From positions 1 through 37,176 of IMG/VR virus record IMGVR_UViG_3300044644_000053: 37,176 bases of DNA, one strand, 5' to 3'. Below the pieces are notes generated by a model. The model saw only the letters and a program-made list of their open reading frames with translations, did not search any database and had not been told where the DNA came from. The translations under genes and the position numbers were made by a program. Below, piece after piece: positions 1 through 37,176 of this stretch (position 1 is the stretch's first letter; each line of letters begins with the position of its first letter). This DNA comes from a virus.

Positions 1-257
1 TCAAAGGTGACGGCGTAGGCTGTGGTGGTGTTGGCCGCAGTCTGGTCTGTGGAGTCCTGAAAGCCACCATAGGGCGAGTTGATCCACTTGCCACCACGCC
101 TGCCGAACAACGCTGAGAACAACGCTGTGAGCTTGCTGAAGTAGGTATTCAAGCCGCCAAAGGATTGCGTGAAGAAACCCTGATCGTAGGCAACATCAGC
201 CGCGCCAAGGTTTGGCGGTGTTGGTGGCGTTATCTGCTGATCAAGGTTAAGCGCCAT
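1..257 (-). CDS. Jelly-roll-like virion protein, 3' end beyond left edge
   Basis: This is the first 85 codons of a virion protein. It starts at the ATG at 257 and runs off the left edge. It is the near-twin of the complete gene at 36275..36940: the DNA matches 36684..36940 with an offset of exactly 36683, no indels and six substitutions. What is visible is the proline-rich start (DQQITPPTPP) and the conserved YGGFQDSTDQTAAN stretch that opens a beta-rich domain. It lies just downstream of the endolysin gene, in the same order as at the right end. It is most likely the same locus sequenced from a second strain at a circular join, less likely a paralogue. Confidence 0.75.
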   Translation of the reverse strand, partial: MALNLDQQITPPTPPNLGAADVAYDQGFFTQSFGGLNTYFSKLTALFSALFGRRGGKWINSPYGGFQDSTDQTAANTTTAYAVTF

Positions 258-316
258 GGTTTATGCCACCAAGCCGTTCAAGTAAGTAGTCTTACCGGCA
301 ACCTTGGTGGCGGTCA
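1..316. repeat. End repeat, left copy (direct, imperfect)
   Basis: Bases 1-316 match 36684-36999 in the same orientation with about eight mismatches and no gaps (about 97.5%). Beyond this, 317-493 and 37000-37176 still align as homologous endolysin coding sequence but are clearly diverged (about 74% protein identity over 76 aligned residues). The repeat covers the start of the virion protein gene and the 3' end of the endolysin gene. Confidence 0.9.
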
Positions 317-725
317 GTGACTGAGCTTTAAGATTTGATGGGGAGTATGAGCAATGCACCCACCCAGAATTTGGCTCGCCTGGCGTGTAAAACTCCAAGA
401 TCAATTGAGTAAATTTCAGATTGGTTTCGATCCACGCTGCCAACTCAGGATTGGGTACACCATCAATCTCAAAATCGCAGGCTTGGCCACGGCAATGGTC
501 TGAGTTTGCAGAACCTCCGGCCGCCTGATTCAAAGCACTACACCTGAACCCAGATGAAATCTTCACAGGCTTGCCAAAGTGATCCCGCACTGGCTGCAAG
601 ATGTTTTCGCAAAGCAAACGCAATGACTCGATCTGCTCTTCATTTGGCGTATTGTCGATGTCTAAGCGTGCCGCTGTCTCAGACTTGGTGAGTTCTTTCA
701 AAGTGAAATTGGCTGATAGATTCAT
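261..725 (-). CDS. M15-family peptidase endolysin
   Basis: This 154-residue protein is a probable zinc-dependent peptidase of the M15 family (the small Peptidase_M15_3 type). In phages such enzymes cut peptidoglycan cross-links at lysis. The expected metal site is visible: His77 and Asp84 in the SDHCRGQACDFEIDG segment and His124 in GWVHCSY, with Glu111 a possible catalytic base. A SSGFRC segment at 57-62 is typical of the fold. There is no signal peptide, so it should depend on the holin upstream. The ATG at 725 overlaps the 3' end of the Rz-like gene by four bases, giving the order holin, Rz/Rz1, endolysin. A diverged second copy begins at 36944. Confidence 0.88.
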   Translation of the reverse strand: MNLSANFTLKELTKSETAARLDIDNTPNEEQIESLRLLCENILQPVRDHFGKPVKISSGFRCSALNQAAGGSANSDHCRGQACDFEIDGVPNPELAAWIETNLKFTQLILEFYTPGEPNSGWVHCSYSPSNLKAQSLTATKVAGKTTYLNGLVA

Positions 726-1204
726 TTTGTGTTCCTTATGGTTTCGTAGGCTTCAAGACAGGTGTTGAGTTTTCTGATGGCGGCATCTCCATCGGCGGCG
801 ATCTGGAGAAGATCGGCAGCGACATCAACCGATCCACTAGATTCGGCTCTTGCTTCTCCGCTGTCACTTCCGCTGGCAGCGGTGGCGGTTTCGGGCACTG
901 AAACGCTTGGGCAGGTGGGCGCTTTGACAGGAAGCCGCAGCTTGAGAGCACCAGAGTTGAGATCAGCACGCAACTGATTTTCTTTAGCCTTTGCAACATT
1001 GTTCGCCTTTCGTAATGTCTCGCCATATGTCTGCGCTACCTTTGCCATCGCTTGCTCAGTCTCACGCGCCTTGGCGTTGAGCGCAGCAATCTCAAGCTGT
1101 TGGCGCTGGTACTCTGAATCTTTACCCTTGTAGTATCCACCACCAAAGGCTGAAAGCACCGCCATGACGATGCCCAATAAGACCCAAGGATTTAATAGAC
1201 TCAT
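722..1204 (-). CDS. Rz-like inner-membrane spanin subunit
   Basis: This 160-residue protein has one N-terminal membrane segment (about residues 8-28, NPWVLLGIVMAVLSAFGG) followed by a long, charged, probably coiled-coil periplasmic region (about 35-85). That is the form of Rz, the inner-membrane spanin that fuses the two membranes at the last step of lysis. The motif GALKLRLPV near residue 85 resembles the conserved region of Rz/LysB proteins. The identification is strengthened by an Rz1-like lipoprotein encoded inside this gene in another frame (736..999). Start ATG 1204 overlaps the holin candidate by four bases (ATGA). Confidence 0.8.
   Translation of the reverse strand: MSLLNPWVLLGIVMAVLSAFGGGYYKGKDSEYQRQQLEIAALNAKARETEQAMAKVAQTYGETLRKANNVAKAKENQLRADLNSGALKLRLPVKAPTCPSVSVPETATAASGSDSGEARAESSGSVDVAADLLQIAADGDAAIRKLNTCLEAYETIRNTK
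736..999 (-). CDS. Rz1-like outer-membrane lipoprotein spanin, nested in Rz
   Basis: This 87-residue protein lies wholly inside the Rz-like gene in a different frame of the same strand. I place the start at ATG 999, which has an AAAGG Shine-Dalgarno about 8 bases upstream; an in-frame ATG at 1026 is less well placed. It has a basic N-terminus, a hydrophobic stretch and a lipobox ending in Cys21 (VLSSC), the mark of a lipoprotein signal peptide. The rest is proline-rich (RPPAQ, PKPPPLP), as in Rz1 of lambda. Together with Rz it should bridge the periplasm and fuse the membranes. A fully embedded Rz1 is the lambda-type arrangement. Confidence 0.82.
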   Translation of the reverse strand: MLQRLKKISCVLISTLVLSSCGFLSKRPPAQAFQCPKPPPLPAEVTAEKQEPNLVDRLMSLPIFSRSPPMEMPPSENSTPVLKPTKP

Positions 1205-1521
1205 GGTGCTGGCGGCTCGTTGTCGTTAGCCTCTGCCTTGGCAACTGCATTGGCCACGGCTTTGACACCAGATCGTCCTGCAACACCGCCAAGCACACCA
1301 GTGATGAATACCATGATGGTGGAAATTTGGCTTGTGTAGACCTTATCAATTGCCGCCATCTGACCATTCATTGGTTGCGTCACATAGGTCACAGAGTACA
1401 AGAACATGGCCATTGCACCAAGCAGAATGGTCACCAAGATAACGATCACAAAAGCCCAAACACGAATCTCGATTTCTTCGGCAGTCATACGGCTTGATTT
1501 ATTCATCACGACAGTTGGCAT
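1201..1521 (-). CDS. Putative holin, two transmembrane segments
   Basis: This 106-residue protein has two predicted membrane segments (about 22-44 and 66-85, the second Gly-rich: ITGVLGGVAG) and a charged, alanine-rich cytoplasmic-type tail. I do not recognise a specific holin family. Size, topology and position directly before the Rz/Rz1 and endolysin genes make it the best holin candidate. The ATG at 1521 overlaps the stop of the small lipoprotein gene upstream (TAATG), and its own 3' end overlaps Rz by four bases. It could instead be another lysis-related membrane protein such as an antiholin. Confidence 0.6.
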   Translation of the reverse strand: MPTVVMNKSSRMTAEEIEIRVWAFVIVILVTILLGAMAMFLYSVTYVTQPMNGQMAAIDKVYTSQISTIMVFITGVLGGVAGRSGVKAVANAVAKAEANDNEPPAP

Positions 1522-1706
1522 TACTTCTTCTCCTGTTCGGTTTTAATAAGTTGCTCTGGACAAGTCGCTGTGGCGGTGCAGATGGGCGGCTTGCACTCAT
1601 CAAGTTCCCAATTCTCAGGGTCTTGACATGGGTATCTGAATCGGTCTTCGCACCCTGTCAGAAACACCAACATGATGGAAAAAAAAGAAATGCAATAGAT
1701 GTTCAT
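1521..1706 (-). CDS. Small lipoprotein, lysis region
   Basis: A 61-residue protein with a hydrophobic N-terminus and a lipobox (LVFLTGC, Cys19), followed by a Cys/Pro-rich mature part (DPENWELDECKPPIC). Similar short lipoproteins with a 'CQDPENW...CKPPxC' pattern sit beside lysis genes in other aquatic phages, from memory. The function is unknown. Its ATG overlaps the preceding gene by four bases, so it is part of the lysis transcript. It could be a second outer-membrane factor or a superinfection-exclusion lipoprotein. Confidence 0.7.
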   Translation of the reverse strand: MNIYCISFFSIMLVFLTGCEDRFRYPCQDPENWELDECKPPICTATATCPEQLIKTEQEKK

Positions 1707-1867
1707 TTTTTCTCTCGTTCCTTTTGCTCAAGCTCTCTACGCAATTTTTCCACCTTTTCGATCTGCTGCTTGGACTCGTTCTTCACTTCCAGCACATCTA
1801 GATACAGTATGGCCATCAAAGGCAATAGCAAGGCAATCAGTACGCAAGCCGCAATCCATCCGATCAT
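1703..1867 (-). CDS. Small membrane protein with coiled-coil tail
   Basis: I chose the ATG at 1867, giving 54 residues, because it forms the ATGA overlap with the upstream stop seen throughout this genome and has a GGGGGA purine run upstream. A longer in-frame version from 1987 would overlap the upstream gene by 124 bases. The protein has one strong membrane segment (residues 2-25) followed by a highly charged heptad-like helix (LEVKNESKQQIEKVEKL). The function is unknown; its neighbours suggest a lysis or membrane role. Confidence 0.65.
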   Translation of the reverse strand: MIGWIAACVLIALLLPLMAILYLDVLEVKNESKQQIEKVEKLRRELEQKEREKK

Positions 1868-2562
1868 CTCTTCCCCCAGTGACTTACGAACCACAGCCAC
1901 AGCCACAGGTAGAGGAGGAATATAGAAGTCGCCACCACTGCCGCCAGCTTGGCTTGCAGGTTTCTTTCCTCTTGACGGTGTAGCCATCTGTCTTGCCTCT
2001 TCTTCGCCTCCTCCTTGAGTCTAGCTTTTTCCTGTTCCTCTGAGATGACTTCGCGCATCTTGAAGACTTCGGAGTACAGTGCGCCCATCTCTGGCGGTGA
2101 CTGATACACCATAGTCTCTCGGATTTGAATCACCAGCCTGTCCATCTCTTGCTGCGCCATCACACGCTTTAAGGCGGCTTCCATGAGGTTTTGATCAGGG
2201 TCATAGACAGTTTGGCTTTTCTCTTCTTCCTCCCTGATGTGCGCGGCCAGTTGTTCTTGTAGCTTGAAAAACTCGGTCAGGTTTCTGACAATGTCAATCT
2301 TGACTTGTGTCTCGTCAACTGCGACATAGGCTTGCTTCTTTTTCGCCAAAGGCTTTGCACTGGCGGCTGGCTTTGGTTTGCCGCCAAAGAATGCAAGCAG
2401 TTGATTCCAGAAGCCATATGCCTCTTTTCCAATTTCAATGACTTGGTCAGCCGTTGCCTTAATCTCAACAAAGGATTCCTTGGCTTGCTTGTACAGCTCG
2501 CATCCGGCTTGGATGTTCTTAACCAGCCCAGCGGCAAGCAGACAGATGCTGATCGGATCAAT
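1864..2562 (-). CDS. Membrane-anchored coiled-coil protein with apparent AUU start
   Basis: The reading frame is open from a TAA at 2565-2563 down to 1864 and reads as plausible protein throughout, but the first 71 codons contain no ATG, GTG or TTG until a TTG at 2349. The codon right after the TAA is ATT (2562), preceded 7 bases upstream by a perfect AGGAG (2574-2570). I therefore take AUU as the start, giving 232 residues that begin (M)DPISICLLAAGLVKN. The N-terminus is hydrophobic, the middle is a long charged helix, and the C-terminus has a Trp/Leu-rich membrane segment (about 206-226). The function is unknown; it may act in lysis or membrane remodelling. An alternative is a shorter protein from TTG 2349 (161 residues). 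Confidence 0.65.
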   Translation of the reverse strand: MDPISICLLAAGLVKNIQAGCELYKQAKESFVEIKATADQVIEIGKEAYGFWNQLLAFFGGKPKPAASAKPLAKKKQAYVAVDETQVKIDIVRNLTEFFKLQEQLAAHIREEEEKSQTVYDPDQNLMEAALKRVMAQQEMDRLVIQIRETMVYQSPPEMGALYSEVFKMREVISEEQEKARLKEEAKKRQDRWLHRQEERNLQAKLAAVVATSIFLLYLWLWLWFVSHWGKR

Positions 2563-2571
2563 TTACAGCTC

Positions 2572-2727
2572 CTAGAGCTTTAAAACAAGCGTCATCAGCA
2601 TACCAATGATGGCGGCACATGACCCTATCAATATCTGCTCAATGCGCTTGAGTCGAGCGTTGATGCTCTCGTATCGAAACTCGCACACCTGTTCGTGCGT
2701 GTCTAAGCGTGCTTCAACTGGTGTCAT
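2572..2727 (-). CDS. Small helical membrane protein, 51 residues
   Basis: The ATG at 2727 forms an ATGA overlap with the upstream gene. The product starts MTPVEARLDTHEQ, has a charged amphipathic helix up to about residue 31 (RLKRIEQ), and ends in a hydrophobic membrane segment (ILIGSCAAIIGMLMTLVL). This layout resembles XhlA-type lysis-associated proteins and many unnamed small phage proteins, but I cannot assign a family. Its end carries the AGGAG that serves the AUU-start gene downstream, so the two may be translationally coupled. Confidence 0.7.
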   Translation of the reverse strand: MTPVEARLDTHEQVCEFRYESINARLKRIEQILIGSCAAIIGMLMTLVLKL

Positions 2728-2894
2728 GCTGCTGGCTCAGTTGGCGCTGGCGTTGCTGCTTCAGCGTCTGCAAGTGCTTGTGCTTCAGCGGCCTGTGCCG
2801 CTACTGCCGCATCATGGATGGCTTGTTCTTCAGGTGTGTACTCAACGATTGCGGTTACGCCTGTCTCTACGTTAACTACGATTCTATGTGTCAT
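2724..2894 (-). CDS. Small acidic Ala-rich protein downstream of fibre genes
   Basis: A 56-residue protein starting MTHRIVVNVETG. A short beta-like N-terminus is followed by an Ala/Glu-rich tail (AAQAAEAQALADAEAA) ending TPAPTEPAA. Short proteins of this kind often sit behind tail-fibre genes in aquatic phages, and their function is unknown. It lies 3 bases after the last fibre paralogue and overlaps the next gene by four bases. Confidence 0.7.
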   Translation of the reverse strand: MTHRIVVNVETGVTAIVEYTPEEQAIHDAAVAAQAAEAQALADAEAATPAPTEPAA

Positions 2895-2897
2895 TTT

Positions 2898-3434
2898 TTA
2901 TCCTTCATACATGATGTTGATTGTTCCGGCATCGAAAGTGTCCGTGCCGTTGACGGTGGTGATGCGTACTCGGTCGAGTGTGCCTGATAAAGAAAGGCTT
3001 CCTGTTGCAGTTCCAGCGGTTGTTGCGCTATCAGTTCTGCAAACAGTGCCAGAGCATAACCAAGTGTTACCAGAAATAAGAGTAAGAACAATAACCCCAG
3101 TTAAAGGCGTTGCTGCTGAATAGTTTGCTGCAATAAACAACCCAAAACCAGTAGTTGGAAATGCGCTATATGCAGAAGTATTTTGAATATTTGTTACAGC
3201 AGAAAGATAACCGCTTGTTACAAATGAGCCTGACCCAATTTGAATTTGTGGCAAAGATGTGCCGTTTGTGCTTATACCACTAAACATGACCGTCACCCGC
3301 TTCACCCAACTTGGCAACGCAGTAAAGTCAATGCTTGTACCTGATGTGCTGGCAACAGCAGTGCCTCTGGTAATCCCTAGTACTGCACCATTGTTGATCG
3401 TGACGCTTGCTGAACCATCGATGACTGTTGCCAT
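2898..3434 (-). CDS. Tail-fibre-like paralogue 3 of 3
   Basis: A 178-residue, Ser/Thr/Gly-rich, probably all-beta protein. It shares two blocks with the next two genes upstream: a central GTAVASTSGTSIDFT...PSWVKRVTVMFSG block and a C-terminal block DRVRITTVNGTDTFDAG that ends in YEG. The middle is variable. Such a fixed frame around a variable core is typical of receptor-binding or virion surface proteins, so a host-recognition role is inferred. The N-terminus (MATVIDGSASVTINNG) differs from the other two copies. No enzymatic motif is visible. Confidence 0.7.
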   Translation of the reverse strand: MATVIDGSASVTINNGAVLGITRGTAVASTSGTSIDFTALPSWVKRVTVMFSGISTNGTSLPQIQIGSGSFVTSGYLSAVTNIQNTSAYSAFPTTGFGLFIAANYSAATPLTGVIVLTLISGNTWLCSGTVCRTDSATTAGTATGSLSLSGTLDRVRITTVNGTDTFDAGTINIMYEG

Positions 3435-3436
3435 GA

Positions 3437-4027
3437 TTAACCCTCGTACAAAATGTTGATTGAACCAGCATCGAATGTGTCAGTGCCGTTGACAGTCGTG
3501 ATGCGGACTTGGGTTAGCGTGTCTGAGAGGGTTTTGCCGCCAGACCCTAAAAAAGTTCTCGCAGAAATAAAATCATTTAGGTTTGTAGCGGAAACCCATA
3601 CATTACTTCCAAGCGTACAAATTGTAGTAATGCCATAGTAAGCAGCACCAGCATTGCCAAAAGTTCCAACTAATAAACCAGTGCTAACATTAGTTGTTGC
3701 TGCGGTAGCATTGACGATATATGTCATGCTTGATCCATATCCAGTAGTTTCAACCCCCCCAGAATCACCTAGTTGAATCTGTAAGTTACTTGTACCACTT
3801 GTACTAACCCCACTAAACATCACTGTGATTTTCTTACACCACGCAGGTATACCAGTGAAATCAATGCTTGCACCTGATGTGCTGGCAACAGCAGTGCCAG
3901 CAGATATTCTCTGCATCTGCGCCCGTGACGCATTGCTGTCAGTCCCAAAGAATTGACCGTTGTATTCAATGTTGCCTGTGGCTGGTGTACCAATCAGCGT
4001 GTCAGAAGTTAAAGCAAGTATTGACAT
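3437..4027 (-). CDS. Tail-fibre-like paralogue 2 of 3
   Basis: A 196-residue paralogue of the flanking genes. I start at ATG 4027; an in-frame TTG at 4033 would add only two residues and overlap the upstream stop. The N-terminus contains GNIEYNGQFFGTDSNASRAQ, a form common in phage structural proteins that precede a fibre tip. The GTAVASTSGASIDFTGIPAW block and the C-terminal VRITTVNGTDTFDAG block match its neighbours, and the intervening 90 or so residues vary. It is probably part of a set of alternative or co-assembled surface proteins. Confidence 0.7.
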   Translation of the reverse strand: MSILALTSDTLIGTPATGNIEYNGQFFGTDSNASRAQMQRISAGTAVASTSGASIDFTGIPAWCKKITVMFSGVSTSGTSNLQIQLGDSGGVETTGYGSSMTYIVNATAATTNVSTGLLVGTFGNAGAAYYGITTICTLGSNVWVSATNLNDFISARTFLGSGGKTLSDTLTQVRITTVNGTDTFDAGSINILYEG

Positions 4028-4029
4028 GA

Positions 4030-4602
4030 TCAACCCTCTAGTAAAAGATTTACGGTTCCGGCATCGAATGTGTCAGTGCCGTTGACGGTGGTGATGCGTA
4101 CTCGGTCTAGAGTTCCACTCAATGTGACATCACCGCCGCCTACACAAGTTGTTGTTGTTAAATTCTTTAAAGTATGGCTAGAAATCCAAATATTACTGCC
4201 AAGCAGCGTAATTGTCATATGACCACTATTTATGTTTGCCGCAGCAACTGCGTACATAAAAAAACCAGTTGTACCATTTGATGTTCCAACACCAGCGCCT
4301 AAAGATGAAGATGTAGAAATATAGCCGCTAGTTGTTACAGAACCTGAGCCAATTTGCACAAGTATTGCGCTAGTTCCGCTTGTACTCACGCCTTGAAACA
4401 TCACAGTAATCCGCTTAATCCAACTCGGCAAACTTGTGAAGTCAATCGCTGTACCTGATGTAGACGCAACCGCTGTACCCAATTTATTGACAGCATTTGT
4501 CGCAGTGGCGGCTTGAAGTGTCAGCGTATTTGTACCAGCAACAGCAGGCGCTGATACTGTGATAGCCCCGCTGGTGTCTCCTGAAATAATTACTGAGGAC
4601 AT
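4030..4602 (-). CDS. Tail-fibre-like paralogue 1 of 3
   Basis: A 190-residue paralogue, first of the tandem three in transcription order. It has an N-terminal beta-like stretch (SSVIISGDTSGAITVSAPAV) that is seen widely in short fibre proteins of aquatic phages. The shared GTAVASTSGTAIDFT...LPSWIKRITVMFQG block and the C-terminal VRITTVNGTDTFDAG block follow. It overlaps paralogue 2's upstream region by a few bases. The role in receptor binding is inferred from composition, duplication and position after the tail genes. Confidence 0.7.
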   Translation of the reverse strand: MSSVIISGDTSGAITVSAPAVAGTNTLTLQAATATNAVNKLGTAVASTSGTAIDFTSLPSWIKRITVMFQGVSTSGTSAILVQIGSGSVTTSGYISTSSSLGAGVGTSNGTTGFFMYAVAAANINSGHMTITLLGSNIWISSHTLKNLTTTTCVGGGDVTLSGTLDRVRITTVNGTDTFDAGTVNLLLEG

Positions 4603-4621
4603 TATTGAATCTCCTTATCAA

Positions 4622-5143
4622 TCATAAAACCACCCACCTTGCACCACTTGGAATGGTGACGGTGATGCCGCTGTTAATAGTTATCGGGCCAACACTGTGT
4701 GCATTGTTGGAAGAGCTGAGTGTGTAGTTTGTGGTCACAGTGAGCGTGTTCTCGTAGAACACCGTATCAGCACCGCCACCAGTTGCACCACCACCCACTG
4801 AAGACCAAACACTGCCGTTGTAGCCTTCAAACTTGCCGAGTGTGGTGTTGTATCGGAGTTGACCGGCTGCTGGTGATCCTGGCCGCTGTGCCGTAGTGCC
4901 TGACGCAATCTTGATGGCATCGGTTGCCGAGACAGTGAATGTGCCAGAGACAGACGCTGTGCCTGCCACCGCCAATGTCTTGCCTGCGCCAATGTTCAAG
5001 CCAACTGATGTGCCAGTGCCTGCGGCAGCGAAAACGGCATCAACAGCATCCAAATCGGTGTTGATCTTTGTGCCCCAAGTGTCTGTTGACGCGCCAACTT
5101 CTGGCTTTGTCAGCAATAGATTTGTGGTGGTTGTATCTGCCAT
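4622..5143 (-). CDS. Tail fibre protein, [12 protein letters not shown] type
   Basis: A 173-residue protein starting [17 protein letters not shown], a phage structural N-terminus recurrent in freshwater and marine phages, probably the part that docks a fibre to the tail. It continues with a [15 protein letters not shown] repeat-like section and a [23 protein letters not shown] segment, the collagen-like or 'tail fibre knob' module often found in phage fibres. It is short for this family, which usually carries a long C-terminal tip. Here the tip function may be supplied by the three downstream paralogues. Confidence 0.75.
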
Positions 5144-5152
5144 CTGTACCCC

Positions 5153-5857
5153 TTACGCGGCTTCTTGCCAAGTGATTGAATTGTCTGCTAAATCAGACCA
5201 GTTTTCTGAGGTGTCTGAAACTGGTGTCCAGCTTTCCGAGGAATCGGACACTGGTGTCCAAGATTCCTGATTGTCAGACTGTGCGGTCCAAGACTCAACA
5301 CTGTCTGGCACAGCGCCCCAACCAAAGCCGATCAGCGTCCCCACAGAGCCTGATAGCTCAACACCGATTATCGCAACCTCAATGACTGCTGTCGCAGTGC
5401 CAAGTGCCTCAGTGCCTTCAACGCCAGTGATATCTTGGAATGAAATAACTTCTGGAGAAACCGTGTTAACTTCACCAGTGGCGGCATTGCCTGTTAACTC
5501 TGGCGCAACGACAGCGCCAACACTGTCAATGGCGGTGGTGAGGAAATTACCACTGATGGCAAATGACACGCTTGGCGTGACACTGCCCACCGCCATGCTT
5601 GCCGAATTGCCTGTAATCGCAAAGGAGAGTTGTGGCGCAACCGTACCAATATTGCCTGTGGCAATCGTCCCATCTTCTTGGATCGAGATATCGGTCAGCA
5701 GGTTGCCGACTGCGCCTGTGGCGGCATTGCCTGAGATGGCAATCGTTTTGGTAAAGACAACCGTACCAACAGCACCAGTTGCCTGATTGCCGCTGATGAC
5801 GACATTGCCTATGCCATAGACACCTCTGCCGTAATAGCCTGTTCCATAAGCAGCCAT
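5153..5857 (-). CDS. Repeat-rich structural protein
   Basis: A 234-residue protein starting MAAYGTGYYGRGVYG. It is built of about eight degenerate units of roughly 20-23 residues with the core 'xIxGNxATGxVGTV' (about residues 18-190). A second run of 10-residue units with the core ESWTPVSDSS follows (about 188-232). The first repeat type suggests a beta-solenoid or stacked beta structure, and the second looks like a Trp-spaced flexible tail. There is no enzymatic motif. It lies between the head-completion genes and the fibre genes, so it is most likely a tail or decoration protein. The same 'YGTGYYG' start occurs, from memory, in many uncultured aquatic phages. Confidence 0.7.
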   Translation of the reverse strand: MAAYGTGYYGRGVYGIGNVVISGNQATGAVGTVVFTKTIAISGNAATGAVGNLLTDISIQEDGTIATGNIGTVAPQLSFAITGNSASMAVGSVTPSVSFAISGNFLTTAIDSVGAVVAPELTGNAATGEVNTVSPEVISFQDITGVEGTEALGTATAVIEVAIIGVELSGSVGTLIGFGWGAVPDSVESWTAQSDNQESWTPVSDSSESWTPVSDTSENWSDLADNSITWQEAA

Positions 5858-5872
5858 GCCGCTGCTCCTCGG

Positions 5873-6328
5873 TTAAGCCAACCGGATCAGGCCGGTGCTT
5901 GCGTCATTGACAGGCATGGTCAGCGTGAATGTGCCAGCAGTCACGGTCTGACTGCCAAATGTATGAACGCTAACCGCCTTGTCGGACTGACTTGAGTTAT
6001 AGATCAACACGCAATCAAAGGCTGTGGATAAGGTCACCGCTGAATAGGTGATGCTGGCGCTTGGCGTGACAAAGGCAGTCGTGCCACTGGTGCTCGGTGG
6101 AGTGCCAAATGTGACGGTGACACCACCTGCGGTATAGCCTGAACCCGAAACCTCTCCAGTGGTCGTATATGCGGTTGTAGAGGCATTGATGGTGGCACTG
6201 TCCAAGTACAAAGCCGCCTTGAAAGTGTCAGCGGCAGTTGATGCACGCACAACGCCTGTGCCGAAATTGTGAATGCCGGTCAGCAAATCACCTTTAAAGC
6301 TGGTACACATGGCCTGAGTGTTACTCAT
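5873..6328 (-). CDS. Conserved virion structural protein
   Basis: A 151-residue protein, beta-rich and Thr/Ser-rich (FKGDLLTGIHNFG at 12-24, GYTAGGVTVTFGTP at about 64-77). The pattern 'FK.DLL.G.H.F....DTFK.ALY' is a recurrent phage structural family, from memory. I cannot give it a proven function; a tail or decoration role is inferred from its position between the adaptor and the repeat-rich protein. It is normal length with a clear ATG start and no sign of truncation. Confidence 0.7.
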   Translation of the reverse strand: MSNTQAMCTSFKGDLLTGIHNFGTGVVRASTAADTFKAALYLDSATINASTTAYTTTGEVSGSGYTAGGVTVTFGTPPSTSGTTAFVTPSASITYSAVTLSTAFDCVLIYNSSQSDKAVSVHTFGSQTVTAGTFTLTMPVNDASTGLIRLA

Positions 6329-6338
6329 GGTCTATTCC

Positions 6339-6530
6339 TTATCCAATTGCTGCCGCAACGCCATCGGCTGCGACACTTTGTTTCAACACAACATGGACTG
6401 ATCTGTGTACCAGTTCGTCATCCAAACGATATTCAACCCAACTGATGATCTCTTTGTCGTTCTCAATCGAACCCTCAGACTTGTGCAACAAGGACTCATC
6501 CATGTCGCCTTTGGTGGTGGTAATCATCAT
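6339..6530 (-). CDS. Small conserved phage protein
   Basis: A 63-residue protein containing TKGDMDESLLHKSEG near the start and WVEYRLDDELVHRSVHVVLK in the middle. Short proteins with 'DMDES.L.K..G..DN..E...WVEY....ELVHRSVHV' occur beside the adaptor gene in related phages, from memory. It overlaps the adaptor gene by four bases (ATGA), so the two are translationally coupled. The function is unknown; there is no membrane segment or signal peptide. Confidence 0.75.
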   Translation of the reverse strand: MMITTTKGDMDESLLHKSEGSIENDKEIISWVEYRLDDELVHRSVHVVLKQSVAADGVAAAIG

Positions 6531-7156
6531 CCGAATGTCCTCGCCCTTGCCAAGATTGCGCCGCCAGAGGTTGAGCCACGATCATCAGCAATCTGCAACT
6601 GCTCTAAACCAGCGGCATACAACGATGACCACACAGTGATTCTCGCATCGTCTTGCAAGTATGGCGCAGCCTGTAAAAGTGCGCCGTACAAATAAACATC
6701 AGGCGCTTGTGTCAGCAGCCAGTTTGTAGCGACAGTCGATGACAACTTTATCAACTTTGCGTAATAGACCAGCTCTGCTGTGTATGCGCCATCAGGTATC
6801 GGCAAAAGTCTGAATTGGTTGCCCACCACGCTGAAATACAGTGGCTTGCCACTGGATAAGTAAGTGGTGTTCGACAATGAATCCATGGCATCAATCGTCT
6901 GAAATGTCAGATTGGTCACTGGATTGGTGTTGAGCTTGATGGCCTTGGCTTCCAAGAAATCATCAGGCACTGTGCCGTACTCAGCAGCCGCCGCAAAGGA
7001 TGCAGTGGCACGCACAATCATTTGGCGGGTGCGTAGCTGTCTCTCAATTTGTGACTCGGCCAGACTGATGAAGTCAGGAATAACTGAAGTCAGATCAGAC
7101 CGATTAAGCCAATCGGCCAGCGATGTCTTCAATTCTGTGTAGGTGGTCAATGCCAT
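6527..7156 (-). CDS. Head-tail adaptor (P22 gp4-like phage adaptor)
   Basis: A 209-residue mostly helical protein whose N-terminus (TTYTELKTSLADWLNRSDLTSVIPDFISLAESQIER, residues 4-39, given here as a pattern) is typical of the 'phage adaptor' family. Members form the ring between the portal and the tail, as P22 gp4 does. The VPDDFLEAKAIKL segment at about 62-74 and the alpha-helical C-terminus also fit. It lies between the capsid/glycosyltransferase genes and the tail genes, as expected. The identification rests on remembered family features; the function is inferred by family. Confidence 0.72.
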   Translation of the reverse strand: MALTTYTELKTSLADWLNRSDLTSVIPDFISLAESQIERQLRTRQMIVRATASFAAAAEYGTVPDDFLEAKAIKLNTNPVTNLTFQTIDAMDSLSNTTYLSSGKPLYFSVVGNQFRLLPIPDGAYTAELVYYAKLIKLSSTVATNWLLTQAPDVYLYGALLQAAPYLQDDARITVWSSLYAAGLEQLQIADDRGSTSGGAILARARTFG

Positions 7157-7810
7157 TTAGACTGCCTCTTTTTCGAGCTGTTCCTTCATCACCCAAGTGT
7201 GTTCATGTCGGAATTCAAATGTGCCAATGTGTCCGATCTCTTTCGAGACATCATGGTCAATATACACCTTGAAACCCAGTTCCTGCGCCTTCTTGCAGAA
7301 GAAGACATCCTCGCCCATGTAGCCGCGAGTCTCATACTGCCAAGGCATATCAAACCACGGCTCAGTCATTCCCTGAAACACTTCGCGCTTGATTAGCATC
7401 ACGCCAGTGCCAACAGAGCCAACTTCCTCTAATCCGGTGGATTCAGGCATGGTGTAAACCTGTTGGCGCTTGCCGTTCTCATCGTAGTTCTGCGCTGTTG
7501 GACCTGTCGGCATTCTGCGTCTGGCGCAGTTTGTAGCCACGATGTCCACATCATGCGCCAGCAAACGCTGAATCATGTCTTGTGGGAAAGTCATGTCGGA
7601 GTCAATGAAAAGGATATGACTGCAACCTTCACGCATCGCGTCCAAACACAAATCAGCACGCTGGTTTTGAATCAGCGTGCCTTGCAGTATCTTGAGGCTC
7701 ACAGCGTCAGTGGTGTTAAGCGTGTGATACGCGACAGCATTAACCATACAGTATGTGTACTGCGTATGTACCATGTCACGCGCTGGCGTGCAGACTGCGA
7801 TGTATTTCAT
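7157..7810 (-). CDS. GT-A type glycosyltransferase
   Basis: A 217-residue protein with the GT-A fold signature: an N-terminal beta strand (KYIAVCTPAR), an IQNQRADLCLDAM helix that contacts the nucleotide sugar, and a metal-binding DSD motif (ILFIDSDMTFP, Asp70-Asp72). GVMLIKREVF and a downstream GEDVFFCKKAQELG block match the acceptor side of family 2-like enzymes. It probably transfers a sugar from a nucleotide donor; the target is not visible. It sits between the capsid and adaptor genes and overlaps its upstream neighbour by four bases, so it should be made late with virion proteins, suggesting that a virion or host surface component is modified. Confidence 0.85.
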   Translation of the reverse strand: MKYIAVCTPARDMVHTQYTYCMVNAVAYHTLNTTDAVSLKILQGTLIQNQRADLCLDAMREGCSHILFIDSDMTFPQDMIQRLLAHDVDIVATNCARRRMPTGPTAQNYDENGKRQQVYTMPESTGLEEVGSVGTGVMLIKREVFQGMTEPWFDMPWQYETRGYMGEDVFFCKKAQELGFKVYIDHDVSKEIGHIGTFEFRHEHTWVMKEQLEKEAV

Positions 7811-8121
7811 AGCTGACCTGGCCTCACTCTAAAGAACCTGTTATCGGGATCGTTTAACCATTTCTTCATGTAAACCGGATCATCAATCTTGCCCTCGGCC
7901 TTCAACTGAAAGTAAATGGATTCAGGAATGCTGGCCACATGATGCCATTCACCCTTCCAGTTTGCTTTGTTGTCGATGGTGGCAAAGTCGCGCTTGTTGG
8001 CCTCAATGACAGCAGTCAAATCCTGAGTTGTCTGAATCGTTGCCTCATCAGTGTCCTCGTTGTAGTGCCAAGTGCGCGTGATCCCTTTTTCGGGGTTTGC
8101 ATCAAAAAATCGTTTTTCCAT
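7807..8121 (-). CDS. Conserved protein next to the capsid gene
   Basis: A 104-residue soluble protein with a beta-rich N-terminus (GITRTWHYNEDTDEATIQTTQD) and a helical C-terminus (WLNDPDNRFFRVRPGQL). Proteins of this type follow the major capsid gene in several uncultured aquatic podophages, from memory. No enzymatic residues stand out. The ATG at 8121 follows a strong hairpin (8130-8149) that may reduce its expression relative to capsid. A minor capsid, cement or head-completion function is possible but unproven. Confidence 0.7.
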   Translation of the reverse strand: MEKRFFDANPEKGITRTWHYNEDTDEATIQTTQDLTAVIEANKRDFATIDNKANWKGEWHHVASIPESIYFQLKAEGKIDDPVYMKKWLNDPDNRFFRVRPGQL

Positions 8122-8129
8122 ATAAGTAA

Positions 8130-8149
8130 GGGGAGGATTTCTCCTCCCC
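8130..8149 (-). terminator. Hairpin between capsid and downstream gene, possible attenuator
   Basis: Perfect 8-bp stem GGGGAGGA / TCCTCCCC with a 4-base loop, just after the capsid stop codon. On the minus strand it is followed by TTACTTATATGG, which is only weakly U-rich, so it may act as a partial terminator, an RNA-stabilising 3' hairpin, or a structure that holds the only strong GGAGG sequence near the next start codon. Confidence 0.5.
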
Positions 8150-8166
8150 CTATTCCTCTCAGTCGA

Positions 8167-9129
8167 TTAAGAAGTAGACAAGTCAGCGCACAGGCCGTGA
8201 GCGTTTTCAGCCAAGACTTTATGGCCGAATTCGATCAACAACATACGCTTCTCAGCGTCACCTGTCTTCGCCAACTCTAATTGTTGGTAAGGACGCAGGA
8301 CGGTCATCTTTGCGTACTCAGGATCAATGACCCAACCATCACGCTCGCGCTGGAAGCGATTAGCGATAACGGCCACATTACCAAAGTCGCTGACATAGAT
8401 GTCAACTGCACCGATCAACACGGCAGGCTTTTCGCCACCGTTGATGTTGAAGCGTGAAGATGCAATGCCAGAGAAACCGGACACGCGCTGCTTGTTGACA
8501 GGACCAACCATTAGGATTTTTGGTGTGCCGCCTTGTGTCCATACTTTCTGAATCACATTCTTGAGAATGGTTTCAGTGAAAGTACGCACATTACCGTCAC
8601 TACGCGCATTGTTTGGCAATGTGGTGTAGCTTGGGTCAGCGCCGTTGGTTTGCTTGTCGGTGTTGGTCTTGACAAACGCGCCCAAAGAGGCAGTAGCGCG
8701 TGCTGTGGTGGTGTTACCAGCGGCAGCAACTGCACCATTCAAGAATGTGAATTCTTGGTCACGCTTCAACTCAGAACCGCGCTTGGCGATCTGATAAGCC
8801 AACTCAGAACGCCGTCCTGCTTTGTTGACCACTTCTTCAGTGTTTGACAAGACGATGGTTTTGCGTGCGATCTGAGCGTAGTTGGTCAAACGAACAGTTG
8901 CGACAACTGCATCGAATGTGCCGACATCGTCACCTTCCAACTGAGCATTTGCGGCTGCATCTGCCAATGTGTCGGTCTGCCACTCAAACAAAGTATTTGT
9001 AATGGTTTCGCGGCCAATGTTGGATTGGTACGGTGTTTCTTCGGGAGCGATGTTGGTGATGACATTGCTCAAGTCTTCACGGATACCCTTTGCAGAGTAG
9101 GTCGTGAATGTGTTTGCTACGATAGTCAT
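8167..9129 (-). CDS. Major capsid protein, SU10/DUF5309 type
   Basis: A 320-residue protein that forms the head shell. It matches the SU10-like (DUF5309) capsid family in its N-terminal segment (REDLSNVITNIAPEETPYQS, 17-36) and in FEWQTDTLADA. An NYAQIARKTIVLSNTEEVVNKAGR block, a KRDQEFTFLNG helix, and a C-terminal strand that ends with RPYQQLELAKTGDA are further family features. Length is normal for the family and the protein is complete. The scaffold gene directly upstream and the portal before it complete the head-assembly block. Confidence 0.92.
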   Translation of the reverse strand: MTIVANTFTTYSAKGIREDLSNVITNIAPEETPYQSNIGRETITNTLFEWQTDTLADAAANAQLEGDDVGTFDAVVATVRLTNYAQIARKTIVLSNTEEVVNKAGRRSELAYQIAKRGSELKRDQEFTFLNGAVAAAGNTTTARATASLGAFVKTNTDKQTNGADPSYTTLPNNARSDGNVRTFTETILKNVIQKVWTQGGTPKILMVGPVNKQRVSGFSGIASSRFNINGGEKPAVLIGAVDIYVSDFGNVAVIANRFQRERDGWVIDPEYAKMTVLRPYQQLELAKTGDAEKRMLLIEFGHKVLAENAHGLCADLSTS

Positions 9130-9138
9130 GATGTTTCC

Positions 9139-10131
9139 TTATTTCAGAAGTTTGAAGATTGCATCAGCCGCGTCATCGACACGGCCAGTTTTTGCTAGAC
9201 GCTGTTGTGCTCGCATCGCTTCTGTGTTGTTGGAGACTCGCCCTGCTGCGCCAGGCTTGGCAGGTCTTGGCCCGTTATTGGTCACCGGCTTGATCTGTCC
9301 ACGCTTGGACATCATCTGGTCATACAGTGCCGCCTTACGCAGCAACACAACCGCCCTGTGATCCACAACATTCTTCAGTTCATCAGGTGAGAATCCGGCC
9401 TTCTGGCCAAACTGAACAAGCATCGCTTTCTCGGCTGCCGCCTTCTTTGGGTCTTTCCACTCAGGGATAGCCGCCGCCAAAGCCTCTTGTTCCTGTTGCA
9501 ACATCTGATCGTGATATTGCCTCTGCTCTTGCTGTGACAACTCAGAGAGTCGCTGCTTTTCCGATTGGATGGCCGCGTTCTTCTCTTGGTTTTCACGCAT
9601 CAACTCGCGCTGCCTTACCCATTCGATGGGGTCTTCCTGATAAAGACGATCCCAATCAATGTTTGGCTGCGCTGCCTGCTGAACCTGTGCCTCTAGAGCA
9701 CCCAACAAATGAGCGTACTGCTCGCGCTCGGCACGCACTGCCTGCAACTCTGCCTCGGTCTGTTTCCTGACCTCCGCAATTTGCTGCGTTTTGCGTGTGT
9801 AATCCTGAGTCCTTGAATATCCCTTTTGGAGTTCCTCCAGCGTCACCTCGACTTCTTTACCGTCAACCTTGACGGTGAAGACTTGTGGCTGTTCTTCCTC
9901 CTCAGAATTCTCATCTTCTTCGGATTGTTCGGTATCAGTTTCGTCACCATCCGCGTCTGCATCGGTCAGCAACTCCTCATCTACCGCCGCGCCCTCATTG
10001 GGCAACTGCGCCTCGCTGCTCTCCTCTTGTCCCTCATCGGGGAGCATCCCAGCAAGTGCATTGGCTGCTTCAGCCATATTCATCGGACCTTGTACAACAC
10101 TCGCCGCTGGCGTTGGTGCTACTGTTTGCAT
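9139..10131 (-). CDS. Capsid scaffolding protein
   Basis: A 330-residue protein with a strongly acidic segment at about 45-82 (TEQSEEDENSEEEEQ) and a short beta motif 'VFTVKVDGKEVEVTLEEL' (about 84-101). Long Gln/Glu-rich coiled helices follow (about 110-240), and the C-terminus is basic, likely binding the capsid protein. This is typical of internal scaffolds in podo- and siphophages, including the 'VKVDG.EVEVTLEEL..GY.R..DYT.KTQ' pattern. It lies directly between portal and capsid genes. It should be lost or ejected during head maturation; no protease is visible in the window. Confidence 0.88.
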   Translation of the reverse strand: MQTVAPTPAASVVQGPMNMAEAANALAGMLPDEGQEESSEAQLPNEGAAVDEELLTDADADGDETDTEQSEEDENSEEEEQPQVFTVKVDGKEVEVTLEELQKGYSRTQDYTRKTQQIAEVRKQTEAELQAVRAEREQYAHLLGALEAQVQQAAQPNIDWDRLYQEDPIEWVRQRELMRENQEKNAAIQSEKQRLSELSQQEQRQYHDQMLQQEQEALAAAIPEWKDPKKAAAEKAMLVQFGQKAGFSPDELKNVVDHRAVVLLRKAALYDQMMSKRGQIKPVTNNGPRPAKPGAAGRVSNNTEAMRAQQRLAKTGRVDDAADAIFKLLK

Positions 10132-10147
10132 TGGTCTATTTCCTTAA

Positions 10148-10408
10148 TTAAACAAGATTTTTCTGTGCGCGTTCGATGGCACGCTGTGCCACCTTGCCGT
10201 TGTCAATCATTTTGGTGAGTTCGTTTTTGAAGTTCTCGATGGCACGCAACTGCGCCCAACAGATTTCACGCTTGGCAGCCTCTTCAGGCTTGCTGTTCTC
10301 AAACTCCCACAGCAAATCTCCGCGCATCTTCTCCAAGGCCGTTGCAAATACCTCGTCCTGCATAAATTGCTCGGACTTGCGGCCTTTTCTTACCTGTTCT
10401 TCGTTCAT
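10148..10408 (-). CDS. Small charged protein between portal and scaffold
   Basis: An 86-residue, all-helical, highly charged protein (KGRKSEQFMQDEVFATALEK near residue 8). It overlaps the portal gene by four bases. Proteins in this position are usually small head-assembly partners; the sequence gives no family I can name firmly. It has no membrane segment, cysteine cluster or catalytic motif. Confidence 0.7.
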   Translation of the reverse strand: MNEEQVRKGRKSEQFMQDEVFATALEKMRGDLLWEFENSKPEEAAKREICWAQLRAIENFKNELTKMIDNGKVAQRAIERAQKNLV

Positions 10409-12582
10409 TGAGCCATTCCATTAAGGTTGATGGGTGGAGGCACATTCGCCGCTGTCTGCACCGCCTGTTGGACGATGGCAGACTCTTGCTGCATGGCTTC
10501 CCGATCCATAGCCTGCTGCGCTTGAATCTCAGCAGTGCTAATTTGTGTCTGGTACTTTAACTCAAGTTCGTATTTCTTGAGCATTAAGTCTTGCGCCATT
10601 TGATCTCTTCGATAATCGTCATCGCGGATCATCTGCTCACGCTTCAATTCCAGCTCGGCAGCCTTCTTCTGGATGTCTGCTTGGATCGACTGCGCCTGCA
10701 CCTGCGCCAGCACTTCTTCTGGAGTCGGTTTCGGTGCGTCTTCTTGTGGCATCTGATAGTCGGCAGGCAGTGTCTGAAAGTAGCTTGATGCGTCCTTGAA
10801 TCCAGACAACTCGATGATCTTCTGAATCGTGCGGATGTACATCGCTGGTGTCACCACAGGATTGCCCAAGCCAAACTGCTGCATGATTTGCTCTTGTTTG
10901 CCTGCAATCATGGTCAGTGCTTGGATGCGGTCATTGGTGTCACCGTTACCCAAACCAATGTTGATTGATACATCCATGGAGTTATTCCAGACGCGAGGGT
11001 CAATCTCCACCCACTCATTACGCAAACGCACCATGCGGGGCTTGTCTTGGTGGGTGGTCATCAGATACAGAATGCCCTTGAAGAGTTTCTTCATGCCCTC
11101 GGCCAAGAGTCGAGCTTGCAACTCCAAACGGCTTTGGCTGGCGCTGACGGTGGCCGCCACAGCAGCCTTGGTGGTTGATTGCAATGCGTCAGGATCAAGA
11201 CCCATGGCGGCTTTGCTCATGCCGGTACGGTCTTCGCGCATCGCGTCCATGTAGTCCAGCATGGGGAATGCGGCCTGTCCGACAAAGGGTGAGCTGAATG
11301 GTTGCACCATGCCTGGCGCTCTCATCCGAATGATTGCGCCTGTCTCGTTGTTCAGCACATCGTCAATGTTGACCTGTCCTTCCACCACTGCTGTGCGCGG
11401 ATGGATCGACTGCGCCAAAGAGTCCAAGGTATTTCGCAATATTTCGGACTTGATTTCCTGAATGTCGTGCGTCAGATCGAATACTGACATCGCCTCAAGT
11501 GGCGAGGTGTGTGGCTCTGGGTCACATGGGAAGTCAACAAATGGGATATAGCTGGCCGGAAGATTTCGCACCACGGTGTAGCCTGAACCCATGCAACAAA
11601 TCTTGCGTAACTCGGCGATGCCGTCACCGTCATAGTCCACGCGCATATAGGACTCGACATACAGAACACGGCGTTGGCCAGGATTCAAACTGTCGCCCGA
11701 ACCCATGGTGGTGGAGAGTGGCTGACGCGCCAAATACTCGTCATTGCTGTCCAAGTCGGTGCTGGAGATGTTCTCCTCGATCTCGTCCAACTCATAGCCC
11801 ATCGCCAGCAAATCGTCCACGGTTGCCATCTGACGGTGGGCGATGATGCCTGCATCCTCAAATGAACGCGCTCTACGGTCAAGCACCAATTCTTCAGGTG
11901 GCACAGCCATGATGCGGATGCGCCCATCTTTGGTGGTGCGCTTGATCTGCACATCATGCAACATGGGTTGCTGCATAGGTCCAGGCTGACCCGTCATTGG
12001 ATCAATGCTTTGAATGCCTGGTTGCATTGGGTCTGGATAGCTGACAACGATCTTGACCTCTGCACCCTCTTGCATCAGTACTTGTACGGTCTGGTCATCG
12101 AGTCCCGAGTACTCGTCAATCTTGACCTCATCCACCTCATCCCACCAGTATTTGGCGATACCGCACTTACGCACCAGAGAGTCTTTGAACAACGCATAGG
12201 TGGTCATGAAACCGTTGTTGTCGTTGCTGAATATGTAATTGGCATAGTCAGTCGCCTGCTGTGCGCCAGCCACATCTTCCGGTCCACGCGGTACATACTC
12301 CACGACATTCTCGCTGCTGAAAAACACTTTCATCAGGCTTGGCAGCATGGCCGAAACAGTGTCTCGCACCTCCATGGCCACGACTTGGCTTCGCCCATCT
12401 TCCTCATTGCCAAAGGGGTCGCCACGGTAATACTCAGTTCCCTTGGCGCGGATGGGGGAGATGTCGGCATCGATGTAGCTGACAGCATCCTCCAGCTCAC
12501 CGGCCACGATGCCCTGCAACTCGGTATCGTCCATCGGATTGACTGCCGCCATGTCGGTGGTCATTTGCAAATCGTTGATCAT
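10405..12582 (-). CDS. Portal protein, P22-like large type
   Basis: A 725-residue protein that forms the DNA gate at one head vertex. Family features are the N-terminal RAKGTEYYRGDPFGNEEDGRSQVV block (about 45-68), the VRDTVSAMLPSLMKVFFSSE block (72-91), the DYANYIFSNDN stretch and a long Gln/Glu-rich helical C-terminus, the region that forms the barrel in P22. The length equals that of the P22 portal, which I recall as 725 residues. It overlaps the upstream small basic gene (12579..12869) by four bases and the downstream helical protein by four. It is intact and sits in the standard terminase-portal-scaffold-capsid order, although several other genes separate it from the terminase. Confidence 0.92.
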   Translation of the reverse strand: MINDLQMTTDMAAVNPMDDTELQGIVAGELEDAVSYIDADISPIRAKGTEYYRGDPFGNEEDGRSQVVAMEVRDTVSAMLPSLMKVFFSSENVVEYVPRGPEDVAGAQQATDYANYIFSNDNNGFMTTYALFKDSLVRKCGIAKYWWDEVDEVKIDEYSGLDDQTVQVLMQEGAEVKIVVSYPDPMQPGIQSIDPMTGQPGPMQQPMLHDVQIKRTTKDGRIRIMAVPPEELVLDRRARSFEDAGIIAHRQMATVDDLLAMGYELDEIEENISSTDLDSNDEYLARQPLSTTMGSGDSLNPGQRRVLYVESYMRVDYDGDGIAELRKICCMGSGYTVVRNLPASYIPFVDFPCDPEPHTSPLEAMSVFDLTHDIQEIKSEILRNTLDSLAQSIHPRTAVVEGQVNIDDVLNNETGAIIRMRAPGMVQPFSSPFVGQAAFPMLDYMDAMREDRTGMSKAAMGLDPDALQSTTKAAVAATVSASQSRLELQARLLAEGMKKLFKGILYLMTTHQDKPRMVRLRNEWVEIDPRVWNNSMDVSINIGLGNGDTNDRIQALTMIAGKQEQIMQQFGLGNPVVTPAMYIRTIQKIIELSGFKDASSYFQTLPADYQMPQEDAPKPTPEEVLAQVQAQSIQADIQKKAAELELKREQMIRDDDYRRDQMAQDLMLKKYELELKYQTQISTAEIQAQQAMDREAMQQESAIVQQAVQTAANVPPPINLNGMAQ

Positions 12583-12869
12583 TTCTTGTTCCTTGCAGAA
12601 ATTGCTTTTGCCTTTGCTCTGGCATCAGCCTTACTTGACGCGCCCCACGCCTTCAAAGACAACAGCAAGCGCGTTGGCTCACCGTCCTTCATCTCTGGAC
12701 CGGCCATATTGCCCATTCTCGCAAGGAATGATGCTCTGCGCGGGTTGTCACCTGATTTGACAGGCGCTTTCAGATTCATGCCCTCGGCTTTTGCGCTGGC
12801 GCGTCCCTTCGCATTTAGGCCGCCTTTGGGATTTTTACCTTCACTACGCTGCCACGCGGGTGTCTTCAT
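12579..12869 (-). CDS. Small basic phage protein, DUF6321-like
   Basis: A 96-residue very basic protein starting MKTPAWQRSEGKNPKGGLNA, the start of a recurrent phage family that I remember as DUF6321 (not verified). Lys, Arg and Ala dominate, and an ARMGNMAGPEMKDGEPTR block is in the middle. The role is unknown; nucleic-acid binding is plausible from its charge. It overlaps the SAM methyltransferase gene upstream by 26 bases and the portal gene by four. Confidence 0.75.
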   Translation of the reverse strand: MKTPAWQRSEGKNPKGGLNAKGRASAKAEGMNLKAPVKSGDNPRRASFLARMGNMAGPEMKDGEPTRLLLSLKAWGASSKADARAKAKAISARNKK

Positions 12870-13401
12870 AGGGCACTTTCTTCAAAATCACATACATAGA
12901 ATCAACTGCTCGCGGCAGTCGCAGTATTTCATCTTGTGGCAATTCTAGGCTTGCACCGTAATTGCTGAGACTCATTTGCAAATGCGTCAACTCAAACCGA
13001 CTACCCTTCCAGCCCAAGTACCACGCCCACTCGCAGTAGTACACCCACGACTTTTCGTTGAATGCACGCACATGAGTCGGGTCTTGCCACGCGCCATGAC
13101 TCAAGTCATAGGGCACATGAATGTGCATCTCGCCGCCTTCACGCAACAAATCCCGACAGTTGGTCATGGCCGTTACCAGATCGGGTATGTGCTCCAACAC
13201 ATCATTGGCGATGATCCTGTCAAAGCAAAAAGGCTTAATAGTCACCAGCCCAACTGGTGACTGTATGACTTCACCTAGTGACAATTTGCAAATATCCAGC
13301 ACCCAATCAGCGCCAACATCTGCGCGAATATCAGCATTCACGCAGTCAGGCTTGTAGTCCTTGCCTGAACCCAGATTAAGAGTTAAACCATTGCTTGGCA
13401 T
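12844..13401 (-). CDS. Class I SAM-dependent methyltransferase
   Basis: A 185-residue Rossmann-fold methyltransferase. Motif I is visible as LNLGSGKDY (8-16), followed by an acidic VNADI (21-25) for SAM ribose binding and NDVLEHI (66-72), the motif IV-like loop. A HIHVPYDLSH segment and a conserved THVRAFNEKSW follow. This is the general type found in small-molecule and sugar methyltransferases, not DNA methyltransferases (no DPPY or PCQ motif). It lies beside a glycosyltransferase gene with 26-base overlap, suggesting joint action on a glycan or nucleotide sugar. Confidence 0.8.
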   Translation of the reverse strand: MPSNGLTLNLGSGKDYKPDCVNADIRADVGADWVLDICKLSLGEVIQSPVGLVTIKPFCFDRIIANDVLEHIPDLVTAMTNCRDLLREGGEMHIHVPYDLSHGAWQDPTHVRAFNEKSWVYYCEWAWYLGWKGSRFELTHLQMSLSNYGASLELPQDEILRLPRAVDSMYVILKKVPYEDTRVAA

Positions 13402-14074
13402 AGTCTGGCCTGTTCTTTAAAAGCCATGGAATGGCAGCCTTGGTCAGTGCGTCACCATTCATGCCCACAGTCTGGCTGCCAATGTGATGCACATAAGACC
13501 GACTCAGGTAATGGTGAAAGCCTGCTTTTCTCAAATCCTCGCAATGCACATCATCGGAATACCAATTCAGCGGAGGAAACTTGGCCGCGCTCCACGCATC
13601 AGCGCCAATCCATGCAAAGATAGGGGATGGGCATTCCAGCGGCACAATTGCGTCTTCATAGGGGTACTTGAAGTAGTGCAACTGCTGCCCAAAGGGATTG
13701 CTTCGCACATTTTGCACAGGTCTGGCCGCATCGCAACGCGCTGAAACCCAGCCCACAGGCTCGCCGGTTTCCTCTTTCAACTGCGCCACATCCTCCATCA
13801 GCAGACGGTAGCTCGTTGGGGTCAGCACAATGTCATCGTTGGCGCAGATCACTGACTCAAACCCATCGGCAAACGCCCTGTCCATGATGTCGTTGTAATC
13901 CTCACCGAAATTGTGCGGCGCACCAAAGACTTTAAGGTCAGCGTCAAAGCCGCCAATAATGGACTCTGGACCGCGCAAATACACAGGCACTTCGGGACAG
14001 TACTCTGCGATGCTTGTGAGCATCACCCGCAAACCTTTGCCAGTGACTGTGCTGATACATATGGGGGAGATCAC
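13376..14074 (-). CDS. Glycosyltransferase-like protein, GTG start
   Basis: A 232-residue protein with a GT-A-like layout: an N-terminal strand (ISPICISTVTGKGLRVMLTS), a GEDYNDIMDRAF helix, and an NDD motif (VICANDDIVLTP, 79-81) that replaces the usual DXD. An IFAWIGADAWSAAKF block and a DDVHCEDLRKAG block follow, resembling the 'ED' acceptor-side motif. The start is GTG at 14074, which gives a GTGA overlap with the preceding gene. The exact sugar and acceptor are unknown. With the neighbouring methyltransferase and the second glycosyltransferase at 7157 it forms a scattered glycan-modification set. Confidence 0.72.
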   Translation of the reverse strand: MISPICISTVTGKGLRVMLTSIAEYCPEVPVYLRGPESIIGGFDADLKVFGAPHNFGEDYNDIMDRAFADGFESVICANDDIVLTPTSYRLLMEDVAQLKEETGEPVGWVSARCDAARPVQNVRSNPFGQQLHYFKYPYEDAIVPLECPSPIFAWIGADAWSAAKFPPLNWYSDDVHCEDLRKAGFHHYLSRSYVHHIGSQTVGMNGDALTKAAIPWLLKNRPDYAKQWFNS

Positions 14075-14232
14075 TTCTTGGGCTTCTTCTTGGCGGTCTT
14101 GGCCGCCAGCTTGAAGTCAGCAGCAGATGGTGCTGCCTTTGATCCCACCTTGTTCATCTTCTCGCCAGAGCCAGCGGCGATGCGTTTTTGCTTGGCGTTG
14201 ATGTTGGCGTACAAACCAGTCTTACTCTTCAT
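14071..14232 (-). CDS. Small basic Lys-rich protein, 53 residues
   Basis: The ATG at 14232 opens a 53-residue gene. It starts MKSKTGLYANINAKQKRIA, contains the GSGEKMNKVGSKAAPS segment and ends in a Lys-rich tail (KTAKKKPKK). The 'GLYANI.AKR.RIAAGSGEKM..PGSKGAP' pattern is a well-spread short phage family, from memory. The function is unknown; strong basic charge suggests DNA or RNA contact, or a packaged internal protein. It overlaps its downstream neighbour by four bases (GTGA) and the upstream gene by 11. Confidence 0.78.
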   Translation of the reverse strand: MKSKTGLYANINAKQKRIAAGSGEKMNKVGSKAAPSAADFKLAAKTAKKKPKK

Positions 14233-14701
14233 CTTTAACCCCAATCTTGATCGTTAAAAGTGACTCAGGCTCTTCCTCTTCTTCCTCTTCTTCCTTGACG
14301 ATCCAAGCCGAACAAGTACGGCTGGCCGCGCACTTGAAGTCGAATATCTCGCAGTAACCCAAGTCACCGGCATCAATCATGCCCCAAGGATCGCCCTCAT
14401 CGCCAATGCCCTTGGCAATGCAATCGAGCATCGACTCTTCCTGATCAAAAGCCGCGCAGTTACCGCAACGGCTCATCTTCGCGTCTTGAGCGTCCACGCC
14501 CCACTCATCAGCCATCTCCATCCAATACTGCTTGTTGGGCAGCTTGGGATTCTCCGGACCGTAGTTCGCAGACGCAATTGCCTTGCCGCGATTCTTCAAG
14601 TTCAGCGTGATGTCTTGCGTGGCCATGGGACAGCTTTCGCCATCCTCATAGCCCTCGTCTTGGTCCATGGCCTGATCCATGGTGCGCTTCAAGGTAGCCA
14701 T
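14222..14701 (-). CDS. Cys-rich acidic conserved phage protein
   Basis: I start at ATG 14701, which forms TAATG with the preceding stop, giving 159 residues; the frame stays open further upstream but there it reads as a shadow of the previous gene. The C-terminal half carries C-x2-C (RCGNCAAF), a further Cys (LDCIAKG), then GYCEIFDFKC and TCSAW, six cysteines in all. That pattern is likely to bind a metal or iron-sulfur cluster. A run of eight Glu and an acidic tail follow. Similar Cys patterns occur in unnamed proteins of other aquatic phages, from memory. The function is unknown. Confidence 0.72.
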   Translation of the reverse strand: MATLKRTMDQAMDQDEGYEDGESCPMATQDITLNLKNRGKAIASANYGPENPKLPNKQYWMEMADEWGVDAQDAKMSRCGNCAAFDQEESMLDCIAKGIGDEGDPWGMIDAGDLGYCEIFDFKCAASRTCSAWIVKEEEEEEEEPESLLTIKIGVKDEE

Positions 14702-14895
14702 TAACGCATCCCCTTGGTCTTCATGTTCTTCGCTGTACGCGCACCGCGCATGGGCATCTTGGCTTCGGACATCGCAATGGCGATGGCCTGCTTGGGATTC
14801 TTGACGACTTTGCCGCCCTTGCCAGAGTGCAATGTGCCTTCCTTGAATTCGCCCATCACCTTGCCGACTTTCTTTTGTGCCTTGGTCATCTTCAT
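14701..14895 (-). CDS. Small basic protein, DUF6496-like
   Basis: A 64-residue very basic protein (MKMTKAQKKVGKVMGEFKEG at the start). The block 'GTLHSGKGGKVVKNPKQAIAIAMSEA' spans about 20-45 and is the hallmark of a family I remember as DUF6496, found in many phages and bacteria (not verified). AAGGAG stands ten or so bases before the ATG. No function is known; the small basic fold suggests nucleic-acid binding. Confidence 0.8.
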   Translation of the reverse strand: MKMTKAQKKVGKVMGEFKEGTLHSGKGGKVVKNPKQAIAIAMSEAKMPMRGARTAKNMKTKGMR

Positions 14896-14918
14896 GCGTT
14901 ACTCCTTGAATAAATGAA

Positions 14919-16391
14919 TTATGCAACCCTTGAGAGGTTTCTTTTCAACGGTTGACTCCACTTCGTACTCGCCTTTGACCCCATCATGCCAATCACAGCA
15001 TCAGAAGCAAAGGTCAAGCAAAAAGCATCAGCCTTGTCAGGCGAGGCCAAACCACGCTTTCTGATCTCATCTTTACCCTCAATCTGAATCTTGCCGTTAG
15101 AGGTAAACGAATACCTGACTGTCGCCAACTCAGCAATCAGTAGCTCATCCTTTGGCAGCCGACAGTCCCGCGCCTCCAACCACGACTTGGCCTTGTACCA
15201 AAGCTCGGCCTTTAGGTTGCGGTATGTCGTACCCATGGCAGGGGACTCGCTCACATTTATACCGCGAGCCGGTAAATTCAACTCTCTCAAGCGGTCAACC
15301 ACGCCAGCGCCAAGTCCAATGCTGTCAACCAGTATCTCTGTCGGACGGTCAGATGGCGGCAATATCTCGTACTCGGCCACCACCGCACCAGTCAGTTGCA
15401 TCAAATCCAGATTCTTCCAAGTCTTAATAGGCTCAGTCACCGCGTTACCCCGCCGCTTGCACAGTGCGGAACGGTCCGAGCCAAAGCGTGCCACATCCAA
15501 GCCCCAGACCAGTGGCGCGTAGGGCGATGCTTCCACATCCCGATTCATCGCCAAGTCCAGCAACTCCATAGGAATGACGGTGTCTTCGTCAGACTTCGGA
15601 AACTCACCCAGCACGCGAATCCGGTAAGCATTGGACTCCTCACCGTAACGCGCCTTCATCTCCTCGATGTACGCCTCACTGACCCTTGGTGAGTCCGCGC
15701 AACTCACCTTCATCGTCACCCAGTCCCCCGCCAGACGGTTATGGGTGTCGTAGAAGAATCCGCTGGAACGCACAGGATTGCCGAGTAACAGCGTCACAGC
15801 GTTGTGACCGGACATTGAGCCAGAAGCCGCCTCAAACACCTTCTCAGGTATACCGGATGCCTCATCTCCCACCAGCATCACATGATCGCTGTGTACCCCC
15901 TGCAAGGCTTCGGGCTGCTCGGCTCTGGATGTTCTGGCCGAGATGAACGCCTCCTCGTTTGCGCCAATCACCTCAATACGGTCCTGCTTCACATCCAATT
16001 GCTCGGCCAGCATGGGCGGCAGCACCTTCACCCAACGCTTGACCTCGGCAAATAAGGCATCGTAGAGCTGGCTGGATGTCGGTGCTGTGACCACCACCTT
16101 GACCGGAAATCTTAGGAACAGATACCAAATCATCGCCCAGCTTGCTGCGGTGGACTTGCCAACGCCATGTCCTGATCTCACCGAGATACGGCGGTTGCCA
16201 TTGGCAATGTGGTTCAAAAACTCCACCTGCCAGACATCCGGCTCAGTGTTCAGCACCTCTCTGACAAACAGCACAGGGTTGTGCTTGTACAGCTTGACGA
16301 ATTCGACAAAAGGGTTATTGGCCACCAAATCATTCGAAATTTTTTTCGGGGCGGCCTTCTTTGCGGCGGTGGGGGTAGGGGTGGTGGTCAT
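14919..16391 (-). CDS. Terminase large subunit
   Basis: A 490-residue packaging motor. The ATPase domain shows Walker A as RSGHGVGKST (72-81) and Walker B as VMLVGDEA (171-178), with Glu178-adjacent acidic residues for hydrolysis. A LLLGNP segment (about 201-206) is in the position of the coupling motif. The RNase H-like nuclease domain shows GLDVARFGSD (297-306, Asp299), ILVDSIGLG (353-361, Asp356) and DKADAF (452-457), the three acidic clusters that cut DNA. It works with the small subunit at 16678..17112 and the portal. The start at ATG 16391 lacks a clear Shine-Dalgarno sequence, and a 286-bp regulatory-looking region separates it from the small subunit gene. Confidence 0.95.
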   Translation of the reverse strand: MTTTPTPTAAKKAAPKKISNDLVANNPFVEFVKLYKHNPVLFVREVLNTEPDVWQVEFLNHIANGNRRISVRSGHGVGKSTAASWAMIWYLFLRFPVKVVVTAPTSSQLYDALFAEVKRWVKVLPPMLAEQLDVKQDRIEVIGANEEAFISARTSRAEQPEALQGVHSDHVMLVGDEASGIPEKVFEAASGSMSGHNAVTLLLGNPVRSSGFFYDTHNRLAGDWVTMKVSCADSPRVSEAYIEEMKARYGEESNAYRIRVLGEFPKSDEDTVIPMELLDLAMNRDVEASPYAPLVWGLDVARFGSDRSALCKRRGNAVTEPIKTWKNLDLMQLTGAVVAEYEILPPSDRPTEILVDSIGLGAGVVDRLRELNLPARGINVSESPAMGTTYRNLKAELWYKAKSWLEARDCRLPKDELLIAELATVRYSFTSNGKIQIEGKDEIRKRGLASPDKADAFCLTFASDAVIGMMGSKASTKWSQPLKRNLSRVA

Positions 16392-16500
16392 CGGGTTATG
16401 GGATTCGGTAGGTGTTTGGCTGCGTCATCAGCCGCCCCCGCCGCAAACGCGCAAGGGGGGGGGCATCGCGCCGCGGCAGGCGCAGGCCGCGCCCACTTTA
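16392..16500. other. GC-rich segment with G9 tract and hairpin
   Basis: This part of the non-coding region between the terminase genes has a run of nine G (16455-16463) and a GC-rich inverted repeat CGCGGC / GCCGCG (16472-16477 and 16486-16491) with an 8-base loop. Its composition is far richer in G+C than the surroundings. The position between the terminase genes fits a packaging recognition site (pac or cos) or a strand-opening block, but no direct evidence exists. Confidence 0.35.
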
Positions 16501-16510
16501 CAGCGAAAAG

Positions 16511-16704
16511 ATATCCACAGGGGTATGCATCGCTAAGTTGTTGATTCATATACTTTCTTACAGAACGCTTACAGAATCCATTTAACACGATGTCCATTAT
16601 GTTAAGTCAAATGTGGATAACTGGCTCTGATTTGCTCAATCAGTAGGCAGATTTGCGTTATCCACAGGCCAGTGTGTTCAATCATCGCGTTTTTCTGTGG
16701 ATAA
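16511..16704. other. DnaA-box cluster, candidate replication origin
   Basis: Three perfect 9-mers of TTATCCACA: 16612-16620 (minus), 16658-16666 (plus) and 16696-16704 (minus, inside the 3' end of the small terminase gene). There is also one 8-of-9 match, ATATCCACA, at 16511-16519 (plus). The stretch between the first two sites is AT-rich (TGATTCATATACTTTC, TTTAACACG). Such spacing and density resemble DnaA-dependent origins in phages and plasmids. A single further perfect box occurs alone inside a coding region at 6023-6031, so one isolated site is not unusual but three within 93 bp is. Confidence 0.55.
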
Positions 16705-17112
16705 GTCTTCGATGACCTCGGTATGGCGCAGTGCCGCCATGCGTAAGTCTTGGATGTTGATGTTGACCTGTGCGGCTTTTTGTAAGCCGTAAGTCTTCTG
16801 ATCCCACCGTTCAGCCAGCCACTGGCGCGTTCGGATGCGCTGGACATCGCGCTGCGCGTGATCGACATCCATGCCGTCCGCGATCTCCACCGTCTCACAC
16901 GCCAAAAGGTCTGCTGCACGCGTGCGCGCACGCGCAATCATAGCACCGTGATCGTTTTCCTCAATCCAATCATCGAGCGCACGCTTGCTGATCCCGAGTT
17001 CGATGCAGATGTTGGCGATGCTTTTGCCGCTTTCCACCATGCTGAAGATCATCTCTTCAGGCATATCGTTGAGGAAAGCAATGTCCTGTCTTCGTTTTGG
17101 GTTACCAACCAC
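16678..17112 (-). CDS. Terminase small subunit, Sf6-type
   Basis: A 144-residue DNA-recognition subunit. Features are an N-terminal helix-turn-helix (GKSIANICIELGISKRALDDWI, about 29-50) and the central ARTRAADLLACETVEIAD block (about 61-78). The C-terminal 'RIRTRQWLAERWDQKTYG' block (about 92-109) is characteristic of Sf6-like small terminases. It should bind the packaging site and recruit the large subunit. It is complete with an ATG at 17112, and its 3' end contains one DnaA box. It is separated from the large subunit by the DnaA-box region. Confidence 0.85.
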   Translation of the reverse strand: MVGNPKRRQDIAFLNDMPEEMIFSMVESGKSIANICIELGISKRALDDWIEENDHGAMIARARTRAADLLACETVEIADGMDVDHAQRDVQRIRTRQWLAERWDQKTYGLQKAAQVNINIQDLRMAALRHTEVIEDLSTEKRDD

Positions 17113-17114
17113 GC

Positions 17115-17204
17115 TCAGACCCGCTTTAAAGCCGTTTTAATCCGCTGGACGATGTCCAGTACCTTTTCCTTGATCAAAGCCCCTAATCGCTTAATTTGTT
17201 CCAT
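17115..17204 (-). CDS. Possible 29-residue basic amphipathic peptide
   Basis: The ATG at 17204 has GGAGAGG seven bases upstream and overlaps the previous gene by 14 bases. The peptide starts MEQIKRLGALIKEKV and continues as one basic amphipathic helix with Ile/Leu spaced every three or four residues. It stops 2 bp before the small terminase gene. Nothing beyond the ribosome site and clean helical pattern supports it. It might act only as a coupling leader for the terminase gene. Confidence 0.4.
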   Translation of the reverse strand: MEQIKRLGALIKEKVLDIVQRIKTALKRV

Positions 17205-17865
17205 TTTTGAACCTCTCCGCTTGTTTGCTGTTGAATTTCTTTTCTGCTGGTGGACCGTCCAGCACCTCAAGGTCATCTGGGAAGTCATCGAAGCCTGATT
17301 CTCCACCGATTTTGTTGGCTTTGAAGCTGACCACCTTGGCGGTTGGATCAAAGGCTTTGACCTTGATGATTTCTTGCACCAGCGGATCGTTGAAGATCAC
17401 CTCCAGCTCTTCCATGCTCCAAATGCAATGGTTGCTCAGTTCCTGCCTTTCGCGCTGCATTGCCAGCGTCTCATTGACCGTCCTGACAATCACCATGACC
17501 TGACCTGTCTGCATCTCCCACTCGATTCTCGGAATCTGATCGTTGGCTGGCGTGATGCCTTGATCTGCTGCCCACTGATCCAACACGCCATAAGCCCTGA
17601 TCATTCCCGCCAAACTGGAATCGAATTTCGCATGATCCTTTGACGCAATCGCTTGGTGCAATCTGCCGTTCTGCGTCCAGAATTTCTCCCTCAACTCACT
17701 GTCTACTAAAGTAATCAGTCGATTTTCTCCCCATTTCCTATCGCTGGCCGCTTTCGCTGCCTCCAGTTCCACCAACTTGGATTGCACATAAACCGTCCAC
17801 GCATCTGCTTGTGGACTTGGACTCACCACCACTGGATGCTGTCTGAGTGACTTCTTTGTTGCCAT
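17191..17865 (-). CDS. Conserved phage protein of unknown function
   Basis: I start at ATG 17865 (224 residues), because GAAGGAAAG lies just upstream; the frame is open to 17901 without a ribosome site. The protein is soluble, mostly helical and acidic at the C-terminus (GGESGFDDFPDDLEVLDGPP). It has a central segment EWEMQTGQVMVIVRTVNETLAMQ that looks like a beta hairpin plus helix. Uncharacterised proteins of this kind lie beside primase genes in related phages, from memory. It is the first gene after the GGAACA repeat region, so it opens the packaging and structural operon. Confidence 0.72.
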   Translation of the reverse strand: MATKKSLRQHPVVVSPSPQADAWTVYVQSKLVELEAAKAASDRKWGENRLITLVDSELREKFWTQNGRLHQAIASKDHAKFDSSLAGMIRAYGVLDQWAADQGITPANDQIPRIEWEMQTGQVMVIVRTVNETLAMQRERQELSNHCIWSMEELEVIFNDPLVQEIIKVKAFDPTAKVVSFKANKIGGESGFDDFPDDLEVLDGPPAEKKFNSKQAERFKNGTN

Positions 17866-17893
17866 TACGCTTTCCTTCGTTTTGTTGCAAATA

Positions 17894-18003
17894 GGGAACA
17901 CACAACAGGGAACAAACCTCCGAGTCCTAGACTCTCGGTTTGTTCCTGTTCCCTTGTGCGGAACATTTGTTCCCCTTTTGTTCCTTGTTTGTTCCCTGTT
18001 CCC
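17894..18003. repeat. Nine GGAACA repeats, iteron-like
   Basis: GGAACA occurs nine times in 110 bp: on the plus strand at 17895, 17909 and 17960, and on the minus strand (as TGTTCC) at 17941, 17947, 17968, 17979, 17990 and 17997. Several carry the longer core GGGAACA. The cluster lies in the 155-bp gap between the primase-helicase gene and the packaging operon. It could be an origin (iterons for an initiator) or operator sites for a late regulator. Confidence 0.6.
17909..17946. other. Large inverted repeat inside the GGAACA cluster
   Basis: GGAACAAACC (17909-17918) pairs perfectly with GGTTTGTTCC (17937-17946). An inner GAGTC (17922-17926) pairs with GACTC (17930-17934) around a CTA loop. 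The result is a long, slightly interrupted cruciform with no following U-tract on either strand, so a regulatory or origin structure is more likely than a simple terminator. Confidence 0.55.
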
Positions 18004-18020
18004 TGTATATTCATACAGCC

Positions 18021-20102
18021 TCAGAACGATTCGCTTGATTCACTTTTGACGGTCAACCACGCAAATCCATCGCTGATCTGTCCATGTCCATGTCTGGACA
18101 AGTCCTTCCTAACCCGCTGCCAAGTGATCTTGAAGCTGTCCTTATCCTCATCTGTGCACCCCATCTTTGACCACAATTCCTCTCTCCAGTGCTTCAAATC
18201 CACCACCATGCGCTGTGAACCTTCGATTAACTTCAAGAAGCCATTCTTCTTAATCGCATTTTCCAAGCATTGGAGCGACAAGACCTGATTCTTGCCGTGT
18301 CCTGCGTTGCTGGACGCGCCTTTTGCGTCCCTTTTCAGCGCGTCAAACTGTCCGAGTTCGCATGGGTTGACGGCCAAACTGGTCTGCGGCTCACCGATCT
18401 GGAGTGATCCTTGTGGCGCTGGCAGCTCCACCGTGACCATCTCAAAGCCGATCCTGTCGTTGTCCGCACCGTCCTTTTGCTTGCTGATGGTGACGATTCC
18501 TTTCATGCTGTCTTCGAATCTGAGCAGCTCCAGCTCGGTGTCCACTGCCCCGAGTAGGCTGGAGTGGCCGCGCAGTCCTTTGGTGGCATCCTTTCCACTG
18601 TGGTGCAAGATCATCAGCCCACAGTCCTGCACGATCTGCTGAATGCGTCCACAGGCTGTGATAAACGCTCCCATGTCTTCGCTGGAGTTCTCGTTGCCAC
18701 CGCCAAAGGCTCTGGCCAGCGTGTCTATGACGATCTGCTTGAATTCGATACCCGACTGCTGCACCAGTACCTCGATGGCCAGCACCAGCGCGTTGAAGTC
18801 TTCGATGCTGGAGCGTAAATTCAACTGATGGCGCACTACATAGATCGGTGCGCCACTCTCTGTTTGGTGGTGAATCTTGAGCGCCTTAATCCGCGCACCG
18901 ATACCGCCAAAGCCCTCGCCTGCGATGTACAGCACCGCACCTGCCTCGTTGACCTCTCTGCCCATCCATGCTGTGCCGGTCGCAATGGCGTGTGCAATGT
19001 CCAAGGCAATGAACGACTTGAATGAGCCTGGTGGACCGTAGAGTGCGCTGAACGCGCCAACAGGCAACACGCCATCAATCAACCACTTCACCGGCTCATC
19101 TTGGATACTGTCCCAATGCTCGATCTGTATTTGCTTTGACGGTTTTGGTGGCGCTGGTGGCTCTGCCGCAAACTCATGTTCAATTTCTAGCGTTTTCTTT
19201 ACATGATCAAGCTCATGTGTATGCTTTTCCTCGTTTTGTGTACTTGATTGCAAAATCGGATTCAATCGTTCGGGCATCGTTACCTGATCCAGCGTTGTGA
19301 TGATTGGCGCGGCCTTGACCAACGCCACCAGCTCGGCTCTACCGCCACCCGCCTCGATGAATTCAAAGGCATCGTCACCTTGCCCTTGCAGACCGAGGTC
19401 AACTACCTTCAGTGACTTGACGATGGGCAGTATTGCCTCGGCAGCCTTGTACGCATAACCCCAACCCGCCACATCGTTGTCCGGCACGATGATGACTTGC
19501 GCTCCGGCAAAGTATTCGGTGATGGCGGCAGGCCATGATCCTGCGCCAGTGTGCGCGGTGGTGGCGATCATGCCAATTGACTTGATCGCGTCCGCTGCCT
19601 TCTCGCCCTCTACCAAGAAGACATTGCGCCCCGCTGTCTTCGCGTCCAAGAGTGCCGGCAAGTTGTAGGGCACGATGCGAGCATCTCCAAGCGTTGTGGA
19701 GCGTCTGCCATCACTATCAACTTTGTAGAGTCTATAAGTCTTTCCAGACTCCCCTATCTTGTACCGCTGCTTGACGAACACTGTCTGACGGTCCTCATCC
19801 TGATACGCCCACTCCTGTTCCAGTATGTTGCGCGGAATGGGTCTGATGTTGGCTAAGGGATCAGGCTTGTCCAAGAGTTCGGGGAGCAAGTTCAATGCTC
19901 TGATGGTGTGGAAGACATCCTCTTGGCTGCACCCACCGTGGCAATGGAAGAGAGGCTTGCCCTCGTCATTGATGTCGATGCTGAGACTTGGATTCTTGTC
20001 GCCGTTGCCTTTGCCGTGACTCGGTACAGGGCAACTAGCCACCCATTGACCGTTGGCTTTCTTCGCGTTGCCCAGCGTCTTGGCTATTTGTTCTGCTTGC
20101 AT
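18021..20102 (-). CDS. Primase-helicase fusion
   Basis: A 693-residue replication protein starting at ATG 20102, which has GAGG five bases upstream; the frame extends 12 codons further up without a ribosome site. The N-terminus carries a zinc motif (Cys24, His29, Cys54, Cys58). A TOPRIM primase centre follows: VEGEKAAD at 164-171 and PDND at 207-210. The C-terminal half is a RecA-like/RepA-type ATPase, with Walker A GPPGSFKS (356-363), Walker B IVID (457-460) and a LHHSGKD sensor segment (499-505). It should prime and unwind DNA at the phage fork, while DNA synthesis would come from the host, since no polymerase gene is visible. Its start overlaps the methyltransferase gene by 19 bases. Confidence 0.9.
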   Translation of the reverse strand: MQAEQIAKTLGNAKKANGQWVASCPVPSHGKGNGDKNPSLSIDINDEGKPLFHCHGGCSQEDVFHTIRALNLLPELLDKPDPLANIRPIPRNILEQEWAYQDEDRQTVFVKQRYKIGESGKTYRLYKVDSDGRRSTTLGDARIVPYNLPALLDAKTAGRNVFLVEGEKAADAIKSIGMIATTAHTGAGSWPAAITEYFAGAQVIIVPDNDVAGWGYAYKAAEAILPIVKSLKVVDLGLQGQGDDAFEFIEAGGGRAELVALVKAAPIITTLDQVTMPERLNPILQSSTQNEEKHTHELDHVKKTLEIEHEFAAEPPAPPKPSKQIQIEHWDSIQDEPVKWLIDGVLPVGAFSALYGPPGSFKSFIALDIAHAIATGTAWMGREVNEAGAVLYIAGEGFGGIGARIKALKIHHQTESGAPIYVVRHQLNLRSSIEDFNALVLAIEVLVQQSGIEFKQIVIDTLARAFGGGNENSSEDMGAFITACGRIQQIVQDCGLMILHHSGKDATKGLRGHSSLLGAVDTELELLRFEDSMKGIVTISKQKDGADNDRIGFEMVTVELPAPQGSLQIGEPQTSLAVNPCELGQFDALKRDAKGASSNAGHGKNQVLSLQCLENAIKKNGFLKLIEGSQRMVVDLKHWREELWSKMGCTDEDKDSFKITWQRVRKDLSRHGHGQISDGFAWLTVKSESSESF

Positions 20103-21565
20103 ATTGCCTCTACTTGTTCTATGCGTTGCCCGATCCATGCCATCACAGGCACTGCCATGCTGTTGCCCAAGGCTTTGTACCTTGGACCATCAGGCGTTGG
20201 TTTGCCCTTTGATTTGATGTCGGTGTAGTTGTCGGGGAAGCCCTGCAATCTCTCGCATTCGACTGGGGTGAGTCTTCTGACGGCCATGGCTTGCATAACG
20301 CATTGCGGCTGACCACCGCCAGTTGGGGATTGCTTTGTCAGCGTCAGCGCCTGATCATGGTTGTACTTTGGCGTTTGCTCTGTGGTGAATGCCATGGGTT
20401 GCGTTGTCACCGGCACATTTCCACCGCCAGTTCCCCATTTGCTTGTGACGGTGCTGCAAGTCTCGCCAAGGTCACGCACTCTGCTGTCCTGTCCATGCAT
20501 CTCATAGACTGGTTGCGCTACATAAGTTGTGCTTTCATGCTTATCAGCGCGAGATGCGCCTGACCGCAAGCAATGACCGACATCAGGTTTTTCTGATACG
20601 CCAAACGGTATAGGTTGCGCCACACCATGCACACCTGTGGCGTTGAGCGTGTACATCGGGCCGCCATCAGTAAACCCATCACCGTTGCCGCCGTTTTGCG
20701 GTTGCCGTCCAATGGTGTTTTCAGCAAGGGCAATGGGTTGCGCTGGCACAAACATCGGGCAATCATTGTTGATGTGCTGATTCTCTAATCCTTGTTTAGA
20801 GCCAAAAGATGCATTCAGCGTGCTACTTATTTCGGCTGGCCAAGCCTTGGTAACAGGAATCATTTTGGCAGAGTTCTTATTCATGCCATCTGTACCTGCA
20901 TCTTTGTAATCCCTTGCCGACAATGGGCCAGTTAACTCTACTCCACAATCGAAACTGCTTTTAATGCTTGTTCCAACGCTGGCGGCAACACTTTGCCTCT
21001 TTTCTCTGCTCGGCGCAGGATGCCCTTGCAAGCTGTGGCGCTCAAAAAGAACCGCTGCGGCAACTCGCCAGTCTCCAAGGTATCCGACAACGAACACACG
21101 GCGGCGGCGCTGTGCCACTCCAAAGTATTGAGCGTCAAGAACGCGGTATGCGAACCCATACCCGAGTTCTCCCAGCGCCCCGAGGAAGACTCCAAAATCT
21201 TTTCCTCCGTTAGATGACAAGACACCAGGGACATTCTCCCAGACCAACCATCTGGGCCGATATTGGTCAGCAATGGCAAGATAGGTAAGCATGAGGTTGC
21301 CACGCGGGCCATCCAATCCTTTTCTGAGTCCTGCGACTGAGAAAGACTGACAGGGTGTTCCTCCGACAAGAAGATCGACATTTGTTCCAAGATTCCACTC
21401 CTTAAATTTCGTCATATCGCCAAGGTTTGGCGTTTGTGGGTAATGGTGCGCCAGCACTTCAGAGGGAAATCTTTCGATCTCCGAATACGCCACTGCCTCC
21501 CATCCAAGGGGATGCCATGCTACGGTTGCCGCCTCAATACCACTGCAAAGTGAGAGATATTTCAT
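20084..21565 (-). CDS. DNA cytosine-5 methyltransferase
   Basis: A 493-residue C5-cytosine methyltransferase. Motifs in order: I (LSLCSGIEAATVAW, 4-17), IV with the catalytic PCQ (GGTPCQSF, Cys72), VI (WENVPG, 109-114), VIII (QRRRRVFVVG, 152-161), then a long variable target-recognition region. Motif IX (RRLTPVECERLQGFPDNYT) and X (RYKALGNSMAVPV) are near the C-terminus. No restriction endonuclease is adjacent, so it is an orphan enzyme, probably protecting phage DNA. It starts only 17 bases after the U-tract of a terminator and has no visible Shine-Dalgarno. A second long frame overlaps it (20938..21381). Confidence 0.92.
   Translation of the reverse strand: MKYLSLCSGIEAATVAWHPLGWEAVAYSEIERFPSEVLAHHYPQTPNLGDMTKFKEWNLGTNVDLLVGGTPCQSFSVAGLRKGLDGPRGNLMLTYLAIADQYRPRWLVWENVPGVLSSNGGKDFGVFLGALGELGYGFAYRVLDAQYFGVAQRRRRVFVVGYLGDWRVAAAVLFERHSLQGHPAPSREKRQSVAASVGTSIKSSFDCGVELTGPLSARDYKDAGTDGMNKNSAKMIPVTKAWPAEISSTLNASFGSKQGLENQHINNDCPMFVPAQPIALAENTIGRQPQNGGNGDGFTDGGPMYTLNATGVHGVAQPIPFGVSEKPDVGHCLRSGASRADKHESTTYVAQPVYEMHGQDSRVRDLGETCSTVTSKWGTGGGNVPVTTQPMAFTTEQTPKYNHDQALTLTKQSPTGGGQPQCVMQAMAVRRLTPVECERLQGFPDNYTDIKSKGKPTPDGPRYKALGNSMAVPVMAWIGQRIEQVEAICKQNK
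20938..21381 (-). CDS. Overprinted ORF within the methyltransferase gene
   Basis: A 147-codon frame on the same strand as, but out of phase with, the methyltransferase gene, from ATG 21381 (weak GGA five bases upstream; an in-frame TTG lies at 21390). The C-terminal part reads SLSDTLETGELPQRFFLS, then ACKGILRRAEKRGKVLPP and a short helix. I recall this pattern (RFFLS..AC.GILRRAEKRGK.LP) from many phage proteins annotated as separate hypothetical genes, which argues that this frame is translated and not chance. It overlies the methyltransferase motif VIII codons. The function is unknown; confidence is limited because I cannot run the comparison. Confidence 0.5.
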   Translation of the reverse strand: MSIFLSEEHPVSLSQSQDSEKDWMARVATSCLPILPLLTNIGPDGWSGRMSLVSCHLTEEKILESSSGRWENSGMGSHTAFLTLNTLEWHSAAAVCSLSDTLETGELPQRFFLSATACKGILRRAEKRGKVLPPALEQALKAVSIVE

Positions 21566-21582
21566 GTTGTATTTTTTAGAGG

Positions 21583-21611
21583 AAAAAAAACCGCTGGGGT
21601 TAGCCAGCGGT
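21583..21611 (-). terminator. Rho-independent terminator after the SSB-like gene
   Basis: Stem CCGCTGG / CCAGCGG (21591-21597 and 21604-21610) with a 6-base loop, followed on the minus strand by T8 (21590-21583). It lies 17 bases after the stop of the ssDNA-binding-like gene and directly before the methyltransferase start. Confidence 0.85.
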
Positions 21612-21627
21612 GCTTAAAGCCGATCAG

Positions 21628-22215
21628 TTAGAACATCTCGTCATCAGCCACTGCTGCGGCCATCGCTGACTTCTGTGGCGCTGGAGCTGCAACTGGTGCA
21701 GGTGCCGGTGCACTGAATGGCGCTGAGTGATCAGCACCTTCAGCATCCATGCCAGCCGGACGATCAATCCAACTGATGATGTTGAACGCTGGAATGCGTG
21801 TCGTGCCCTTGCCGATCTTCTCCAGCTTGCTGCCGGTGTACTCCAGCACAGGCAATTTGCCTGCATTGGCGGCTTGCTGTGCGGCGCAGTCCAAGTACAG
21901 TTTTTCCAGCGACATATTTGAACCTACGCCGTTAGATGACCACTCCACCAACCCAACCTCTTTGTTGTAAAACTTGACGATGAATCCGCGCCGACTTTCT
22001 GGTGATGGCTGCGGTCCTTTCTTACCGAGTGCCGCATCAGGCTGCCAATTGCGTACACCGACTCCAAGTTCAAGCCAGCCGGTTTGCACATCATTGATGT
22101 CGAATACGATCTTTTTGAGTTGGATTTCCTCGCCAAGATTGTTTGTCCAAGCGTTGGCTTGGGGTGAGAAGCGGATGTAGTTTCCAGAGCCGCCAGCAGA
22201 TGAGAGGTTTAGCAT
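21628..22215 (-). CDS. Putative ssDNA-binding protein
   Basis: A 195-residue protein with a beta-rich body (IVFDINDVQTGWLELGVG at about 37-54). An Ala/Pro-rich linker (about 165-182) follows, and the tail is short and acidic, ending ADDEMF. An acidic tip closing with Phe is the standard way that bacterial and phage ssDNA-binding proteins contact their partners. The fold cannot be confirmed by eye, and it resembles unnamed phage proteins beside DUF2800 nucleases. It sits between a PD-(D/E)XK nuclease and the primase, which supports a replication or recombination role. Confidence 0.65.
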   Translation of the reverse strand: MLNLSSAGGSGNYIRFSPQANAWTNNLGEEIQLKKIVFDINDVQTGWLELGVGVRNWQPDAALGKKGPQPSPESRRGFIVKFYNKEVGLVEWSSNGVGSNMSLEKLYLDCAAQQAANAGKLPVLEYTGSKLEKIGKGTTRIPAFNIISWIDRPAGMDAEGADHSAPFSAPAPAPVAAPAPQKSAMAAAVADDEMF

Positions 22216-22249
22216 TTTGCGTTTCGCTTTCTAAGTTTCAGGGGTTGCA

Positions 22250-23368
22250 TTATTGACTCAGACTGCGATCTCTCGCAAGTGTGAGTCCACTTGATACCTT
22301 GACCGATAACTCGTCCAAGATAACTCTTTGTTCCTTTGGCAGTAGCTTTTCCGCTGCCGCAGGAGTAATTAGTGTCGTATCGAAAATCTGTGTTCGGGTA
22401 AGTCCCAACTCGGCCAACTTGTCAGCGGCCTTGTCACCGTCCAACCATTTGCGCGTTGGGCGTTTCGGTGCAAGTTGCCAACCGGCCAGCACCATGCCGT
22501 CCTTTTCCATGGCCTGCATCGCGTGCTCTTCCACCGCCTTGATGAATTTCTCGACCATTGGCGCTTTGTCCAGAATGGCGCTGATCTGATCGGGCGTGAG
22601 TGTCTTCATCACCTCCGCGATCTCTTCTTTGTTCATCGCGGTGATGTCAGTCTGTGTGGCCACAACATCGAATTGTTGTTTCTGTTTAGGGCAAATGGTC
22701 TTCGCGTCACACCACTGGCAGGCTGACTCGGACATATAGAGTGGCGGGTCATCAAGCTGTGTGGCGATCATCGCGGGACGCAGTACCTTCTCTTCCCACT
22801 CCCACAACTCGGCTGCTGGCATCACAAGAGTGCGCGGCTCGCCTGAGTGCGGTTGCACAATCGTGAGATGGAATTCTTTGATCCAATCGCGCCCCATGCC
22901 CTGCGTGTAGGCAAGCGCGTAAATCTTGAGCTGTGTCGAATCCTCTGAAACATAACCCTTGCCAGTCTTGAGATCAGTGACATAGACCTTGCCACTCTTC
23001 ATGGAGTAACCCACGACATCAGCAGTGCCACCCACTTGGATGTATTCAGCAGACTGATACTTGACTGGGTGCTCGACATTCATGCGCTCTGTCAAGCCTT
23101 CAATATTCCAAATCTCGGTGAGGTAGTCGAGTGCCATCTGACAATCGTCAGCGTCCAAGATCACGCCTTCAATCTCCTCGCCAATGAATTTCATGGGATC
23201 GGTGTCCAACTGATAGCAAGTCTCGGCCAGCGCGTGAATGGCAGTGCCAAGCTGCGCGGCTTCACCTGATGGGCGTTGCGGTACTTGAGCGCAGAGTTTC
23301 ACAGAGCCAGGGCACGCAATCCACCGTGATGATGCCGAGGGTCTTAGTCTGCGTTGTTTTGTTGCCAT
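22250..23368 (-). CDS. PD-(D/E)XK nuclease, DUF2800 type
   Basis: A 372-residue Cas4/RecB-like nuclease of the DUF2800 family. The N-terminus SASSRWIACPGSV (11-23) and GTAIHALAE (41-49) are typical. The active site is seen as GGTADVVGY and VTDLKTGKGY (Asp and the D-x-K pair), and a C-terminal Cys group (SACQWCDAKTICP) is likely to bind an iron-sulfur cluster. It probably processes DNA ends in phage recombination or degrades host DNA. The start at ATG 23368 overlaps the upstream gene by 25 bases. Its neighbours are the RuvC-like resolvase and the SSB-like protein, a consistent recombination set. Confidence 0.85.
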   Translation of the reverse strand: MATKQRRLRPSASSRWIACPGSVKLCAQVPQRPSGEAAQLGTAIHALAETCYQLDTDPMKFIGEEIEGVILDADDCQMALDYLTEIWNIEGLTERMNVEHPVKYQSAEYIQVGGTADVVGYSMKSGKVYVTDLKTGKGYVSEDSTQLKIYALAYTQGMGRDWIKEFHLTIVQPHSGEPRTLVMPAAELWEWEEKVLRPAMIATQLDDPPLYMSESACQWCDAKTICPKQKQQFDVVATQTDITAMNKEEIAEVMKTLTPDQISAILDKAPMVEKFIKAVEEHAMQAMEKDGMVLAGWQLAPKRPTRKWLDGDKAADKLAELGLTRTQIFDTTLITPAAAEKLLPKEQRVILDELSVKVSSGLTLARDRSLSQ

Positions 23369-23574
23369 GTGTCTCTTTCTAAGTGGTGATCGTTGATGAT
23401 GATCTGATACGCCAACTGCCTTACCTCATGGCTGACAGCGTGTCCAAGGTCTTCGGGGTCTAGGATGCGTTTAAGTAGCACCACCTTGTCCTGATTGGCT
23501 TTGCGTTGCAACTCCAACTGAGTGCCCAGCCAGATGATGTGCTCGCGCATGACTTGTCTCTCTTTATCTTGCAT
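23344..23574 (-). CDS. Small helical protein in recombination operon
   Basis: A 76-residue charged helical protein (MQDKERQVMREHIIWLGTQL at the start, LDPEDLGHAVSHEVRQLAYQ in the middle). No family is recognised. It overlaps RuvC by 11 bases and the nuclease gene by 25, so it is surely co-translated with them. A role as a small accessory in recombination or replication is only inferred from position. Confidence 0.65.
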   Translation of the reverse strand: MQDKERQVMREHIIWLGTQLELQRKANQDKVVLLKRILDPEDLGHAVSHEVRQLAYQIIINDHHLERDTWQQNNAD

Positions 23575-24043
23575 GGTGTTTGCCCCAATATGCGATTAAG
23601 GCAGCGTCTGATCTGCCATCATCTTTGACGCGCTTAAAGTCGGCCTGATTGTTTGGAAAGAGTTCCATGGCGCGTGCTCGGCTGGCATCTTTGCCTTGGC
23701 CACGGCCAACGGCCTTGACCCAAGTGGCCGGTGCGACATATGTCACAGGCAGTTTGAACGCGGCCAAGATGCCTTCAATCATGCCGAATGAGCGCCCAAA
23801 GCTGAAGACACTTGTCACGCCTTGGCCGGCCATTGCTGACACGCGCTCGCAGAAGACATGACAGTCTTTTCCAGAGTACAGGTACAGCAGCTCGGCCAGC
23901 TCGCTGGCGCTGACCTGCCGCTTGGCTTTGCCGTTACGCTCCACCGTCATTGTGGGCATATCGAATATCTTGAGGCTTTCGGGTGAGATGACGGCCACAG
24001 CGCCAGACAGACCAGGATCGATGCCAATGCTGTATTTGGTCAT
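23564..24043 (-). CDS. RuvC-like Holliday junction resolvase
   Basis: A 159-residue RNase H-fold endonuclease. The catalytic acids are visible: Asp9 in IGIDPGLSGAVAV, Glu66 in VFCERV, and Asp141/Asp146 in KDDGRSDAALIAYWG. The GQGVTSVFSFGRSFG block and ATWVKAVG are also typical of RuvC-like phage proteins. It should cut four-way junctions in replicated or concatemeric phage DNA before packaging. ATGA overlap with the upstream small gene. Confidence 0.9.
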   Translation of the reverse strand: MTKYSIGIDPGLSGAVAVISPESLKIFDMPTMTVERNGKAKRQVSASELAELLYLYSGKDCHVFCERVSAMAGQGVTSVFSFGRSFGMIEGILAAFKLPVTYVAPATWVKAVGRGQGKDASRARAMELFPNNQADFKRVKDDGRSDAALIAYWGKHHAR

Positions 24044-24306
24044 TCCTTACCTCTGCTTAAAACAATTTTCAAAAACTCTTGTCCAATGCGAGATGGATAT
24101 CTGCCGTTTTCTGTGCGTTGCATTGCTGAATGGGCCTTGAAAGATTCGATGATTTCTTCACGCTCTTTTTCGACAGCCTTTTGCGCCACCATTTCGGCAA
24201 ATGCCTCAAGATGTGGCGTAGATACCGTCCACGCACTGAATCCAACCTTTGTTTGCAGGGCTTGACGCATCATGTCTGCGATGTCTTCTGCGCTGTATTT
24301 GCTCAT
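24040..24306 (-). CDS. Small protein of the LEAFAxxVAxKxxEKEREE family
   Basis: An 88-residue protein. Its centre (HLEAFAEMVAQKAVEKEREE) resembles the LEAFTKLVAAKEREAC segment of the genes at 26257 and 26508 on the other strand, so the three are likely distant paralogues. The function is unknown. It overlaps its neighbours on both sides by four bases and is the second gene of the leftward early operon. Confidence 0.7.
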   Translation of the reverse strand: MSKYSAEDIADMMRQALQTKVGFSAWTVSTPHLEAFAEMVAQKAVEKEREEIIESFKAHSAMQRTENGRYPSRIGQEFLKIVLSRGKE

Positions 24307-24539
24307 TTGACGGCATCCTCCATGGCCTTGTTGAGTACTTGCAAACGCGCTGAGATCAGCGCATTGGCGGCCTCTTCCAATCGTATGACGGTGCTGTAAA
24401 GTGGCTCTGTCTGACCGTTAACCCAGCGCGAGAGCTGTGCCTGATCAATCTCTGCGACTCGGCACAAGTCCGACATCCGATAACCCGCTGACTCGATCTT
24501 GTGCTTGATGTCCTGAATGGCTTGTTGAGATACTTTCAT
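24303..24539 (-). CDS. Xre/Cro-type transcriptional repressor
   Basis: I start at ATG 24539 (78 residues); an in-frame ATG at 24557 would lie upstream of the predicted -10. The protein has a helix-turn-helix of the Xre/Cro type (MSDLCRVAEIDQAQLSRWVNGQTEP, about 22-46, within the first half). It should bind a palindromic operator; a good candidate, GTTTACAATGTTAAC, directly precedes the start codon. It begins the leftward operon and faces the rightward small-gene operon, the usual layout of a phage switch. Sixteen bases or fewer separate -10 and start, so the mRNA may be leaderless. Confidence 0.8.
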   Translation of the reverse strand: MKVSQQAIQDIKHKIESAGYRMSDLCRVAEIDQAQLSRWVNGQTEPLYSTVIRLEEAANALISARLQVLNKAMEDAVK

Positions 24540-24554
24540 GTTTACAATGTTAAC
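24540..24554. promoter_or_regulatory. Palindromic operator at repressor gene start
   Basis: GTTTACAATGTTAAC is a 15-bp near-perfect palindrome (only positions 4 and 12 and the centre differ between strands). It overlaps the predicted leftward -10 and ends one base before the repressor ATG. Autorepression is the simple reading. Confidence 0.6.
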
Positions 24555-24576
24555 CATGTTTTGTGGAAAGCGTCAA
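24547..24576 (-). promoter_or_regulatory. Leftward promoter of the repressor/replication operon
   Basis: -35 TTGACG (24576-24571) and -10 TAACAT (24552-24547) are separated by 18 bp (or TTAACA with 17). Transcription would start at about 24540, at or next to the ATG at 24539. Confidence 0.5.
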
Positions 24577-24586
24577 GTGTACAGGG

Positions 24587-24614
24587 AAAAAAGGGGATCA
24601 GCGAACCGATCCCC
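24587..24614 (-). terminator. Leftward terminator upstream of the repressor promoter
   Basis: Stem GGGGATC / GATCCCC (24593-24599 and 24608-24614) followed on the minus strand by T6 (24592-24587). It would stop leftward transcription coming from the right, shielding the repressor promoter. Confidence 0.7.
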
Positions 24615-24624
24615 AAAAGGCAAC

Positions 24625-24646
24625 TGCGCGAAAGCAGAAACGCGCA
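24625..24646. other. Hairpin in the divergent intergenic region
   Basis: TGCGCG (24625-24630) pairs with CGCGCA (24641-24646) around a 10-base A-rich loop (AAAGCAGAAA). No U-tract follows on either strand, so its role is unclear. Confidence 0.4.
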
Positions 24647-24702
24647 AAGACATTGTAGGGGCAGAATACCCGACTTGTTTGTGTGGGAATAAAGATAAGG
24701 TC

Positions 24703-24730
24703 TTGACAAGGTAGTCAAATCATTTATGAT
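24703..24730 (+). promoter_or_regulatory. Rightward early promoter
   Basis: TTGACA (24703-24708), 16-bp spacer, TATGAT (24725-24730): a near-consensus sigma-70 promoter. Transcription should begin near 24737, about 31 bases before the first gene's ATG at 24768, which has AAGGAGA at 24754-24760. A 14-bp palindrome (24718-24731) overlaps the -10. Confidence 0.8.
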
Positions 24731-24731
24731 T
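24718..24731. promoter_or_regulatory. Palindrome over the rightward -10
   Basis: AATCAT-TT-ATGATT is a perfect palindrome with a two-base centre covering the -10 hexamer. It is a candidate operator, different in sequence from the one at the repressor gene, so it may belong to another regulator. Confidence 0.45.
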
Positions 24732-24767
24732 CACTCATCAACAACGCAACCCCAAGGAGATTTCCAA

Positions 24768-24917
24768 ATGACCAAAAGAGAAATTTATAAAGTTCGCAAT
24801 CAAGTTCACAGTGCAATGGCATTTGCGAACAATAGCAAAGCCACATACAGCCCACTGATTCGCAGGGAATGGAAAAAGTATGGCTACACACCAGTGTCAG
24901 CTTTGAATGCCGCTTAA
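24768..24917 (+). CDS. Small early protein 1
   Basis: A 49-residue basic protein beginning MTKREIYKVRNQVHSAM, from the ATG at 24768 with AAGGAGA upstream. It is the first gene of the rightward operon. No family is recognised; basic residues and helical character could suit nucleic-acid binding or a host-takeover peptide. Confidence 0.7.
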   Translation: MTKREIYKVRNQVHSAMAFANNSKATYSPLIRREWKKYGYTPVSALNAA

Positions 24918-24937
24918 TCAACCCAAAGGAGTCCCAA

Positions 24938-25078
24938 ATGAACCACACACAACACGCATTCACGGTGGAGAACCACCGCAAGCTCGGCAAACGCGCCGAG
25001 GCTGCCTTTGACTACTTGCTGTGCCTCGCCATTGGTGTAGGCTTGGCCGCACTGCTTGTCGCATGGTGGTCATCATGA
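24938..25078 (+). CDS. Small early membrane protein
   Basis: A 46-residue protein from ATG 24938 (AAAGGAG at 24925-24931). A hydrophilic basic N-terminus is followed by one membrane segment (YLLCLAIGVGLAALLVAWW). The function is unknown; superinfection exclusion is one possibility. It overlaps the next gene by four bases. Confidence 0.7.
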   Translation: MNHTQHAFTVENHRKLGKRAEAAFDYLLCLAIGVGLAALLVAWWSS

Positions 25079-25296
25079 ACAACCCACCAGCATTTCCAAC
25101 AGGCACAGGGGTTGCGCCATACAACCCTGGCATGACGCTTCGTGACTACATGGCGGCCAAGGCTTTGCAAGGTATGTTTGCAAACCCAGATGATAGCCAT
25201 GAAAACTACGATTTGAGCTATGAAGACTATGTAAAAGAAATTGCCCGTTGTTCCTACAAGATGGCAGACGCAATGATGAAAGCGAGGGAAGCGTGA
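25075..25296 (+). CDS. Early protein with GMTLRDYMAAKALQ motif
   Basis: A 73-residue protein from ATG 25075 (ATGA overlap with the previous stop). It has a FPTGTGVAPYNPGMTLRDYM start and a helical, acidic rest ending KMADAMMKAREA. Short proteins with 'GMTLRDYFAAKALQG' occur widely in proteobacterial phages, from memory; their function is unknown. Confidence 0.78.
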   Translation: MNNPPAFPTGTGVAPYNPGMTLRDYMAAKALQGMFANPDDSHENYDLSYEDYVKEIARCSYKMADAMMKAREA

Positions 25297-25565
25297 CCGA
25301 GCTGCAAGACTACTGCCAAGAACCTCGGACCATGTCCGAGTTGGTGGAGGCAGGATTCAAGCCCAACGCGGTCTATGCCGCCGTCAAGCGCAACGAATTG
25401 AAGAACACCAATGCCATGGATGCTTGGGGACGCAAACAGCGCGGTAAGGGCTTATTCTTGTCCACCGTGACACGCATCCCCTATAACGCAACCCTGTTGG
25501 TGCAAGCCTGGAACACACAACCCAAAGGAGAAAACAATGTCTCAGACCATGCAAATGGAAATTGA
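25293..25565 (+). CDS. Early winged-helix-like protein, GTG start
   Basis: A 90-residue protein. The GTG at 25293 overlaps the preceding TGA (GTGA), which is better than the longer in-frame start at 25248 that would overlap the previous gene by 49 bases. The segment RTMSELVEAGFKPNAVYAAV (12-31) looks like a winged helix, followed by a KGLF wing. It may be a small DNA-binding regulator. The 3' end overlaps the next gene by 29 bases. Confidence 0.68.
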   Translation: MTELQDYCQEPRTMSELVEAGFKPNAVYAAVKRNELKNTNAMDAWGRKQRGKGLFLSTVTRIPYNATLLVQAWNTQPKGENNVSDHANGN

Positions 25566-25806
25566 CCGCGCTGTCAACAAGTTCACGCCACCCATGGAAG
25601 TGGGTGGTGGATTCCTCACCCGCGATGAATACGCCAAGTTTGCGCGTATGGCAGTCACCGAGGGCACGATGATCGGATGGGCGCACGCGGAGAACATGAC
25701 AAGAGAGCGTATGCAGCGCAAGATCACCGAGCTGGAGCATGAGGTCAGCATACTGCGTGACCGCGTGAAAGATGTCGAGATGGAATTGCTGGCGACTCAA
25801 AAATGA
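25537..25806 (+). CDS. Early coiled-coil protein
   Basis: An 89-residue protein from ATG 25537 (AAAGGAG upstream, inside the previous gene). The C-terminal half is a heptad coiled coil (ITELEHEVSILRDRVKDVEM). A GFLTRDEYAKFARMAV block lies near residue 25. No function can be assigned. Confidence 0.7.
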   Translation: MSQTMQMEIDRAVNKFTPPMEVGGGFLTRDEYAKFARMAVTEGTMIGWAHAENMTRERMQRKITELEHEVSILRDRVKDVEMELLATQK

Positions 25807-26009
25807 GAAAACTTAACTGGACACCCCCACACGGTACAAAGATCACATGGCCAACCATTCATGTGTTTGACGCCGCATTCACGCCGACTCGCGGTGCTGA
25901 TGTGCAATCCATATGGCGCAGATACGGTTGGACACCACGCTTTGGCAATGCGCCAGCGGTTGACGAACCCATCCACAAATCCAAGGTGCTGCGCGTATGG
26001 AAACAGTAA
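25803..26009 (+). CDS. Early small basic aromatic protein
   Basis: A 68-residue protein rich in Trp, Pro and Arg. Its segment TRGADVQSIWRRYGWTPRFG resembles unnamed phage proteins with 'TRGTDVQATWRRYGWTPP', from memory. The function is unknown. The ATG overlaps the previous stop (ATGA). Confidence 0.68.
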   Translation: MRKLNWTPPHGTKITWPTIHVFDAAFTPTRGADVQSIWRRYGWTPRFGNAPAVDEPIHKSKVLRVWKQ

Positions 26010-26107
26010 TCAACTTCTTGCTGGTGGCGGTGCTCTCCATCACCATCACGCTACTGGTGATCTTTTGCGTCATCAAATTTTTGTTGGACCAGACCGAGGA
26101 CAAATAG
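25997..26107 (+). CDS. Tiny membrane protein, 36 residues
   Basis: ATG 25997 opens inside the end of the previous gene. The product is almost wholly one membrane segment (INFLLVAVLSITITLLVIFC) with a short acidic tail (DQTEDK). It ends directly before the next ATG at 26108. The function is unknown. Confidence 0.62.
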   Translation: METVINFLLVAVLSITITLLVIFCVIKFLLDQTEDK

Positions 26108-26260
26108 ATGGCACGCCCAAAGACAGAGTTAACCACCAACCCCAAAATCATAGGGGCGCGGTTGACGCAGGAGCAATTCAAAGAATGGCGCAAACTGGGT
26201 GGCGGCCTGTGGCTGCGAAAGTATTTGATTGAGAGTGCAGAGAAAAGGAAAAAGCAATGA
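26108..26260 (+). CDS. Small basic early protein, 50 residues
   Basis: ATG 26108 follows the previous TAG with no gap. The product begins MARPKTELTTNPKIIGARLT and carries FKEWRKLGGGLWLRKYL, resembling small Arc/MetJ-like or copy-control DNA-binding proteins ('I..RLT..Q...W..LGG..WLR..L'). The fold is inferred only. It overlaps the next gene by four bases. Confidence 0.65.
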   Translation: MARPKTELTTNPKIIGARLTQEQFKEWRKLGGGLWLRKYLIESAEKRKKQ

Positions 26261-26274
26261 CACAAGATGAAATT
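26252..26274 (+). repeat. Cassette junction repeat J1
   Basis: AAGCAATGACACAAGATGAAA: upstream stop and downstream start fused as ATGA, followed by codons for MTQDEI. It is a partial version of the repeat at the later junctions. Confidence 0.6.
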
Positions 26275-26511
26275 GTTGAGATGGTAAAAAAGGCTGGTTG
26301 GTCTGGCCTTTATTCATCATGGACAAACCCAACCACTCTCATTAGTTTCAGAGTGCCTTTGAATATGCAACAACTTGAAGCCTTTACCAAACTTGTAGCC
26401 GCCAAGGAAAGAGAAGCGTGTGCAAAGATTGTTGAAGATTCACCATCTTATGACTGGCACAAATTTGCTTGTGAAGCCGCCGCCGCCATCAGAGCAAGGG
26501 GACAAGCATGA
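26257..26511 (+). CDS. Early cassette gene A, KEREACAK family
   Basis: An 84-residue protein starting MTQDEIVEMVKKAGW, with a LEAFTKLVAAKEREACAKIV block (39-58) and a C-terminus AAAAIRARGQA. The combination 'MTxDEI...LEaFAxLVAAKEREACAK...IRARG' is a well-spread phage family, from memory, with no known function. Its start and end sequences match those of the next genes. It is the first of three consecutive MTQDE genes. Confidence 0.78.
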   Translation: MTQDEIVEMVKKAGWSGLYSSWTNPTTLISFRVPLNMQQLEAFTKLVAAKEREACAKIVEDSPSYDWHKFACEAAAAIRARGQA

Positions 26512-26524
26512 CACAAGATGAAAT
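26498..26524 (+). repeat. Cassette junction repeat J2
   Basis: GGGGACAAGCATGACACAAG at 26498-26517, continuing GATGAAAT through 26524. It differs from J3 in only one or two positions. Confidence 0.75.
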
Positions 26525-26750
26525 CATTCGGTTTGCAATTCAATGCCGCCTTGTGACAACAGGTAATAGTGATGGCATATACATGGACGCATTAACTGAG
26601 TTTGCCAACCTTGTAGCCACCAAAGAGCGTGAAGCCTGTGCAAAGCTGGTTGATGAAGAAGCACTTGATGCCTATACTTTTGACGACTCCCTTGCGAGAG
26701 CAACTGAAGGTTACGCAAGATTAATCAGAGCCAGAGGAGAGCAAGCATGA
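26508..26750 (+). CDS. Early cassette gene B, KEREACAK family
   Basis: An 80-residue protein starting MTQDEIIRFAIQCRL. It shares the LTEFANLVATKEREACAKLV block (29-48) and the C-terminal LIRARGEQA with gene A but differs in the parts between. It is most likely a paralogue or imported variant of gene A. The function is unknown. Confidence 0.78.
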   Translation: MTQDEIIRFAIQCRLVTTGNSDGIYMDALTEFANLVATKEREACAKLVDEEALDAYTFDDSLARATEGYARLIRARGEQA

Positions 26751-26763
26751 CACAAGATGAAAT
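26736..26763 (+). repeat. Cassette junction repeat J3
   Basis: GGAGAGCAAGCATGACACAA at 26736-26755, continuing GATGAAAT through 26763. It encodes the end EQA of one gene and the start MTQDEI of the next. Confidence 0.8.
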
Positions 26764-26968
26764 TAAATGCGGTGACATTGTGCAAGTCAATCCTGACAAA
26801 GAAATGTTTGGAGCTTGTATGGTGGTAGTAACAGAACTAAAAACGTGGGGTATCCAAGGATATGTTCAATCTGCTGGTGTTGCTGGACAGCAATATATTA
26901 GATTGAAGTTTGATGAAATTGAAACTACTGGCGGCAAAGCTGTTTGGGTTGTAGGAGAGCAAGCATGA
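26747..26968 (+). CDS. Early cassette gene C, unrelated core in shared ends
   Basis: A 73-residue protein. Its first five residues (MTQDE) and last three (EQA) are encoded by the same junction repeats as genes A and B. The body (CGDIVQVNPDKEMFGACMVV, then a beta-rich stretch) is unrelated and lacks the KEREACAK block. It looks like a small SH3-like or beta-barrel protein. The mismatch between shared ends and unlike core suggests cassette exchange. Confidence 0.75.
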   Translation: MTQDEIKCGDIVQVNPDKEMFGACMVVVTELKTWGIQGYVQSAGVAGQQYIRLKFDEIETTGGKAVWVVGEQA

Positions 26969-26975
26969 CACAAGA
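26954..26975 (+). repeat. Cassette junction repeat J4
   Basis: GGAGAGCAAGCATGACACAA at 26954-26973 plus GA at 26974-26975. It is identical to J3 over 22 bases, then diverges (AGCATTA instead of TGAAAT). Confidence 0.8.
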
Positions 26976-27318
26976 AGCATTACGCATGGCGCTTGAGGCG
27001 TTGTTACACGCCTACCACGAGGACGAAGCACATCCAAGAACCTTGGAAGCCATCACCGCCATCAAAGAAGCCTTGGCACAAGAGCAAGAGCCTGTGGCGA
27101 TTGTTGATGCAAACGATGACGGCTATTGGGCGGATATTCTGCCAAACAGAAGCGTCAAAGTCGGGCAGATGCTCTACACCACCCCACCACAGCGCACATG
27201 GGTGGGGCTGACGGATGAGGAGATTGCACAGGGCTGCAAAGAATCGTGGGTTACTGAACAGGCATGGCAGTCGGCAGTTTGGTGGGCAGAAGACAAACTC
27301 AAGGAACGCAACACTTGA
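26965..27318 (+). CDS. Early cassette gene D
   Basis: A 117-residue protein from ATG 26965, starting MTQEALRMALEALLHAYHED. The helical first half ends in AIKEALAQEQEPVAIVDAN; the C-terminal part contains LYTTPPQRTWVGLTDEEIAQG. 'YTTPP...WVGLTDEEI' is a familiar ending of many phage proteins whose middle parts vary; from memory these are modular early proteins without known function. The start fits the cassette junction, and the end overlaps the next gene's TTG start. Confidence 0.78.
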   Translation: MTQEALRMALEALLHAYHEDEAHPRTLEAITAIKEALAQEQEPVAIVDANDDGYWADILPNRSVKVGQMLYTTPPQRTWVGLTDEEIAQGCKESWVTEQAWQSAVWWAEDKLKERNT

Positions 27319-27683
27319 AATCCGCAAGACTCCCGCGAGTCATTGATCTGCTTCAGCGCACAGCCTGCACAGCGCCAGAGCTGGCGGCCAAGGTGTACTG
27401 CACTGAGAGGTCAGCGCAGCAGATGATCAACCGTCTGCGAGTCGCTGGCACTGTCCACATACAAGAGTGGCGCAGATCGGGCAGAGTGCTGGTGGCGGTG
27501 TACCGCTATGGCATCGGCACTGATGCCGTCAAACCTCCACCACTGACACCCATGGAGAGGTTGCGTAGATTCAGAGAGCGCGAGTCACTTGACGATAAGG
27601 CTTTCCGCTTGGCAAGGGAAAGAGGTAAGAGGTTAAAGCCACGGCGTGATCCGCTGGTGGCTGCACTGTTTGGAGAGAGATGA
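27315..27683 (+). CDS. Winged-helix-like DNA-binding protein, TTG start
   Basis: A 122-residue protein. The TTG at 27315 overlaps the previous TGA (TTGA) and has AAGGA ten bases upstream, better than the in-frame ATG at 27264, which lacks one. Residues 7-55 (VIDLLQRTACTAPELAAKVY, then TERSAQQMINRLRVAG) form a typical winged helix with a beta hairpin wing (VHIQEWRRSGRVLVAVY). It is probably a regulator or a replication-linked DNA-binding protein. The basic C-terminus (RERGKRLKPRRDPL) could add DNA contacts. Confidence 0.75.
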   Translation: MKSARLPRVIDLLQRTACTAPELAAKVYCTERSAQQMINRLRVAGTVHIQEWRRSGRVLVAVYRYGIGTDAVKPPPLTPMERLRRFRERESLDDKAFRLARERGKRLKPRRDPLVAALFGER

Positions 27684-27859
27684 TGAAACTAATTATTGAA
27701 ATTGGGCAAGGGACAGATCCCGACATTGATGTTGCTGGATCGGATGAGTTTTTTGCATTGACTGAATTAGAGCAAACAGAATTGATTGAACAAGTCAAAA
27801 TTGCACTTGATCAATATGCAACAAGAATCAATCTTGCATCAAATTTTTCAGTCTCTTGA
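27680..27859 (+). CDS. Last gene of the rightward operon
   Basis: A 59-residue acidic protein from ATG 27680 (ATGA overlap), starting MMKLIIEIGQGTDPDIDVAG. A helix FFALTELEQTELIEQVK follows. Its final 32 bases overlap the 3' end of the convergent gene at 27828. The function is unknown. Confidence 0.65.
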   Translation: MMKLIIEIGQGTDPDIDVAGSDEFFALTELEQTELIEQVKIALDQYATRINLASNFSVS

Positions 27860-29315
27860 TTGTTTTTGCATCAAGAAACAAAGAAGTACCACTTTCGCCA
27901 GAACTTAAAGCACCCATAGTTAATTGATCTAAATCTAGATTTTTGCCGGCAGCAAGCTGTCCTGCAACTTTAGGTGCAGATTTTGTTTGTTGATATATTT
28001 GCTGATACTTATCACCAAATACATTTCTTACTGGTGCTGATTTCAATGTTCCTCTATACACGCCAGGCATTCCATGCGAATAGGTACTATGAGCACCACT
28101 TAATAAGCCAAGCTCTGGCATCGCTTCATAAAATGTTTCACCAAGGCTGTACTTTGGCACTTCAACTAAATTAGGATCAAGTAATGATCTTCTTAAATCA
28201 GGGTAGTTATACCCAAATGCTTTTTCACCATAAACAGAACCCATTTTTTCTGTGAATAATTTTCGCAAATCGCCAGCACTGCCTTTTGTCAAACCTTCAC
28301 CAGTAAAAAGTTGTTCACGCAAACCTTTGTCTCTCAAACCGACAAATTCTGAAAATTTACCTTTTTCACCTTTTACAGTAGCTTCTCTGATGCGTTTATT
28401 TAGCTCATTGACAACATCTCTTTTTGCGCCAACGGTTTCATAAAGTGAAAGCAATGCATCAGTTGGCATTGTTGAAAAATCTTCAGCACCATAAGCCATG
28501 GTGTGTGGTGCAACAAGCACCTTTTCTCTTCCGCCAAGGGCTTTGTTTTCTTCCAATGCTTTGAATACTCTATTGTTTTGTCTTTGAGCCGCACTCAGCA
28601 TTGATGCATATGCTCTCAAATCTTCTATATTTTTAATATCTCTTGGAAAAGCAAATCCACCTTCAGTGATGATTGGTCTATCCAATAAAATATCACTGAA
28701 ACCAGTGACTTTTTGTCCTCTACTTGTAATATCTGATGGGAATGTCAATAGACTATATCCCTCATAGTCCTCAAGATTTAATGGTGTTCTTGGTGCAAGA
28801 TTGCCAACATATTCAGTTTGATATCTTGTCCCAACCAGTGGATTTGGTTTCAGTGGAGTATTTGGCAAATAAGCAAACATCGGCTGCGGTGTCACAGCAC
28901 CAAGCAGTCCACCACGCTCACCCATCATGGCGGCATTGATCTCTTCACCCGCCATGCGTGCAACGGCTTTACCACCCCTACCAACAGCCTGTGCAACAGG
29001 CTTAACAGCAGCCACTGGCACTGGTGACATGAATGCACCAGCAGTCTCTAGCAAGCCTGCCTGTGGCGTTGGTTGCGTCATGCGCGGTGTCGTTGCCAGC
29101 ACCTGCTCAGATGATGGGACAACACGCCTTCTCTGCGGCATACGCGGGTCTACATCACCTCTAAACATTCCTTCAATCATGTATGGCAGATCAAGCAAAC
29201 CGGCCACCGATCCGCGCCCAAGAGACTCCAGATTGCTCAGAGAAAACAGACTCGGCATCCCTTCAGCCGAGTAGTCCGGTACGCCTAGTGGGTCTTGGTA
29301 GTAATTGGTGGCCAT
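27828..29315 (-). CDS. Large virion-associated protein, last of the leftward operon
   Basis: A 495-residue protein with a proline-rich N-terminus (SAEGMPSLFSLSNLESLGRG at about 16-35). A Gly/Ala section with EEINAAMMGERGG follows, then a soluble, mostly helical body with many charged residues (about 200-430). I do not recognise a domain. Its position after two other internal-protein candidates suggests a DNA-ejection or carried effector protein. The body has a compact enzyme-like composition, so an ejected effector is an open alternative. It ends 32 bases inside the convergent early operon. Confidence 0.6.
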   Translation of the reverse strand: MATNYYQDPLGVPDYSAEGMPSLFSLSNLESLGRGSVAGLLDLPYMIEGMFRGDVDPRMPQRRRVVPSSEQVLATTPRMTQPTPQAGLLETAGAFMSPVPVAAVKPVAQAVGRGGKAVARMAGEEINAAMMGERGGLLGAVTPQPMFAYLPNTPLKPNPLVGTRYQTEYVGNLAPRTPLNLEDYEGYSLLTFPSDITSRGQKVTGFSDILLDRPIITEGGFAFPRDIKNIEDLRAYASMLSAAQRQNNRVFKALEENKALGGREKVLVAPHTMAYGAEDFSTMPTDALLSLYETVGAKRDVVNELNKRIREATVKGEKGKFSEFVGLRDKGLREQLFTGEGLTKGSAGDLRKLFTEKMGSVYGEKAFGYNYPDLRRSLLDPNLVEVPKYSLGETFYEAMPELGLLSGAHSTYSHGMPGVYRGTLKSAPVRNVFGDKYQQIYQQTKSAPKVAGQLAAGKNLDLDQLTMGALSSGESGTSLFLDAKTIKRLKNLMQD

Positions 29316-29318
29316 GAT

Positions 29319-31421
29319 TTATCTCGCTCTGCGAATTTCTGTTGCAAATGGTTTGATCTGCGTATAGTAAGCCTCAATCGCATCGCTCATGCCTGGCTCT
29401 GCCGTTGCAATTGCCGACAGTTTTGCGATTTGAGTTGTCAGTGAGTTCGGATTATTCACAACAGCTCTACTGGTGTCTGATACCCAGCGAATAAATCTTG
29501 GACTTTCAAGAAGTTTAGCCGCCAAGTTGCTAGATAAAACAAGACCGCTTAAAGCTCCTGCGCCACCAAGCAGTGCTTGCGTCATGTCTCCACCAATTCC
29601 ACCGCCAATCGCTCCACTAGCGCCTAATAGAGCTGATGTGACCATCTGAGCGCCACCAGTGTTTGATACATTGACGGCCTTGCCAGCTTCACGCGCACCA
29701 GTTGTTACCTTTACCAAATCATTGATGGCAGGAATAATGTTGCGGTATCTCTCACCGCCAAACAATACTTGCTTGGCGCTGTCGCTTAAATTATTCCAAT
29801 TAGTCAAGAATGTATTGGCGTTGAATTCATAACTGTCAACACCAACATCTGCGCCTTCTTTCATTCCAGCTTTTGCATTGCCCAACTGTTGCCAAACTGA
29901 TGCAGCCAATGTGTCTCTCTCTTCTGGCTTGAAATTACGCACCAATAGTTGGAGTCTACCCATGCCATCTTTTGTGCCTGCCATTGCATAGTTGACGGCA
30001 TTCACATCAAGATTTTGATCTGCAATTTTTTGTAGTGCAGGCAAATTCACTTCACGATTGAACCTTACATATCGATCATGCAATTTGATTGCTCGGCTTG
30101 CGATGTTTCCAGACTGATTAGCCGCAGCCAATACATCCTTACGCAATGCGTCATATAAACGCGCAAAATTTGATGTATCTGAAAGGCCAGAAATATCTGG
30201 TCGAGCTAAATCTTTTCCAATGCTTGTTCGCTCTTTTCTAAGCGCAGCAAATGGAACGCCACCAAACCCAGATTGGGCATCAGACACAATACGCATGGCA
30301 CGATCAATGACTGGCTGATAAATTGGACCAAGTGTTTGTGGGCTTTTGGCAATTTCAGCTTGGAGTTGTGCAACCAATTGAGCTGTGTTTGTTGCTGGGA
30401 ATCTATTGTTTGATCCGACAGCGCTTTCCACAATATCATCAAGTTGCTCGCGTCTTTCTTCAAACCTTTTCCCAGCAGCCTCTGCGCCTTTTTGAATAAA
30501 CTGTCCAAGTCCACCTTTTTCTTTGAATGGTGGTGTAGGTATAACGCTTGGAGTTTTGCCAACTTGTGAAATATCTTCAGCAATATTTCTTGCGGCAGTA
30601 CCCATCTGCTCTTGCATCAATTCGTACTTTGGGGCAATGACTTGAGCACCGCCAGGCGTTTGTGCGAGTCCAGCTTCTAAACGCTGAACAGCAGGACTTT
30701 GCGTAGCCACACCAGCAGGCAATTTGATGCCAAGTCTTGATGCTGCTTGCGGTATGCCTTGGCGCAGTCCCATCAATTGCTGTTGAATTGGTGTCAGTAA
30801 TTGCGGCAGATACTTCTCAGCAAGTTGCCCACCTCGCTGACCTAATGCATTGATCAAAATATCTTTTGTCACGCCAGCCGCTTGCTCTGTGCCGCCTCTG
30901 GTTTCAACTGATGGGCCGCCATATTGCATACCCATCTCGTACAGCTTCTTGAATGCAGCTCCACCAGCTCCAGCGCCTGCAACCATAGCTGGCGGTCCAA
31001 AAGGTGACATTGCCGCAGCTCCAGTACCAGCACCAACAAACTCTGAAATCTCTGGCAAAGCGCCAGCAATATCACCCATGGTTGGCAAAGGCACGCCAAA
31101 GAGTACAGGATTCTTTTCATTCATCAATGTTGGCCGTCCAGTTTTTGGATCGGTATAGATGAAGTTGTCTTTGTCGTATGGTTGCGCGTCAGGGAAAAAC
31201 TTCTTCAGCGTTGCCAATTTGTCCTGCATTGTGCTAGAAGAACCCACTGCTGCCCTCACACTAAGTGGCGCACCAGTAGTCATCTCAATCTGCTTTTCGC
31301 TTGGCGTTGGTGCTGGCAGTGACCTGATGTAGTCGGCCAAGGTTTGAGCAGATTGCGTATCACCAGCCGCGTGAGCAGCTTGCAACGATTTATACAGATC
31401 GTCAATAGTTGGGTCTGCCAT
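29319..31421 (-). CDS. Internal virion (ejection) protein, 700 residues
   Basis: A 700-residue protein starting MADPTIDDLYKSLQAAHAAG. The N-terminal part includes KKFFPDAQPYDKDNFIYTDP and a Gly/Ala hydrophobic run (ISEFVGAGTGAAAMSPFG), and a long helical body follows. A second Gly-rich membrane-like section (GASGAIGGGIGGDM, about 600) lies near the end. Such proteins are packed in the head of short-tailed phages and ejected to build a channel across the cell envelope. The family call is by layout, with the FPDAQPYDxDNFIYTDPxTGRPTLMNE pattern remembered from other podophages. Confidence 0.7.
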   Translation of the reverse strand: MADPTIDDLYKSLQAAHAAGDTQSAQTLADYIRSLPAPTPSEKQIEMTTGAPLSVRAAVGSSSTMQDKLATLKKFFPDAQPYDKDNFIYTDPKTGRPTLMNEKNPVLFGVPLPTMGDIAGALPEISEFVGAGTGAAAMSPFGPPAMVAGAGAGGAAFKKLYEMGMQYGGPSVETRGGTEQAAGVTKDILINALGQRGGQLAEKYLPQLLTPIQQQLMGLRQGIPQAASRLGIKLPAGVATQSPAVQRLEAGLAQTPGGAQVIAPKYELMQEQMGTAARNIAEDISQVGKTPSVIPTPPFKEKGGLGQFIQKGAEAAGKRFEERREQLDDIVESAVGSNNRFPATNTAQLVAQLQAEIAKSPQTLGPIYQPVIDRAMRIVSDAQSGFGGVPFAALRKERTSIGKDLARPDISGLSDTSNFARLYDALRKDVLAAANQSGNIASRAIKLHDRYVRFNREVNLPALQKIADQNLDVNAVNYAMAGTKDGMGRLQLLVRNFKPEERDTLAASVWQQLGNAKAGMKEGADVGVDSYEFNANTFLTNWNNLSDSAKQVLFGGERYRNIIPAINDLVKVTTGAREAGKAVNVSNTGGAQMVTSALLGASGAIGGGIGGDMTQALLGGAGALSGLVLSSNLAAKLLESPRFIRWVSDTSRAVVNNPNSLTTQIAKLSAIATAEPGMSDAIEAYYTQIKPFATEIRRAR

Positions 31422-33247
31422 TATTGCTTCCTTGATGGATATAGTTCAAGTATTTGTTGAATTATTGGTGGCGGTTTGATTGCAGTTGTGGTTGGAATTG
31501 GAGGCGGTGGTTTTTTTGTAAATGATTGGGGCAGCTGCATGATCGGGAAACCAAATTGCAAATTTGTTCGCATTGCTTCTTGAATCATGCGATCTTTCAT
31601 TTCACCTGTTTGAGCAAAGAAATAGCTTGGACCGCCAAGACCTTTTATGTATGTTGAAAGGTTTGTTGGGTCACTTAATTGGGCTTGCAATCTTGGTAAA
31701 TCTTCTTTGTTTAATACGCCAAGCTCTGCCGCTTTTCTTGCTTTGGTCAGCAAATCTTCATAAATTGCTGTTTGTGTAGCGCCTTTCGATCCAATGCCAC
31801 CAAGTTGCATTCCTTCTTGAGAAACAACATTTTCTATTTTTTCAAGCGCAGCAACAAAGTCAACGGCAGCTTTTATTGCTGATCTTGATGCTGTAATCTC
31901 TTCTGGTCTTGGCGCAAGTGGAGTTGATTTAACTCCAGCAGGCAATGGAATAGCAACAGCACCATCAGCAGGCGCGGCAACGGCAGGTGCTACTGCGCTT
32001 TTAGCTGGCGCAGGCGCACTGACAGCACTTGGCTGAACAATAGTTGCTGGCGCTGTTGTTGGCGTAGCAATTTTGCCTTTGTAGCTTGGCTTTGCAAATG
32101 ATGGTGGAATAGGCGCAGGTTGTGTGTACACAATTCGCGTAGAGCCATCAGGCTGAACCTGTTCGGTTGGCACTGGCTTACTCAACTCACGATACGCCAA
32201 AGCATATTTAGCACTGCTTGGGTCTTCGGTCAGCAGTATGTTGTAAGCTGCACCAGTTGTGCCGCCACCGAATGGTCCTTCAGCAGTTCCAAGCGGTGTT
32301 GCTTGTTTTGTTTTTGTGTTGTACTGATAAGAGCCAACGCCAGGCAAACCAAGTTTGACGGCATCTACACCACTCACAATCTTGAATTCATCGCTAGGCG
32401 CTTCTACAGTGCTGATCTGACCTGTTCTATTGTTGATCTGATACTTTCCGCGAGGATCGAGTCCAAGGTCGGCAGCATTTTGACCAGTAATAGTTTCAAA
32501 GCTCTCTGTTTTCAAACTTTCTTCAAATAATCTTGGCAATGCTGCTTTAGGGCTAAGTGCAGCAATCATTAATTGATCTGGAGTCAATGAAGAAAAAATG
32601 TCAGGTCTTTGTCTTGCAGTAACAGTTACTGGTGATATTGTTCCTGATTCATTAGGCAATGTTTGTCCAATCATCGCTGCGCGTTGCGGTGTCGGGCCAA
32701 CGCCGTAAACTGGCGTAGGCAATGCAGCTGCTTGCATTGCTGTCAATGGTTGTCCCGAAACTGGCAACGATGGAGTAACTGCCGCGCTTGGTGCTGCGCC
32801 AGACAAGCGATCCATGAAGAATTTTTGGAGATTTGCCTCTCTCCTTGCTTCATCCAACTTCTGCTTGGTCAGCATCTGCTCAATGGCATTCTTCTGTGCG
32901 CCTTGGTAGCCAGCAGTGCCAGCCTCATACGCGCTGCCGAGTGCTTCACCCAATCCAATTGGCGTAGTGGTTGTTCTGCCTGATCTAAGAAGAGACATGG
33001 CCGCACTCATCAGTGCCTGAGACTGCATCTGCTTTTGCTGCTCCCTTGACAGGTACTCGTTCAATCCTGAGTCAGCACCGCCAAACAGTAAGCCGCCAAG
33101 GTTTGATGCAAACGATGATGGCGCGACATTTGATGTTGGCACTTGGAAGTCGGAGTAAGGCACTGCCGCTGGATTGGCAAGGTTTCTAATCCTTGTCGGC
33201 TCGGCATAATTCTGAGCCAACATCTGTTTGAATTCTTCATCGGTCAT
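31421..33247 (-). CDS. Internal virion (ejection) protein, 608 residues
   Basis: A 608-residue protein. The N-terminal 150 residues are helical with a Gly/Ala start (SSFASNLGGLLFGGADSG), and the middle and C-terminal parts are Pro/Ala-rich and low complexity (SAPAPAKSAVAPAVAAPADG). A last helical part is about 470-590. It starts at ATG 33247, and the downstream 29319..31421 gene begins where this one stops (TAATG). Composition and position fit a second member of a P22-like ejection set; sequence identity of such proteins is low, so the name is only functional. Confidence 0.65.
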   Translation of the reverse strand: MTDEEFKQMLAQNYAEPTRIRNLANPAAVPYSDFQVPTSNVAPSSFASNLGGLLFGGADSGLNEYLSREQQKQMQSQALMSAAMSLLRSGRTTTTPIGLGEALGSAYEAGTAGYQGAQKNAIEQMLTKQKLDEARREANLQKFFMDRLSGAAPSAAVTPSLPVSGQPLTAMQAAALPTPVYGVGPTPQRAAMIGQTLPNESGTISPVTVTARQRPDIFSSLTPDQLMIAALSPKAALPRLFEESLKTESFETITGQNAADLGLDPRGKYQINNRTGQISTVEAPSDEFKIVSGVDAVKLGLPGVGSYQYNTKTKQATPLGTAEGPFGGGTTGAAYNILLTEDPSSAKYALAYRELSKPVPTEQVQPDGSTRIVYTQPAPIPPSFAKPSYKGKIATPTTAPATIVQPSAVSAPAPAKSAVAPAVAAPADGAVAIPLPAGVKSTPLAPRPEEITASRSAIKAAVDFVAALEKIENVVSQEGMQLGGIGSKGATQTAIYEDLLTKARKAAELGVLNKEDLPRLQAQLSDPTNLSTYIKGLGGPSYFFAQTGEMKDRMIQEAMRTNLQFGFPIMQLPQSFTKKPPPPIPTTTAIKPPPIIQQILELYPSRKQ

Positions 33248-33255
33248 ATATCACC

Positions 33256-33636
33256 TCATCCAAGTAAGCCGCCACTGCGTACACCGTACATCTTCATCAG
33301 TTCTTCATAGTTCTGATTGCTGCCCATGGGCAATTGCGGCATTTCCATTTGCGGCATTGGCGCTTGTTGCTCTGGTTTGCCCATAAGCCCACCCAAGGCT
33401 TGCATTGCGCCAAGTGCAGTTTGCATATTCATGCCGCCAGTAGGCATCTGACCAAACGATGATGGTGGCATCATGCCTGTGCCGGTTGCTGAATCAGCAT
33501 ATGTATTTCTTGGCATAGTCATACCAAGATTCATGCTTGGCTTGCCGCCATACAAGTCCATGCCAGTACCCATTTGCGGCATACGCATACCGCCAGCGGC
33601 ATTGCCACCGCCAAATAAGTTCGTTAAGTAGTTCAT
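33256..33636 (-). CDS. Met/Gly-rich small virion protein candidate
   Basis: A 126-residue protein with unusually high methionine (about one in six) and Gly/Pro content (MGTGMDLYGGKPSMNLGMTM, PQMEMPQLPMG). Little secondary structure is likely, except a central helix (MQTALGAMQALGGLMG). It overlaps the upstream gene by four bases. Short Met-rich proteins next to internal proteins are recurrent in aquatic podophages; the function is unknown. Confidence 0.65.
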   Translation of the reverse strand: MNYLTNLFGGGNAAGGMRMPQMGTGMDLYGGKPSMNLGMTMPRNTYADSATGTGMMPPSSFGQMPTGGMNMQTALGAMQALGGLMGKPEQQAPMPQMEMPQLPMGSNQNYEELMKMYGVRSGGLLG

Positions 33637-34412
33637 CCGAATAAGCCTCCAAGCAGACCGCCGCCAATTGCGCCAACCACATTGCCAACGCCTGGGAAGA
33701 TTGATCCAAGCTGTGCACCAGCCAATGCGCCACCCAATGCGCCTGACGCAACATTGCGACTTGTCGGCTGACTTGTCGTGCCTGTCATTGTTTGTCCAAG
33801 ATTGGCGGGTTGCGCGCTCATCGCAGACTGCTGAAGTGCTAAACGCTGCAATGGCAGATTGCGCTCTGCATCAAGTTTCAATTGTGCGTACTGTTGGCGC
33901 GTCAATCCAAGATTCATGGCGTTTTGAAAGCCGCGCATATTCATCTCACGCGCTGCCGCCGCCAACTGTGCAGATTGGCCAAAGCCAGCAGACCGCAACT
34001 GTCCAGCGGTGCGTGCGGCCTCTTGCAGTGCGGCTTCGTTGGTCAATGCAGACTGCACCCCATAGCGTGAGCCACCAAAGGCTTTGGCGGCAGTTGCTCT
34101 GTTTGCGTCTTGCAAAGCCTGCATCTGGCGTGAACGCTCAATGTCTTGCAGTGACTGTTGAACGACTTGCTCTTCATATGGATTCTGAAACGCCGCAATA
34201 TCTTCAGCGCCAAAGGGTTTCATGCTGGCTTCGTATAAAGCCGCTTCACCAGCCTCGTAGCGTGGATCGAATCCAGCGAATTGCTGAACACCAAGACCGC
34301 CAGCGGTTGATCGAGCTAAATCAAGATTCGATAAATAAGCCGCACGCACCGCAGGATCAATACCTGTTGCTGTGGTTTGCGTTGATGTTTGTGGTTTTCC
34401 ACCCTTAGACAT
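33633..34412 (-). CDS. Internal virion protein with Gly-zipper C-terminus
   Basis: A 259-residue protein, strongly helical and Gln/Ala-rich (FQNPYEEQVVQQSLQDIERS at about 80-99, FGGSRYGVQSALTNEAALQE at about 112-131). Its glycine-zipper membrane-like C-terminus (GALGGALAGAQLGSIFPG to GGGLLGGLFG, about 222-259) suggests pore formation. 'NPY...VV...L.DI.R....Q' with 'FGGSR.G' is a recurrent family of internal proteins in podophages, from memory. It is probably the smallest of the ejection proteins. Confidence 0.7.
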   Translation of the reverse strand: MSKGGKPQTSTQTTATGIDPAVRAAYLSNLDLARSTAGGLGVQQFAGFDPRYEAGEAALYEASMKPFGAEDIAAFQNPYEEQVVQQSLQDIERSRQMQALQDANRATAAKAFGGSRYGVQSALTNEAALQEAARTAGQLRSAGFGQSAQLAAAAREMNMRGFQNAMNLGLTRQQYAQLKLDAERNLPLQRLALQQSAMSAQPANLGQTMTGTTSQPTSRNVASGALGGALAGAQLGSIFPGVGNVVGAIGGGLLGGLFG

Positions 34413-34420
34413 AAGTCACC

Positions 34421-34789
34421 TCACAAGTCTTTGCACATTACGAACCACTTTGGCTCGTATCCCCTGTCTCTTAAAAATGATCTCTCCCAACCTCTTCGGC
34501 CAGCGAGAGACACTCGGCTGCAACCTTCACTCTTCCCCCACGATTCGATGATAGGTTGCATCAATCGGAGTTCATCTAGGTCGCCGCCAGCAAGGAAGAA
34601 GTGCAAATCCTTTAACTGCGGGTAGACAATGATCTCTGTCACTATTACTGAATCAAGACCTGGCCAGAGCTGGAAATGCCCTTTTCCAATGCCTTCAGCA
34701 ATATCCTCAACACTGTGACTGCCTCCAGCGTATTCTAAGGCTGCTGCCACATGATGGCGCAGTCTCTCAAACTCTGCCTCGTCAATCAA
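34421..34789 (-). CDS. GNAT-like protein, TTG start
   Basis: A 122-residue protein. The start is TTG 34789, forming TTGA with the upstream stop. The layout (N-terminal HVAAALEYAGG helix, FQLWPGLDSVIVTEIIVYPQ strand pair, LRLMQPIIESWGKSEGC helix, then GRRGWERSFLRDRGYEP) matches the small GNAT-like proteins common in phages. They may acetylate a protein or be structural; the acetyl-CoA-binding loop (R/Q-x-x-G-x-G/A) is not clear here, so activity is doubtful. It sits between the gp10-like and internal-protein genes. Confidence 0.62.
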   Translation of the reverse strand: MIDEAEFERLRHHVAAALEYAGGSHSVEDIAEGIGKGHFQLWPGLDSVIVTEIIVYPQLKDLHFFLAGGDLDELRLMQPIIESWGKSEGCSRVSLAGRRGWERSFLRDRGYEPKWFVMCKDL

Positions 34790-36267
34790 CGCTTACCTGA
34801 CGCAACAGCATCAACTCTTGTCACGCCAACACGCCAATCTTCCAGCACAGCGCCTGTGTAGCGAATCTTGACCTGACGGCCAGAGAAACGCGCATCTGTG
34901 GGCTGTGACGCTGAATACGGTCCGTGTGTCGTTTCCACTGATGTCGGATACATCCGAGACTTGAAACTGATCTGCACCTCGCCAAGCGCCATCTCGTCTG
35001 GTATCACTTGACGCACCGACATGATGTTCTCTCCCACACCAATCTCGTATGGTCCAGACTCAGCATAGACAGAGCCACCGTCATAGCCAAATCCCACCTC
35101 ATGCTCGTAGATATAGCCTGATGCGTCCACCATGATGGGATTGAGATACACGCCACGGTCTACGCCAGCAGTGCGCCCCAAAGTGCCAATATTCCAATGG
35201 CCTTCGCGGTAGTTGTAGATGACATAGGAGTCAACTTCATTGCTTGAGCTTGATGGGTAGAACCACCACACCTCACCATACTTGCTGTTGTGTACAGCGT
35301 ATACCTTGGACGCTTGGTTGTAGTTCATGTTGCTGAACACATAGTCAGAGACATCGCAAGGCAATGGCTTGACATAACCATCAAATACCCAGAATCCTGA
35401 TCTGCTCATCCACATGGCGGCAGAGTCGATGGCCGCCACAGACTGACTTGAGATCACGCCACAGCCTGAACCAGCACGCTCAAAGCTGTATACATAGGGC
35501 AGACCGACATATGTCGCCGTGTGGACATCAACATCAGTGAATAGCAGATTGATGCCTCTGACGCGCTTTCCGCACTTGAGTGAGCCAACCGTGTTCAGTT
35601 CAAAGTCACCAGCCTGATTGGTGGCTGCCGCTGTCCATGTCGTGTTGTCCTCTTGGTCTGACCACTTGACCAGACGCGGATTGCTGGACGCACCCAAAGC
35701 AAACAGGAATCGCTCGGCAGTAGACAGTAAGGCAGCGCAACCAGTTGGCGCGTTGGTGATGGCCACCGCCAGCGTTGGTGTTGCAAATCCCAACTGCCAT
35801 TCGTAGAGCTTGCCGTCAGTATCGGAACAAGCAACCAGATACTCGCCCCAAGTGTCCAAACTCCATGTAGTGGCTGGCGCCACTGATCCAGCGTCAGGAC
35901 GCGCCACGCCATAAGCAAATGAGCCATAGGTGTTGTACCCATAGCCTGTGCCACTGACGGCATCAGCGCGGCCAGATGCAATACCTGTTGGTGTGATCTC
36001 TTTGATCACATTGTTCTCATCCATGGCGTAGAGCTTGGACTGCGTACCGGCAGCAATGTACCGCGCACCGGAATTCGTTCTCCAAGTCAATATTCCACGG
36101 CATAAGCCTGTCAGTGCAGTGGTTGACTTCTTACGCCAGCCGCCAATGGGACGCAAGGTGTTTTCGTACCAACGCACAAGGTTTGCGTCATACCAGCGTC
36201 CGGCAGACTGATACTCAGTACCGTTGCGATACACGCCAGCAGGGATTTTGAGAGGAATGAGTGCCAT
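34786..36267 (-). CDS. P22 gp10-like tail (head-closure) protein
   Basis: I start at ATG 36267 (493 residues); an upstream in-frame extension to 36390 overlaps the preceding gene and looks spurious. The N-terminus MALIPLKIPAGVYRNGTEYQ, then GRWYDANLVRWYENTLRPIGGW, is typical of the gp10-like 'packaged DNA stabilisation' family that closes the head after packaging and connects to the tail needle. Repeating short beta blades with Trp-rich ends (WSLDTWGEYLVACS, RLVKWSDQEDNTTW) suggest a propeller. The C-terminal RISFKSRM-like strand (QISFKSRMYPT) is also typical. It is complete. Confidence 0.82.
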   Translation of the reverse strand: MALIPLKIPAGVYRNGTEYQSAGRWYDANLVRWYENTLRPIGGWRKKSTTALTGLCRGILTWRTNSGARYIAAGTQSKLYAMDENNVIKEITPTGIASGRADAVSGTGYGYNTYGSFAYGVARPDAGSVAPATTWSLDTWGEYLVACSDTDGKLYEWQLGFATPTLAVAITNAPTGCAALLSTAERFLFALGASSNPRLVKWSDQEDNTTWTAAATNQAGDFELNTVGSLKCGKRVRGINLLFTDVDVHTATYVGLPYVYSFERAGSGCGVISSQSVAAIDSAAMWMSRSGFWVFDGYVKPLPCDVSDYVFSNMNYNQASKVYAVHNSKYGEVWWFYPSSSSNEVDSYVIYNYREGHWNIGTLGRTAGVDRGVYLNPIMVDASGYIYEHEVGFGYDGGSVYAESGPYEIGVGENIMSVRQVIPDEMALGEVQISFKSRMYPTSVETTHGPYSASQPTDARFSGRQVKIRYTGAVLEDWRVGVTRVDAVASGKR

Positions 36268-36274
36268 GGCTGAA

Positions 36275-36940
36275 TTATGCGGTTTCTGTTGACAAATTGG
36301 ACACAAATGTGACAGTGGCAATGGCTGACGGTACGGCTGGTCTGGTTGGGGTACTGCTGGCGGCAAAGTGCTCAAGACTGACACCAACATCTGTTGGCCG
36401 CCACATGATTTCTACATAGTCATTTGCCACCAAACTCACAAAGAAATTCATTGCGGCAATCAAGTGAGATGGGTCGCCAGAAGATTTTCTTGCCACAGCA
36501 TGAAACCTGCTGTTTGAATTGTCGATGTTTGTGCCGTTCTTGCGAAACCACACATCCACATCTTGACCATCATTGGTGGTGTTCTTGAATTGGATGCTGA
36601 ATTGCAAGTTGTAGATGCCAGACTGCGCCACATTGAGCCTTGATGAATTGGACAAGGTAACGCCATTACTGAAGTCTGTGGTGTCAAAGGTGACGGCGTA
36701 GGCTGTGGTGGTGTTGGCCGCAGTCTGGTCTGTGGAGTCCTGAAAGCCACCATAGGGCGAGTTGATCCACTTGCCACCACGCCTGCCGAACAACGCTGAG
36801 AACAACGCTGCCAGCTTGCTGAAGTAGGTATTCAAGCCGCCAAAGGATTGTGTGAAGAAACCCTGATCGTAGGCAACATCAGCCGCGCCAAGGTTTGGCG
36901 GTGTTGGTGGCGTTATCTGCTGATCAAGGTTGAGTGCCAT
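36275..36940 (-). CDS. Jelly-roll-like virion protein
   Basis: A 221-residue protein. A proline-rich start (QQITPPTPPNLG) leads into a helical GFFTQSFGGLNTYFSKLAAL linker. A beta-rich C1q/TNF-like domain (about 55-221) follows with GGFQDSTDQTAAN, YNLQFSIQFKNT, DVDVWFRKNGTNI and FVSLVANDYVEIMW. This domain is a common capsid or tail decoration fold. A partial allele begins at 257 on the left edge. It stops 7 bases before the gp10-like gene. Confidence 0.75.
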   Translation of the reverse strand: MALNLDQQITPPTPPNLGAADVAYDQGFFTQSFGGLNTYFSKLAALFSALFGRRGGKWINSPYGGFQDSTDQTAANTTTAYAVTFDTTDFSNGVTLSNSSRLNVAQSGIYNLQFSIQFKNTTNDGQDVDVWFRKNGTNIDNSNSRFHAVARKSSGDPSHLIAAMNFFVSLVANDYVEIMWRPTDVGVSLEHFAASSTPTRPAVPSAIATVTFVSNLSTETA

Positions 36941-36999
36941 CGTTTATGCCACCAAGCCATTCAAGTAGGTAGTCTTACCGGCAACCTTGGTGGCGGTCA
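36684..36999. repeat. End repeat, right copy
   Basis: Direct match to 1-316 (offset 36683, no gaps, about eight substitutions). Divergence begins at 37000 within the endolysin gene. Confidence 0.9.
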
Positions 37000-37176
37000 A
37001 CTCTTGCTTTTTCAGGTTGTTCGGGTCATAGGACACATGAACCCATCCGGAATCAGGAATGCCTGGCGTGTAAAACTCCAGAATCAACTGCGTGTATTCC
37101 AAGTTGTCCATGATCCACTGTGCAAGGTCAGCATTGGCCACGCCAGGTATCTCAATATCAGCCGCCATACCCTTGC
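36944..37176 (-). CDS. M15-family endolysin, N-terminus beyond right edge
   Basis: Partial second allele of the endolysin. The frame is open to the right edge. The Met at 37168 is not the start, because the preceding residues (KG, then MAADIEI) align with RGQACDFEI of the left copy. The zinc ligands Asp (AADIEI) and His (GWVHVSY) are present. The last 16 residues are identical to those of the left copy, and about 74% overall across the 76 residues visible. It is probably the same locus from a variant genome. Confidence 0.8.
   Translation of the reverse strand, partial: KGMAADIEIPGVANADLAQWIMDNLEYTQLILEFYTPGIPDSGWVHVSYDPNNLKKQELTATKVAGKTTYLNGLVA

Follow-up and report, generated by a model that had tools for sequence, protein, structure and literature searches.

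We identified a second gene, overprinted in the +1 frame, inside the C5-cytosine DNA methyltransferase (MT) gene of a phage, and comparison with its relatives demonstrated that it is coding, has its own translation start, is old, is found in a broad range of phages, and resides strictly in MT genes. The window, that is, the whole stretch of DNA analyzed here (37,176 nucleotides), is a phage record over its full 37 kb. The overprinted gene (150 aa plus stop) lies on its minus strand at 20938..21390 and was recognized from the list of open reading frames, the translation, and the coding constraint in relatives. Judged from sequence comparison and without expression data, this frame almost certainly encodes a real protein.

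The host frame of the overlap encodes an MT of 493 aa (20084..21565, minus strand; PF00145, E=8.2e-57; TIGR00675), with the motifs PCQ, ENV, QRRRR, and RRLTPVECERLQGFP all within one frame. The profile match together with the motifs PCQ, ENV, QRxRR, and GNS qualified the gene as a member of the PF00145 C5-cytosine DNA methyltransferases. The column table placed the ENV motif (21230..21238, minus strand) and motif VIII, QRRRRVF (21095..21115, minus strand), under the hidden frame. Motif IX (RRLTPVECERLQGFPDNY; 20225..20278, minus strand), which coincides with conserved columns of alignment A6, lies in the MT frame outside the overlap, and the MT of the window, having motif IX in its own frame, therefore has no need of a partner for it. 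The gene is orphan, complete, and unsplit, and it is flanked by a Toprim/AAA_25 (primase/helicase-like) gene and a DUF2800/PD-(D/E)XK nuclease gene. Residues ~177 to 415 were mostly of low confidence in the structure model of the MT, which would suggest, as far as a model can, that the enzyme can tolerate an overlap there.

The earlier note had described a 147-codon same-strand frame inside the MT gene, and this frame is real. From the ATG at 21379-21381, an open frame of 147 codons plus stop extends over 20938-21381 (minus strand) in the +1 frame of the MT gene 20084-21565 and ends with RFFLSATACKGILRRAEKRGKVLP; each hidden codon comprises positions 2 and 3 of one MT codon and position 1 of the next. 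A likelier start of the same ORF is the TTG three codons upstream (21388..21390, minus strand), giving 150 aa, because the Shine-Dalgarno (SD) sequence TAAGGAG (21398..21404, minus strand) lies exactly 7 nt upstream of it and the SD, the spacing, and the start codon (ATG or TTG) are kept in most close relatives. An SD with a start in an open hidden frame was present in 84%, 60%, and 90% of the three unbiased sets described below, compared with 9-13% after shuffling. The start site varied by clade, with TAAGGAG-7-TTG/ATG in the window's clade and GAGGTG-8-ATG in the Firmicutes-type clade, so that two MT clades have two different start sites and two different SD sequences; the hidden genes of P1 and P7 have GGAG-7-ATG. 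Since the start signals stand at differing places across clades, we argue that initiation itself is selected. Its own conserved translation start is one criterion for an overlapping gene that the hidden frame meets.

The first relatives were retrieved by the hidden C-terminal domain and comprised 129 phage records and >590 IMG/VR stretches, 80 of which were kept; in the kept loci, the domain was in the +1 frame of an MT gene. As retrieval by the domain favors the hidden frame, we assembled three more sets with MT residues 1-50, which precede the overlap, as the sole query. The hidden C-terminal domain was identified in-frame by profile in 78/80, 79/80, and 76/80 loci of these unbiased sets (233/240), with the seven misses comprising five contigs that end too early, a broken MT (L288), and a degenerate hidden frame (L296). 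The synonymous-shuffle test was applied to 106 non-redundant MT genes from two of the unbiased sets (SVCSGIE type, phage and bacterial contigs). Over MT codons 156-204, pairwise identity was 0.608 in the hidden frame and 0.454 in the MT frame, against 0.215 for the synonymous-shuffle null. Hidden-frame stops amounted to 0.18% over these codons versus 1.86% in the null, a depletion of approximately tenfold, and to 0.39% versus 2.9% over MT codons 85-155, upstream of the domain; third-frame stops were not depleted (4.1% vs 4.3%).

Variability by MT codon position inverted at MT codons 181-195, where position 3 fell from ~0.6 to 0.21 and position 1 rose up to 0.56, and the same inversion was present in the retrieval-biased set (position 3, 0.14; position 1, 0.49). 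Over the hidden domain, the third positions of the enzyme were thus the least variable and the first positions the most, which is the signature of a protein read in the +1 frame. The column table likewise contained hidden residues (L, P, L, A, and L) that were almost invariant, with the matching MT residues scattered. The z-scores ignore shared ancestry, and we therefore placed weight on the identity of the hidden frame above that of the MT, the frame-specific depletion of stops, and the inverted codon positions. As measured on these alignments, selection over the last ~50 codons of the hidden frame is stronger than that on the MT frame. A further criterion for an overlapping gene, constraint in the second frame in excess of what the MT frame imposes, was thereby satisfied. 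The proposal that a very old second protein, recurrent in phages, is overprinted on the MT was strongly supported by the wide phage range, the conservation, and the stop depletion. The outcome named in the earlier note as a refutation, with homology confined to what the MT frame forces and with stop codons in relatives, did not materialize, the hidden frame being more conserved than the MT and almost stop-free.

The conserved C-terminal domain of the hidden protein, CSLSDxLETGxxPQRYFLSxxACxGILRRAEKRGKxLPxxLxxAL (20941..21096, minus strand), was defined from alignments A1, A4, and A5 and from AlphaFold helices. AlphaFold (91 relatives) was confident only for a C-terminal hairpin, with helices at 118-131 and 137-148 and a block pLDDT of 86-94; the remainder was of low confidence (pTM 0.33), and the middle part is less conserved. 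Searches of Pfam, NCBIfam, and PADLOC with the hidden protein gave no informative family, and a PDB sequence search gave no relative. Foldseek gave no structural relative, its best PDB match (E=3.2) being rejected, and its best viral match was Thibault gp104, itself a hidden-frame product.

Residues 3-7 of the hidden protein, QMSIF (21370..21384, minus strand), form a clamp-binding-like QLxLF motif that was recognized by its enrichment in the N-termini of relatives and sits in a low-confidence, probably disordered, region of the AlphaFold model. QLxLF is the validated consensus for binding of the bacterial sliding clamp (beta-clamp) (PMC4549789). Variants of the motif included QLTLF in Rctr41k and Lily, QLDLF in Dallas, QMTLF in MM1, and QVSLF in gut phages, with a degenerate form, QLTTN, in P1. 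The strict QLxLF pattern occurred in 23% of 136 non-redundant hidden N-termini versus 0.0% after shuffling. A looser regular expression matched 37-71% in four of five sets versus <1% in the null and 0% in the fifth set, the Firmicutes-type clade A3. The motif followed an SD-preceded start by 1-12 codons in 49/55 cases. These counts are uncorrected for shared ancestry.

The hidden gene was found in P1 and P7 and in Vibrio, Pseudomonas, mycobacterial, Streptococcus, Ruminococcus, and Faecalibacterium phages. No free-standing copy outside an MT gene was present in about 410 tested domain loci, and the earlier suggestion of looking for the same protein outside MT genes in independent phages thus yielded nothing; independence from the MT cannot therefore be argued that way. 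Each apparent free-standing exception was explained by a frameshift or truncation of the MT, by a mobile intron, or by a domain start that had been wrongly extrapolated. Candidate separate "QLTLF..SPARTS..WPTP" proteins beside methyltransferases proved, in the three phage records checked, to be read in the +1 frame within the genes of other C5-MTs. The longest +1 frame averaged 203 codons in Lily-type MTs (null, 88) and 145 codons in MM1-type MTs (null, 65; only 7 non-redundant genes), with the +2 frame at its null in both types. A motif-IX-like sequence was in the hidden frame in 19/33 Lily-type MTs and in the MT frame in only 3. Homology among the hidden proteins of different MT subfamilies, beyond the likeness forced by the MT, is not proven.

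Variant loci were also observed. Gut-phage relatives have a poly-G tract inside the overlap, between the ENV and DAQ motifs, with 7 G in L343, L346, L362, L366, L367, L382, L396, and L413, 6 G in L418, L419, and L423, 8 G in L383, and 9 G in L417; the loci were in-frame at 7 G and often frame-swapped at 6, 8, or 9 G. Slippage at the tract would join the N-half of the MT to the hidden C-terminal domain and is a possible form of phase variation, with assembly error not excluded. The MT was split in L067, L173, L341, L346, L354, L355, L362, L367, L375, L396, L399, L404, and L406, where one ORF stops after motifs I-VIII; the C-half of the MT is encoded in the hidden frame, downstream of the hidden domain, and its translation would therefore depend on the hidden start. 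A shorter case, L304, has a motif-IX/X-like sequence in the hidden frame. In the mycobacteriophages Thibault (L098) and Schatzie (L100), an insertion with an annotated HNH endonuclease (about 1800-2500) breaks both frames within the overlap; that of Schatzie is annotated as an intron, and a similar insert precedes the domain in a Rhodocyclaceae contig (L321). An intein-like insert was located inside the PCQ motif, just upstream of the overlap, in Metarhizobium album (L262; MT ORF 2423-5005). The MT of L514 is shortened (250 aa), and its hidden frame, cut to 48 codons, retains QMSLF and CSLSDILEDTVPDSYFLS. The P1-like dmt of Escherichia phage vB_EcoM-813R1 (L009) has both frames shifted inside the C-terminal domain.

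The small chain of the methyltransferase M.EcoHK31I is read from an alternative frame inside the gene of the large chain. The hidden protein of the window, encoded in another frame inside the MT gene, meets the criterion of this layout, and in both systems a C5-MT is accompanied by a second, small polypeptide. Of the two polypeptides that make up the C5-MT M.EcoHK31I, the smaller holds only motif IX (PMC3404938), and the enzyme needs this second chain for activity according to the title of a report cited there (NAR 1995, 23:103). Motif IX is in the small chain of M.EcoHK31I, whereas it is in the MT frame of the window, and the hidden protein, unlike that small chain, ends in the YFLSxxACxGILRRA domain. 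Further, M.EcoHK31I belongs to a restriction-modification system, whereas no nuclease partner was seen for the MT of the window. The criterion of motif IX only in the small chain was failed by the window protein and met only in Lily-type relatives. Because motif IX is absent from the hidden protein, we did not class it as an M.EcoHK31I-type beta subunit, although it may still work like one.

Streptococcus phage MM1 has orf13 and orf14 annotated as alpha and beta subunits, with orf14 named "C5 methyltransferase beta subunit". Like the window gene, orf14 is in the +1 frame of an MT gene, with QMTLF near the N-terminus and CSLSDILEEEVDERYFLS at the C-terminus; unlike it, orf14 belongs with a different MT subfamily and ends soon after YFLS, without the GILRRAEKRGKxLP helices. 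We found no functional test of orf14, and its function is an annotation. Paenibacillus phages Lily and Redbud have an annotated "internal gene" in the +1 frame of an orphan C5-MT, with QLTLF near the N-terminus, but it spans most of the MT and ends in the motif-IX-like LNPxxxExxMGFPxxWTD. The profile of PHROG_16143 ("DNA methyltransferase", 139 positions) matched residues 7-119 of the window protein (E=2.4e-9) and 75/104 relatives, and we conclude from these matches that the family already contains hidden-frame proteins. PHROG_16143 is named after the overlapped gene and does not cover the C-terminal domain; it appears to consist of hidden-frame proteins, in which case its label is misleading. 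Those gut-phage loci in which the hidden ORF is joined to the C-half of the MT resemble M.AquI, a two-chain, split C5-methyltransferase, whereas the MT of the window is unsplit. It had been suggested that the pair could be a previously overlooked unit, and this holds in part: no literature description of a conserved hidden family was found (subscription papers were mostly outside the reach of the search), but MM1 orf14, the "internal gene" of Lily and Redbud, and M.EcoHK31I (PMC3404938) were already on record. Parts of the family have been glimpsed by annotators (the MM1 "beta subunit" and the Lily/Redbud "internal gene"), and the family itself is almost unannotated.

In the explanation that we favor, one mRNA of the phage C5-MT gene would yield two proteins, the MT and the 150-aa hidden protein, the latter initiated at an internal ribosome-binding site in the +1 frame. 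The hidden protein would begin with a short peptide, in many cases QLxLF-like, continue with a middle of lower conservation, and end in a helical hairpin. By analogy with M.EcoHK31I, it would bind the MT during synthesis of the two proteins and serve as an accessory (beta-type) subunit, and the motif at its N-terminus would bring the MT complex to the replication sliding clamp, with new phage DNA being methylated while it is copied. We give this model as a whole a probability of roughly 0.5, in the absence of expression, binding, or activity data. The role as an accessory subunit of the MT, inferred from strict co-encoding and the M.EcoHK31I precedent without binding or activity data, is slightly favored over its negation. 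Binding to the clamp, inferred from the N-terminal motif and the primase/helicase-like and nuclease neighbors without binding data, remains a tentative suggestion.

The hidden protein, although real, could instead act apart from the MT in anti-restriction, host takeover, or regulation and merely share its DNA. The conservation of the hidden frame, which can exceed that of the MT frame, and the basic C-terminal hairpin, which could bind nucleic acid, leave room for such a role; however, an independent gene should sometimes escape the overlap, which happened in zero of the about 410 domain loci, and other phage MT subfamilies also carry a +1 internal gene. We consider separate action doubtful, though not to be neglected. 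An inhibitor or timer of the MT, for example one restraining it until phage replication, would be compatible with the fixed co-encoding and with translation from the same mRNA, which by inference would couple the amounts of the two proteins. No direct evidence supports restraint, and the activity of M.EcoHK31I, going by the cited title alone (PMC3404938), requires the second chain. By inference, an accessory subunit suits that precedent better than the "regulator or inhibitor" put forward in the earlier note, and inhibition or timing appears unlikely.

Constraint at the DNA or RNA level, or a frame reached by frameshifting from the MT, would require no separate protein, and in some gut-phage loci one half of the MT is indeed joined to one half of the hidden frame, often close to a G tract. 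Yet variation tracks the codon positions of the hidden frame, stops are depleted, and an own start is kept at two independent sites, leaving this account with very little credibility: we rejected RNA- or DNA-level constraint on the codon-position pattern, and programmed frameshifting as a general route on the conserved own start. A frame open only through MT-frame constraint and base composition can practically be dismissed, since, although high-GC genes can give long +1 frames (null mean longest frame of 101-130 codons in SVCSGIE-type sets), synonymous shuffles come nowhere near the observed conservation, stop depletion, and SD, and five ordinary C5-MTs of the same bacterial genomes have no excess in the +1 frame.

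The accessory-subunit model may extend further. It is conceivable, but on balance improbable, that the genes of most phage-type C5-MTs, across several subfamilies, obligately encode two proteins and that the hidden +1 product is a clamp-binding subunit coupling phage DNA methylation to replication, which would be the bacterial-virus counterpart of DNMT1 recruitment by PCNA. CRISPRi in a laboratory host scored the dmt region of P1 as non-essential (PMC10695390). Of the full same-strand overlaps in tailed phages, this is one of the better supported, and it places a conserved, almost unannotated gene within one of the commonest phage auxiliary genes, including P1 dmt. Mutating, deleting, or codon-optimizing such MTs alters two proteins at once, and the MT may have been assayed without its partner. 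If it is true that the partner links methylation to the replication clamp, this would account for the methylation of phage DNA ahead of attack by host restriction.
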